From Enterococcus diestrammenae (GTDB taxonomy: Bacteria > Bacillota > Bacilli > Lactobacillales > Enterococcaceae): a DNA stretch of 46,309 nucleotides. This document shows positions 1 to 46,309 of the stretch, piece after piece. The notes below the pieces were generated by a model that ran no database searches, was not told the DNA's origin, and was given only the letters and a program-made list of their open reading frames with translations. Position 1 is the stretch's first letter; each line of letters opens with the position of its first letter. A program made the translations under genes and the position numbers. The DNA lies in contig NZ_MAEI01000016.1 in assembly GCF_009933255.1 (NCBI RefSeq), positions 1 to 46,309 on the forward strand, written 5' to 3'.

Positions 1-572
1 TCGGCAAAATTTGCCGAACCTCTTATGTTTTTTATAGATTCATCTATTTGATAAACTTTTTTGCGCAGATTCTTTGAGCGCTCTCTTAATATTTCAATTG
101 GCGATTTAGCATTGTAGGCAGATTTTGTGTGAGTGGCATCCACAATAATCGTTGTAGAGTTGATCACGCCTTTTTGAAGAGCGATTTCTACCGATTTGGC
201 AATAAGCTTGTCTAAGAAGACTTCATCTTTCAAGCGGAGACGACGAAACTTCGTAAGGGAGGTTGCATGGATAACATTCTCTTCCGGTGCTAACCCCAAA
301 AAATATTTAAACGATAAATCCGTGAATGCGCGTGAAACCAAATCCCGATCAGATAGGTTGTAGATAACTTTCAAAAGGAGATACTTGAACATTTGAATAG
401 GGTCAACTGCGTTACGACCATCATCAAGACAATAGTTTTCACGTACTTCTTCAATGATGAATGAGAAATCCACGAGATTATTCAATTTGCGAAGCAAATG
501 ATCTTCTTTTACTAAAATATCATACAAGCATGAATGAGGACTCAAATCTAATTCTTCTTGAAAGTTCAACAT
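1..572 (-). CDS. IS1182-family transposase, N-terminal part (cut by window edge)
   Basis: The leftward frame is open from an ATG at 572 to the window edge and encodes about 190 residues. It begins MLNFQEELDLSPHS and contains the N-terminal transposase domain typical of IS1182/ISL-type elements (residues about 15-110, with LDDGRNAVDPIQMFKYLLLK and a following LSDRDLVSRAF stretch), then the start of the catalytic domain with IIVDATHTKSAYN, where the Asp is the expected first catalytic acid of the DDE triad. The rest, including the other two acids, lies outside the window. The element sits immediately downstream of the rpoE terminator. I could not define its terminal inverted repeat, so the exact IS end (between about 580 and 660) is not given. 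Confidence 0.85.
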   Translation of the reverse strand, partial: MLNFQEELDLSPHSCLYDILVKEDHLLRKLNNLVDFSFIIEEVRENYCLDDGRNAVDPIQMFKYLLLKVIYNLSDRDLVSRAFTDLSFKYFLGLAPEENVIHATSLTKFRRLRLKDEVFLDKLIAKSVEIALQKGVINSTTIIVDATHTKSAYNAKSPIEILRERSKNLRKKVYQIDESIKNIRGSANFA

Positions 573-660
573 ATCGCATTCCACCAATCAATTTTCTATT
601 TTCATTATCTCAAATTTATAGAAAAAAACGTATAGGAAAAAACGAACTTGGAACTTGTAA

Positions 661-703
661 ATGAAGAAAAAAAACTACATAAAACAAATTTCGTTTTATG
701 TAG
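661..703 (-). terminator. Intrinsic terminator downstream of rpoE
   Basis: An 11-bp perfect stem (675-685 with 693-703) is followed on the leftward strand by a run of eight T. It lies 65 bases past the rpoE stop and would end leftward transcription before the transposase gene. Confidence 0.8.
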
Positions 704-767
704 CCAAAGTTATTTAACTTTTTCAGCAGCTTCCCACGTCGGCTTCCTTTTTTTTATGGCTATTGGA

Positions 768-1385
768 CTATTTTTCTTCGTCTTCCTCATCATCAAAGTC
801 ATCATCTACATCATCGTCATCGATAATCGACAAATCTTCTTCAATGCCACCAGGGACTTCTTCTTCGTCATCAGTGGGTTCGTCAGCGCCGATTTCTTGT
901 AAATCAGAGTTGTACTCAGCGATTTCTTCATCATCGTCATCGTCATCATCATACAATTCTTTATCGTCTTCGTCGTCATCCACCAAATCAGTGTCTTCCG
1001 GATCATCATCGTTGTAATCAATCGCATCGTCGTCGCCATTGATGAAGGCATTGACCCGTTTGCGTTTGCGTTTTTTAGGAGTTTCTTCTTCGTCTTCTTC
1101 AAGCCCTGAGTTCAACTCTTCGTCGATGGAGTCGATGGCATACCAAGAACGCAATCCCCAGCGGTTTTCACCAAGAGAGATGAAACTGCCGTCGATGTTC
1201 AAGTCAGTATAAAATTGCGCCAATGAGTCCCGAATCTCGCTGTCAGTTTTGCCAAGATAGTTTTGAATTTGGTTGACCAAATCCGAAAAATCCATCACGT
1301 CGCCTTTTTGTTCTAAGATTGCATGGGCAACCTCGATCATGGACAGCTCGTTCTTGTTTAGCCCTTCAAATACTTTAATTTCCAA
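768..1385 (-). CDS. rpoE: RNA polymerase delta subunit RpoE
   Basis: This 205-residue protein is the delta subunit of RNA polymerase of Firmicutes, which speeds core recycling and promoter selectivity in the cytoplasm. Residues about 1-90 form the folded HARE-HTH domain ([20 protein letters not shown] at the start, [15 protein letters not shown] at its end). The remaining half is an extremely acidic, disordered tail rich in Asp/Glu, preceded by a short basic patch (KKRKRKR), which is the family hallmark. The start is a TTG with AAAGGACGTG upstream; a non-ATG start is common for this gene. The acidic tail is coded by long GAT/GAA tracts, which generate a Ser-rich shadow frame on the other strand. 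A strong promoter (1418-1446) lies directly upstream. Confidence 0.97.
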
Positions 1386-1417
1386 ATTAGGACACGTCCT
1401 TTCACAGTCTACGCTTT

Positions 1418-1446
1418 ATCATACAAAAATGCTGTGGAAAAATCAA
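1418..1446 (-). promoter_or_regulatory. rpoE promoter
   Basis: Leftward TTGATT, 17-base spacer, TATGAT. Five of six matches at -10 and four of six at -35, with ideal spacing, about 33 bases before the rpoE start codon. Confidence 0.75.
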
Positions 1447-1462
1447 TTTTATTTAACAAAAA

Positions 1463-1897
1463 TCAAGCAGTAAACGCCAAGTCAATCAAATAATTGCCCA
1501 CCAACTCATCTGCCATAAACAAATCATACTCGATCAAAATCTTTCCTGAAGTCGGTCGATCCTTCAAACTCACATGAAGATTGCGGGTATAGGTGCCAAA
1601 AATCATCTCTCCATAAGGCGTTCGGTAACTGGTTTTGACCGTCTCCCGATAATCAAATTTCAACTTCAAGCGCATTTCTCCCGAACGAGTCAATTGGACT
1701 CCCCCATCCGGCATGATTTTAATAGTCACCGGGATGCTTTCGCCATTTTCTTGCAATTCTTCATAGCGGATGTATAACGTATCGCCAATCGTGACAATCT
1801 GTCCCTCAATATCAAAAAAGAAATCTTGTGTTTGCCCTTGTTGAGTGACCTTTGTTTGTAAGTTGATGGAGACGGGGGTGCCATTTTTAATCGCCAT
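1463..1897 (-). CDS. DUF1934 (YwiB-like) beta-barrel protein
   Basis: A 144-residue cytoplasmic protein starting MAIKNGTPVSINLQTKV. The ATG at 1897 is preceded by CAGAGGAAGGAAG, a clear ribosome site; the longer open frame upstream (to 2041) is Cys-rich, has no ribosome site and overlaps the promoter region of the divergent gene, so I rejected it. The pattern of alternating beta-strands, with GEMIFGTYTRNLHVSL near the middle and LIEYDLFMADELVGNYLI at the end, matches the DUF1934/YwiB family, a lipocalin-like small barrel often found next to rpoE or argS in Firmicutes. No catalytic function is established for the family. It is followed closely by rpoE, which has its own promoter. Confidence 0.85.
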   Translation of the reverse strand: MAIKNGTPVSINLQTKVTQQGQTQDFFFDIEGQIVTIGDTLYIRYEELQENGESIPVTIKIMPDGGVQLTRSGEMRLKLKFDYRETVKTSYRTPYGEMIFGTYTRNLHVSLKDRPTSGKILIEYDLFMADELVGNYLIDLAFTA

Positions 1898-2065
1898 TTT
1901 CAAAAAACTTCCTTCCTCTGATTTACTTGCCACCCAGCAGGCTTTTATGTAAGGAAACTTGCTACAACAGACACAGCTAGCCTTAGGATGGGCAATTGAA
2001 TTTGCTTTAATTGTCAACAGATTTCCTGCATTTGTCAACAAATCGCTCCTTTAAAACCTTTGAAG

Positions 2066-2094
2066 TTATTTATTCCGAGGTTTTCGTATATAAT
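2066..2094 (+). promoter_or_regulatory. Probable promoter of the lipL operon
   Basis: A perfect TATAAT (2089-2094) preceded at 17 bases by a weak TTATTT. It lies 33 bases before the lipL start and faces away from the DUF1934 gene. Confidence 0.5.
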
Positions 2095-2127
2095 GTATGT
2101 GACATTAACTATTAAAGGAGTTTTTTT

Positions 2128-2955
2128 ATGCAACCGTCGCTGATTTTGAATCAGGTTGTTTATCCGCCAGAGCAACAGGTTCTGCCCTTTGCTTTGACGG
2201 ATGTCCTCACCGAATATACCAGTCTAACCGGCCAGTCTTTGCTTCATTTTTGGCAACTGACCCCTACCATGATCCTAGGTATGAAAGATACAAGGGTACC
2301 TCATCTCTCGGCTGCCCTAGCCACTTTAACCAACCAACAGCTGCAAGTAGTGGTGCGTAACTCCGGGGGCCTCGGGGTGATTTGCGATGAAGGCGTCTTG
2401 AATATCACCTTATTTTTGCCCCTTACTGAAAAAAAACTTAGCACAGATGCGGCCTACAATGCCATGTATCAGTTGACCCAACAAGCTTTTCCAGAACTCA
2501 CCATCACCACTGGCGAAGTAGCAGACTCTTATTGTCCTGGTGAATACGACTTGAGTGTCAATGGTCGCAAAATCGCCGGCATCGCACAACGTCGCCTAAA
2601 ACAAGGGGTCGCTGTGATGATGTATCTCAGTGTCTCAGGAGATCAGCAAAACCGGGGCCAAATCGTGCGTCACTTCTATCAAGCCGGACTAGCGGAAGGA
2701 TTTGGCACCGCTGGCTACCCACCAGTCAATCCAGATAGTATGACCACTCTGACCCGGGAGCTAGGTCAGGAATTGACGATTCACGATTGTCAAGCCCGCT
2801 TTGCCACCGCCTACGCGCCTCAAGCTCTCCCACTGGCAAGCGATCAGTGGTTAGCAACCCACGAAGAACTAGCTGACAGCTACCAGCGACGAATCACTAG
2901 CATGCTAAACCGCAACCAAGAAATAAAGGAGCTGATCCATGATGACCATGTATAA
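2128..2955 (+). CDS. lipL: LipL-like octanoyl/lipoyl amidotransferase (LplA/BPL fold)
   Basis: This 275-residue protein belongs to the biotin/lipoate protein ligase fold. Residues 133-155 hold the signature SYCPGEYDLSVNGRKIAGIA followed by QRR. The Cys at 136 corresponds to the acyl-enzyme Cys of LipL, which transfers octanoyl or lipoyl groups from GcvH to the E2 subunits of 2-oxoacid dehydrogenases, and Lys148 to the conserved active-site Lys. RRxGG-type motif is seen as VRNSGGLGV at 76-84. That residue pattern distinguishes it from ATP-dependent LplA, though a ligase role cannot be excluded from sequence alone. The ribosome site TAAAGGAG precedes the ATG. It overlaps the next gene by 17 bases, suggesting translational coupling. 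The gene symbol is assigned by family, not by proof of activity. Confidence 0.8.
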   Translation: MQPSLILNQVVYPPEQQVLPFALTDVLTEYTSLTGQSLLHFWQLTPTMILGMKDTRVPHLSAALATLTNQQLQVVVRNSGGLGVICDEGVLNITLFLPLTEKKLSTDAAYNAMYQLTQQAFPELTITTGEVADSYCPGEYDLSVNGRKIAGIAQRRLKQGVAVMMYLSVSGDQQNRGQIVRHFYQAGLAEGFGTAGYPPVNPDSMTTLTRELGQELTIHDCQARFATAYAPQALPLASDQWLATHEELADSYQRRITSMLNRNQEIKELIHDDHV

Positions 2956-4297
2956 AGAGCAATTACTACCTATCGAAAAAGTCTTTCGTGATCCTGTTCA
3001 CAATTATATCCACGTGCAACATCAAGTAATATTAGATTTGATCAATGCCAAAGAATTTCAACGCCTGCGTCGCATCAAGCAACTAGGAACCACCTCTTAC
3101 ACCTTTCACGGCGCCGAGCACACCCGCTTTGCCCATTCCCTAGGTGTCTATGAAATCACTCGTCGCATCTGTGATATCTTTGCTCGTAACTTCTCCATCG
3201 AAAAAATCGGACCGGGGGGCTGGGACGAAAACGAACGACTTGTCGCCTTATGTGCGGCTTTGTTGCATGATTTGGGTCACGGCCCTTTCTCCCACACGTT
3301 TGAGCATATTTTTGCTACCGATCATGAAGCGATCACCGTAGAAATCATCACTTCCCCTGAAACCGAAATTTTTCAGATTCTCAACCAAGTGGAAGCTGGT
3401 TTTCCGGAAAAAGTGGCCAGTGTCATCACCCACGAATACCCCAATCCACAAGTAGTCCAGATGATTTCCAGCCAGATTGATGCCGACCGGATGGATTATC
3501 TTTTGCGAGATGCTTATTTTACTGGGACGGAATATGGCACCTTTGACCTCACCCGAATCTTGCGGGTAATTCGCCCCTATGAAGGAGGAATCGCCTTTTC
3601 ATATAGTGGCATGCATGCAGTGGAAGACTATATCGTTAGTCGCTATCAAATGTATGTTCAAGTCTATTTCCACAAAGTTTCCCGTAGCATGGAAGTCATG
3701 TTGGAGCATCTTTTGGATCGCGCCCACGAACTCTACCAAGAAACCCCAGAGATTTTTGCGCTGCATTCCCAGCTTTTGGTCCCTTTTTTACGTGGGCAAT
3801 TTACCTTAGCAGACTACTTAAAACTAGATGATGGCGTGTTGACCACTTACTTCATTCAATGGGCGGAAGAAAGCGACCGCCTGCTAAGCGACTTGGCGAA
3901 ACGCTGGCTCCACCGTAAACCGTTGAAATCTGCCACTTTTGATGAAGATCGGCAGCTGCCTTTGATTGAGGAACTGAAACTTTTAGTGGAAAAAGCGGGC
4001 TTTGATCCTACTTACTATACTGCCATCAATTCCAGCTATGACTTACCTTATGATTTTTACCGACCAAAATCTGGTGTCCATCGTACCCAAATCGAGCTGC
4101 AGCAAAATGATGGCACTTTGATAGAACTCTCCCAAGTCAGTCAACTAGTGGCGGCCATAGCTGGTGAAATCACCGTCGATCACCGTTTCTATTTTCCTAA
4201 AGAAATGATTGACCGGGACCGCTCTGCCAATTATGATTTATTTAGCGAGACCTACCAAGAATTTACTGCCCATATTCACAATGGCGCATTGATCTAA
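2939..4297 (+). CDS. HD-domain dNTP triphosphohydrolase (YwfO family)
   Basis: A 452-residue cytoplasmic HD-superfamily phosphohydrolase. The metal-binding set is visible: His66 in TRFAHSLGV, the HD pair at 110-111 in ALLHDLGHGPFSH, and Asp in SQIDADRMDYLLRDAYFTG further on. The family (B. subtilis YwfO) has a structurally characterised E. faecalis member shown to hydrolyse dNTPs to deoxynucleosides plus triphosphate, under allosteric nucleotide control; length and motif order fit that protein. The start was chosen at 2939, where AAGGAG stands seven bases upstream; a second ATG three bases later is possible. It overlaps lipL and is followed 35 bases later by a HAD phosphatase, so the three genes probably form one operon. 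Confidence 0.88.
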   Translation: MMTMYKEQLLPIEKVFRDPVHNYIHVQHQVILDLINAKEFQRLRRIKQLGTTSYTFHGAEHTRFAHSLGVYEITRRICDIFARNFSIEKIGPGGWDENERLVALCAALLHDLGHGPFSHTFEHIFATDHEAITVEIITSPETEIFQILNQVEAGFPEKVASVITHEYPNPQVVQMISSQIDADRMDYLLRDAYFTGTEYGTFDLTRILRVIRPYEGGIAFSYSGMHAVEDYIVSRYQMYVQVYFHKVSRSMEVMLEHLLDRAHELYQETPEIFALHSQLLVPFLRGQFTLADYLKLDDGVLTTYFIQWAEESDRLLSDLAKRWLHRKPLKSATFDEDRQLPLIEELKLLVEKAGFDPTYYTAINSSYDLPYDFYRPKSGVHRTQIELQQNDGTLIELSQVSQLVAAIAGEITVDHRFYFPKEMIDRDRSANYDLFSETYQEFTAHIHNGALI

Positions 4298-4332
4298 CTA
4301 CCTCTCTAGGATGAAAAGGAGCAATTACAACT

Positions 4333-5145
4333 ATGTCTATTCGCATGATTGCCATCGATATCGACGGCACCCTGGTCAACTCTCAACGACAACTCACTGA
4401 ACGGGTCAAAACCACTTTGGCTGCTGCCCGTGACAAAGGCGTCAAAATCGTCTTGTGTACTGGCCGTCCCATCCCCGGTGTCGAACCGGAATTAAAAGAG
4501 CTCGGGCTAGTAAGTGATGAGGATTACGTCATCACTTACAATGGCTCAATGGTTCAAAATGTCGGCACAAAAGATGTGATTTTCTCTGCTGATTTAAAGC
4601 CGGCAGATTACATCGATGTCAACGCCATGGCGCAAAAGCTGGGGGTCCATCTCCATGTATCCTCGACTGATGCGATTTACACTGCCAATCGCGATATCAG
4701 CCCCTATACCGTCCACGAATCTTGGTTGGTCCACATGCCGATCAACTACCGCACAGCCGACGAAATGGTCCAGTATCCAGTTCCCATGATCAAGATGATG
4801 ATGATCGATGAACCGGCGATTTTGGATGCAGCCATCGCTAAAATCCCCGACGATTTCAGAGAACGCTACACGGTCGTAAAAAGTGCCCCCTTTTACCTGG
4901 AGATTCTCCACCCAGGTGCTAGCAAAGGCGTGGCATTGTCACAACTAGCCAGCCATTTGCACATGACCGCCGATGAAGTCATGGCGATTGGCGACAACGA
5001 AAACGACCTGACCATGATCGACTACGCCGGAATCGGTGTTGCCATGGAAAATGCTATTCCAGAAGTCAAAAAAGCGGCCGATATCACCACCGCGTCCAAT
5101 GATGAGGATGGCGTCGCGTTAGTCGTGGAAAAATACGTTCTCTAA
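4333..5145 (+). CDS. Cof-type HAD sugar-phosphate phosphatase (YidA-like)
   Basis: A 270-residue class IIB HAD hydrolase. Motif I is DIDGTLVNS with nucleophile Asp9 and acid Asp11; motif II Thr lies in LCTGRP (41-46); motif III Lys198 is in GASKGVAL; motif IV is GDNENDLTMI with Asp221 and Asp225. The cap region between motifs II and III is the alpha/beta C2B cap of the Cof/YidA group, which dephosphorylates small sugar phosphates and related metabolites. The exact substrate is not predictable. AAAAGGAG stands upstream of the ATG. The gene is the last of the rightward lipL operon; a cruciform-like repeat follows, with no classical T-run terminator seen. Confidence 0.9.
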   Translation: MSIRMIAIDIDGTLVNSQRQLTERVKTTLAAARDKGVKIVLCTGRPIPGVEPELKELGLVSDEDYVITYNGSMVQNVGTKDVIFSADLKPADYIDVNAMAQKLGVHLHVSSTDAIYTANRDISPYTVHESWLVHMPINYRTADEMVQYPVPMIKMMMIDEPAILDAAIAKIPDDFRERYTVVKSAPFYLEILHPGASKGVALSQLASHLHMTADEVMAIGDNENDLTMIDYAGIGVAMENAIPEVKKAADITTASNDEDGVALVVEKYVL

Positions 5146-5174
5146 TCCTATATCCACTAATAAAAAGCGGCACG

Positions 5175-5321
5175 ACCCCCTTCAGCACTCACAACTAAAG
5201 GCGAAATCGACTCATGATGTTCTTATGAATCGGTTTCGCCTTTAGTTCGCAGCTACTAGTTGTGGACTTAGTAACTTTTACTTAGTCAACTATATGGGGT
5301 AGCTGCTGCGTTCGTGAAGCC
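5175..5321 (-). repeat. Cruciform-like intergenic repeat A, copy 1
   Basis: Read on the leftward strand, the element starts GGCTTCACGAAC, contains a central hairpin built around TTGACTAAGTAAAAG...AAGTCCAC, then a 20-bp-class stem (5213-5230 with 5245-5259, loop region containing CTCATGATGTTC) and ends near GCTGAAGGGGG. The same order of modules is seen at 17966-18129 and 27621-27730. The stem sequence differs among copies while the pairing is kept, whereas the CTCATGAT apical part and the CTTCACGAAC end are conserved. It lies in the gap between the HAD gene and the large element at 5393. Confidence 0.75.
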
Positions 5322-5392
5322 AACCCTCCTGCGACTTGGGAGGAGGGATTTTTCACTTGTGAAAATTTTATAACCCCTCACTCTACAAAAAA

Positions 5393-6078
5393 GCCGGCCG
5401 GTCTTGCTTCCGGAGAATCCCTCGGGTGGTGGGACCGGTAAATGCCAACCAAAGAACAGTTGTCATTTTGCTAGCTCATCTTAGCGAACTCTGCTTAGAT
5501 GAACTGTATGCGATATGTTTCTGCTAGCTCCTTACCGAAGTCAAATATGTTGTAAGTCCAACAAAAAAAGTTGGATACAACAAGTAATTTGCTAGTTCAC
5601 CTTAGCGATTTTTGCTTAGGTGAACTGTATGCGATACGTTTCTTTAGCCCTCGGACATTCTTAATACTACACCCGAGGCATTCTCCTCCAGTAAGTCCGC
5701 CCTGTTTTATCGATAATCGATTGTTGACTTTGCTCTCCAAAGATGGCTTTTTTCTTCCAGTAAAAAGGCGGTAGCATCTCGTGAAAAAGATGAAATTTAG
5801 CATAGTAGGAATTGATATGACAGTAGCTTTCAAGATTGAGATGAATTACTTAGAGTTGGTGGCACTTGTGACACTTACTCTAAGTTTGAAGTTCAAAGGC
5901 AAATGACAAATTGCTTTGTATTTGGCATTTGCCGGTCTAGCTATCGTCATATCAATGCCTACGGAGCTAAATTTCACCTTTTTCGGGCATCACAATGACG
6001 GCATGATACGCCACTTAATTCCTGATACATCAAGCTTTTTGGAGCATAATTTTTTATAAGTTCTTTATCTACAAAAAA
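5393..6078. ncRNA. Large structured RNA candidate (element B), copy 1
   Basis: About 690 bases without a credible gene. It aligns along its length with 11425-12056: near-identical blocks at the ends (CCGGTCTTGCTTCCGGAGAA and, later, CTCCTCCAG with TAAGTCCGCC; at the right GCTAAATTTCACCTTTTTCG and CTGATACATCAAGC) flank variable hairpins. Local stems shared by both copies include CCGGTC/GACCGG, CCTCGG/CCGAGG and GTCCAAC/GTTGGA. A long-range stem joins 5781-5830 with 5936-5985; in it, three base pairs differ from copy 2 by compensatory double changes. This copy additionally holds a duplicated hairpin module (5470-5529 and 5591-5646). The strand of transcription is not settled: pairing exceptions favour neither strand, and no convincing promoter was found. 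Size and behaviour resemble large ornate RNA classes such as ROOL or GOLLD, but I cannot verify membership. Confidence 0.65.
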
Positions 6079-6134
6079 GACCTTTTTGCCAACGCCTCTC
6101 CTCTACAGGATAAGGCCACAGCAAAAAGGTCTTT
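6077..6134 (-). terminator. Intrinsic terminator downstream of the Nudix gene
   Basis: A 14-bp stem (AAAGACCTTTTTGC, 6077-6090, with 6121-6134) is followed on the leftward strand by TTTTTTGTAG. It lies about 40 bases past the Nudix stop codon and abuts the right end of the structured element. Confidence 0.75.
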
Positions 6135-6172
6135 TAGCGTTTAAAATCACAAAGGTCAGCAGCTAAAAAAGG

Positions 6173-6622
6173 TCACCCCTGCGCCTGTTTAGCTAACCAC
6201 TGGGACACCGCCCACCGATGACTGCCTCGTTTCAACAAGCTTAGCGCTTCAGCTGGTGTGTGCCATTCAATCACGTTGGTAGTTTCCGTCGGTTCAGCAA
6301 CCTTGACAAAACGAGTCACTTCATAAAAATAACCAGGATGTTCATACCAGGTATTCCGATGGCGGGAGTAAAAATATTCTACCGCTTCCCCAAAATACTC
6401 CCCGATGGTTACTTCAAAGCCAACTTCTTCGAGCATTTCCCGATCGATTGCCATCCGATGGTCTTCCCCTTTTTCAATCTCTCCTCCCGGCAAAAAATAC
6501 GCGCCATTGGGAGCTTGGACTAAGACCAAGCGATTATCTTCCGGTCGTGGTATTACCACGTATGCCCCATATCGTGCAGTATAAGGTTTCCCTGCTATTT
6601 TTTCCCCAAAAGTCGGGACCAT
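6173..6622 (-). CDS. Nudix hydrolase
   Basis: A 149-residue Nudix hydrolase. The Nudix box is complete at residues 47-69: G47, then E53, then REMLEEVGF from 61, matching GX5EX7REUXEEXGU. The central acids bind the divalent metal that helps cleave nucleoside-diphosphate-X substrates; substrate choice cannot be read from the sequence. The N-terminal strand YGAYVVIPRPEDNRLVLVQ and a Tyr-rich segment (YFYSRHRNTWYEHPGYFYEV) after the box are typical of the MutT/NudA-like group found singly in lactic acid bacteria. The start ATG has GAGGAG upstream. It stands alone, convergent with the operon at 2128-5145 across the structured element. Confidence 0.9.
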   Translation of the reverse strand: MVPTFGEKIAGKPYTARYGAYVVIPRPEDNRLVLVQAPNGAYFLPGGEIEKGEDHRMAIDREMLEEVGFEVTIGEYFGEAVEYFYSRHRNTWYEHPGYFYEVTRFVKVAEPTETTNVIEWHTPAEALSLLKRGSHRWAVSQWLAKQAQG

Positions 6623-6815
6623 CCGCCAACAACTCCTCTACCCCATTTGTTTAATTTTACCCAATTGTCACGGTAGATACAAGATAAAGCTGATTACTTA
6701 TCAGCAGTTGGCCCCTATGTTAAGATGAAAGTAACGGAAATTTCCGTCCATTTAATAACTAGCTAGCCAATCCAACGAATCACTCACGGCCGGCATCTAA
6801 GAAAGGAAGATTACT

Positions 6816-7190
6816 ATGAAAATGGCTCATACTTGTGTTCGCGTCAAAGATTTAGAGGCTTCATTAGACTTTTACCAAACCGCTTTTGACTTTGTCGAAA
6901 GTTCCCGACGAGATTTTCCCGAAAACAAATTCACTTTGGTTTATTTGACTTTACCCGAAGATGATTACGAATTGGAATTAACTTATAATTATGATCACGA
7001 AGCCTATGATTTGGGGAACGGTTACGGACACATCGCGATTGCTGTGAAGGATCTGGAAGCTCTCCATGCTAGCCACCAAGCAGCCGGTTTTCCTGTTACT
7101 GACCTAAAAGGCTTACCAGGAACAGCTCCTTCCTATTATTTCATCAGCGATCCTGATGGCTACAAAGTCGAAGTTATCCGGGAAAAATAA
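6816..7190 (+). CDS. gloA: Lactoylglutathione lyase / glyoxalase I family protein
   Basis: A 124-residue single-domain VOC-fold protein with the four metal ligands of glyoxalase I in place: His5, Glu54 (in YELELTYNYD), His72 (in GYGHIAIAV) and Glu119 (in YKVEVIREK). Glyoxalase I isomerises the hemithioacetal of methylglyoxal and a thiol to the S-lactoyl thioester and so detoxifies methylglyoxal in the cytoplasm. Length and motif order match the short bacterial GloA type. AAGAAAGGAAG precedes the ATG. It is 57 bases upstream of an amidotransferase gene on the same strand and may be cotranscribed with it. Confidence 0.92.
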   Translation: MKMAHTCVRVKDLEASLDFYQTAFDFVESSRRDFPENKFTLVYLTLPEDDYELELTYNYDHEAYDLGNGYGHIAIAVKDLEALHASHQAAGFPVTDLKGLPGTAPSYYFISDPDGYKVEVIREK

Positions 7191-7247
7191 AATCGATTAA
7201 CCTCACCTCTCCTTTAACTCCTTAGTCCTCAGAAAGCAGGTGCCGTC

Positions 7248-7961
7248 ATGAAACCCGTTATCGGAATTTGTGCGAATGAAACCACGATTATCGACAGCGA
7301 TAGTCACTGGGTTAGCTATACGCCGAAAAACTTTGTCTCTGGTTGCCAACAAGCTGGTGGCCTTCCCCTCTTATTGCCTATTAGCAAGCCAGCTGATTGC
7401 CAGCAGTATGTACAGCAGATAGACAAACTTCTGTTGACAGGAGGGCAGGATGTGGATCCACGTTTTTATGGAGAGTTGCCACATCAAACCCTTGGCGGCA
7501 CGCAGCCTGAACGCGATCGCTTTGAACTGGCTTTAATCAAAGAAGCCCGCGCGCAAGGGAAGCCCATCCTCGGAATCTGTCGAGGAATGCAGCTACTGAA
7601 CGTCGCCTTGGGAGGTAGCTTATATCAAGATTTGAGTTTGCGGCCAAATCCTAGCTTGAAACATGTGCAGGTGCCCACGCCTTTTCGACTACCAAGTCAT
7701 CCCGTGGAAATTGAAAAAGACAGTTTACTGGCTCAAATTCTTCCCACGAACCAACCTTACCAAGTGAACTCTTTTCATCATCAAACCATCCACGAAGTCG
7801 CTCCGGCCTTCACCGTCGCAGCTACAGCTCCAGATGGGGTGATTGAGGCTTTGGAAAATAAACAGGAACGCATCCTCGCTATCCAATGGCACCCTGAGTT
7901 AACCTTTGACAACATCAAAGAAGAACAGGGGATTTTCGACTATTTTGTCAATCAGTTATAA
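7248..7961 (+). CDS. Class I glutamine amidotransferase-like gamma-glutamyl hydrolase (PuuD family)
   Basis: A 237-residue peptidase C26 family enzyme. The nucleophile Cys111 sits in the elbow LGICRGMQLLNVALGG, and the His215/Glu217 pair in QWHPELTFDN completes the triad. Residues about 60-75 hold the LLLTGGQDVDP oxyanion-side motif of the PuuD group, which hydrolyses gamma-glutamyl-gamma-aminobutyrate and related gamma-glutamyl amides. No other putrescine catabolic gene is nearby, so the natural substrate is uncertain. The start has AAAGCAGGTG upstream. A strong rightward terminator follows. Confidence 0.87.
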   Translation: MKPVIGICANETTIIDSDSHWVSYTPKNFVSGCQQAGGLPLLLPISKPADCQQYVQQIDKLLLTGGQDVDPRFYGELPHQTLGGTQPERDRFELALIKEARAQGKPILGICRGMQLLNVALGGSLYQDLSLRPNPSLKHVQVPTPFRLPSHPVEIEKDSLLAQILPTNQPYQVNSFHHQTIHEVAPAFTVAATAPDGVIEALENKQERILAIQWHPELTFDNIKEEQGIFDYFVNQL

Positions 7962-7967
7962 CGCTAC

Positions 7968-8027
7968 GACAAAGCGCCCACTAGATTTACTCTCACAAAT
8001 CTAGCGGACGCTTTGTCATGTTTTTTT
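7968..8027 (+). terminator. Intrinsic terminator after the amidotransferase gene
   Basis: A long imperfect hairpin (GACAAAGCG ... CGCTTTGTC with an inner CTAGATTT/AAATCTAG stem, 7968-8017) is followed by seven T on the rightward strand. It also separates the convergent ABC permease gene. Confidence 0.85.
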
Positions 8028-8028
8028 C

Positions 8029-9288
8029 TTACGCTTTTTTATGATTATTCTTCAATAAAACAATTGACTGTTTCAAGGAAGCAATAAAGCCGTTGTCATT
8101 GTACACCAAGACGTTGGACTTGTAGAGACCAGCGGAGACCAACATCATAAATAGCGTGACGATTGCTAAGATGATTACTGAAACTACGGCATTTCCCACA
8201 GTAGCTGTATCCGAAGCTAGGCGGACCGGCATCGAAAAACTTGAGAAAAATGGGATGTAAGAGGTCACCTTCAACACTGCACTGTGAGGGTCCATCAAGC
8301 CCAGCAAGTAAGCGACAAAATACCCTGCCATCGACAGATAAGTCACCGGCACGATGGCTTTAGCAGTATCTTCAGCTTTGTTCACCAACGAGCCACATAA
8401 AGCCGCTAAAACCGAATAAATCAAAATACCTAGCAGGACAAAGATGACAGTAAAAATCAAAAAGGGTCCAAAGAGTTTTTCAACTGACACATTTCCGATA
8501 AACTGCTGAACAACTTCCATATCTTTAAATTTTTGCCAACCAAAGACTGCCATCAGCGCGTAAATCACCATTTGAGTCAAGGCCACTAACAAGACACCAG
8601 CTAATTTGCCATAGTAGTGAGTTTGCGCTTTGGTAGAGGACAAAATGACTTCCATGATGCGGGTCCCTTTTTCGGAGGCAATTTCTTGAGCGATAATACT
8701 CGCATAGGTCATGATAAAAACCAGTAGCAGAATCGTTGCTACCATAGCGACCACACTTTGTAGATCGCTGTAGTCATCTTTATCTTCCACCTCGCCAGCC
8801 TCATTAAAGCTGATTTTCTGAGTGGTAAAAGTTGCCGGAGTATCCAATTGTGCCACTTCAGCTGCTGTCAGTCCCAAAGCTTGGGAGCGGGCACTGCGTT
8901 GGACACTGTTTAGTAGCTGTTGGATGGTCATTTGTAAGGTATTGCCCACCGATGACTCCGAATACAGCGTTCCTGCAACTTTGTCATCCGTGACTTCCAA
9001 AGTCAAGTAAGCATCGATTTTTTCTGCTTGCAACTGTTTCTCTGCTTCTTTTTGATCCGCCACTGCCACAAACTGGTAATCCCCCTCTTTCATCTGGGTA
9101 AAGGCCTCAGCAACTTGTGTTTGATTGGCCACCACGCCAACCTTATTTAAGTCACTACCAGAAGCCATATTGTTGATTACCCAGAAAAAGGCACCGAAAA
9201 GAAAAGGCGCCAAAATCAAAATAGCAAAACTAAGGGATTTGACATTTTTCTTATAAACATCCCCTGCTATCACCCAAAATTTACTCAT
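8029..9288 (-). CDS. ABC-2 type exporter permease (NatB/YhaP-like)
   Basis: A 419-residue membrane subunit of an ABC-2 exporter. A first transmembrane helix (about residues 20-40, FAILILAPFLFGAFFWVI) is followed by a long extracytoplasmic domain to about residue 180 and then five or six helices to the end, the usual layout of NatB/YhaP/ABC2_membrane_3 proteins. NatAB-type systems export Na+ or small toxic molecules; substrate here is unknown. I chose the ATG at 9288, preceded by AGGTGA, over a GTG nine bases upstream. The start overlaps the end of the ATPase gene by eight bases, so the two are translationally coupled. It is the last gene of the PadR-controlled operon. Confidence 0.88.
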   Translation of the reverse strand: MSKFWVIAGDVYKKNVKSLSFAILILAPFLFGAFFWVINNMASGSDLNKVGVVANQTQVAEAFTQMKEGDYQFVAVADQKEAEKQLQAEKIDAYLTLEVTDDKVAGTLYSESSVGNTLQMTIQQLLNSVQRSARSQALGLTAAEVAQLDTPATFTTQKISFNEAGEVEDKDDYSDLQSVVAMVATILLLVFIMTYASIIAQEIASEKGTRIMEVILSSTKAQTHYYGKLAGVLLVALTQMVIYALMAVFGWQKFKDMEVVQQFIGNVSVEKLFGPFLIFTVIFVLLGILIYSVLAALCGSLVNKAEDTAKAIVPVTYLSMAGYFVAYLLGLMDPHSAVLKVTSYIPFFSSFSMPVRLASDTATVGNAVVSVIILAIVTLFMMLVSAGLYKSNVLVYNDNGFIASLKQSIVLLKNNHKKA

Positions 9289-10180
9289 GGCGGTCACCTG
9301 CTTTCATTTTGAAGATTTCTTCCAAAGTTGGTGGCTGTTGATTGAACATCGGAATATAGCCTGCTTGAGTGGCTAGTTGGAAGATTTCTCGCCCTACTTC
9401 AGGACTGTTCAACGTGATACTCAGTGCGCCATCTTCTCGACTAGTCACCGTTTCAACCCCAGCTATCTCAGCAACTTGCTGGGCTGTCAAAGGCGATTCC
9501 AAAAACAGGCGCGTCCGGCCAAAGGACTCCCGAATATCATGTACTTTTCCTTTCAACACTGAGACACCATTATTTAGCATAATTAAATGGTCACAGATTT
9601 TTTCAACGTTGTCCATGTTGTGACTGGAAAAAATGACACATGACCCTTTTGCCTTCAACTCGAGAATCCCGTCCATCAACAACTCCGCATTGACTGGGTC
9701 TAACCCGCTAAACGGTTCATCCAAAATAACTAATTGTGGTTCATGAATCAAGGTAGCAATCAACTGAACTTTTTGTTGGTTCCCCTTGGAGAGGGCTTTG
9801 ACCTTATCTGTTTTCTTGCCTTTTACTTGGAATTTTGCCATCCATTCATCGATTTTCGGCAAGATTTCTTTCTTGGTCTTTCCCCGTAGCTCTGCAAAAA
9901 AGACCAGCTGATCTTGAATCGTAGCTTTTGGATATAGCCCACGTTCCTCTGGCAAATAACCAATCTGATTGTAGACTTGGCTATTGATGGGTTTTTCCTC
10001 CCATAAAACTTCCCCGTGATCCGCTTCCAAAAAATCCAAAATCAAGCGGAAAGTCGTGGTTTTCCCAGCACCATTTTGGCCGATTAGTCCCATGATGGTT
10101 CCAGGTTCAATGGTAAACGACAAATCCTCCACGGCAGTATAATCACCAAAAGTTTTCTTTAAATGCTTCACCTCTAACAT
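9281..10180 (-). CDS. ABC transporter ATPase (NatA/YhaQ-like)
   Basis: A 299-residue ABC ATPase. Walker A is GLIGQNGAGKTT near residue 32, the signature is LSKGNQQKVQL, and Walker B with catalytic Glu is LVILDEPFSGLDP, followed by the H-loop His in IFSSHNMDN. The roughly 80-residue C-terminal extension is the DUF4162-type tail found in NatA, YhaQ and EcsA-like exporters. It energises the permease encoded directly downstream. A ribosome site GAGGAGTG precedes the ATG. Upstream, 39 bases separate it from the DUF2812 gene of the same operon. Confidence 0.93.
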   Translation of the reverse strand: MLEVKHLKKTFGDYTAVEDLSFTIEPGTIMGLIGQNGAGKTTTFRLILDFLEADHGEVLWEEKPINSQVYNQIGYLPEERGLYPKATIQDQLVFFAELRGKTKKEILPKIDEWMAKFQVKGKKTDKVKALSKGNQQKVQLIATLIHEPQLVILDEPFSGLDPVNAELLMDGILELKAKGSCVIFSSHNMDNVEKICDHLIMLNNGVSVLKGKVHDIRESFGRTRLFLESPLTAQQVAEIAGVETVTSREDGALSITLNSPEVGREIFQLATQAGYIPMFNQQPPTLEEIFKMKAGDRHE

Positions 10181-10219
10181 AGCTTCACTCCTCTTTTTAA
10201 TTACTTATCCAGCTATTTA

Positions 10220-10885
10220 TCAACGAGCAAATATGGCAACCGCTAAACCAATAATTCCGCCAAAAACCGCGAAAATAAGCGTATCCCGCCAAACCTGTTG
10301 CCCTTTTGCATAAGTTGTTGGGTTGCGGAAATGTTCTTTACGCCGCCGGTACAACAAGGCAAAGATTTTCTGCATTGCCACCATCATAAATGGCCAGAGC
10401 ACCAACAGATACCCCAATAATTTAAGCATCGCCACTACTCCCTCATCAAGAAACGGGAAGACACGGGCCCCGGTAAAAGCGATGAATAGTAGGAGAAAGC
10501 CCAACGGTATCAAATACCATACTTGTCGGACAGCAAAATGTTCTTGCAACTTAATTTTTTCTTGATAGGTAGCTGCGTCAGAAAAGAGGGCAGGCGTTTC
10601 TGGATCGGCTTCAAAATAATAATAATGCTTGCCAAAGACATAGACACACTGCCATCCCGCAGCCTGATAGAGCTCCAAAAAATCCGCCGCTTCCTGAGGA
10701 TCTTCGGCCAAAAAATCGATGGCATACTTTTTTTCTGCTGGTTGGCAAGGCTCAAAAATCATTAAGCCTAGTTGATTCATCTTAACGAAACGCCACCCTT
10801 TGCGCCGCATCGCCTCAATGCGCAAAACTTCTTTTTCCGGATAAAAACTGATTCCCAGACTAAGTAAATAACGATGTTTTCTCAT
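10220..10885 (-). CDS. DUF2812 membrane protein
   Basis: A 221-residue protein starting MRKHRYLLSLGISFYPEKEV. The soluble N-terminal part (about residues 1-115, with MRRKGWRFVKMNQLGLMIFE) is the DUF2812 domain; then come three predicted membrane helices (about 123-142, 155-178 and 204-220). The start ATG at 10885 has GGGAGGG nine bases upstream and overlaps the padR 3' end by 26 bases; the longer frame beginning at 10930 would have no ribosome site. In Firmicutes, DUF2812 proteins are regularly encoded next to PadR regulators, as here; the pair probably acts as a sensor/regulator unit, but no mechanism is established. Confidence 0.82.
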   Translation of the reverse strand: MRKHRYLLSLGISFYPEKEVLRIEAMRRKGWRFVKMNQLGLMIFEPCQPAEKKYAIDFLAEDPQEAADFLELYQAAGWQCVYVFGKHYYYFEADPETPALFSDAATYQEKIKLQEHFAVRQVWYLIPLGFLLLFIAFTGARVFPFLDEGVVAMLKLLGYLLVLWPFMMVAMQKIFALLYRRRKEHFRNPTTYAKGQQVWRDTLIFAVFGGIIGLAVAIFAR

Positions 10886-11207
10886 TAAGAGATCCCTCCC
10901 TACCATCAAATTGTTGGAGCAGCTGGGCACCAGCTTGATAAAATCGTTTCCGGCGTTCCACTTCTTTGTGCAACGTCTCCAAACCTAGCGGCGTAATTTG
11001 ATAGACTTTTTTCCGGTCATCACTTTCTTCCAAGCGGATCAACTGGTTTTTCAGTAGCTTTTTCAAAATCGTATACATACTGGCAGGTCCGATTTCGATT
11101 ACCCCCTCAGTCAGTTGAGTGACTTCCTTCATAATCGCATAACCGTGTTGGGGTTTTAGCAAAGCCAACAAGATCAAATAGGTGGAATCCGTTAATGCTT
11201 CATCCAT
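10860..11207 (-). CDS. PadR family transcriptional regulator
   Basis: A 115-residue winged-helix regulator of the PadR family. The N-terminal winged helix (about 10-80) contains YLILLALLKPQHGYAIMKEV and SMYTILKKLLKNQLIRL, the recognition-helix segment; the C-terminal helix (about 85-110) mediates dimerisation. PadR proteins generally repress their own operon and are relieved by lipophilic or antimicrobial ligands, often controlling ABC exporters. The gene is first of a leftward operon with a DUF2812 protein and an ABC exporter, and two dyads overlap its promoter, consistent with autoregulation. Confidence 0.92.
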   Translation of the reverse strand: MDEALTDSTYLILLALLKPQHGYAIMKEVTQLTEGVIEIGPASMYTILKKLLKNQLIRLEESDDRKKVYQITPLGLETLHKEVERRKRFYQAGAQLLQQFDGREGSLNEKTSLFT

Positions 11208-11261
11208 TCACACCACCCTCTCATTTACGTACTGAATAATTCAATAGCCAAACTGGCAAAA

Positions 11262-11295
11262 ATATATCGTCTTGCGATATATCACTCAATGATAT
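11262..11295. promoter_or_regulatory. Probable PadR operator dyads
   Basis: A perfect 8-bp inverted repeat ATATATCG/CGATATAT with five bases between (11262-11282) is followed by ATATC/GATAT (11279-11295). The second dyad touches the -10 hexamer of the padR promoter, so occupancy would block initiation. Assignment to PadR is inferred from position and from the AT-rich dyads typical of the family. Confidence 0.6.
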
Positions 11296-11322
11296 AGTAT
11301 CCTAGGCGATTGAAGCTGTCAA
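11294..11322 (-). promoter_or_regulatory. Promoter of the padR-ABC operon
   Basis: Leftward consensus TTGACA (11317-11322), 17-base spacer, TACTAT (11294-11299). The best promoter in the window by match and spacing, 87 bases before the padR start. Confidence 0.85.
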
Positions 11323-11424
11323 TCAGCTTTCCTTATAAAATTATACAAAGCCCCCAAAAAACGTAGAAAATAATGACGAACTAGCTGGAGCCTTTTTATT
11401 GTTTAAAATGATAACTATGAGAAA

Positions 11425-12056
11425 GCCAGCCGGTCTTGCTTCCGGAGAATCCCTCGAGTTGCAGTGGGACCGGTAAATGCCAACTAAAGAATCGTTGTCA
11501 TTTACCTTGCCGAAGTCAAACTTGTTGTAAGTCCAACAAAATCGTTGGACAACAACAAGTAATTCCTCGGACATCCTTAACACTACAACCCGAGGCATTC
11601 TCCTCCAGCAAGTCCGCCCTGTTTTATCGATAAGCAATTTATTACCTTTGCTTTGTAAATCGAGCAATTATTTTCTTGTAGGGTAGCCTATGTACCGTGA
11701 AAAAGGTGAAATTTAGCATAGTAGAATTGGGTTGACAGTAGCTCTAAAGATGCGTAATGAATTACTTAGAGTTGTGGTGCTGACACCACTTACTCTAAGT
11801 TTGAATGCGCAAGGCAAAGCTAAAGGTGCGTTTGCGCATACAGTTAATCTAAACAGACACCGTTAAGATGAACTAGCAAAGACAAACAGATTTTTTGTTT
11901 GGTTTTTGCCGGTCTAGCTACCGTCAACCTAATTCCTAGGTCGCTAAATTTCACCTTTTTCGGGCATCACAATGTCGGCATGATAGGCCACTTAATTACT
12001 GATACATCAAGCTTTTTGGAACTTAATTTTTTATAAGTTTTTATCTACAAAAAATA
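11425..12056. ncRNA. Large structured RNA candidate (element B), copy 2
   Basis: About 630 gene-free bases aligned with 5393-6078. End blocks are almost identical, the middle diverges in length. Shared stems: CCGGTC/GACCGG near the left end, GTCCAAC/GTTGGAC (around 11530-11560), CCTCGG/CCGAGG (around 11565-11600), ACTTAGAGT/ACTCTAAGT (11763-11811) and the long-range stem 11700-11742 with 11916-11961. In that stem TTGGGTTGAC (11727-11736) pairs with GTCAACCTAA (11923-11932), while copy 1 has TTGATATGAC with GTCATATCAA: three positions change on both sides. It lacks the duplicated module of copy 1 but has an insertion with an 8-bp ATGCGCAA/TTGCGCAT stem (11803-11840). The flanking genes are both leftward, and the right end abuts a terminator. 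Confidence 0.65.
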
Positions 12057-12094
12057 GCAACCATGCTAGAAGTCACCTTCTAGCATGGTTGCTA
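12048..12094 (-). terminator. Intrinsic terminator of the coiled-coil gene
   Basis: A near-perfect 18-bp stem (TAGCAACCATGCTAGAAG with its complement, 12055-12094) followed on the leftward strand by TTTTTTG. It lies 22 bases past the stop codon at 12116. Confidence 0.85.
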
Positions 12095-12115
12095 CTCATC
12101 ATTACGTATTTGTGG

Positions 12116-12724
12116 TTAAACAGCGCCTTCCGTCACCAATTCATCTTGAAACTGATGCCCCTCTTTCCAATCATCCAGTTGGATTGGCTGTTGGACCTCA
12201 ATCAGTTCTCGTTTCAAGCGACGGATTTGTTCCAGTTTGCCTGAGACTTCATCCAATTGTTCTGGCAAGCTGCGACTACGTTTAGCAAAGTCTTCTAATT
12301 GCGCACGAACATGATCCACGAAGACACCTTGATTTTCCACTTGAATCCCCAACGTTTTTTCTACTTCTTGACGCCAATCCAGCATTCCATCAAACTGGCT
12401 CGCGACTTCATTTTGTAAACGGAACAGTTCATTGGTCAATTCCCGAACATTCTGTGTTTCTTCTTCCATGCGCGTTTCTTGCTCAGCTTTGAAAGTATCC
12501 GTTTGTTGGTGGGTGTATTCCAAACATTCCGCCATCAAATTTTTCCGTAAATTGTTGACGACAGCTTCCGTTTCAGTCATTTTTTTATCTTGTTCATTAT
12601 TTCGTACCCGCAAACGTCCTTCAAATTGTGCAATTTGTTTACGACTGCTGTATTGGCCGTAAATAGCTACAAAAAGTGCTACTACTGCTACCAAACAGGC
12701 GAGCATTGCGATTGTTGTTTCCAC
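12116..12724 (-). CDS. Membrane-anchored coiled-coil protein of unknown function
   Basis: A 202-residue protein that I do not recognise. It has one N-terminal transmembrane helix (residues about 4-22, IAMLACLVAVVALFVAIYG), then a cytoplasmic-looking, highly charged helical region with heptad periodicity from about 28 to 185 and an acidic end. The arrangement resembles the N-terminal anchor plus coiled coil of RmuC-type or septum-associated proteins, but no nuclease domain follows, so I do not assign that name. TTGAGGGGGATTG before the ATG serves as ribosome site. It stands alone between uvrC and the large structured element, with its own terminator. Confidence 0.7.
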   Translation of the reverse strand: METTIAMLACLVAVVALFVAIYGQYSSRKQIAQFEGRLRVRNNEQDKKMTETEAVVNNLRKNLMAECLEYTHQQTDTFKAEQETRMEEETQNVRELTNELFRLQNEVASQFDGMLDWRQEVEKTLGIQVENQGVFVDHVRAQLEDFAKRSRSLPEQLDEVSGKLEQIRRLKRELIEVQQPIQLDDWKEGHQFQDELVTEGAV

Positions 12725-12954
12725 AAATCAATCCCCCTCAATCTCATTTTCGCTTATTATAGCAAACATGAAGGATACTTACCAACACTTTTTTTATTTT
12801 TTGTCACTTATTAAAACTAATAGAAAACATTAATTAATATAATAAATATCATAACAAGATAAGTAATAGTCTCCCTAAAACCCCACTTAAACCTGATAAT
12901 TATCCTATTTATCCAAGTAAACTACAATAGTTTTAAAAACTTTTTTCAACAAAC

Positions 12955-13013
12955 TAAAAAAACACTCCAATCATCAATTTAAGGAAATCAAATGATTGAT
13001 AGTGTTTTTTTAT
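12955..13013. terminator. Bidirectional intrinsic terminator downstream of uvrC
   Basis: Hairpin AAACACT..CAATCAT with ATGATTG..AGTGTTT. T-runs of seven flank both sides, so it can act in either direction; its obvious client is uvrC, whose stop is at 13063. The remaining bases 12725-12954 are AT-rich with no gene seen; they must contain the promoter of the coiled-coil gene, which I could not single out. Confidence 0.8.
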
Positions 13014-13062
13014 AAAAGTTTAATCGAATAAAAAACCAACATTACTAGTAAGATTGTGACTT

Positions 13063-14883
13063 TTACTCCGATTGCTGGGAATCATCAGCTGCATTGAGAT
13101 GTTTTGCTTTTTGATCGCCTAACGTTGCCTTCACAGCTTCGGCTACTTTTACTGGAATCCCCAATTGATGGATCTCTTCAATCGTAGCCGCCTGAATATT
13201 TTTCAAAGACTTGAATTCCTTTAGAAGCATTTTTTTCCGCTTTGGTCCCAGGCCTTCGATATGGTCCAGCTTGGAAGCAAAACTATTTTTACTCCGGAGT
13301 TGCCGATGGAAAGTAATGGCAAAGCGGTGCACTTCATCTTGCACCCGCTGCAACAAGAAAAATTCCGGTGAATTGCGGGCGAGAGGAACCACTGCTAGCT
13401 CTGGTCCGAAGAGGAGTTCACTGGTTTTATGTTTGTCATTTTTCGCCAGTCCGGCAATGGGAATATCCAACCCGAGCTGATTTTCTAAGACTTCTCTGGC
13501 AGCATCCACCTGCCCTTTGCCACCATCGATGACGACTAAATCAGGAAACGGCAAGCCTTCTTTCAACACGCGGGAATAACGACGATAGATGACTTCCCGC
13601 ATCGAAGCGTAGTCATCTGGCCCCACGACGGTTTTGATTTTGTATTTCCGGTATTCGTTTTTAGCTGGGCGGCCATCGATGAAGACCACCATGGCGGATA
13701 CGGGATCCGATCCTTGGATATTGGAGTTATCGAAGGCTTCAATGCGGGTTGGGGTAGGAATATGCATCGCATCCCCTAGTTTTTGAACAGCTCCGATTGT
13801 CCGTTCTTCCTTTCGCTCAATTAGTTGGAATTTTTCACTAAGAGCCACGCGGGCATTTTTCCCAGCTAAATCCACTAATTTTTTCTTCTCCCCGCGTTTT
13901 GGTTGGAGAATTTTGGTATTCAGCAAAGCCTCTACTGATTCCAAATCGATATCATCAGGAATCAAGACTTCTTTAGGAATAAAGTGCTCGTTTTCCTGAT
14001 AAAACTGACCGATATAAGTCAAGAAATCCTCTGGCGCTTCATTGTAAAAGGGAAACATGGACACGTCTCGTTCGATGAGTTTGCCTTGGCGGACGAAAAA
14101 GACTTGGACACACATCCAGCCTTTGTCCACGCTGTACCCAAAGACATCCCGATCCATCATGTCCGTTTGGGTCATCTTTTGGCGGGTCATGACGGTTTCG
14201 ATGGCTTTGATTTGGTCCCGATACTCTGCGGCTTTTTCAAATTCCATGGCTTCTGCCGCCAGCTGCATTTTCGCTTCCAAATCATGCTGGATTTCACTGT
14301 GACCCCCGTTTAAAAACTGCTTGATTTCCTTTACCATCTCCACATAAGTCGCTTTCGGAATATCAAAGACACAGGGTGCTAGACACTGCCCCATGTGATA
14401 GTAAAGGCAGACTTCTTTAGGTAAGACTTTGCATTTACGTAAAGGAAACAGGCGATCCAATAATTTTTTGGTTTCATTGGCGGCCCCGACATCAGGATAA
14501 GGACCAAAGTAATAGGCCTTATCTTTCAAGACCTTACGGGTGATCAATAGGCGCGGATAGTCTTCGTTGGTTATTTTGATAAAAGGATAGGTTTTATCAT
14601 CTTTCAGCATGATGTTATATTTGGGATCATTTTTTTTGATTAAATTAATCTCCAATAACAAGGCTTCGATGTTTGATTCCGTCACGATATATTCGAAATC
14701 TTCAATTTCTGAGACTAGCCGTTCCGTTTTGGTATTATGGCTCCCAGTAAAATAGGAGCGGACACGATTTTTCAGGATTTTTGCCTTCCCGACGTAGATA
14801 ATCGTGCCATTTTTATCTTTCATCAAATAGCAACCCGGCTGATCTGGCAACAGGGCTAATTTGTTTTTGATTCGTTCATTCAA
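13063..14883 (-). CDS. uvrC: Excinuclease ABC subunit C (UvrC)
   Basis: A 606-residue UvrC, the nuclease that makes the 3' and 5' incisions in nucleotide excision repair after UvrAB damage loading. Domains in order: GIY-YIG 3' incision nuclease (about 12-95, with [20 protein letters not shown]), Cys-rich segment ([17 protein letters not shown]), UVR motif binding UvrB (about 200-235), RNase H-like 5' incision domain (about 375-540, with [20 protein letters not shown] and [12 protein letters not shown]) and a tandem helix-hairpin-helix ([18 protein letters not shown]). I chose the TTG at 14883, preceded by GGAAGGTGA; the longer open frame to 15003 runs through the trxA terminator and is not part of the protein. 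Confidence 0.96.
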
Positions 14884-14923
14884 AAGGCTCACCTTCCTTG
14901 TATCGACTATACCGAAAACTACG

Positions 14924-14992
14924 AAAAAGTGCCAGCCCGGCGCTATCCTGAAAAGACTCACGGGAAGTCTCATGGGATAGTACCGGGCTGGC
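14924..14992 (-). terminator. Terminator between trxA and uvrC
   Basis: A strong stem GCCAGCCCGG/CCGGGCTGGC (14931-14940, 14983-14992) extended by CTATCC/GGATAG, followed leftward by ACTTTTTC. It separates trxA from uvrC, so uvrC probably has additional or read-through transcription. Confidence 0.8.
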
Positions 14993-15013
14993 GATAATCT
15001 CACTGGTTAAATT

Positions 15014-15328
15014 TTAGAGATGAGGTTGGATTAATTGTTCCAACTGTTCTTTTGTATGAACTCCCACCACTTTGTCCACAACTTCGCCATCTTTTTTCAA
15101 GAGGAGAGTTGGGATGGACATGATACCAAATTGGCTTGGTGTTTCAGGATTTTCATCCACATCCATTTTGACGATTTTCAATTCAGTCTCGTCGTACTCG
15201 CCAGCCAATTGTTCTAAGATTGGGGCTTGCATCCGACAAGGACCACACCAAGTTGCCCAAAAATCGATCAAAACTAAGCCTTTGTCTGTTTCCTGTGAAA
15301 ACGTTGCATCTGAAATAGCTACTGCCAT
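15014..15328 (-). CDS. trxA: Thioredoxin
   Basis: A 104-residue thioredoxin with the WCGPC redox motif (Cys28 and Cys31 in FWATWCGPCRM) and the cis-Pro loop MSIPTLLL. It reduces cytoplasmic protein disulfides and supplies electrons to enzymes such as ribonucleotide reductase, itself being recycled by thioredoxin reductase encoded elsewhere. A GGAGGTAAAG ribosome site precedes the ATG. A separate promoter (15442-15469) lies 114 bases upstream, so it can be expressed independently of mutS2. Confidence 0.97.
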   Translation of the reverse strand: MAVAISDATFSQETDKGLVLIDFWATWCGPCRMQAPILEQLAGEYDETELKIVKMDVDENPETPSQFGIMSIPTLLLKKDGEVVDKVVGVHTKEQLEQLIQPHL

Positions 15329-15441
15329 CTTTGCTTTACCTCCAGTTATTTTGCAAATAAAAATGCTTTGATAGATAACCTATCATCCATTTTTATAACG
15401 CATTTAAATGTTATTTTGAGTTTATCTCAATCACTGAAAAC

Positions 15442-15469
15442 ATTATAGCACGCAACGGAAGCTTTTCAA
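15442..15469 (-). promoter_or_regulatory. trxA promoter
   Basis: Leftward TTGAAA, 16-base spacer, TATAAT (15442-15447), with an AT-rich 5' leader of just over 100 bases before trxA. Confidence 0.8.
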
Positions 15470-15516
15470 ATCCTTCTGCTTACAAATTGTAAGATTTCCT
15501 GAACTTTTGCAAAGGA

Positions 15517-17880
15517 TTACTTAAATTTGACGATTGTGGCCCCATTGCCCCCTTGATTGGCGGGAGCAAATTCATAAGATTTAACACTGCGGTGGCCCTT
15601 CAAATACTCGGTGATTCCTTGACGCAAGGCCCCGGTTCCTTTCCCATGAACGATGGTTACTTGGGGATAACCGGCTAAGATCGCTGCATCTAAATATTGA
15701 TCTACTTCATTCAAAGCTTCCTCGTAGCGTTTGCCTCGGAGGTCTAGTTGAGTAGCCACATGAGAAGCCGTGTTGGAGCGAACGGTGCTAACCACCCGCT
15801 GGACTGGCTCTTTAGCGGGTGCCACTGATTGTAAATCGGCTTCTGGCAACGTCATCTTCAAAATGCCCAGTTGGACTTGCCATTGATCATGGCCCATCTT
15901 TTGAACCAAGGTTCCCCGTTGACCATAGGAAGTTACCAAAACTTCATCTCCGGCTTTGAGTTTTTTTGCTTCTTTGGCTTTTTTAAGGACTTTATTTTTT
16001 TGCAAATGTTCTTCTTGATGAAGATCCTCTAGGCGGCTTTTAGCATCAATCAGTTTATGTTCTTTGACCTTCGTTTGGCCACCAGCTAACTGTAGCTTTC
16101 GCAAATCAGAAATGATGGTTTCGGCATCAGCTTTAGCTTCTTCCACCATCTCATTGGCCTTGCGTTTGGCCTTAGCGATTTCTTTTTCCCGTTCCTCAAA
16201 GAAATAGGTATAGGCATTTTGCAAATCGCGATGGAGTTTTTCGGCTTCTTCCACATGATGACGCAGTTCCAAATATTCGGTTTCGGTCATTTTACGACGA
16301 TTTTCCAAGTCGGCAATCATTTCATTGAGGTCTTGACTTTCTCCGTCCATGATGGCTTTGGCGGCATCGATAACCGACGTATCCAGTCCCAAGCGTTTGG
16401 AGATTTCAAAAGCATTGGAACGACCTGGCACACCGATCAATAAGCGATAGGTCGGGCTCAAGGTATCCACGTCAAACTCCATGGAAGCATTGATGGTGTT
16501 GGTGCGATTGTAGCCGTAAACTTTCAGCTCAGGGTAATGGGTTGTCGCCATGACGTAGGCGGATTTCGCCCCAAGTTCATCCAAAATGGCAATCGCTAGA
16601 GCAGCCCCTTCTTGCGGGTCAGTCCCAGCCCCTAACTCATCAAATAGCACCAGGCTGTGTTCATCGACTTTTTTCAAAATGGCTACGATATTGGTCATAT
16701 GAGAAGAAAAAGTGGACAAGCTTTGTTCGATGGATTGTTCGTCACCGATATCGGCAAAGACTTCCTCAAAAATCCCCATGACACTTTCTTCTTCTACAGG
16801 AATCGGCAAGCCGGCTTGCCCCATCAACTGCAACAAACCCAACGTCTTCAAGGTAATGGTTTTCCCACCGGTATTGGGACCGGTAATGACCACTGCTTGA
16901 TAATCTTTACCAATCATGATGTCGTTAGCCACGACTTTTTCTTGGTCAATCAAAGGGTGGCGGGCTTGTTTAAAGACCACATGATTTTCCTCGCTAATGG
17001 TCGGCACGATGGCTTTGAGTTCCTGACCAAAGCAGGCCTTGCCATTGATAAAGTCCAGCCGCCCAATCACAAAAGCATTTTGTAAAATATCCCGACGATA
17101 AGGCACCAAAGCAGCAGAAAGTTCCGCCAGAATCCGTTCAATTTCCCGACGCTCGGCAATTTGTTGGGAACGCAGCCGGTTGTTGGCTTCCACGATTTGT
17201 TTTGGTTCGATAAACAAGGTTTGGCCAGACGCACTTTGGTCATGGACCACACCGCCGAAAACACCCCGGTATTCTTGTTTTACTGGAATCACATAGCGGT
17301 CATTACGCATGGTAACGATGGTATCGCTTAAATATTTGGCATTGCCACCACGAATGATGCTGTCCAGTTGTTCCCGCACCGTTTGTTTGCTACGGCGGAT
17401 GCTGTGGCGGATAGCTTTCAACTCAGGAGAGGCATCATCCGTTACGCGACCATCTTCGTCAATGGCGGTTTTCAGCTGACGAGTCAATTCTGGCAAAGTC
17501 ACCAATTTGTCCCGCCATTCATAAAGTCGCTGAAATTCGATTTCGGCATCTTCCAAATCATCCAAAAAACGGGTCAATTCATTGGTGGTGGTGAGGACCC
17601 GAGTGACTTGGGCCAGCTCCACCCCGTTTAAATCCGCGCCGATTTCAATCCGTTTCATTTGCGGACGGATGTTTTCAATTTTGGGAATCGGAATGCCCCC
17701 TCGGAGACGTTGGACTTTTAACCCGTCCTCGGTTTCTGCCAACCATTGGGCCACTGTGGTTGCCTGGCTGGTAGGGGTCAACTGGCTTAGCTCTTCTTTT
17801 CCTGGCTCCGTCACCAAGTATTGAGCCACCAACTGTTTGACTGCATCAAACTCTAATGTATTTAAAATCCGTTCATTCAT
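15517..17880 (-). CDS. mutS2: MutS2 family ATPase/endonuclease
   Basis: A 787-residue MutS2. It lacks the mismatch-recognition domain of MutS. Seen in order: core/lever helices (about 1-280), MutS-type ATPase with Walker A GPNTGGKT (near 335) and Walker B LVLFDELGAGTDPQEG, a long coiled coil (about 510-620), a KOW-like linker (LKAGDEVLVTSYGQRGTLVQ) and the C-terminal Smr nuclease domain (TQLDLRGKRYEEALNEV and VTIVHGKGTGALRQG). MutS2 proteins act in suppression of recombination and, in Bacillus, in rescue of collided ribosomes by splitting subunits. ATG with GGTAGGTG upstream. The gene follows cvpA with a 300-base gap that contains repeat A. Confidence 0.96.
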   Translation of the reverse strand: MNERILNTLEFDAVKQLVAQYLVTEPGKEELSQLTPTSQATTVAQWLAETEDGLKVQRLRGGIPIPKIENIRPQMKRIEIGADLNGVELAQVTRVLTTTNELTRFLDDLEDAEIEFQRLYEWRDKLVTLPELTRQLKTAIDEDGRVTDDASPELKAIRHSIRRSKQTVREQLDSIIRGGNAKYLSDTIVTMRNDRYVIPVKQEYRGVFGGVVHDQSASGQTLFIEPKQIVEANNRLRSQQIAERREIERILAELSAALVPYRRDILQNAFVIGRLDFINGKACFGQELKAIVPTISEENHVVFKQARHPLIDQEKVVANDIMIGKDYQAVVITGPNTGGKTITLKTLGLLQLMGQAGLPIPVEEESVMGIFEEVFADIGDEQSIEQSLSTFSSHMTNIVAILKKVDEHSLVLFDELGAGTDPQEGAALAIAILDELGAKSAYVMATTHYPELKVYGYNRTNTINASMEFDVDTLSPTYRLLIGVPGRSNAFEISKRLGLDTSVIDAAKAIMDGESQDLNEMIADLENRRKMTETEYLELRHHVEEAEKLHRDLQNAYTYFFEEREKEIAKAKRKANEMVEEAKADAETIISDLRKLQLAGGQTKVKEHKLIDAKSRLEDLHQEEHLQKNKVLKKAKEAKKLKAGDEVLVTSYGQRGTLVQKMGHDQWQVQLGILKMTLPEADLQSVAPAKEPVQRVVSTVRSNTASHVATQLDLRGKRYEEALNEVDQYLDAAILAGYPQVTIVHGKGTGALRQGITEYLKGHRSVKSYEFAPANQGGNGATIVKFK

Positions 17881-17965
17881 CAGGATTCACCTACCTATTC
17901 TTATTTTGCGGCGTACTTTCCCAGACTAGGATTTCTCCGCATTTTATAATATCAAGTCTAACAAC

Positions 17966-18129
17966 GGCTGCCTTCACGAACTAGCTCAGCTCCCCCAGAC
18001 AGTTGGATTAAGCAAAAATCGCTAAGTCCAACTGGCAGCTTCTAAAATTAAGTCGAACCCGACTCATGATAAAGAACATCACGTGTCGATTCGCCTTAAT
18101 TCTCGAGAGCTAAACGAGTGCCTTCAGCC
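17966..18129 (+). repeat. Cruciform-like intergenic repeat A, copy 2
   Basis: Between mutS2 and cvpA. It begins GGCTGCCTTCACGAACTAGC, contains an inner hairpin AGTTGGATT...AAGTCCAACT (18000-18031), a main stem from AATTAAG (18047) to CTTAATT (18102) with the conserved CGACTCATGAT apical part, and ends with GAGCTAAACGAG and CCTTCAGCC, which pairs with the start. It interrupts an otherwise conserved operon without a T-run, so its effect on transcription is unclear. Confidence 0.8.
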
Positions 18130-18183
18130 TTTCTTACTCTAAACAACTTGAGGGCAGACAGCTTGCCACCGTCTGCCCTGCAT

Positions 18184-18732
18184 TTATTTGGAAAGATTAG
18201 TAAACCAAAGTCCCTCAAAAAACCAAGAGAAAAATGGCGTATGTTCCACTACCGTCCGGGCGGCAAAACTATTTCGAAAAACGTTTTGAATCGTTGCCAA
18301 AGGAAGCATGGACAAAACGGACAAGACCAAGAAAATCACCAAATAAACCGTCAAGGCGTTCAAAACCCCACTGATCAACCAGTCGAAATTTTTGGTCATG
18401 CGTTTAAACCGGAGATTGTACAGAAAGATCCCGATAAAGCGTGTCACGAGCCAGCCGATGAAGAAAATAAAAATAAAGGCCACCGCTGCATAGTAGGACT
18501 TATCTAAATCTAAAGACTCCGCTAATGTATAAAAGACCATCTTACTATCCGGGGTCACGGATAGATAAGGGACAAACAATTCAATTTTTTTTGCTAAATC
18601 TTGATATTGGCTAGCCGCAACTAAAAATGAAATCAAATAGCCAATGGAATAGGCCACTTGTAGCGGTCCACCCCGGCGACCTCCCACATAAAAGGCAATC
18701 ACCAACAAGAGGAGAATGATAAATCCGATCAT
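18184..18732 (-). CDS. cvpA: CvpA family membrane protein
   Basis: A 182-residue integral membrane protein with four predicted helices (about 1-18, 27-47, 77-105 and 124-152), starting MIGFIILLLLVIAFYVGGRR. This matches the CvpA family, named from a colicin V production locus; in Firmicutes it lies between zapA and mutS2, as here. Its function in the envelope is not settled. The ATG at 18732 has AAAGGAAC upstream; the longer frame to 18846 has no ribosome site and a composition unlike the family. Confidence 0.85.
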   Translation of the reverse strand: MIGFIILLLLVIAFYVGGRRGGPLQVAYSIGYLISFLVAASQYQDLAKKIELFVPYLSVTPDSKMVFYTLAESLDLDKSYYAAVAFIFIFFIGWLVTRFIGIFLYNLRFKRMTKNFDWLISGVLNALTVYLVIFLVLSVLSMLPLATIQNVFRNSFAARTVVEHTPFFSWFFEGLWFTNLSK

Positions 18733-18991
18733 ATACAGTTCCTTTCCAATGAAACAAAATGTGCAACTTTTAAACGTGAGGGCGCTTGGCAATCTGACTT
18801 TTAAAGATTTTCCTAGTGGCGGGTGACGAGCAAGCGCTCTTTGCAAACCTCAGCCAACTTTCACTAGCCAGTTGCTAAGCTTACTGACGCTGCCACCATT
18901 TTCAGACCTATTGTCTTAAAATACCACCGTTTGCTACTGATTCGCCTTTTCAGTCTTTCTCGCCCGAAAATTCCTCACTTTAAGGAGATAT

Positions 18992-19498
18992 TTAAGCTTT
19001 TGGTGCTTCTGCTTTTGCCGTCCCAGCTTGCGGTGTTTTCGTATCTACCGCTGCCCCTGTGCCTTGGGGAGCCCGGCCTAAAATTTCTTTTTTCCGATGT
19101 TGATTCAAAATTTGCTGGGCTTCCACATGGTTATGGATGACAACGTCTTCTTGACCGGATTGTTCCAAGACTTGCTTGGCTTCCGCTTCGATGGCTTCAA
19201 TGCGTTTGATGCGATTTTCCAGCTCCGTAGCTTTCATGGCTTGCGCTTTTAGTTCCCGATTCTTTTTCTGAAGCAACAGAAGCTCTTCTTGCCGCTTCAA
19301 TTGATCACTGATGGCATTAACCGCTAATAAAATCGCTGCTTGTTCACTGTCGATGGCAGGAGACAAGTGTTTAATCTCTTTTAATTGATCATTGACCACC
19401 TTGATGACCATATCCATATGAGAGGTGGTCTCGTGGCCAATAATGGTGTAAGTTTGATTGGCAATTACCGCTTTGTAACGTTTTTTTTCTGCAGGCAT
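18992..19498 (-). CDS. zapA: Cell division protein ZapA with long C-terminal tail
   Basis: ZapA binds FtsZ and bundles its filaments at the division site. The N-terminal domain (about 1-85) holds YKAVIANQTYTIIGHETTSH and the coiled coil that forms the dimer/tetramer. Typical ZapA proteins are about 85-100 residues; this one is 168, with an added charged helical segment and an Ala/Pro-rich, probably disordered end (GTGAAVDTKTPQAGTAKAEA). Long tails occur in other enterococcal ZapA proteins as far as I recall. I chose the ATG at 19498; an ATG 21 bases upstream overlaps the GGGGAGGAA ribosome site. First gene of zapA-cvpA-mutS2, preceded by a leader of about 270 bases. Confidence 0.85.
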   Translation of the reverse strand: MPAEKKRYKAVIANQTYTIIGHETTSHMDMVIKVVNDQLKEIKHLSPAIDSEQAAILLAVNAISDQLKRQEELLLLQKKNRELKAQAMKATELENRIKRIEAIEAEAKQVLEQSGQEDVVIHNHVEAQQILNQHRKKEILGRAPQGTGAAVDTKTPQAGTAKAEAPKA

Positions 19499-19775
19499 CC
19501 CTGATTGATTCCTCCCCATCTATGGTCCTTTATTCGACAGTCTTATGGTGCGGTAAAAACTCGCCCATTCACCATTGTCGAGTATCTTCGTTTGGTCTTG
19601 ATTCACTTCTCGAAACCGGCTACTCGCAAGCGTTTGGGCTGATCCATTTTGGTAATGGATTCCATTCGAAAAGCGCCGAGTCCAGCAGTCAAATCAAGCG
19701 TTGATTCTGACCCTTTCTAGACACCGCCGCACGATGCTTGGCTTCAGTTTTCGTTGGAAGTGAAAACTCCTAACC

Positions 19776-19781
19776 ATTATA
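19776..19781 (-). promoter_or_regulatory. Possible zapA -10 box
   Basis: A perfect leftward TATAAT at 19776-19781. The -35 region is poor (GGAAAT-like at 17-18 bases). If used, transcripts carry a leader of about 270 bases (19499-19770) with several small hairpins; I see no known riboswitch or T-box motif in it, and nothing else in the gap to rnhC. Confidence 0.35.
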
Positions 19782-19915
19782 AGGTAAAAACTGTAGAATT
19801 TCCATGGATAAATGGTTTAAGCTATGATTTCTTATGCTTTTGCCCATCTCACTAAGCTAGACTGCAAGAGATATGGTAAACTGTGAAGCGAAATAATCGA
19901 GAATGGATGAAGAAA

Positions 19916-20878
19916 ATGACCCAAGTCGTACTAACCTCAGGGACTGCTCAAGTCGCTCAAATGAAAGAACATTATCAAAGCAGTCTTGTCGCCAATAAAA
20001 ATCCTTATGCCGCATTTACCGCTAAAGTTGCAGGGGTGACCATCACCGTCTATCGCTCCGGTAAAGTGATGTTTCAAGGTCCCGGCGCGCAAGCCGAAGC
20101 CGGTCGTTGGCAAAGTGTCCCCTCGGTAGCCCAATCGAAAAAGACCGCGCCAAAGAAGAAAGCGGTCAGTAAAGGAAAAAGCAATGGCATCGATACTAGT
20201 AAACTGCCAGCTGGCTTTTCCCAGTGGAGCGTCGCCGGATCTGATGAAGTCGGCAACGGCAGTTATTTTGGTCCGCTAGTCGTCGCTGCAGTCTATGCTG
20301 ACAAAGAAAACCTCGCTGCCTTGAAACAACTTGGCGTCAAAGATTCAAAAATGCTGACGGACACACAAATTCGTCAATTGGCTCCAGCTATCATGAAATT
20401 AGTGCCTTATCAAAAATTGGTGGTAACACCTGAAAAATATAATCAGGTTCAGCCCCGTTACAATGCCGTGCATATGAAAGTCGTGCTGCATAACCAAGCC
20501 TTGGATTTGTTATTAAAAAAAATCGCGCCAACTAAACCGGAAGCAATCTTAGTGGACCAGTTTACCAGTCCAGCCAACTACAAAAAATACTTGCAAGCAG
20601 AACCTCATAAAGTCACCGAGAAACTGTATTTCGTCACAAAAGGCGAACAGTATCACTTGGCGGTGGCTGCCGCTTCCATCTTGTGTCGGGCTAGTTTTTT
20701 AGAAGAATTAGAAAAAGCCTCAGCAGAAGTCGGCATGACTTTACCATCAGGTGCCGGTAGCAAATCCGACCAAATCGCTGCCCGTATCCTGCAAAAAGGG
20801 GGCCTTCCTTTACTAACAAAATACGCAAAATTGCACTTTGCCAATACGGAGAAAGCGAAGAAGATTGCTGGTGTCTAG
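19916..20878 (+). CDS. rnhC: Ribonuclease HIII
   Basis: A 320-residue RNase HIII, which cleaves RNA in RNA-DNA hybrids and removes R-loops. The N-terminal TBP-like substrate-binding domain (about 1-90) includes VAGVTITVYRSGKVMFQGPG; the catalytic RNase H domain has SVAGSDEVGNGSYFGPLVVA with the Asp/Glu pair that marks type 2 RNases H, VKDSKMLTD and later Asp/Glu acids. The start at 19916 (MTQVVLTSG) aligns with the usual beginning of the family; a GTG at 19883 and an ATG at 19907 are in frame but add unconserved residues. It is divergent from zapA, the common order in Firmicutes. Confidence 0.93.
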   Translation: MTQVVLTSGTAQVAQMKEHYQSSLVANKNPYAAFTAKVAGVTITVYRSGKVMFQGPGAQAEAGRWQSVPSVAQSKKTAPKKKAVSKGKSNGIDTSKLPAGFSQWSVAGSDEVGNGSYFGPLVVAAVYADKENLAALKQLGVKDSKMLTDTQIRQLAPAIMKLVPYQKLVVTPEKYNQVQPRYNAVHMKVVLHNQALDLLLKKIAPTKPEAILVDQFTSPANYKKYLQAEPHKVTEKLYFVTKGEQYHLAVAAASILCRASFLEELEKASAEVGMTLPSGAGSKSDQIAARILQKGGLPLLTKYAKLHFANTEKAKKIAGV

Positions 20879-20897
20879 CCACAAATCTTGCCAACAC

Positions 20898-20942
20898 AAA
20901 AAGGGATTGAACCTGATTAATCAGCGGTTCAATCCCTTTTTT
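20898..20942. terminator. Bidirectional terminator between rnhC and the amidase gene
   Basis: A 15-bp perfect stem AAAAGGGATTGAACC/GGTTCAATCCCTTTT with a 12-base loop and T-runs on both strands, placed between two convergent genes. Confidence 0.9.
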
Positions 20943-20948
20943 CTAACT

Positions 20949-22430
20949 TTATCGCCAAGCTGATGGCAAGATAAAGGCTCCCTCATTTTCAAATAGTTCG
21001 CCAATTCCCAATAATAAATCCTCGCGACCACGGTCAGCCATCAATTGAATCCCCAGTGGCAATCCTTCCTCAGTCAGGTGTGTCGGCAAGCTAATGGCCG
21101 GCTGCCCCGTCAAATTGGCCAGCTGGGTAAATGGCGACAAGGCCAGGCTTTTTTCAAACATGCGATAAATCAGCTCCGCCCCTTGTGCCTCCGTCCGTTC
21201 TTTCATAGCAGACAACTCCTGCAGCAGGCTGGCACTAACTAGTTCTTGACCAATTAGAGGGGCTGGTTGCCCAGTGGTCGGCGTCAAGAAAAGGTCGTAC
21301 TTATCATGAAAGGTGCCCATTGCCGCTGCCGCCTGATCCCAAACGGCCAAGGAATTGACATAGCTGGCAGCCGAGATTTTTTCGCCATATTGCCAAATCG
21401 CCCAAGTCATCAGCTCAACTTCCTCTTGGGCAATCTTGCGACCAAAGCCTTTTTGGATATTGGCAAACATCGCCGCCGTCTCCGCACCATTCATCCGGTA
21501 GTAACTGCGAATGATTGCCTCACCATCTAGGGGATAGGTCACTTCTTCTACTTGATGTCCAGCTGCCGTCAATCGGGCAACCGCCTGTTGCACCGCGGCA
21601 ACGGCTTCAGGAGAAACGGGGCTTCCTACCGGTGATTGCGTCGTAAACGCAATCTTCAAAGGCCGCGAAGGCAAGCGACGATTATTAGCGGTGTGGGTCC
21701 ACTCCGGCTTAGGTGCTTGATAAGGCGCTGAGTGTTCTGTCCCTCGCATTCCATAGAAAAACGCTGCTGTATCCCGCATGGAAACCGTCAAGGCAAAATT
21801 AATCGATGCCCCTTGCCAGCCGCGCCAGCCATCAGGACCCACCGGCATCGTGCCTCGAGTGGGTTTAAGACCAATCAATCCGGAAAACGAGGCTGGGATC
21901 CGGATTGAACCCCCACCATCGCTGGCTGCTGCCAAGGGAAACATCCCCGACGCCACCGCTGCAGCCGCGCCACCAGAAGAGCCTCCCGGATAGCGGGTCG
22001 CATCCCACGGGTTGCGGGTATCACCAAATAAAACCGGATCTGTGATATTTTTAAAGCCAAATTCTGGTGCATTGGTTTGCCCGAGAGGAATCAAGCCGAG
22101 ACCTTCCATTTTCTCGACAAAATGATTGCTAGATGTAGCAATAGCATCAGCAAATAAACGCGAACCGTTAGTGTCGGCCCACCCCGCTTTGCTTTGGCCT
22201 AAAATTTTTAAAGGGATCGGCACTCCCACAAATAAGCTATCTGCCAGTTTTCCCGTTGCCAGTTGGGCTTCATATTCTTGCTGTGCTTGAGCATAATCGA
22301 TAGCCACCACTACATTTAGCAGAGGATTTTGGACATCGATAGTTTTTTTGATTTGCTGGATTAACTCGCCAAAACTAATTTTTTTGTTGCGCAAGGCCTC
22401 AGCCCAGTCAGTCGCATCTTTCAACAACAT
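20949..22430 (-). CDS. Amidase signature family enzyme
   Basis: A 493-residue amidase-signature hydrolase. The Ser-cisSer-Lys triad is visible: Lys75 in [11 protein letters not shown], cis-Ser151 in [11 protein letters not shown] and nucleophile Ser175 in [18 protein letters not shown]. It hydrolyses an amide to acid and ammonia; the family includes GatA and many broad-substrate amidases. The lack of gatB/gatC neighbours and its divergent C-terminal half suggest a stand-alone amidase rather than GatA. The start is uncertain: GGAGG stands only three bases before the ATG at 22430, so one of the TTG codons just downstream may be used. Substrate unknown. Confidence 0.88.
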
Positions 22431-22510
22431 CGCCTCCAATCCGGGAAGTTGCCCCGGTTGCTAATTGGATTATACTATAGGAAACCGACAAACTAGAAAG
22501 AGATGATTTG

Positions 22511-22798
22511 ATGATGAAAGAATACCAATTTACCGCTGAAATTCTTGCTTCAGAAGTTGGCAAAGGTGGTGCCTACGTTATTTTTCCTTATGATATTCGC
22601 GAAGAGTTTGGCCGTGGGCGGGTGAAAGTTCATGCAACTTTTGACGGCACCCCTTACGATGGTAGCATCGTCAATATGGGGGTCACCGATAGCGAAGGGC
22701 GAATTTGCTATATCCTTGGCGTCCGTAAAGATATTCGCCAAACAATCGGCAAAACCATTGGAGACACAGTTGAAGTCCACCTTCACGAACGAGCCTAA
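22511..22798 (+). CDS. DUF1905 domain protein
   Basis: A 95-residue protein made entirely of a DUF1905 domain, a small beta-barrel: AEILASEVGKGGAYVIFPYD, then REEFGRGRVKVHATFDGTPY and a C-terminal IGKTIGDTVEVHLHERA. The GKGGAYVIFPYDIREEFG region is the family signature. No biochemical function is established. The ATG at 22511 is preceded by AAAGAGATG; a TTG three bases upstream is in frame. It is transcribed away from the amidase gene; a shared 70-base divergent promoter region separates them. Confidence 0.82.
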   Translation: MMKEYQFTAEILASEVGKGGAYVIFPYDIREEFGRGRVKVHATFDGTPYDGSIVNMGVTDSEGRICYILGVRKDIRQTIGKTIGDTVEVHLHERA

Positions 22799-22805
22799 AA
22801 CCAAT

Positions 22806-22857
22806 AACACCCAATCTGACAACCAGTTTTCTGGCAGTCATGATTGGGTGTTGTTTT
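22806..22857. terminator. Terminator between DUF1905 gene and hemD
   Basis: An 11-bp stem AACACCCAATC/GATTGGGTGTT between two convergent genes, followed on the rightward strand by GTTTT. Confidence 0.65.
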
Positions 22858-23557
22858 AACCAGCGTGAGCCAGCCAATCTTTTTTCAGGATTCCTTGATA
22901 ACCCGCCGTTTCAATCGCAGCGAGGGTCGTTGCTCCGATGGCAACCAATTGAAGGGGGACATCAGTCTGTTTCGGCGCAGCTTCATAGATTGCCTTGAAT
23001 CGTTGCCAAGCAGAAGGGCTCGTGAGATAGACCGCCTGCACTTGCCCTTTTGCCAGCAATTGCCAAAGGTTTTCGCGGCTTTCCCGGGGACATTTATTTT
23101 CATAGACCACAAAACTGGTAACTTGAAAATCGGCGGCTAAATCTTCTTCCAGTGCACTGTCTGCCAACTGCGATTTTCCATAAACGATTTTTGCCCCATG
23201 AGGTAGCTTGGCTTTGAGTTCGTCTGCCAGCGCTTTTTTATTTTCTTGCGGACTAACTAGCGTGACGGGAAATCCCGCATTGGCAACTGCTTGAGCCGTT
23301 TTTGTCCCTATCGCAGCAATCTGCACCCCCAGCTTGGCCTCTTGTAAGACTGGGATCACTGGTGCTTGGCTTGTAAATACGAGCCAGTCAGCTTGGCGGA
23401 TTGCTGCTGCCATCGTCGGAGTGATGGGCAAGGGGCAAATGACCGACAAAGGGACGGTCACCGTTTGCCAGCCGACCTTTTCAAACATTTGACGGTCACC
23501 TTGATTCAAACCGGTCCCCCGTGTCAACAATATCGTTGATGATGATTTCTTAGTCAT
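22856..23557 (-). CDS. hemD: Uroporphyrinogen-III synthase
   Basis: A 233-residue HemD, which cyclises hydroxymethylbilane with ring D inversion to uroporphyrinogen III, the branch point to siroheme and heme. The two-lobed fold is suggested by ILLTRGTGLNQGDRQMFEKV at the start, ADWLVFTSQAPV, IGTKTAQAV, then VYLTSPSAWQRF and VAIGATTLAAIETAG in the second lobe. Sequence conservation in this family is always low, so the call rests on these motifs plus location beside nirBD, sirC and sirB. Most enterococci lack heme synthesis, so here the enzyme probably serves siroheme. It has its own upstream region of about 225 bases after nirC. AGGAGCATACTC precedes the ATG. Confidence 0.85.
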   Translation of the reverse strand: MTKKSSSTILLTRGTGLNQGDRQMFEKVGWQTVTVPLSVICPLPITPTMAAAIRQADWLVFTSQAPVIPVLQEAKLGVQIAAIGTKTAQAVANAGFPVTLVSPQENKKALADELKAKLPHGAKIVYGKSQLADSALEEDLAADFQVTSFVVYENKCPRESRENLWQLLAKGQVQAVYLTSPSAWQRFKAIYEAAPKQTDVPLQLVAIGATTLAAIETAGYQGILKKDWLAHAG

Positions 23558-23745
23558 GAGTATGCTCCTGTCACTATCTTCCCTTTATTGTACCCATTGC
23601 CCAGATGATTGTATAGTTATTTATCGTGTATCAAGGGCCGACGCTACTGTTCAACAGCTGCTCCGCTTTCCTCGCATACAGTCCGATGGCGGCTAGCACC
23701 ATAGCCTGTCTGCTTTTGGCAGCCAATCCCTGTATTTCACAGCAA

Positions 23746-23773
23746 AGCCCAGATGATTGTTACCATCTGGGCT
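23746..23773. terminator. Hairpin downstream of nirC, possible terminator
   Basis: A perfect 10-bp stem AGCCCAGATG/CATCTGGGCT just past the nirC stop, without a good T-run on either side. The sequence GCCCAGATGATTGT recurs at about 23599-23612. The rest of 23558-23745 holds no gene that I can see. Confidence 0.45.
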
Positions 23774-23784
23774 CAGGGTCATTA

Positions 23785-24612
23785 CTATTTATGTTCTAAA
23801 ATTCCACTAGCTGGCTCTTGTTTAACGGCAGCAGTTGTCGTTGTTTGCTTCATGCCAACTTTAAAAGCTAAGAAATAACTTCCTGCCAAAATTACGCCTC
23901 CACCGACAAGATTACCGAGCCAGACGAAAAGCATGTTTGTCGCAAATTGTTCCCAAGTCGCCCCACCAGCCAAAATGCCAGCAACAATCAAAAACATATT
24001 TGCCACTACGTGCTGATACCCCGCAATCACAAAACCGGCGACGGGCAAGAAAGTACCGACGATTTTGCCGATAAAGTCTTTAGCGGCCATGTTCATGTAA
24101 ACACCGGTACACACCAAAATATTACATGCAATCCCCGATAGAAAAGCTTGTAACGGCGCATCTGCCACCCGACCGGCTGCCACTGCAATCGTCCGTTCCA
24201 CAAACGCCCCTTGCAAGGTGCCGGAAAAATAACCAAAGAAAACGGCCACTCCGGCTGCGCCAACAAAGTTAAAGATAGTCACTAGAAACATATTCCGAAC
24301 CCATTGTTTGAAACTGATTGCTTTGGCATAGAAGGCCATGGTGACTGCTAGCATGTTGCCGGTCACCAGCTCGCCTCCTACCAACAACAAACAAATCAAC
24401 CCAAAAGGAAACATCAATGCCCCCAATAAATTCACCAAGGTCCCCCACTCAGCTGGCATCGACCCCATCGTGCGGATCATCGCAACACCAGCGATACCGA
24501 TAAAAATCCCAGCCATAATGGCCAAAACCGCCGTCGTCAACAAGCTGTACTCCGCCTTGGCTTTACCGCGTTTGATGGCTTCATCTACTAAATCTTTTGG
24601 TGCTAAACTCAT
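23785..24612 (-). CDS. nirC: Formate/nitrite transporter (FNT) family protein, NirC
   Basis: A 275-residue FNT channel with six predicted membrane helices. Family features include AGIFIGIAGVAMI in helix 1, GLICLLLVGGELVTGNML in helix 2, NFVGAAGVAVFFGY in helix 3, LSGIACNILVCTGVYMN with the Asn/Cys-containing broken helix 4, and VIAGYQHVVANMFLI in helix 5 with the central His. FNT proteins form pentamers that pass nitrite or formate with protons. Placed 65 bases after nirD in the same operon, it most likely imports nitrite to the NirBD enzyme or exports it when it accumulates. Confidence 0.93.
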   Translation of the reverse strand: MSLAPKDLVDEAIKRGKAKAEYSLLTTAVLAIMAGIFIGIAGVAMIRTMGSMPAEWGTLVNLLGALMFPFGLICLLLVGGELVTGNMLAVTMAFYAKAISFKQWVRNMFLVTIFNFVGAAGVAVFFGYFSGTLQGAFVERTIAVAAGRVADAPLQAFLSGIACNILVCTGVYMNMAAKDFIGKIVGTFLPVAGFVIAGYQHVVANMFLIVAGILAGGATWEQFATNMLFVWLGNLVGGGVILAGSYFLAFKVGMKQTTTTAAVKQEPASGILEHK

Positions 24613-24677
24613 GCTTTCCCCTCATTTCCCAACATTTGGCTATCGACGTTAAGCCTTAACCAATCTGCTAATGTTCT

Positions 24678-24986
24678 TTAATCTGCTAGTTCGATATAAA
24701 TCTTGTCACCTGCGACGCTGACTGGATAAACCGCTACCTTCCCTTGGTCTGGTTCTTGAATTTTGCCATCTACTAAGGAAATTTTATAATCCCGCATCGG
24801 CTCAAAGACGTATTCCCCAGCCACCATGCCTTCCAACAGCGGCGCCTCCGTCAAAGGACAGTAGTCGTCGATGGCAAAAATCCGGCCATCGGAAATTTCA
24901 AACAGAGCCATTTTTTGATCCCCAATTGTCACGGAACGCCCAACTAAAGGCAGTAATTTACTTTTATTAGTAGCAAAGACTTTCAT
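24678..24986 (-). CDS. nirD: Nitrite reductase (NADH) small subunit NirD
   Basis: A 102-residue protein with the Rieske-like fold of NirD: GRSVTIGDQKMALFEISDGR, AIDDYCPLTEAPLLEG and YVFEPMRDYKISLVDG. The Cys-His ligands of true Rieske proteins are absent, as is normal for NirD, so no Fe-S cluster is expected. It pairs with NirB to form the cytoplasmic NADH-dependent nitrite reductase. Its ATG shares a base with the nirB stop codon (TGATG overlap), so the subunits are translationally coupled. Confidence 0.93.
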   Translation of the reverse strand: MKVFATNKSKLLPLVGRSVTIGDQKMALFEISDGRIFAIDDYCPLTEAPLLEGMVAGEYVFEPMRDYKISLVDGKIQEPDQGKVAVYPVSVAGDKIYIELAD

Positions 24987-27424
24987 CAGTGGCTTCCTCC
25001 TGTCATCACTTTTTCACGATTGTCCAAGGTGTACATTTTTTCTCGTAAGTCAGGACTGTTGACGATTTCCCCCCAAGGATCCCGACGACCTTTGGCAGCC
25101 ATGGCAAAGCGTAGGGCTTCCCACAAATCTTTGCGTTTGTTTTCGTCTAGCAAGACGGTTTTGACATTGTCAAAGCCCATCCGGTTAGCCCATGGTGCTG
25201 TCCGTTCTCCGTAGATGCCTGTTTCTCGATAGTATTGCAAGTAAGCCCCACAATAATCGATGACTTCTTCTTCGGTAGCTACTGTGGTCAACAGTTGGGC
25301 TTCCACCAACTCCGTGCCACCATTACCGCCAATATAGATCTGATAGCCATTGTCCACACCGATAATCCCGAAATCTTTGACTGCCGACTCCACACAACTG
25401 CGCGGACAGCCAGAAACCCCGACTTTAAACTTATGTGGGGTATCGATGTATTCAAAAGCTTCTTCAATTTTGACCCCTAGACCCATAGTATCTTGTGTAC
25501 CAAAACGGCAAAAGGTTTTCCCGACACAAGTTTTTACCGAGCGAAAAACTTTCCCGTAAGCTTGGGCGGCTAACATATCTAGTTCTTCCCAGATTGCTGG
25601 TAAATCTTCTTTGTTGACACCATAGAGACCAATTCGTTGTGAGCCAGTGACTTTCAACAAAGGCACATGGTATTTTTCAGCAACTTTAGCGATTTGCATT
25701 AATTGTTGCGGAGTGGTTTGCCCCCCACGCATCCGTGGAATCACGGAGAATTTCCCATCTTTTTGGATATTGGCGTGCATCCGTTCATTCACCACGCGGG
25801 CTGTCCGTTCGTCCTCATGTTCGGCAGGCCAGGCAACGTTTAAATAAAAGTTCACAGCCGGGCGACATTTTGGACAACCTTCTGGATTGCGCCAATCTAA
25901 GGCTTCAAAAACAGCTTTGGTGGAGGTTAAGTGTTTGGCATAAATCTGGGTCATCACTTGGTCGCGATTGAGATCGGTACACCCACAAATCCCGGTAGCT
26001 GCCGTCACTGCATCCCCTAGCTCGGCTTCCAATAAAGTTTGGATTTCGCCTTTACACTTGCCACAAGAAGTGCCAGCTTTGGTGACTTTGCCGACTTCGG
26101 CGACACTACTCAAGCCTTTTTCACGGATTGCTCGTAGGATTTCGCCTTTGGAAACACCGTTACAGCCACAGACGATTTCATCATCCTCCCACTCCAAGAC
26201 ATCGCCGCCAGCAGCCCCATCACAGCCAGGCGCCGTCAAAACGGAGATAGCCTGCAGATCATCAATGGGGGTGCCTTTTTTCATCATATTATAATAACGA
26301 CTGCCTTCATCCGTATCCCCGTACAAGACGATACCGACGATTTTGTCCTCTTCCAAAAAGATTTTCTTGTACTTACGATTGGCGCTATCGAAGGCTTCGA
26401 TGGTATCTAGCCCTTCCGTATTGGTGACGTTACCTGCCGAATACAAATCGGCACCAGAAACTTTCAAGGAGGTAAACGTAGTCGACCCTTGATAAGGCTT
26501 GATATCGGCTTGATGGGTCAAACGATCCGCCAAGACCTTTCCTTGTTCAAACAAGGGTGCTACTAAGCCATAGCAAGTGCCACGATGTTCGACACATTCG
26601 CCGACACCATACACGTCAGGTACATTGGTTTCTAGATAATCATTCACCAGGATACCGCGATTGATTGCGATGCCAGTGTCTCGCACCAAGGCGACTGCCG
26701 GACGAATCCCGATGGACATCACTACTAGATCCGTGTCCAAGGTGCTCCCATCTTGGAATTTCAAACCAGTTACCCTGTCCTCCCCAAGAATTTCAGTGGT
26801 CCCATGGGCCATCAAGAAATGCAAGCCTTGTTCTTCCAATTCAGCTTGTAGCAATTTACCGGCTGTCTCATCCAGCTGGGTTTCCATCAGCCATTCCGCC
26901 AAATGGACGACTGTTACCTCCATTCCTTGTTCTTGTAACCCTTTAGCAGCTTCCAAACCTAACAGGCCTCCGCCGATAACGACAGCTTTTGTAAATTTTT
27001 CTGCCGCCTCCAGCATAGCAGTGGTGTCATCAATCGTCCGAAAAGCCACCACCCCCGGCAAATCTCCCCCAGGTATTGGCAACATAAAGGGATTGGAACC
27101 CATTGCCAAGATTAATTTGTCATAGCTGATGGTCTTACCAGAAAGCGTTGTGACCGTTTTAGTAGTCGTATCCAAGGCTTGAGCTGGATCGTGATTGATC
27201 AATTCAATCTGGTTTTCGGCGTACCAGTCAAGAGGATTCGTGATGATCTCCGCTACAGTCACCTGCTTTTGCAAAACATTCGACAACATAATTCGATTAT
27301 AGTTTGGGTATTCTTCCTTACCGATAATGGTCACTTGATACCGATCTGGGTCCCGTGCGATGATCTCTTCTACCGTCCGGACGCCTGCCATACCGTTCCC
27401 GATGACAACTAAACGTTCTTTCAT
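24986..27424 (-). CDS. nirB: Nitrite reductase (NADH) large subunit NirB
   Basis: An 812-residue assimilatory-type NADH nitrite reductase that reduces nitrite to ammonium in the cytoplasm. Domains: FAD/NADH-binding disulfide-reductase-like part (1-400; VVIGNGMAGVRTVE at 6 and VVIGGGLLGLEAA at 148), a BFD-type [2Fe-2S] domain (Cys419, Cys421, Cys454, Cys457), a second Cys set (480, 482, 517, 520), the ferredoxin-like half domain (about 555-620) and the siroheme/[4Fe-4S] domain with Cys633, Cys639, Cys673 and Cys677 (CVGKTFC and CPRSC). All cofactor ligands are present. The ATG at 27424 has GAGGTGAAAG upstream; the longer frame to 27496 covers the promoter region. First gene of nirB-nirD-nirC, perhaps reading into hemD. 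Confidence 0.97.
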   Translation of the reverse strand: MKERLVVIGNGMAGVRTVEEIIARDPDRYQVTIIGKEEYPNYNRIMLSNVLQKQVTVAEIITNPLDWYAENQIELINHDPAQALDTTTKTVTTLSGKTISYDKLILAMGSNPFMLPIPGGDLPGVVAFRTIDDTTAMLEAAEKFTKAVVIGGGLLGLEAAKGLQEQGMEVTVVHLAEWLMETQLDETAGKLLQAELEEQGLHFLMAHGTTEILGEDRVTGLKFQDGSTLDTDLVVMSIGIRPAVALVRDTGIAINRGILVNDYLETNVPDVYGVGECVEHRGTCYGLVAPLFEQGKVLADRLTHQADIKPYQGSTTFTSLKVSGADLYSAGNVTNTEGLDTIEAFDSANRKYKKIFLEEDKIVGIVLYGDTDEGSRYYNMMKKGTPIDDLQAISVLTAPGCDGAAGGDVLEWEDDEIVCGCNGVSKGEILRAIREKGLSSVAEVGKVTKAGTSCGKCKGEIQTLLEAELGDAVTAATGICGCTDLNRDQVMTQIYAKHLTSTKAVFEALDWRNPEGCPKCRPAVNFYLNVAWPAEHEDERTARVVNERMHANIQKDGKFSVIPRMRGGQTTPQQLMQIAKVAEKYHVPLLKVTGSQRIGLYGVNKEDLPAIWEELDMLAAQAYGKVFRSVKTCVGKTFCRFGTQDTMGLGVKIEEAFEYIDTPHKFKVGVSGCPRSCVESAVKDFGIIGVDNGYQIYIGGNGGTELVEAQLLTTVATEEEVIDYCGAYLQYYRETGIYGERTAPWANRMGFDNVKTVLLDENKRKDLWEALRFAMAAKGRRDPWGEIVNSPDLREKMYTLDNREKVMTGGSH

Positions 27425-27449
27425 TGCTTTCACCTCATAAATTTGTTGA

Positions 27450-27478
27450 TTCTTACCATGTCGACTTGAAGTGGTCAA
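27450..27478 (-). promoter_or_regulatory. Possible nirB promoter
   Basis: Leftward TTGACC (27473-27478), 17-base spacer, TAAGAA. The -35 overlaps one arm of an 8-bp inverted repeat AAGTGGTC/GACCACTT (arms at about 27469-27476 and 27507-27514), which could be a regulator site such as for NreC. The -10 is weak, as expected for an activated promoter. Confidence 0.45.
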
Positions 27479-27513
27479 TTGTGAGTCCCATAGCAAAAAA
27501 TTGCCAGACCACT

Positions 27514-27529
27514 TGTTACCTTATTCACA
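27514..27529. promoter_or_regulatory. CRP/FNR-like dyad upstream of nirB
   Basis: Leftward TGTGA, six bases, TAACA: nine of ten matches to the TGTGA-N6-TCACA dyad bound by CRP/FNR-family regulators such as ArcR or FLP. It lies about 90 bases before the nirB start. Which regulator binds is not known. Confidence 0.45.
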
Positions 27530-27620
27530 ATAATCAAAAAAAGCAGAACCGCCTATTAGGGGATTCCCTAGTTTGTGTAAAACCGAGCAAGAATCATTCT
27601 CAATTAATCATAAAATATCT

Positions 27621-27730
27621 GGCTTCACGAACTAGCTCCCTTCAAAATTAAAGAGGAACCGACTCATGATAAAAAACATCATGTGTCGGTTCCTCTTTAA
27701 TTCTCGAGAGCCAAACGAGTTCGTTCAGCC
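27621..27730 (+). repeat. Cruciform-like intergenic repeat A, copy 3
   Basis: A shorter copy between sirC and the nirB promoter. It starts GGCTTCACGAACTAGCTC, lacks the inner TTGGA hairpin of copy 2, and has a nearly perfect stem of about 24 bp (27645-27670 with 27677-27703) around CATGATAAAAAACATCATG, then CTCGAGAGCCAAACGAG and GTTCAGCC. Stem bases differ from copies 1 and 2 on both arms, keeping the pairing. Confidence 0.8.
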
Positions 27731-27742
27731 TTTCTAACAAGT

Positions 27743-28183
27743 CTATTCTGCCAACACTTGGCGGATTTTTTCTTTCCACACTTTGGCGGTGGCTGGTGAA
27801 GCACCAAAAGTCGTGATGCCCACGGTGCCAGCCTCATTTTTCACCAAGGCAAGGTTCATAAAATTGCTCCGCTCCTTGGCCGTGGTATCGTTCACCAATT
27901 GACCGGGGGTGCGTTCGGCAAACGCTGCCTCATTGACGGCTGGCTGATTGGTAGCGATAAAAAGCATATCAAACCCCACCGTATCCCCAGCTGCAAAAGC
28001 TCGCTGGTAAAGCTGTACTTGCCCCGTTTTTTGCCACTGGGAAATTTCCGGCGTCACTGAAGGCGCAATGACCGTCGCAGTCGCCCCTGCTGCTAGTAGT
28101 CCCGCTAACTTGCGAGTAGCAATTTGGCCCCCACCAATGACCAAAATCTTCAGCTGACTGACATCCACTAAGATGGGATACAT
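27743..28183 (-). CDS. sirC: Precorrin-2 dehydrogenase SirC
   Basis: A 146-residue NAD-dependent dehydrogenase that oxidises precorrin-2 to sirohydrochlorin. The Rossmann motif is VIGGGQIATRKLAGLLAAGA (residues 16-35), followed by FIATNQPAVNEAAF and VNDTTAKERSNFM, typical of the SirC/Met8/CysG N-terminal family. It lacks the ferrochelatase and methyltransferase domains of CysG; chelation is provided by the upstream sirB. It overlaps sirB by 16 bases. Final gene of the nreABC-sirBC unit. Confidence 0.9.
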   Translation of the reverse strand: MYPILVDVSQLKILVIGGGQIATRKLAGLLAAGATATVIAPSVTPEISQWQKTGQVQLYQRAFAAGDTVGFDMLFIATNQPAVNEAAFAERTPGQLVNDTTAKERSNFMNLALVKNEAGTVGITTFGASPATAKVWKEKIRQVLAE

Positions 28184-28890
28184 CCGGCAGTCACCAGCCT
28201 CTCTGTCAATGCTTGTACCAATACCGGACTGTCTTCCAAAGTGGGCAACATCACTGCAGCTGGATGATTTTTGGCAATCCAGTGACTGATTTTTTCTACC
28301 AAATGTCCATGGGTCAAAAAGAAAGGTTGAATCACAAAGCTTTCCATTTGGTGAGCGGTCAAAAAATCTTGATAGCCATTAGCGCCGATGTAGTTGACAC
28401 CGACAATCTGCCGCTGGAGCTCTTGGCTCATGCGGGAAACGATTTGTTGCAATTCGGCGTCCGGTTCCGGGTAATGAGGGGTGCCATGGGGAAGCAAGAT
28501 ACCGCTGCTTTCAGGATGGGCAGCCAGTCCGGTCGCCAAACGAGTTTTCAATTCTTGATAAATGGCTTCTGTCGTCCCTAAAGGCGCCAAAACAGTCACT
28601 GCTACCTCACTAGTTTCTCCTAGTATTTCCCGGGTCCGCTTAGGCAAATCCTGATTGACATGGGTAGCGGCGAACAACAGCAAGGGAACCAGCGTAAAAT
28701 CATCCACCCCGGCCTCTACCAACTCTGTCAAAGCGGTTTCCAAGGTTTGGTGTTCCCCTTCCAGCAGTCCGATACGGTAAGGTAAGTTCACTTTTTTTAA
28801 GACCGGTGCCAGTTGGGCCACAGCTTCAAAATTACTTTTGGCAATACGATCGCGCCGACCGTGTAAAACAAATACAATTCCTTTCATCAA
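28168..28890 (-). CDS. sirB: Sirohydrochlorin ferrochelatase SirB (CbiX-like)
   Basis: A 240-residue CbiX/SirB class II chelatase, which inserts Fe2+ into sirohydrochlorin to form siroheme. The N-terminal half has GIVFVLHGRRDRIAKSNFEA with the metal-binding His10, and FTLVPLLLFAATHVNQDLPK with a second His; the C-terminal half repeats the fold with GILLPHGTPHYPEP and VIQPFFLTHGHLVEK. Cobalt chelation for cobalamin is a family alternative, but the nirB context points to siroheme. ATG with GAAGGACCC upstream, 14 bases after nreC. Confidence 0.9.
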   Translation of the reverse strand: MMKGIVFVLHGRRDRIAKSNFEAVAQLAPVLKKVNLPYRIGLLEGEHQTLETALTELVEAGVDDFTLVPLLLFAATHVNQDLPKRTREILGETSEVAVTVLAPLGTTEAIYQELKTRLATGLAAHPESSGILLPHGTPHYPEPDAELQQIVSRMSQELQRQIVGVNYIGANGYQDFLTAHQMESFVIQPFFLTHGHLVEKISHWIAKNHPAAVMLPTLEDSPVLVQALTERLVTAGCIPS

Positions 28891-28904
28891 GGGTCCTTCT
28901 CTCT

Positions 28905-29540
28905 TTATTTAAAATCCACCAAATGATGCTTCAAACTATAAGGTAGTAAGTCGGCATAATTGGCAAGTTTGAGCTTTTTGCGAATATTGGCTTTATGAAC
29001 TTCTACCGTCTTCACAGAAATAAACAGTTTTTCGGCAATTTTTTTATTGTTGTAACCTAAAGCAATCAAGGGGAGGATTTCTTTTTCCCGCTTGGAAAGA
29101 CTTTCGTACAAAGGATCCACTTCAGAAGCTACCAATTGATGCAACTGGGCTTCTTCATAACCATCGAAAAACCGCTCTCCCCGTTGGACCTGGCGAATCC
29201 CGGTTAGCAAGGTCTCCTCATTGGCACTCTTCAAGATGAAGCCATCTGCACCCGCTGCCAGTGCTTCTCTGACATATGTCTCATCATCGTGCATCGTCAA
29301 GACAATGATTTTGATTTCGGGATGGGCTTCCTTCAAGCGGCGGGTGGTCTGCAAGCCATTTTCTCCCGGCGGCATGGAAATGTCCATCAACAACACATCT
29401 ACCGGCAGTTGTTCAGCTTTGACGAAGACTTCATTGCCATCAGCGGCATCCCCGACGACTTCCATATCCGGCTGGGCATTGATCATCAACGCCAAGGCAT
29501 TGCGAATCATGGCGTGATCATCCGCGATAAATAGTTTCAT
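28905..29540 (-). CDS. nreC: Response regulator NreC (NarL family)
   Basis: A 211-residue response regulator. The receiver domain (about 3-120) has MKLFIADDHAM with the acidic pair, phospho-acceptor Asp53 in VLLMDISMP, Thr in IIVLTMHDD and Lys in GFILKSANE. The LuxR-type HTH (about 145-205) has LSKREKEILPLIALGYNNKK and KTVEVHKANIRKKL. In staphylococci NreC is phosphorylated by NreB and activates nar and nir operons. The ATG at 29540 has AGGAGGTG six bases upstream and overlaps the nreB end. Confidence 0.93.
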   Translation of the reverse strand: MKLFIADDHAMIRNALALMINAQPDMEVVGDAADGNEVFVKAEQLPVDVLLMDISMPPGENGLQTTRRLKEAHPEIKIIVLTMHDDETYVREALAAGADGFILKSANEETLLTGIRQVQRGERFFDGYEEAQLHQLVASEVDPLYESLSKREKEILPLIALGYNNKKIAEKLFISVKTVEVHKANIRKKLKLANYADLLPYSLKHHLVDFK

Positions 29541-30561
29541 CCGCACCACCTCCTAGCTCATCTTGACCTACTGCTTTTTCTGGCTGATCGTCTAAACGGA
29601 TCAAAATCTCCGTCCCGCTACCTAACGCCGTGTGAATCGATAAGGTCCCTCCGACTGCGGTGATCCGCTCTTTCATATTGGCCAACCCATATCCGTGGGC
29701 TTGCTCTGATAAGATAAAGCCCGCCCCATCGTCCTTGATGGTGACCGCCATGTAATCGGCTTGATAATCCAAAATCACCTGTACTTGGTTGACCCCCGCA
29801 TATTTCAAAGCATTGGCCACCGCTTCTTGCACCACCCGATAGATGGCGATACGCCGGGCTTCGCTTACAGGTTGCGGGGTACCGATTTGCTGCAATACCA
29901 CCTCAAAGCCAGTCATTTCCAACGTTCGCTGGGCAAACTGACGCAAAGCTGGCTCCAAGCCAAATTCGTCCAAGGTCATGGGCCGCAACTCCCCTGCCAA
30001 CTCCTTCACCTCTTGCAAAACTTCTGCAAAATGGCGATCGATGCGTTTCATCTGTTCTGGCTGCTCCTCAGTCGGCAGCCATTTCAAGCCCCGGGTTTCC
30101 AACATCAAACTATAGATGCTCTGAGCGATGCCATCATGGAGGTCTTGGGCGATTTGTTTGCGCTCTTTTTCACGAGCATCGTTCAGGTAATCAAATAAAG
30201 AATGATCCTCAAAAACCCCATGGCTTCCTCGCTGCGGGGTCAATTGCAACAGCTGTTGGCCGGTCTCCTCTGATTGCTGGAGGCTCCCCCAGAAATCATA
30301 AAGTTCACCACTGGCATCTTTCAAGACGAAAGGAAAACCGGTGGCATCCACCACCCCCACTGGACAATCCAAGCAAACGGCTTTGGTACTATGCAGCAGA
30401 CAGCCCCGACCATGAGCGATATCCAGGACTTTTTCGAGGGCCAAGACGTACTGGCTTTCCATCCGTGTCGCCGCTTCCGTTTTGAGCAACACCTGATCCT
30501 GCTCATCTAACAACCAGATGGCCTCTTGTATCAAGGGAAATAAGGCATCAGATAGACTCAT
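29518..30561 (-). CDS. nreB: Sensor histidine kinase NreB
   Basis: A 347-residue cytoplasmic HisKA_3 kinase. An N-terminal PAS-like sensor (about 1-110) carries Cys54, Cys63 and Cys66; then the dimerisation/phospho-acceptor helix with His142 in KQIAQDLHDGIAQSIYSL, and the HATPase domain (YRVVQEAVANALKYAG, IKDDGAGF, GYGLANMKERITAVGG). Staphylococcal NreB binds an oxygen-labile [4Fe-4S] cluster through four Cys in two CxxC pairs. Here the first pair reads CLLH, so the second ligand would be His57 or be missing, and the spacing to the second pair is short. No transmembrane segment is present. It overlaps nreA by 14 bases and nreC by 23. Confidence 0.92.
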   Translation of the reverse strand: MSLSDALFPLIQEAIWLLDEQDQVLLKTEAATRMESQYVLALEKVLDIAHGRGCLLHSTKAVCLDCPVGVVDATGFPFVLKDASGELYDFWGSLQQSEETGQQLLQLTPQRGSHGVFEDHSLFDYLNDAREKERKQIAQDLHDGIAQSIYSLMLETRGLKWLPTEEQPEQMKRIDRHFAEVLQEVKELAGELRPMTLDEFGLEPALRQFAQRTLEMTGFEVVLQQIGTPQPVSEARRIAIYRVVQEAVANALKYAGVNQVQVILDYQADYMAVTIKDDGAGFILSEQAHGYGLANMKERITAVGGTLSIHTALGSGTEILIRLDDQPEKAVGQDELGGGADETIYRG

Positions 30562-31021
30562 GTCCCACCCCTCCTTGTAAAAGTTCTGCGACAGCTATTG
30601 CCTGCTGACTTAGCTGAGCGACCTCCTCTGGCGAAAAAAAGCGATTCTGACGATACCCTACCATCAGCACCCCAATCACTTCTTGAGGCTGTCCTTCACG
30701 ACTAGCAGATGGCCTCAAAACTGGTACCGCCAATGCCGCATCGAGTTTTTCCGTACGGGAGATGGGATAGGCCATCAGTTTTTCTGGCTGTTCTTGCAAA
30801 TGCTGTTCACTTTGAGGCCGAGCCGTTTTCCAGACTAGTCCAGCAATGCCGCGACCGATCCGGAGGCGAATCTTTTGGTGGGCCAAATCCTCGGGGCCCG
30901 CGGTATAGCGCCAGCGAATCTCTTTCGCCGCTAGTGGTTCAGCGACATTCACCGCAACACCAATAAAATCACAATTCCACAGCATTTTTTCTTTTTTTAA
31001 CCAAGATTTTATTGCAGTCAC
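30548..31021 (-). CDS. nreA: GAF-domain nitrate receptor NreA
   Basis: A 157-residue single GAF-domain protein. In Staphylococcus carnosus NreA binds nitrate and, when empty, restrains NreB. GAF features: WNCDFIGVAVNVAEP, RLRIGRGIAGLVWKTARP, MAYPISRTEKLDAALAVPVL and VIGVLMVGYRQNRFFSPEEV. I chose the GTG at 31021 with GGGAG eight bases before it; an ATG at 31036 overlaps that ribosome site and remains possible. First gene of nreA-nreB-nreC-sirB-sirC. Confidence 0.87.
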   Translation of the reverse strand: MTAIKSWLKKEKMLWNCDFIGVAVNVAEPLAAKEIRWRYTAGPEDLAHQKIRLRIGRGIAGLVWKTARPQSEQHLQEQPEKLMAYPISRTEKLDAALAVPVLRPSASREGQPQEVIGVLMVGYRQNRFFSPEEVAQLSQQAIAVAELLQGGVGHESI

Positions 31022-31046
31022 TAAAAAGACTCCCATCTTCTAAAAT

Positions 31047-31064
31047 TTGTGCAAAATTACACAA
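31047..31064. promoter_or_regulatory. CRP/FNR-like dyad between nreA and the permease gene
   Basis: A perfect dyad TTGTG-N8-CACAA, close to the TGTGA-N6-TCACA class. It overlaps the probable nreA -10 box (leftward) and lies about 50 bases upstream of the rightward start. A comparable dyad stands before nirB. Confidence 0.5.
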
Positions 31065-31086
31065 TTCTATTGCAAAATTGCCAACT
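31051..31086 (-). promoter_or_regulatory. Probable nreA promoter
   Basis: Leftward TTGGCA, 17-base spacer, TGTAAT. Five of six matches in each hexamer region, ending about 35 bases before the nreA start. The -10 lies inside the TTGTG-N8-CACAA dyad, so a bound regulator would block it. Confidence 0.55.
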
Positions 31087-31098
31087 CATCACTATTAT
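31070..31098 (+). promoter_or_regulatory. Probable promoter of the YjeM-like permease gene
   Basis: Rightward TTGCAA (31070-31075), 17-base spacer, TATTAT (31093-31098), facing away from nreA. Confidence 0.55.
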
Positions 31099-31199
31099 AA
31101 TAGCAGAAATCAACCGGATAACGAAATCTTGGCCTCAGGAGTAATTGACTCCCAAAGACAATAATTTTCGATCAATCGATAGAAAGTGAGAAACCTTCC

Positions 31200-32693
31200 A
31201 TGCCTCAAAAAAAACACGTCTCGCTCCCCCAACTGGTACTGATCATCACCACCACCGTCTATTCTTTTTCCAGCATGTCCACTGCCTTTTATATGATGGG
31301 CATCAAAGCCTTGCCTTGGTTTTTGCTAGCTGGTTGTGGTTATTTTATCCCTTATGCCTTGATCGTCGCCCAGTACACCCGCAAATACGGTGATCGCTCC
31401 GGTACGGTCTATGACTGGCTAAAAGAAGCCCTTTCCCCCAAAGCTGCTTTTGTTACCGCCTTTTTATGGTACTGTAGCTACTTTACTTGGATGGTCAGTC
31501 TCTTTATGAAACTGGTGATTCCCTTGTCGATCCTCGTTTTCGGCAAAGACATCACGGTAGCAGCTACTTGGTTTGGGATTCCTACGCAATGGTTAGTGGC
31601 GGCCTTTGGGATTGCAGCAGTTGGCTTACTGACGTTTCTAATTAGCCGGGGCTTTGGCACAATCCTCCGTTTTTTGAAAGTTTCCAGTCTGGCTATGGTG
31701 GGCCTGTTGGTATTATCAGCCATCAGTAACTTGACTTTGGTCTTCAATCACCCTGGAGAGGTTTGGCAAAATATCCAGCAAAGTTTCAGCGCCCCCAGCT
31801 TTTTTGAAGGTACCGGAGACAATTTATTGAGCCAGCTGCCCTTCTTCATCTTTGCCATCACGGCCTTTGGTGGTTTGGATACCGTCGCTTCTCTTTCTGA
31901 TCGCACCAAGGACAGTCGGCGCCAGTTTCCACGAGGATTGATTTACAGTGGTGTGATCATCTTATCCTTATACATCGGTGGGATTATTCTTTGGAGTGGT
32001 GCCAATGATTTAGGCAGTTTGCGCCAAACAGATCAGATGCATCTAGGCAACTTGATGTACGGTTTGATGGGGAGTCTGGCAGGGGCCATCAGTAAAACCC
32101 TCGGCCTCAGTGCTGGCGCCAGCACCATCGTCTACCAAATCTATATCCGCTACACTGCCTTTGTTTTATTTGTTTCCTATCTAGGGTTGTTGTCTTCCAT
32201 CACTTTTGGTCCGCTGAAAAGCTTGATTCAAGGAACACCAAAATCCCTGTGGCCTAAGCGTTTAACCAAGCTCAACAAACAAGAGATGCCTGTCAAAGCC
32301 TTCCACTTACAGGCGGGGATCATCATCTTGGTCATCTTAGCTGTGACGGTCAATACTCACGTGGCCGGTGAGCTATTCAATCAGTTGACCTATATGACCA
32401 ACGTCGCCCGGGCGATGCCTTACTTTGTGGTGGCGGCAAGCTTTCCGTATTTCTTGAAAAAACATATCGTAGCCGATAGCGAGCTCTTCGTTAGCAATCG
32501 CCGTCTCAGCACAGGTCTTGCGCTGAGTGTGTGTGCCTGCATCGTCTTTGCCATCGCTTTTCAAATTTGGGAACCTTTTTCTTTAGGTCATTACACCGAT
32601 GCCTTGACCCTGATCCTAGGGCCAATGGTCTTTGCAGCTGTGGCGCTATACTTGTATCATCGCGGAGAAACCCAACGCATGTTGCTGGAATAA
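31200..32693 (+). CDS. yjeM: APC superfamily amino acid permease, YjeM-like
   Basis: A 497-residue membrane protein with about twelve helices. The opening FSSMSTAFYMMGIKALPWFL and the internal GPLKSLIQGTPKSLWPKRLT closely match what I know of E. coli YjeM, a member of the glutamate/GABA antiporter branch of the APC superfamily. FFIFAITAFGGLDTVASLSD is the conserved helix 6 region. The substrate is not established for YjeM. It is divergent from nreA and ends in its own terminator; there is no decarboxylase gene beside it, which argues against a GadC-type acid resistance role. Ribosome site AGAAAGTGAG before the ATG. Confidence 0.87.
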   Translation: MPQKKHVSLPQLVLIITTTVYSFSSMSTAFYMMGIKALPWFLLAGCGYFIPYALIVAQYTRKYGDRSGTVYDWLKEALSPKAAFVTAFLWYCSYFTWMVSLFMKLVIPLSILVFGKDITVAATWFGIPTQWLVAAFGIAAVGLLTFLISRGFGTILRFLKVSSLAMVGLLVLSAISNLTLVFNHPGEVWQNIQQSFSAPSFFEGTGDNLLSQLPFFIFAITAFGGLDTVASLSDRTKDSRRQFPRGLIYSGVIILSLYIGGIILWSGANDLGSLRQTDQMHLGNLMYGLMGSLAGAISKTLGLSAGASTIVYQIYIRYTAFVLFVSYLGLLSSITFGPLKSLIQGTPKSLWPKRLTKLNKQEMPVKAFHLQAGIIILVILAVTVNTHVAGELFNQLTYMTNVARAMPYFVVAASFPYFLKKHIVADSELFVSNRRLSTGLALSVCACIVFAIAFQIWEPFSLGHYTDALTLILGPMVFAAVALYLYHRGETQRMLLE

Positions 32694-32707
32694 AATGCTG
32701 AAGAAAT

Positions 32708-32758
32708 CCAAAAAACCGGTTAGACTTGTTTCCAGAAAAGTCTAATCGGTTTTTTTGG
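32708..32758 (+). terminator. Terminator after the permease gene
   Basis: Inverted repeat CCAAAAAACCGGTTAGACTT with its near-perfect complement ending in CGGTTTTTTTGG. The right arm supplies seven T on the rightward strand. Confidence 0.8.
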
Positions 32759-32856
32759 ATATTCGCTTGATGATTTTACTATTTTAATCTCTTTTGAAGG
32801 CTACCAAAGTTTTTCTAGACCTCAGCAGGCTGTAGTCGTGACTTTATGTCATCTTT

Positions 32857-34602
32857 TCAACCCAAATCCGGTTGATCACTAAATTCAATCGTCTCCCCCA
32901 CTTTGCCCTCGGACTCAAAAACGATGATTTCGTTGACACCTGTATTCAATACAGGGGCAGGCACATACAGACGTTTTTGGGGACCAACTTCCCAGAAACG
33001 ACCTAAGTTGAAGCCATTGATGGTCACAAAGCCTTTACCCCAACCAGGAAGGGCCAGAAAAGTATCCCCCACTTCAGCGATTTTCAGCTCAAAGCGAGTG
33101 AAGCTTGGCTGTCCTGCCACGTATTCACCAGTGAAATCGATCTGATCCAAATTATCCATCGGTAAGCTGTAGATGTCCCACTCGGATTGGAAAGCACCAT
33201 TAACAATCACACCATCTTTGATTCCTTTGTGTTGGTGGTTCATCTTGACGGAGTAATTCACCCGCCCCAGATTTTCCACCAGTACCCCCAGTTCATTGGT
33301 AGCAGCGGTCAATTGAAATGCTTGTTTTTCCGGGATTTCTTGATCGTATAACGTCATCAACGGTTGCTCATTGACAAAAAGATTGACCCGATCCATCACC
33401 GAAATCAAGCGAAAATCCTTGATCATCCGCGGTCCACCAAGATTGCTCTGGTAGTAAATGTAGCCAGTGCCTTGGTTCAACTCTTCCATCGGTAAAGGAT
33501 AGGCGGAATGGACTGGGGTTGCCAATCGGTCCAGCGTTTGAAAAAGTGTGACCCGCTCACCAGCTTTCACCGACCCATAGGCTTTCTTCAGGATCTTTGT
33601 CGACAGCTCAAACTGAGGAAGGTCGACATATTCACTGATGACCTTTTGAAAAGCCTCATATTTTGGCGTCGTGTCTCCCCACTCTGTCAAAAGGGCATCG
33701 TAATCGTAGCTCGTCACATCGGGCGCAAGTTTTTCATAGTAATTGGCCCCAGCGGTAAAGCCGAAGTTGGTGCCGCCATGGAACATATAGATATTGACAC
33801 TTCCTTCTGCCAAGACATCTCGTAGTTCTTTAGTAGCAGCTTCCACCGAGGTAGTATGATGGTGGTCATCTCCCCAAGCATCAAACCAACCAATCCAAAA
33901 TTCCATCACCATCAAGGGTTTCTTTTCCCCGTGAAACTCCCGCAGCGTGTGGACCCATTTTTTAATATCAGACCCACAGTTGATCGTCGGCAGTGCGATA
34001 TCGGGAAGCGTACCGTTTGCCAACATATCATCCCAAGGCCCATCTGAAGTCACGAAAGGCACCTCCGCCCCATTGTCGATCATCAATTGGGCGATCTGTC
34101 TTAGATAGGCTTTGTCATTGGCATAACTACCATATTCATTTTCCACTTGCATCAAAATGATGGGGCCCCCCTGGGTGATTTGTAGATCCGTCACTTGCGG
34201 GAAAAGCTGTGCAAAATAGTTGGAAATTTTTTTCATGAAGGGTTCATAGGAAAAGCGCAGTTTCATCTGAGGATCTTGCAACAACCAGTAGGGCAAGCCG
34301 CCAAACTCCCATTCTGCACAAATATACGGTGCCGGGCGCAAGATGACATACAAGCCGACTTCTTGAGCAATCTTGATAAACCGGCGTAAATCATTGCCAC
34401 CGGTGAAATCATAGACGCCTTCTTGAGGTTCATGTTTATTCCAAGGGACATAGGTTTCGACCGTATTACAGCCCATCAGCCGCAATTTTTCAAGACGGTC
34501 CCGCCAGTATTCTGGCACAACGCGAAAGTAGTGAATCGAGCCGCTAATAACTTTAAAAGGTTTGCCTTCCAGATAAAAGTCATCTTTTATTTCAAAAGTC
34601 AT
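32857..34602 (-). CDS. Beta-galactosidase, glycoside hydrolase family 35
   Basis: A 581-residue cytoplasmic GH35 beta-galactosidase; no signal peptide. The (beta/alpha)8 domain (about 1-320) starts FYLEGKPFKVISGSIHYFR; the acid/base is Glu156 in MQVENEYGSY and the nucleophile Glu234 in MVMEFWIGWF. Two jelly-roll domains follow (about 380-580, with GWGKGFVTINGFNLGRFWEV). Bacterial relatives (BgaC) are specific for terminal Gal-beta-1,3-linked sugars, so it may complement the GH42 enzyme upstream. The ATG at 34602 has TTGGAGGAAG upstream; the longer frame to 34662 lacks one. A hairpin separates it from the GH42 gene, which could lower its expression. Confidence 0.93.
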   Translation of the reverse strand: MTFEIKDDFYLEGKPFKVISGSIHYFRVVPEYWRDRLEKLRLMGCNTVETYVPWNKHEPQEGVYDFTGGNDLRRFIKIAQEVGLYVILRPAPYICAEWEFGGLPYWLLQDPQMKLRFSYEPFMKKISNYFAQLFPQVTDLQITQGGPIILMQVENEYGSYANDKAYLRQIAQLMIDNGAEVPFVTSDGPWDDMLANGTLPDIALPTINCGSDIKKWVHTLREFHGEKKPLMVMEFWIGWFDAWGDDHHHTTSVEAATKELRDVLAEGSVNIYMFHGGTNFGFTAGANYYEKLAPDVTSYDYDALLTEWGDTTPKYEAFQKVISEYVDLPQFELSTKILKKAYGSVKAGERVTLFQTLDRLATPVHSAYPLPMEELNQGTGYIYYQSNLGGPRMIKDFRLISVMDRVNLFVNEQPLMTLYDQEIPEKQAFQLTAATNELGVLVENLGRVNYSVKMNHQHKGIKDGVIVNGAFQSEWDIYSLPMDNLDQIDFTGEYVAGQPSFTRFELKIAEVGDTFLALPGWGKGFVTINGFNLGRFWEVGPQKRLYVPAPVLNTGVNEIIVFESEGKVGETIEFSDQPDLG

Positions 34603-34730
34603 GGATTGCTTCCTCCAATTTTTTTCATTGTGGGGTGGTATTGGTTTGAGTGGTTTTACCAAGCCTAGTTATCTCATGTGATAGTTTACCTGCTAAAAAA
34701 ATAACTAGCAAGTTTATATCCCTTAACCAA

Positions 34731-34769
34731 ACAACGGGACCAGGCTCACCCCTTGGTCCCGTTGTCTTT
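34731..34769. terminator. Hairpin between GH42 and GH35 genes
   Basis: A perfect 12-bp stem ACAACGGGACCA/TGGTCCCGTTGT. The T-run is good only on the rightward strand; on the leftward strand only TTGTTTGG follows, so leftward transcripts are probably only partly terminated. Confidence 0.55.
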
Positions 34770-34798
34770 TGTCATAAAGCTAATGGTTGCTTACCTGA

Positions 34799-36784
34799 TT
34801 ACATCTTCACCAAATAAGTGGTGTATTTCGCTAAGTCATGCTCTTCCAAAACATGGCCCTTCAAGATATCAGTTTTACCGACAAATTCAGCTGGCAATGG
34901 CAGTTCTTCGTCAGTGAAGTTCATGATGAAGAAGTAGCGGTGGCCGTCTTTTTCCCGGACAGCGACTTCTAATTTTGTTGGTTCCGCCAAAACTGGTTTC
35001 ACAGCAGCGGTAGCATCAGCCAAGATTTTATCCAACAAGGCCGGTTCCAGTTCGGTACCGAAGTAGTAGACTTGCCCTTTACCAAAGTTGTTTTTCGTAA
35101 CCGCTGGTGAGCCGGCGTAGAAATTGCTAGTGTACTCTGCCAAGCTTTCGGCCCCTTCCAAATGAATGATGTCGCACAGAAGATGGCTCGTTCCCGTCGT
35201 CCCATCCGCTAACACGACCGTATTGCTTTGTTCTGGCGCTAAGGCATCGATTTCTTCCGCCCAAATCCCACACATTTCCCGCAATGGCCCCGGGTAACCC
35301 CCCAGATGCACGTTGTCGGATTGGTCCACAATCCCGCTCATGAAGCCCGTGATCAAGGTACCGCCATTTTCCACGAAGGCTTGTAAGGCTTCTTTCATAC
35401 CTTCTTTCACCATATACAAGACCGGTGCGACGATGACTTTGTAGTTAGAGAAATCCGCATCCACCGCCAGCATATCCACAGAGATATTTTGGTCGTAGAA
35501 GTAACGGTAGTATTTGTGAATTTGATCCACGTATTTCAAATCAACGGAAGGTCCGCTAGTGTATTCCAAGGCCCAGTAGTTGTCCCAGTCGAAAATCATC
35601 CCCACTTCAGATGGTGCTTTGGCGCCGATAATTTCAGACAAACGAGTCAATTCTTCACCCAGTTCGGCGGTTTCCCGGAAGACCCGCGTATTTTCAGTAC
35701 CCACATGTTCAATCACTGCACCATGGAATTTTTCACACGCGCCGACACTCCGACGCAATTGGAAAAATTGGATAGTATCGGCCCCGTGAGCGATGGTTTG
35801 ATAACTTTGTGCTCGCATTTGACCAGGTTTTTTCAACGAGTTGTAAGCTTGCCAGTTTTGTTGAGAAGGTGTTTGTTCCATCAACATAAATGGTTGTTGG
35901 TCTTTCACTCCCCGCATCAAATCATGGGTCATAGCGACTTGACTCCAAGGGGTATCGTAGGCTGGGTAATTGTCCCAAGAAACGATATCCAGTTCCTTGG
36001 CCCATTTGAAGTAGTCCAAGCCTTTGTAAGTCCCCATCAAATTGGTGGTGATGGCAGTATCTTTGTCATGCTCACGAATCGCTGCTTTTTCCAATTTGAA
36101 GGTCTCTAACCGAGAATCTGACATAAAGCGGCAATAGTCGATGGAAATTCCAGCAAAAGCCGTTTTATCGTAACCAATGCCTTCAGACAACGCATTTGGC
36201 ACCACAATCTCGTCAAAGTCGTACAAGGTATGGCCCCAGAATTCCATGTTCCAAGCTTTATTCACGGCTTCAATCGTCTGGTATTTATCTTTGACCCAAA
36301 CCCGGAAAGCCGCTTCACATTTTTCGCAGTAGCAGTAGTTGCCGTATTCATTATTGATGTGCCAGCAAGTCACATGGGGATTGCTACCATAGCGTTCGGC
36401 TAATTTCCCCGCTAGCCGGGAAGAGTATTTGCGGAAGATTTCACTAGACGGACAGTTGTTGTGGCGCCCGCCGAATTTGTGGGTGCGGCCATCGTAATCC
36501 ACGTGGGCTACTTCCGGGTATTTTTTGTACATCCAGCCAGGCATCGCAGCCGTCGATGTCGCCAAGACGATGTCGTAGTTTTCCTTGGATAACATCTCGA
36601 TGACTTCATCTAGCTCATCGAAGTAATATTCATTTTCGGAAGGCTGAATCTTCGCCCAAGAAAACACATTAATAGTAGCAGAATTGATATTGGCCTCTTT
36701 GAAAATCCGCATATCCTCAGACCAGACAGCTTTTTCCCATTGGTTGGGGTTGTAGTCCCCACCATATAAAATACGATCAAACAT
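34799..36784 (-). CDS. Beta-galactosidase, glycoside hydrolase family 42
   Basis: A 661-residue GH42 beta-galactosidase. Catalytic acid/base Glu146 is in WHINNEYGNY and nucleophile Glu303 in MLMEQTPSQQNW. The family Zn site is present (Cys111, Cys151, Cys153, Cys156). Domains: TIM barrel (about 1-380), Rossmann-like trimerisation domain (about 385-590) and a C-terminal beta domain. The start FDRILYGGDYNPNQW is typical. It hydrolyses lactose-like or plant galactooligosaccharides inside the cell. The ATG at 36784 has AAGGAGCG upstream; the frame open to 36823 adds unconserved residues. It is divergent from an AraC regulator with a cre-like site between them. Confidence 0.95.
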   Translation of the reverse strand: MFDRILYGGDYNPNQWEKAVWSEDMRIFKEANINSATINVFSWAKIQPSENEYYFDELDEVIEMLSKENYDIVLATSTAAMPGWMYKKYPEVAHVDYDGRTHKFGGRHNNCPSSEIFRKYSSRLAGKLAERYGSNPHVTCWHINNEYGNYCYCEKCEAAFRVWVKDKYQTIEAVNKAWNMEFWGHTLYDFDEIVVPNALSEGIGYDKTAFAGISIDYCRFMSDSRLETFKLEKAAIREHDKDTAITTNLMGTYKGLDYFKWAKELDIVSWDNYPAYDTPWSQVAMTHDLMRGVKDQQPFMLMEQTPSQQNWQAYNSLKKPGQMRAQSYQTIAHGADTIQFFQLRRSVGACEKFHGAVIEHVGTENTRVFRETAELGEELTRLSEIIGAKAPSEVGMIFDWDNYWALEYTSGPSVDLKYVDQIHKYYRYFYDQNISVDMLAVDADFSNYKVIVAPVLYMVKEGMKEALQAFVENGGTLITGFMSGIVDQSDNVHLGGYPGPLREMCGIWAEEIDALAPEQSNTVVLADGTTGTSHLLCDIIHLEGAESLAEYTSNFYAGSPAVTKNNFGKGQVYYFGTELEPALLDKILADATAAVKPVLAEPTKLEVAVREKDGHRYFFIMNFTDEELPLPAEFVGKTDILKGHVLEEHDLAKYTTYLVKM

Positions 36785-36929
36785 AAGTTTCGCTCCTTTT
36801 TGATACTGACGGGCTTTTGGCATCCTTGAGGCTCATAAAAAGCAACCTTTGCCAAAGTCGTCAGCTCTGCTTAATATCTAAATTGTTGCTGAGGACTCGG
36901 ATATGTCGCGAGCCCTCATGACCCCTTTA

Positions 36930-36958
36930 TTGTAAACGCTAGCCAAAGATGTTAGTAT
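36930..36958 (+). promoter_or_regulatory. araC-type regulator promoter with overlapping cre-like site
   Basis: Rightward TTGTAA, 17-base spacer, TAGTAT. The sequence TGTAAACGCTAGCC (36931-36944) overlaps the -35 and matches 12 of 14 positions of the WGWAARCGYTWWMA catabolite response element bound by CcpA. Position between the two divergent genes would let CcpA repress both. Confidence 0.5.
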
Positions 36959-37008
36959 AGATTCCACAAACAAAAAATATCAGAAATCGAAACAAGAGGT
37001 ACCTAGCC

Positions 37009-38004
37009 ATGCCCATCTATTTTCAACCCATCAGCGAAAGCCTGCCCTTCTCTTTGGAATCCATCGGCAATCACTGGGGACAAGAAAGCATCTCAAGAAA
37101 ACAAGGCTATGCCCACTACCACTGGCTCCAAACAGAATCCGGTCAAGGACAGATTCAAGTAGAAGGCAAACTCGTGACCCTCCACCCGGGAGAAGGCGTC
37201 TTGTTGCCGCCATATACGCCCCATGCTTATTTTGCCGATACGGATCATCGCGGCAAACTGGTGGTAAAACCACAGACTTTGCGTGAATATGGAATCCACT
37301 CAGATTATGTCCAACCAAAAGATACAACGAGGGATACCGTGGCAACTCAAGAACAGCTGGCGGCAGACGGTGCGACATCAGTTTCAGGGGAGCAGCCTGC
37401 AGAAATTGCCACCGGAAGCGCTGCTACAAGCAACATTTGGCAAACTCGCTTCGTCACCTTCAATGGTCTTTTAGAAGATTACTTCGCTGAAATCCTCGGT
37501 ACCAACCGGGTGCTATTTTCCACCGATACCCGCGAATTTTCCTTTTCCCGCTGGATCGATGCCGTCGTCAGCGACCTCACCACCCGCACCCTTGATCCCG
37601 CTCAGGCATCGGCGGACTGCTACCGCTTTTTGATGTACCTCTCCAAAGGCTACGAAAACCAACTTGCCACCAGTCATCCGTTGTTTCAACAGTTTGTCTT
37701 ACCTACCATTGAAAAGATTGAAACCACATTTGGCGAGGATTTGACCGTCGACGCCTTGGCAGCCGAACGCTTCATCACTCCCCAATACTTGACCCGGCTC
37801 TTTCGTCGCTTCACCGGCAAAACCACGCAACAATACTTGCTGGATTTTCGCCTAAACAAAGCAAAAGAGCTCCTGATGAATCATCAGGAACTCTCAGTAC
37901 AAGATATTGCGGGGCTGGTAGGTTTTGCCAGCGCCAGCCGCTTTGTGCAGGTGTTTCGGGAGAAGAATGGGCGTACGCCGAGACGGTTTCGGCGGGGGGA
38001 ATGA
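37009..38004 (+). CDS. AraC family transcriptional regulator
   Basis: A 331-residue AraC/XylS regulator. An N-terminal cupin (about 25-95, with VEGKLVTLHPGEGVLLPPYT) should bind a sugar; two HTH motifs occupy about 235-330 (DALAAERFITPQYLTRLFRR and DIAGLVGFASASRFVQVFRE), ending TPRRFRR. Between them lies an unusual Thr/Ala/Glu-rich stretch (about 105-142) that looks disordered. It is divergent from the two beta-galactosidase genes and probably activates them. The stop codon is followed after only four bases by the 3' end of the first gene of the defence island, where base composition changes abruptly. Confidence 0.92.
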   Translation: MPIYFQPISESLPFSLESIGNHWGQESISRKQGYAHYHWLQTESGQGQIQVEGKLVTLHPGEGVLLPPYTPHAYFADTDHRGKLVVKPQTLREYGIHSDYVQPKDTTRDTVATQEQLAADGATSVSGEQPAEIATGSAATSNIWQTRFVTFNGLLEDYFAEILGTNRVLFSTDTREFSFSRWIDAVVSDLTTRTLDPAQASADCYRFLMYLSKGYENQLATSHPLFQQFVLPTIEKIETTFGEDLTVDALAAERFITPQYLTRLFRRFTGKTTQQYLLDFRLNKAKELLMNHQELSVQDIAGLVGFASASRFVQVFREKNGRTPRRFRRGE

Positions 38005-38008
38005 TGGC

Positions 38009-38539
38009 TTAATTTTCGTATTGTCTTCTAATCATCGTTAATAAATCCATATTCTCTTTCTCCGTTATATATTCATACATTGAATCAAAAACCTCTCTCT
38101 CATCATTCAAATCTCTGCTGTAATGCGACATTATTTCATGCAGTGGTTCAATTCCCCCCAATAAATGTTGATAGAACGTTTTTACATTTGACATTTCTAA
38201 ATACTTTTCCTCGCCTACGTTCTTTAAAAAAGCCATTTTATTAATTATAGTATCATAGCTTTTATCTCTATTCCCTAGAATTGTTATTAGACCAAAGTAT
38301 GAATCCATGTCCATTGAATGGCGTTGATAAACAACTCGTGAGATAGTTCTTTCCTCAGATCCATCACTATCCTTCAAATCAACTTTTTCAGATGTATTTA
38401 AGCCGACTAACGCGAATAAAAACTGAATTTGTGAGTTTGAAAAACCATATTTCTCATACAACGATACTATTTCACTATATTTCTTTGTTTTATATTTAAA
38501 TTTAAAATCTGTACTCTTCATTTGGTATGGATCACTCAT
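38009..38539 (-). CDS. Unrecognised helical protein, last gene of the four-gene defence operon
   Basis: A 176-residue soluble protein that I do not recognise. It is predicted mainly helical, with KKYSEIVSLYEKYGFSNSQI near the start, RTISRVVYQRHSMDMDSYF in the middle and a charged C-terminus. No catalytic motif, Cys pair or membrane segment is visible. The ATG at 38539 has AAAGGAGCG upstream and overlaps the ATPase gene by eight bases, so the two are translationally coupled. It could be an adaptor between the ATPase and the helicase, but that is inference. It is not DndE by length or motif. AT-rich coding as in the rest of the island. Confidence 0.75.
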   Translation of the reverse strand: MSDPYQMKSTDFKFKYKTKKYSEIVSLYEKYGFSNSQIQFLFALVGLNTSEKVDLKDSDGSEERTISRVVYQRHSMDMDSYFGLITILGNRDKSYDTIINKMAFLKNVGEEKYLEMSNVKTFYQHLLGGIEPLHEIMSHYSRDLNDEREVFDSMYEYITEKENMDLLTMIRRQYEN

Positions 38540-40574
38540 CGTCAAGCGCTCCTTTATTTATATAGTCTATCAATTTATTTTTATCTAAATCTTGAACAAC
38601 AACACTACCATCATCATTTTTGCTCAATTCATAAGCAACTGAGATATTGTCTTTAATACCTTCAATGAGCTCATTTCGTAATTGTTTTCTAAACGATAAA
38701 AAGATTAACTGATCAAAATCATTTAAGATATACTTACAAGTCAAAGCTATGTGTCGCTCATCTACGTTAGATAGAGCCGCATCCATAATAACCCCACTTT
38801 GAACTTTTTCGAACTCCGAATGATTTTCAACAGTCATTAAAAGGGCTCTTAAAAAAGATAAATATACCATTATTTTCTGACCGGTTGACAACACTGCAGT
38901 TTCATCCTTGCCACTATTTAGTTCAAGTGAAGGGATATTTCTAAAGATTTTTAGACTATAGTCATCGCCAATTTTAGCTTTTAGGTTATTGGACATTACT
39001 TGAGAAATGATAACATTCATATTCTCTTCAATCGACTCTTTCGCAATACCTTGCCTTTTAATAAGATTAAACTTAATTGATTCGACAATATCTTCAAGAT
39101 CCTCAATTGCATCATTGACTTTTTTATTATGTGAGCTAATTTCTCGAATTTTTTTAATTTGTGATTTCACACTTGACAGAAATTTTTCCGCATCATTATT
39201 TTCTTTTAGTAATTCCTGTATTTTACGTTCGTAAAAATACTTTGTTTTTTTGAGACTATCAACATTAGTCTGGTTTTTTTTATTTCCAAGTTCTCTTTCT
39301 TTATCCTTAATATTATCTATAATCTTTTCAAACTCAGATTGATAACCATATTTTTCTTTTTTTAATTTTGCTAAGTTTACTTTTATCCTTTCTAATTTAC
39401 TAATAAGTTCAGGGCTTTCATCTAATTCAGAATACATTTGATTTAACTGATTAAGATACTGCGCATTATCATTTGGCAGCGCTGATAATCCCTTAATATA
39501 CTCTGCCTCTTGCGAGCCTGGCTCCACACATCGTCCACATATGCATCGTTTCTTCTCTAAAACATCTCTTATAACAGTATCATACAATCCACTAAACAGT
39601 TCTTTGCTCTCCTCTTTGCTATCTTCGAATTCTTTAAACGTTTGATAAGTTTTTGCCAATTGAATGAGATAAATCAACTTACAAGAGATTCTACAACCAT
39701 CTGTAATATCCTGATTAATTTTTATCTCAACTAAACTCATTTTTGCATCGATACTATCGCGTTGATTGAGCAATGATTGTAACTCTATTACTTGCTTTTG
39801 TTCTACTTCTGCTTTCTGTATTTCAAAATTTAAAGTCGATATATTCTTTTCTAAATCTAAAATTTCATTTTTATTTGTTTCTATTTTTTGAATCTTAGAA
39901 TTTTGCGTCTTCAGTATTTGATCTTGTTCTACAGTTTGTGGCTCGATCATACGATTTATTTTTCCAATAACTGTTGAACTTTTTGCTCTGTCACCTAAAA
40001 ACTCCAATGCTACAGACATTTTTTTTAATCCCAATATTCCTATAATAGACTCTTTAAAATCATTACGGAAAGTATTGGATTCTATCGGCTTCTCAACTCG
40101 TTCTCCATCAAACATATAAACATGCGCTAGACCTGGTGGCATCATCTCATTAATTCGCTGTTTTGCATCAGGCACTTCTCGAAATCCCTTGCCAAGTACT
40201 TGCTCTTTTAAGGAAAAGGTACTTTCTTTAACAATTTTCATTCGACCATTGTTCTTCATAATATTGACTTCACGAATAGCTAAATATGATACACTTTGGT
40301 GTTCAAATTCAACACTAACTGATAAAGGTATTTTGCTTGCTTCATCCATTCTTTCAAAAACATTATAATTTAATAATTCATCTGGACTTGGCAAGATTAA
40401 AACATTTGGACTTTCCCCATAAAAACAAAATCTAAAAGCCTGTAACAAAGTAGTCTTACCCACACCGTTTCTAGCTACTATTAAAGTAATCTTTCCGTCT
40501 TCTGTTCCAAATCTTATCGAAACTTTTCCTTCATATTGCCTAAAATTTTGTAAAACGATTTTTTTAAAAATCAT
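38532..40574 (-). CDS. DndD/Rad50-like ATPase with central coiled coil
   Basis: A 680-residue SMC-type ABC ATPase. The N-terminal lobe has Walker A ARNGVGKTT (34-42) and the MFDGE motif at 154-158 that characterises DndD-like ATPases. A long coiled coil (about 215-500) is broken by Cys344, Cys346 and Cys349 (KKRCICGRCVEPG), a possible zinc-hook. The C-terminal lobe has signature LSTGQK (562-567) and a Walker B-like VIMDAALSNVDE (Asp598). Such proteins bind DNA ends or sense structures and gate a partner nuclease. Here no dndA/B/C/E genes are present, so it is a DndD homologue in another system. It overlaps its neighbours on both sides by 11 and eight bases. Confidence 0.85.
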   Translation of the reverse strand: MIFKKIVLQNFRQYEGKVSIRFGTEDGKITLIVARNGVGKTTLLQAFRFCFYGESPNVLILPSPDELLNYNVFERMDEASKIPLSVSVEFEHQSVSYLAIREVNIMKNNGRMKIVKESTFSLKEQVLGKGFREVPDAKQRINEMMPPGLAHVYMFDGERVEKPIESNTFRNDFKESIIGILGLKKMSVALEFLGDRAKSSTVIGKINRMIEPQTVEQDQILKTQNSKIQKIETNKNEILDLEKNISTLNFEIQKAEVEQKQVIELQSLLNQRDSIDAKMSLVEIKINQDITDGCRISCKLIYLIQLAKTYQTFKEFEDSKEESKELFSGLYDTVIRDVLEKKRCICGRCVEPGSQEAEYIKGLSALPNDNAQYLNQLNQMYSELDESPELISKLERIKVNLAKLKKEKYGYQSEFEKIIDNIKDKERELGNKKNQTNVDSLKKTKYFYERKIQELLKENNDAEKFLSSVKSQIKKIREISSHNKKVNDAIEDLEDIVESIKFNLIKRQGIAKESIEENMNVIISQVMSNNLKAKIGDDYSLKIFRNIPSLELNSGKDETAVLSTGQKIMVYLSFLRALLMTVENHSEFEKVQSGVIMDAALSNVDERHIALTCKYILNDFDQLIFLSFRKQLRNELIEGIKDNISVAYELSKNDDGSVVVQDLDKNKLIDYINKGALDDE

Positions 40575-40725
40575 AATTTATCCTTACCTCCCTGACAATT
40601 TCATCAATCATGCTCCCTTTATTGATTTTTCTATCACTATATAAAAGCAATTCAGATTTTTTTATGATTACTTTCTCTATCTCTTGAATTTTTTCGTTTT
40701 CTTGGTCAAACTTCTCTCTATCCAT
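40564..40725 (-). CDS. Small 53-residue protein coupled between helicase and ATPase genes
   Basis: An open frame starting MDREKFDQENEKIQEIEKVI and ending EIVREVRINYDF. It overlaps the helicase gene by eight bases (its ATG lies just before the helicase TAG) and the ATPase gene by 11 bases, so it fills exactly the gap between them; ATGGAGAATAAAA stands before its ATG and a good site (AGGGAGG) near its end serves the ATPase gene. The product is helical, highly charged and coiled-coil-like. Its position between effector and ABC ATPase is that of the middle component of three-component ABC conflict systems, but I see no sequence match that proves it. Confidence 0.7.
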   Translation of the reverse strand: MDREKFDQENEKIQEIEKVIIKKSELLLYSDRKINKGSMIDEIVREVRINYDF

Positions 40726-42862
40726 TTTTATTCTCCATTTCTAAATCTATCATTTCAAATTCCGAATGATACTTCACATTTAATTCATCCCAATTATTAG
40801 CTACCTTAGCAAATTCATATACCCTTTTCATCTCAGTACGATTAATCCCCTGATAAGACTCATCTTCACCTACTACAATCATGTCATATATTACAGCTTT
40901 ATCTTTTCCTTCACTTTTCCTTAATAGTCTTCCTCTTCTCTGAATAAACTCACGAGGATTTCCGGAACTTGCCATGATTATGCCAGTTGATATTTCCGGA
41001 ATATCAACCCCCTCATCTAGGCATTTTATTGCAACTAATGTTGATATGAAACCTTTTTTAAATTGTTCAATATTCTTTTTTCTTTCTAAAAGGTCCTCTT
41101 CTTGTGTATACTGAGCAGCAACAATGCTCTTAGAATGTAAAAGATCATTGACTTTCTCCAACTGAGAAATCCCCATTTTTCCTGTCTCTTCATTAATTAA
41201 ATCGTCATCAGCTGGACTGGTAACACCACAATACACTAGCATATGGGACTCATTCTTCAATGTCTCAAGTAAGTTACTCAATTTAGTAATTTTATTACTA
41301 GCTCCATATAAAATTCGCGATCGTTTAAATAAAATCATCTGTACCTCATGGGGTAAATTTGAAAATGTAGATTCATCTGATGAACCAATCATTCTTATAA
41401 CCTTGTGAGTCAATTCTTTATATTTACACATCTCTTCATCAGTTAAGCTTACTTCAATTGGATAATAGTCATAACTAACCAAAAATCCGTCATTTATTGC
41501 TTCCATTAAACTAAATTCAGCAATTTTTCCACCAAAATATGAAAATAGTTTTTTTGTCTTAGCTTCATCCATATATATATCTGGTGTTGCCGATAATCCC
41601 AGTCGGTACTCAACATCAGGTAGAATTTTTAGTAATTGCTCTGTACCTAGTCTATGACATTCATCAGCCAAAAATATGAAATTATTTTTTAACTTACTTA
41701 ACTGTCTTTGAAATCTATTACTTCGGAATGTCGATGTGGTTGTTATTATAAATAAAGCCTCTGGATCATCAAATTCAATAATATCAATAAAATCCTTCAA
41801 TCGTCGTTCCCAACCAGGTTCCTCTGAATAACAACATATAGTATTAAGGCCATACGGTGTTAGCTCATCACTCCATTGATTAAGCAAAGTCTTATCGGGT
41901 ACTACAATTACAAAAGGTCTATCATACCCGTTTAAAAGGAGGCTTTGAATACACAATATCGCAGTTTTTGTTTTTCCCGTTCCAGTTGCAAATGAAATTA
42001 TTCCTCTTCTTTTTGATAACCATGAATTAGCAGCTTTAATCTGAAAATCATAGGGTTTAAAATTCAATGCATGATAACTATTATGTTCTTCATTAATAGG
42101 TATTTGATCCGCATCGGCTAACTTTCCATTTTTTTTTCGTCGGAGTTCCCTTAGGCTTTGAAACATCTCTTCAATAGACCTATCAGATTCATATAGATTA
42201 AAAACTTCTTCAGAAACCGCTTCATATATATTTAGTACATTATAATTGTTAATTTGACCATTCCAGCTCTTATCAAATCGACTTAAATATGCTTCACAAA
42301 ATTTTTCTTGACCCTCGAACCAAGAGCGAAAGACGCTGAATGATTCAATATTAAAATTAACTGCCGTTGAAGATTCATTATTAGAGCCATTAGTAACTAC
42401 CAAATTATCTGCTTCATCAATAAAAATTGATACCTTTTCATGGAACATACCCAATTCATTCCTCGGCTGTACTATTTTAACTTCCAGAATTCCCTCTTGA
42501 ATAAGCTTAAACAATATTTTTGCCGATAAATCACTTTGCTCGCCAAATAATCGATAGGATTCAAATAACTCTTTAATATTGGCTTTCACCAACGAAATCC
42601 CTTGTGAAGCAGAAGACAGTGCAACTACATCATCAAAACTCAATTTTGGTGATATAAGTAGCTTCATTCTCCCTTTATTACTAACAAACTTATCTAATCC
42701 CTGTATATATTCAATTAGAATAGAAGACGAAAAAAATCCTGATGAACGATAATACAGCTTAGCTTCCGACAAAACAGGATTATAGAAGTTTTCTACGATA
42801 TTCGTTTTCTCATCTGCTGAATTATATATACACGATAAATCATCTAAATTAGTTATAAACAT
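40718..42862 (-). CDS. PLD-family nuclease fused to SF2 DEAD/DEAH helicase
   Basis: A 714-residue two-part protein. The N-terminal phospholipase D-like domain (about 1-200) holds one HKD-type motif: His141 and Lys143 in MFHEKVSIFID, then GSNN at 159-162; a single motif implies dimerisation. The SF2 helicase follows: Walker A FATGTGKTKT (291-300), DECH box at 400-403, SATP at 424-427, and motif VI QRRGRLLR at 641-648 after GVDIPEIS. It probably translocates on duplex DNA and cuts it, and is the likely effector. Own promoter just upstream and ribosome site AAAGGGG. First gene of the operon with the 53-residue protein, the DndD-like ATPase and the 176-residue protein. Confidence 0.88.
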   Translation of the reverse strand: MFITNLDDLSCIYNSADEKTNIVENFYNPVLSEAKLYYRSSGFFSSSILIEYIQGLDKFVSNKGRMKLLISPKLSFDDVVALSSASQGISLVKANIKELFESYRLFGEQSDLSAKILFKLIQEGILEVKIVQPRNELGMFHEKVSIFIDEADNLVVTNGSNNESSTAVNFNIESFSVFRSWFEGQEKFCEAYLSRFDKSWNGQINNYNVLNIYEAVSEEVFNLYESDRSIEEMFQSLRELRRKKNGKLADADQIPINEEHNSYHALNFKPYDFQIKAANSWLSKRRGIISFATGTGKTKTAILCIQSLLLNGYDRPFVIVVPDKTLLNQWSDELTPYGLNTICCYSEEPGWERRLKDFIDIIEFDDPEALFIITTTSTFRSNRFQRQLSKLKNNFIFLADECHRLGTEQLLKILPDVEYRLGLSATPDIYMDEAKTKKLFSYFGGKIAEFSLMEAINDGFLVSYDYYPIEVSLTDEEMCKYKELTHKVIRMIGSSDESTFSNLPHEVQMILFKRSRILYGASNKITKLSNLLETLKNESHMLVYCGVTSPADDDLINEETGKMGISQLEKVNDLLHSKSIVAAQYTQEEDLLERKKNIEQFKKGFISTLVAIKCLDEGVDIPEISTGIIMASSGNPREFIQRRGRLLRKSEGKDKAVIYDMIVVGEDESYQGINRTEMKRVYEFAKVANNWDELNVKYHSEFEMIDLEMENKNG

Positions 42863-42892
42863 TTTATTTCCCCTTTAAATTACATAAAAGTA

Positions 42893-42920
42893 ATTATGGT
42901 GTTAAAAAAATATTGTTCAA
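42893..42920 (-). promoter_or_regulatory. Promoter of the four-gene defence operon
   Basis: Leftward TTGAAC (42915-42920), 16-base spacer, CATAAT (42893-42898), about 30 bases before the helicase start. The rest of 42921-43090 is AT-rich with no gene or clear terminator seen. Confidence 0.65.
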
Positions 42921-43090
42921 CTTAGAAAGACAGCTCAAGCTTACTTGTCTTCTTAAATCCTTGGATATTCTATTGTTTGATAATCTATTTTTAAAAATTC
43001 CTCTGTGACCTCTATTTAGCAAAATAAAAAAATTAATATTCTATATTCATAACTACTATCACTTATTATACAATCAATAAATACAAAGAT

Positions 43091-43996
43091 TTATTTAAAT
43101 AAATCAAGGAAAAATTCTTGTTTCAACATCTCCAAATTAAAAATATTGTCTATATGATCAAAAGCTTCAGCTAACGGTAAATGCGCAGTGTGCCATCCTT
43201 GACCATCTGTTACCCAAACAAAAGTCACATCATCTTTTGCTGTACTAATGAAATCATTCAGAGTGGTAAACTCTCCCGCAACAGCTTTTAGTTTACTTCC
43301 ACCACCTCCGTAGTAATTCGTCTCAATTAACCAAAGTTTATTTTTTTCTGGATCATAAACCGCTTCATCAAATCTGCGTTCTGATTTATCAACCGGTACA
43401 TGAATCCCCCAATTGTCTAGAATCCATCTTGCGGATGCTTGTGGATTATGTTTCAAATTGAGCTTTGTCGCAACTTTTTCTACATTTCTTTCGATAAGTC
43501 CTTCCATTGTTGTTCCAGAACGATTTTTTCTCCCATTACTATCCAGCCCTGTCTCAACCCCGTAAACAAAATCTACTAAAGAAAGTTTTGCTTCATTTTT
43601 CAAGAAATCTAATAACCCAGCCTCATCAGAAAAATCGACGTATTTTTTTATATTTGAAGTATCAATATGCTTAAAATCAATTTGATAAAATTCCATATTA
43701 TCAAAATCGTCAATAGAAAGTACTTCAAATTTTTTGTCCCGACATGCTATAAGACTTGGAACTGCTTTTATGAGATTCGGTTGTTGACTAAATAATCGTA
43801 ATGTTTCTTCATAAATATTATCTTTTCCGATCAAATAATTTAACGTATTAAGCTCTAATTCAAACTTTCTCGTTTCTCGTATTACTTTTTGCCAATTCAC
43901 ATAATATTCTGGTGTTCTATTTGTCAATGATAGGCTATCCATAAAAACAGATAACCTTTCGCTTGCTGATAGCTCTGTATATTCAAAGTAATTCAC
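43091..43996 (-). CDS. dpnB: DpnII/MboI-type restriction endonuclease (GATC)
   Basis: A 301-residue protein similar in length (DpnII is about 288) and context to DpnII-family type II restriction enzymes, which cut unmethylated GATC. The probable catalytic core is in the C-terminal half: RRFDEAVYDPEKNKLWLIET followed by NYYGGGGSKLKAVAGEF, where Asp and the Glu-x-Asn/Lys-like pattern fit a PD-(D/E)XK-type site. Earlier, VDFVYGVETGLDSNGRKNRS is another conserved block of the family. It follows the two methyltransferase genes, its ATG overlapping the second one's stop by one base: the M-A-B order of pneumococcal dpnM-dpnA-dpnB. Recognition of GATC is inferred from the family. Confidence 0.85.
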   Translation of the reverse strand: MNYFEYTELSASERLSVFMDSLSLTNRTPEYYVNWQKVIRETRKFELELNTLNYLIGKDNIYEETLRLFSQQPNLIKAVPSLIACRDKKFEVLSIDDFDNMEFYQIDFKHIDTSNIKKYVDFSDEAGLLDFLKNEAKLSLVDFVYGVETGLDSNGRKNRSGTTMEGLIERNVEKVATKLNLKHNPQASARWILDNWGIHVPVDKSERRFDEAVYDPEKNKLWLIETNYYGGGGSKLKAVAGEFTTLNDFISTAKDDVTFVWVTDGQGWHTAHLPLAEAFDHIDNIFNLEMLKQEFFLDLFK

Positions 43997-44778
43997 TAAA
44001 CTAGACCTCCATCATAAACTATACTTTCAATTCTTTTTCTCGCTATTTCTAAATAATCTTGTTCAAAATCAATTCCAATAAATTTTCTACCTAAGCGTTT
44101 AGCAACTACTCCTGTTGTACCACTACCAACAAAAGGATCAAGAATCATATCTCCTTCTCTAGTTGATGCTAAAACTAACTTTTCTAGAACATACTCAGGC
44201 TTTTGAGTTGGATGTTTGCCAAATGTTTTTTCAGACCTTGGAGTCAACGGTCCCGTCCATACATCTTTCATTTGTTTACCACCATTAAGTTCTTTCATCA
44301 AATCATAATTAAAATAATGTTTTGCTTTCTTGTCATCTATTCTAGCCCATAATATGGTTTCCGTTGAATGAGTAAAATATCTACAAGTTAGATTTGGAGC
44401 CGGATTTGTTTTCTGCCAAGTAATATTGTTCATTATTTTATAACCTTCTTGTTCCAAAGCCATACCAACCGAATAAATATTATGCAATGAGCCTGAAACC
44501 CAAATAGTTCCGTTAGGTTTTAAAACACGCTTTATTTTTCTTAACCATGACCGATTAAACTCATGCTTTTCCTCTAAACTATCAATTTTATCCCATTCTC
44601 CCTTATTTACTGAAACAGCTTTACCACCACTATTAGATATGCCTCCATTACTTAAAAAATATGGAGGATCCGCAAAAACCATATCGACAGATTCCGCGTG
44701 CATCCTATCTAAAAAATCAAAAGAATCCGCATGAATTAAACAGGCTAATCCATCATAATAAAAAATATCTTTTTTCAA
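43996..44778 (-). CDS. dpnA: DNA adenine methyltransferase, DpnA type
   Basis: A 260-residue beta-class N6-adenine methyltransferase: catalytic DPPY at about 36-39 (MVFADPPYFLSNGG) precedes the AdoMet-binding DPFVGSGTTG (about 219-228), the circularly permuted order. DpnA of the pneumococcal system methylates GATC also in single-stranded DNA and protects incoming plasmid DNA during transformation. The start is TTG at 44778 with AGGGGGG eight bases upstream; an ATG nearby is out of frame. An intrinsic terminator and 70 bases separate it from dpnM. Confidence 0.9.
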   Translation of the reverse strand: MKKDIFYYDGLACLIHADSFDFLDRMHAESVDMVFADPPYFLSNGGISNSGGKAVSVNKGEWDKIDSLEEKHEFNRSWLRKIKRVLKPNGTIWVSGSLHNIYSVGMALEQEGYKIMNNITWQKTNPAPNLTCRYFTHSTETILWARIDDKKAKHYFNYDLMKELNGGKQMKDVWTGPLTPRSEKTFGKHPTQKPEYVLEKLVLASTREGDMILDPFVGSGTTGVVAKRLGRKFIGIDFEQDYLEIARKRIESIVYDGGLV

Positions 44779-44813
44779 TATTCATTCCCCCCTATCCCCA
44801 ACAATAAGTATAT

Positions 44814-44842
44814 CAAAAAAAGCACAGATCCACGACCTGCGC
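44814..44842 (-). terminator. Terminator between dpnM and dpnA
   Basis: Stem GCGCAG/CTGTGC with a nine-base-class loop followed leftward by seven T. It would let dpnM be transcribed in excess over dpnA and the endonuclease gene. Confidence 0.65.
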
Positions 44843-44848
44843 CTACAA

Positions 44849-45697
<849 letters not shown>

Positions 45698-45791
45698 TCA
45701 AATTCCTTTCATTAGGGAGTAACATCAGAACTAACTTAAATCACTTCTGACAATCAATAATATAAAATTTTTATCTCAAACCTTCTTTGAA

Positions 45792-45797
45792 ATTATA
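45792..45797 (-). promoter_or_regulatory. Possible dpnM -10 box
   Basis: A perfect leftward TATAAT in AT-rich DNA about 98 bases before dpnM. I found no convincing -35 at 16-18 bases. Confidence 0.4.
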
Positions 45798-45870
45798 GCA
45801 TACAATATAAAATATGAGGCATCAATCATAGTTTATCCATCTGTAGTGTTTTCTAGGTTGATTATATAAA

Positions 45871-45900
45871 TATTAAAAAAAACTAGGATCCGGCCATATC
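45871..45900 (-). terminator. Orphan terminator right of dpnM
   Basis: Leftward AGGAT/ATCCT stem around GGCCGG followed by TAGTTTTTTTT. It would serve a leftward gene whose body is not present between here and the IS at 46109, hinting at an interrupted or displaced gene. No gene is seen in 45700-46108. Confidence 0.5.
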
Positions 45901-46108
45901 CTCATTTCATCAACGATTATTATACTAACAGTGATAGAGATTCTCCTATTTTGACATTCTTTATAAACTCTACTTTTATCAAAGGTTATCTTCGTTAAAA
46001 ACTGAAAATCTCCTATCATAAAATAAAGAACCGCTTTACACTATTCTTAGTTATCCTTGTTCAAATCTCTATACGACTCTGTCATATATTGATGTTAGGA
46101 TGATTTCA

Positions 46109-46309
46109 TGGACACGATTTGGTAGAATCTAACTACTAAGAAAAGGACGTGTCCACGATGGCAAAAGCCAAGAAAAAATTTGATGAAGACTTTAAGAAGA
46201 TGATCTTAGATTTAAACCAGTCTGGCCAATCGGTCGAGGAACTGGCAGCGCAATATGGTATCGCTACACAAACGATTTATCGTTGGAAGAAGCTTTATAC
46301 AAAGAATGA
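46109..46309 (+). mobile_element. Left end of an IS3-type insertion sequence (cut by window edge)
   Basis: Begins TGGACACGATTTGG, the TG-starting terminal repeat style of IS3 elements; TGGACACG recurs inverted as CGTGTCCA at 46148-46155 just before the transposase start. The right end lies outside the window. Confidence 0.65.
46158..46309 (+). CDS. IS3-family transposase OrfA, N-terminal part
   Basis: The frame starts MAKAKKKFDEDFKKMILDL and runs 50 codons to the window edge. It contains the helix-turn-helix of HTH_Tnp_1/OrfA proteins (SVEELAAQYGIATQTIYRWK), which binds the IS ends. In IS3 elements OrfA is joined to the DDE catalytic OrfB by programmed frameshifting; OrfB is not in the window. 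The ribosome site AAAAGGACG precedes the ATG. Confidence 0.85.
   Translation, partial: MAKAKKKFDEDFKKMILDLNQSGQSVEELAAQYGIATQTIYRWKKLYTKN

What the first reader, a model, noticed from the sequence alone, without database searches (positions are those of the whole stretch)
5393..6078. Large structured RNA candidate with compensatory changes between two copies (copy 1)
This stretch and 11425-12056 share conserved end blocks and variable hairpins. In the long-range stem, TTGATATGAC (5812-5821) pairs with GTCATATCAA (5946-5955), whereas copy 2 has TTGGGTTGAC with GTCAACCTAA: three base pairs altered on both arms, plus one G-U. Protein coding does not explain this. Length and domain style are like ornate RNAs such as ROOL or GOLLD, which are known from Firmicutes; membership is only a suggestion.
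Basis: partly seen in the sequence, partly recalled or inferred. Interest (0 to 1): 0.85.

Follow-up and report, generated by a model that had tools for sequence, protein, structure and literature searches.

The report
Mobile repeat with outward-facing structured RNAs
The stretch is one of dozens of copies of a jumping DNA repeat that carries two back-to-back copies of a folded RNA-like motif; relatives of the motif sit at the ends of jumping genes in several lactic acid bacteria, which hints that some ordinary-looking jumping genes may use an RNA.

Summary
In detail: the long-range stem and its compensatory changes are there. But copies 1 and 2 are two of dozens. The unit (about 0.55-0.75 kb) is a dispersed repeat made of two homologous ~180-nt structured motifs, A on the minus and B on the plus strand, both reading outward. 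In 30 relatives, 94.4% of the cells of a 31-pair structure are paired and 23 pairs show two-sided changes. The genome holds 87 motif matches; 25 of 26 close pairs are divergent. The motif occurs in 33 of 395 sampled genomes of the order, 17 genera, in none outside it among 398 of the class, and matches no Rfam family at its cut-off where searched. In three other genomes it lies inside ISL3-family transposons; 17 of 72 other places have ISL3-type ends on both sides. In the window's genome 20 of 23 right ends abut a terminator-type hairpin; copy 1 has a perfect 8-bp flanking repeat. Best reading: a non-autonomous mobile element carrying an uncatalogued structured RNA. Transcription and function are inferred. 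ROOL/GOLLD membership is not supported.

The parts
5386..5393 (.). left copy of the 8-bp flanking repeat CAAAAAAG (candidate target duplication)
   Evidence: sequence; 3 of 17 copies have identical octamers (register chosen by eye)
5394..6071 (.). copy 1 of the mobile repeat
   Evidence: ends shared with other copies
5401..5696 (-). structured motif A of copy 1, carrying two optional hairpin modules
   Evidence: covariance model R1, 41.6 bits, E 7.7e-8; not in the R2 list
5467..5522 (-). optional hairpin module 1 inside motif A
   Evidence: self-match; absent from copy 2 at that place
5588..5643 (-). optional hairpin module 2 inside motif A
   Evidence: self-match; absent from copy 2 at that place
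5795..5972 (+). structured motif B of copy 1 (its outer stem runs on to about 5780-5988); holds the stem named in the finding
   Evidence: R1 188.4 bits, R2 161.8 bits
6072..6079 (.). right copy of the 8-bp repeat CAAAAAAG, overlapping the T-tract of the hairpin below
   Evidence: sequence
6079..6131 (-). terminator-type hairpin abutting the right end, downstream of the convergent gene
   Evidence: the 60 nt fold at -33.6 kcal/mol; counted; the consensus terminator scan did not list it
6173..6622 (-). convergent neighbour gene (149 aa frame)
11426..12047 (.). copy 2 of the mobile repeat
11433..11613 (-). structured motif A of copy 2, without modules
   Evidence: R1 140.2 bits, R2 161.1 bits
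11711..11949 (+). structured motif B of copy 2
   Evidence: R1 149.2 bits, R2 123.7 bits
11835..11914 (+). optional hairpin module in motif B: reversed relative to copy 1's modules but the same way round relative to the motif
   Evidence: piece (query 49-128, minus); alignment
12053..12096 (-). terminator abutting the right end of copy 2
   Evidence: the 60 nt fold at -35.1 kcal/mol
12116..12724 (-). convergent neighbour gene (202 aa frame)

Best explanation
Copies 1 and 2 are members of a dispersed, non-autonomous mobile repeat. Its core is two homologous copies of one structured motif of about 180 nt, placed back to back so that each reads outward to the nearer end of the element. The fold is a long outer stem, a short stem next to it, and two hairpins; loop and junction sequence is kept while stems change in a compensatory way. 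Related motifs travel in ISL3-type transposons and ISL3-ended small elements of other Lactobacillales, so I infer that the repeat was spread by a DDE transposase of this type, which inserts beside terminator hairpins and duplicates 8 bp. The motif most likely works as a short structured RNA, made from the element, that helps the element's own spread, for example as a transposase partner or as a control of target choice or expression. SHOWN by computation: the structure, the outward pair, the number of copies, the terminator neighbourhood, and the ISL3 link in other genomes. INFERRED: that it is transcribed, that an ISL3-type transposase moved this genome's copies, and the job of the RNA (I give this last step about 0.35).
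For: Covariation over paralogues and genera. A and B are homologous in inverted orientation (E 3.4e-12 for copy 2, 1.3e-13 for L005). 87 matches in the own genome; of 26 close pairs 25 are minus-then-plus and one plus-plus, with 18 of the 25 spacers at 84-111 bp. None of the other 9 genomes of the genus has more than a small piece. Right ends abut a hairpin in 20 of 23, left ends in 0 of 29, random 60-mers of the same loci in 146 of 2000; the longest downstream frame is convergent in 20 of 20. ISL3 link: in G190 the motif lies in a ~1.79-kb repeat with a 450-aa ISL3 transposase (PF01610 8.6e-53, NF033550 5.6e-90), between its stop codon and the right inverted repeat; the 8 copies I looked at, of 9, all show 8-bp duplications, and 6 of 8 abut a terminator-type hairpin. 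The motif also lies inside ISL3 ends in L317 (Cand. E. avicola by score; frame with one stop) and in L332 (G211, 445-aa open frame). ISL3 ends on both sides of the motif in 17 of 72 other places. G-T against A-C mismatches on the motif strand: 57:12, 62:21 in pairs predicted from both strands.
Against: The ends of the window genome's own elements do not look like ISL3 repeats (0 of 10 places with both ends, 2 of 10 with the right end at p<=0.02). 55 of the 72 other places lack two recognisable ISL3 ends. PF01610 is absent at E<=0.001 from 11 of 30 carrier genomes. G161 has many ISL3 copies, and the two read with the model (L316, L333) carry no motif. At two ISL3 copies (L191, L327) a motif lies next to the element but outside its repeats. 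A local-alignment search for inverted repeats exceeded shuffles in only 5 of 57 places, and those were not ISL3-type arms. The first target-duplication test found nothing (466 of 1000 permutations) and mean octamer identity is not significant (1185 of 10000). No promoter above chance around the two copies. No transcript data.
Confidence: 0.6

Rival explanations
1. The motif is an RNA-level regulator or insulator: a 3' untranslated structure of the transposase message, or an outward RNA, that limits expression or read-through and makes the insertion tolerable to the host; it rides along in the non-autonomous copies.
For: In G190 and Cand. E. avicola it follows the transposase gene and is followed by a small hairpin. 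In the window's genome elements sit behind terminator-type hairpins.
Against: In G211 the motif is on the other side of the transposase gene and on the opposite strand (L332). Motif copies occur in 11 of 30 carrier genomes with no ISL3 gene found, where a transposase regulator has nothing to regulate.
Confidence: 0.22
2. The motif acts as folded single-stranded DNA or as a cruciform at the element ends, recognised by a recombinase, and is never needed as RNA.
For: It lies right beside the right inverted repeat where both ISL3 ends were found (outer end 26-43 nt after the motif); both strands fold nearly equally well (-74.25 against -71.6).
Against: Wobble bias on the motif strand in both A and B (B 103:24, A 36:18, with structures predicted on that strand; 57:12), though cells are not independent and G-T also occurs in DNA. 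A and B lie on opposite strands, unlike one-strand transposons (recalled from IS200/IS605 biology).
Confidence: 0.2
3. The repeats are host-serving non-coding RNA genes that multiplied, comparable in kind to ROOL or GOLLD.
For: Large, structured, many copies, found in 17 genera.
Against: Amplified in this species but not in its 9 genus mates, decayed and rearranged copies, transposon ends in several genera, no Rfam match, and 362 of 395 sampled genomes of the order have no match (strict filters).
Confidence: 0.07
4. Compensatory changes come from template switching in imperfect palindromes, without selection on structure.
For: The arms are inverted repeats; one copy has motif B inverted in place (L022), so exchange between arms happens.
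Against: Loop and junction columns, which such repair would not protect, are among the most conserved across genera, and A-C mismatches are rarer than G-T.
Confidence: 0.06

Closest known systems
ISL3-family insertion sequences (PF01610; NF033550)
   Same: In G190, Cand. E. avicola and G211 the motif lies inside an ISL3 element (open frames in G190 and G211; the frames beside it in Cand. E. avicola are interrupted or short). 8-bp duplications at A/T tracts, often beside hairpins. Small elements with ISL3 ends carry it elsewhere.
   Different: ISL3 copies without it exist (L316, L333 of G161; the copy of the window's genome at C17 has the motif only outside its left repeat); the window genome's elements have no recognisable pair of ISL3 ends.
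MITEs and modular repeats (BOX, ERIC, REPIN; recalled)
   Same: Short, non-autonomous, intergenic, modular, with hairpin modules present or absent; an inverted pair as in REPINs.
   Different: Contains a ~180-nt branched motif with strong covariation over several genera, not a simple hairpin; no obvious terminal inverted repeat in this genome.
Bridge RNAs of IS110 elements (PMC11208160)
   Same: A structured RNA encoded in the non-coding end of an insertion sequence (abstract and passages seen).
   Different: IS110 recombinases are another protein class (recalled); no guide loops pairing with target or donor were looked for systematically here.
ROOL and GOLLD large RNAs
   Same: Large structured non-coding sequence in Firmicutes (from the finding and recall).
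   Different: No Rfam match; two separate 180-nt motifs on opposite strands.

Membership tests
ROOL / GOLLD (Rfam) | match to the family's covariance model at its gathering score | tested here: not met
   Searches (gathering; permissive): no match to either
Any Rfam 15 family | match at gathering score over the motif | tested here: not met
   the only weak hit over copy 1 is Teg49, E 2.9, 18.3 of 186 bits
ISL3-type element (window copies) | ISL3 transposase gene inside | tested here: not met
   the genome's four PF01610 places (C17, C36 twice, C15) lie on other contigs
ISL3-type element (window copies) | ISL3-type terminal inverted repeats | tested here: not met
   0 of 10 places of this genome with both ends
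ISL3-type element (window copies) | 8-bp target duplication | tested here: inconclusive
   3 of 17 copies perfect, copy 1 included (79 of 10000 permutations as high; register chosen by eye); mean identity not significant; longest-run test on 13 pairs negative
ISL3-type MITE (relatives in other genera) | ISL3-type ends on both sides of the motif | tested here: met
   17 of 72 places, e.g. E. aquimarinus 6 of 8; not met in the other 55
Structured RNA family | covariation above shuffled and slid controls | tested here: met
   phylogenetic null (R-scape) not run
Structured RNA family | transcribed | not testable with these tools
   no RNA data held
IS110-type bridge RNA | loops complementary to target and donor | not tested
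   no systematic comparison made

The most novel reading that the evidence does not exclude
A DDE transposase family (ISL3) uses a transposon-encoded structured RNA, read outward at the element's end, to move or to find transcription terminators, and non-autonomous elements parasitise it by carrying the RNA motif alone, in this genome at both ends.
Probability: 0.2. Interest if true: 0.92.

Novelty: new variant of a known kind. Interest (0 to 1): 0.72.

Why it matters
It adds a structured RNA-type family, unmatched in Rfam 15 in the loci searched, that spans 17 Lactobacillales genera in the sample and is tied in part to a common transposon family. RNA partners were shown for IS110 recombinases (PMC11208160, passages) and, from recall, for IS200/IS605-associated nucleases; one for a DDE transposase would be a surprise. 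It also makes testable why such elements land next to terminators.

Tried and rejected
Rejected: ROOL/GOLLD or another Rfam family; a single 690-nt RNA (A and B are homologous on opposite strands); phage origin (no match in the phage collection); plasmid origin (only 11 partial Enterococcus matches); group II intron (by eye only: no intron-type 5' end); a sigma-70 promoter in the element (2 found in each region, 1.8 and 2.5 expected).

Tests that failed or were changed: one search timed out. The first terminator rule gave 8 of 23 right ends, 0 of 27 left, 40 of 1000 random, because it demanded T's just behind the last pair; a hairpin-only rule written after seeing that gave 20 of 23, 0 of 29, 146 of 2000. 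Inverted-repeat search by local alignment: 5 of 57 above shuffles; a profile built only from ISL3 elements with a transposase gene did better. Longest shared run of flanks: no signal. RNAalifold energies do not separate the strands. Literature searches found nothing on such an element (open-licence library, listings and abstract starts only, except passages of PMC2864571, PMC9208149, PMC11208160 and PMC11702846); one search looked for bridge RNAs.

Selections: searches dropped three rows (one diverged, two cut short by my own coordinates). A3 took 30 representatives without modules, out of 69 matches and 30 (these include opposite-strand and decayed matches). One search used 23 of 28 right-end matches (one duplicate locus, three not reaching the end, one too near a contig end left out). 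Searches scored only a capped number of candidates per genome (5, 26, 6), the latter two with stricter filters, so counts are lower bounds. The 72 places are a chosen subset and not all independent; L265 (named C. maltaromaticum) and L262 (263_SSPC) share exact stretches, so one of these names may reflect contamination.

Full report
OBSERVATION. The window is contig C16 of a 3.16-Mb genome in 54 contigs; no call named its species, and Enterococcaceae is inferred from named relatives. Searching that genome with copy 1 gives 106 matching pieces, so copies 1 and 2 are two of dozens. Of the other nine genomes of the genus two have a small piece and seven none. In the family search, 5 of the 104 other genomes (these nine included) have a match, the longest covering 121 of 701 bases (five candidates scored per genome).

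ANATOMY. Twelve aligned copies and the end profiles share a left end (..AAAGCCGGCCGG.. or ..AAAACAGGGCGGAC..) and a right end (..TTTTTTATAAGTTCTTTATCTA). Between them lie two domains. A profile of domain B matches domain A on the other strand (E 3.4e-12 for copy 2, 1.3e-13 for L005), and the joint alignment shows the same architecture with different stems: AATTAC-hairpin-GTTTGA, then a second hairpin, then GGTC, inside a long outer stem. A ~60-bp hairpin module is present or absent at junctions and in the aligned copies has the same orientation relative to the motif.

STRUCTURE TEST. Alignment A3 holds 21 rows from this genome (A, B and diverged paralogues), 8 from two genomes of genus g10 and 1 from g13. 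Thirty-one pairs: 94.4% of 929 cells paired, 23 pairs with two-sided changes, 228 such cells; no shuffle of 500 reaches these, and slid versions give at most 42 cells. G-T cells outnumber A-C cells on the motif strand 57 to 12, and 62 to 21 in pairs predicted from both strands. The same bias holds separately for B, 103:24, and A, 36:18 (structures predicted on the motif strand). The structure predicted from the opposite strand gives 63:67 when counted the same way. Cells are related by descent, so this supports rather than proves that the motif strand is the one that folds; RNA and single-stranded DNA cannot be told apart this way.

DISTRIBUTION. Models R1 and R2. Own genome: 87 matches with each, at E<=0.01 and E<=1e-4 (R1's list includes some opposite-strand matches). 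Of 26 close pairs 25 are minus-then-plus, one plus-plus; 18 of the 25 are 84-111 bp apart and the rest 155-235; 35 matches are unpaired, among them motif B of copy 1, whose motif A only R1 detects. Family: 5 of 105 genomes with R1. Order: 33 of 395 genomes, 17 of 80 genera with R2. Class: 4 of 398, all four within the same order. A pattern scan gave 80 named loci; R2 matched 63 of them and none of the other 17, of which 16 are from outside the order. Names of the 63: Enterococcus aquimarinus, E. lemanii, E. rivorum, Cand. E. avicola, two Desemzia, Pisciglobus halotolerans, Aerococcus sp., Carnobacterium maltaromaticum, Cand. Tetragenococcus pullicola and 'Streptococcus sp. 263_SSPC'. Equating handles with names (G062 with E. 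aquimarinus, G063 with Cand. E. avicola and so on) rests on equal scores and is inference.

LINK TO TRANSPOSONS. In G190 a ~1.79-kb repeat is shared by five near-complete places and a sixth, interrupted one; it encodes an ISL3 transposase, and the motif lies between its stop codon and the right inverted repeat. Eight copies examined all show 8-bp duplications, and 6 of 8 abut a terminator-type hairpin on one side. In L317 (G063) the motif at 2344-2514 lies between ISL3-type ends at 874 and 2633, behind a transposase frame with one stop; L269 and L241 have shorter frame pieces just upstream. In L332 (G211, 445-aa open frame) the motif at 643-869 lies between the left end at 566 and the transposase gene, on the minus strand. 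In these three genomes the motif's 3' end points to the nearer element end, as A and B do here. At L191 (this genome) and L327 (E. rivorum by score) a motif lies just outside an ISL3 element. A profile of ISL3 ends, built from elements with a transposase gene, is found on both sides of the motif in 17 of 72 other places, with the right end 26-43 nt after the motif; chance at the chosen level would give well under one. Both ends were not found in E. rivorum (0 of 10), E. lemanii (0 of 6), 263_SSPC (0 of 6) or the window's genome (0 of 10). Of 30 carrier genomes 19 have a PF01610 match and 11 none.

INSERTION SITES IN THIS GENOME. Right ends abut a strong hairpin in 20 of 23 cases, left ends in 0 of 29, random 60-mers in 146 of 2000; the longest downstream frame is convergent in 20 of 20 cases with one (the stricter first rule gave 8 of 23). 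Copy 1 is flanked by CAAAAAAG on both sides; 3 of 17 copies have identical octamers against 0.47 expected, but mean identity is not significant and an unregistered test saw nothing. A published E. faecium case reports an 8-bp duplication at an rRNA-operon terminator with an ISL3-family element at one end of the inserted DNA (PMC11702846, passages); it agrees with this target type.

MECHANISM. Shown: a structured motif under constraint, mostly paired outward, present at dozens of places of which the tested right ends mostly lie beside terminator-type hairpins, and carried by ISL3-type elements elsewhere. Inferred: ISL3-type transposition of the window's copies, transcription, and a role of the RNA in the element's spread. 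The alternative roles are listed with their refuting tests.

NOVELTY. No Rfam family matches it where searched, and no paper in the searches named in Tried and rejected describes it. As a transposon-borne structured sequence it is a variant of a known kind; if the RNA serves a DDE transposase it would be new in kind.

Noticed in passing
L022 (G000:C2:236347-236524): Motif B is inverted in place relative to the rest of its element, probably by exchange between the arms of its outer stem; it is the only plus-plus pair.
   Followed up: partly
L009, L011, L012, L014, L015, L018 (motif A): Motif A lacks the first hairpin, as if the two hairpin modules had recombined and deleted what lay between.
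   Followed up: partly
L041, L043, L044, L045 (genome G001, same genus): Another species has its own composite repeats with the same hairpin module followed by AATTAC-stem-GTTTGA, not detected by model R1 at E<=0.1.
   Followed up: partly
L049, L050 (genome G047): Hairpin-module relatives lie in yet other repeats, by eye behind terminator-like hairpins.
   Followed up: no
L064 (NZ_LR135429.1) and nine further E. faecium plasmid records; L065 (NZ_CP037956.1): A decayed single motif A sits on conjugative Enterococcus faecium plasmids (one record opened); an E. hirae plasmid has only the right end, next to a terminator-like hairpin.
   Followed up: partly
L015 and L016: A second type of tail follows motif B (TTTTTGTACCATCG..) but ends in a similar CTTAGTCTA-type right end beside a hairpin.
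   Followed up: no
L109, L110, L111 (genome G062): Some copies carry a different optional insert in the second hairpin, so optional modules arose more than once.
   Followed up: no
L190 (genome G149): A minus-then-plus motif pair 81 bp apart occurs in another family of the order; L185, L161 and L247 hold same-strand neighbours.
   Followed up: partly
L191 (G000:C17:16701-16869) and L327 (genome G082): A motif lies just outside the left repeat of an ISL3 copy, so motif elements and ISL3 elements also land next to each other.
   Followed up: partly
L265 and L262: Records named Carnobacterium maltaromaticum 757_CMAL and Streptococcus sp. 263_SSPC share exact stretches around the motif (3 of 17 60-mers): contamination or recent transfer.
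   Followed up: partly
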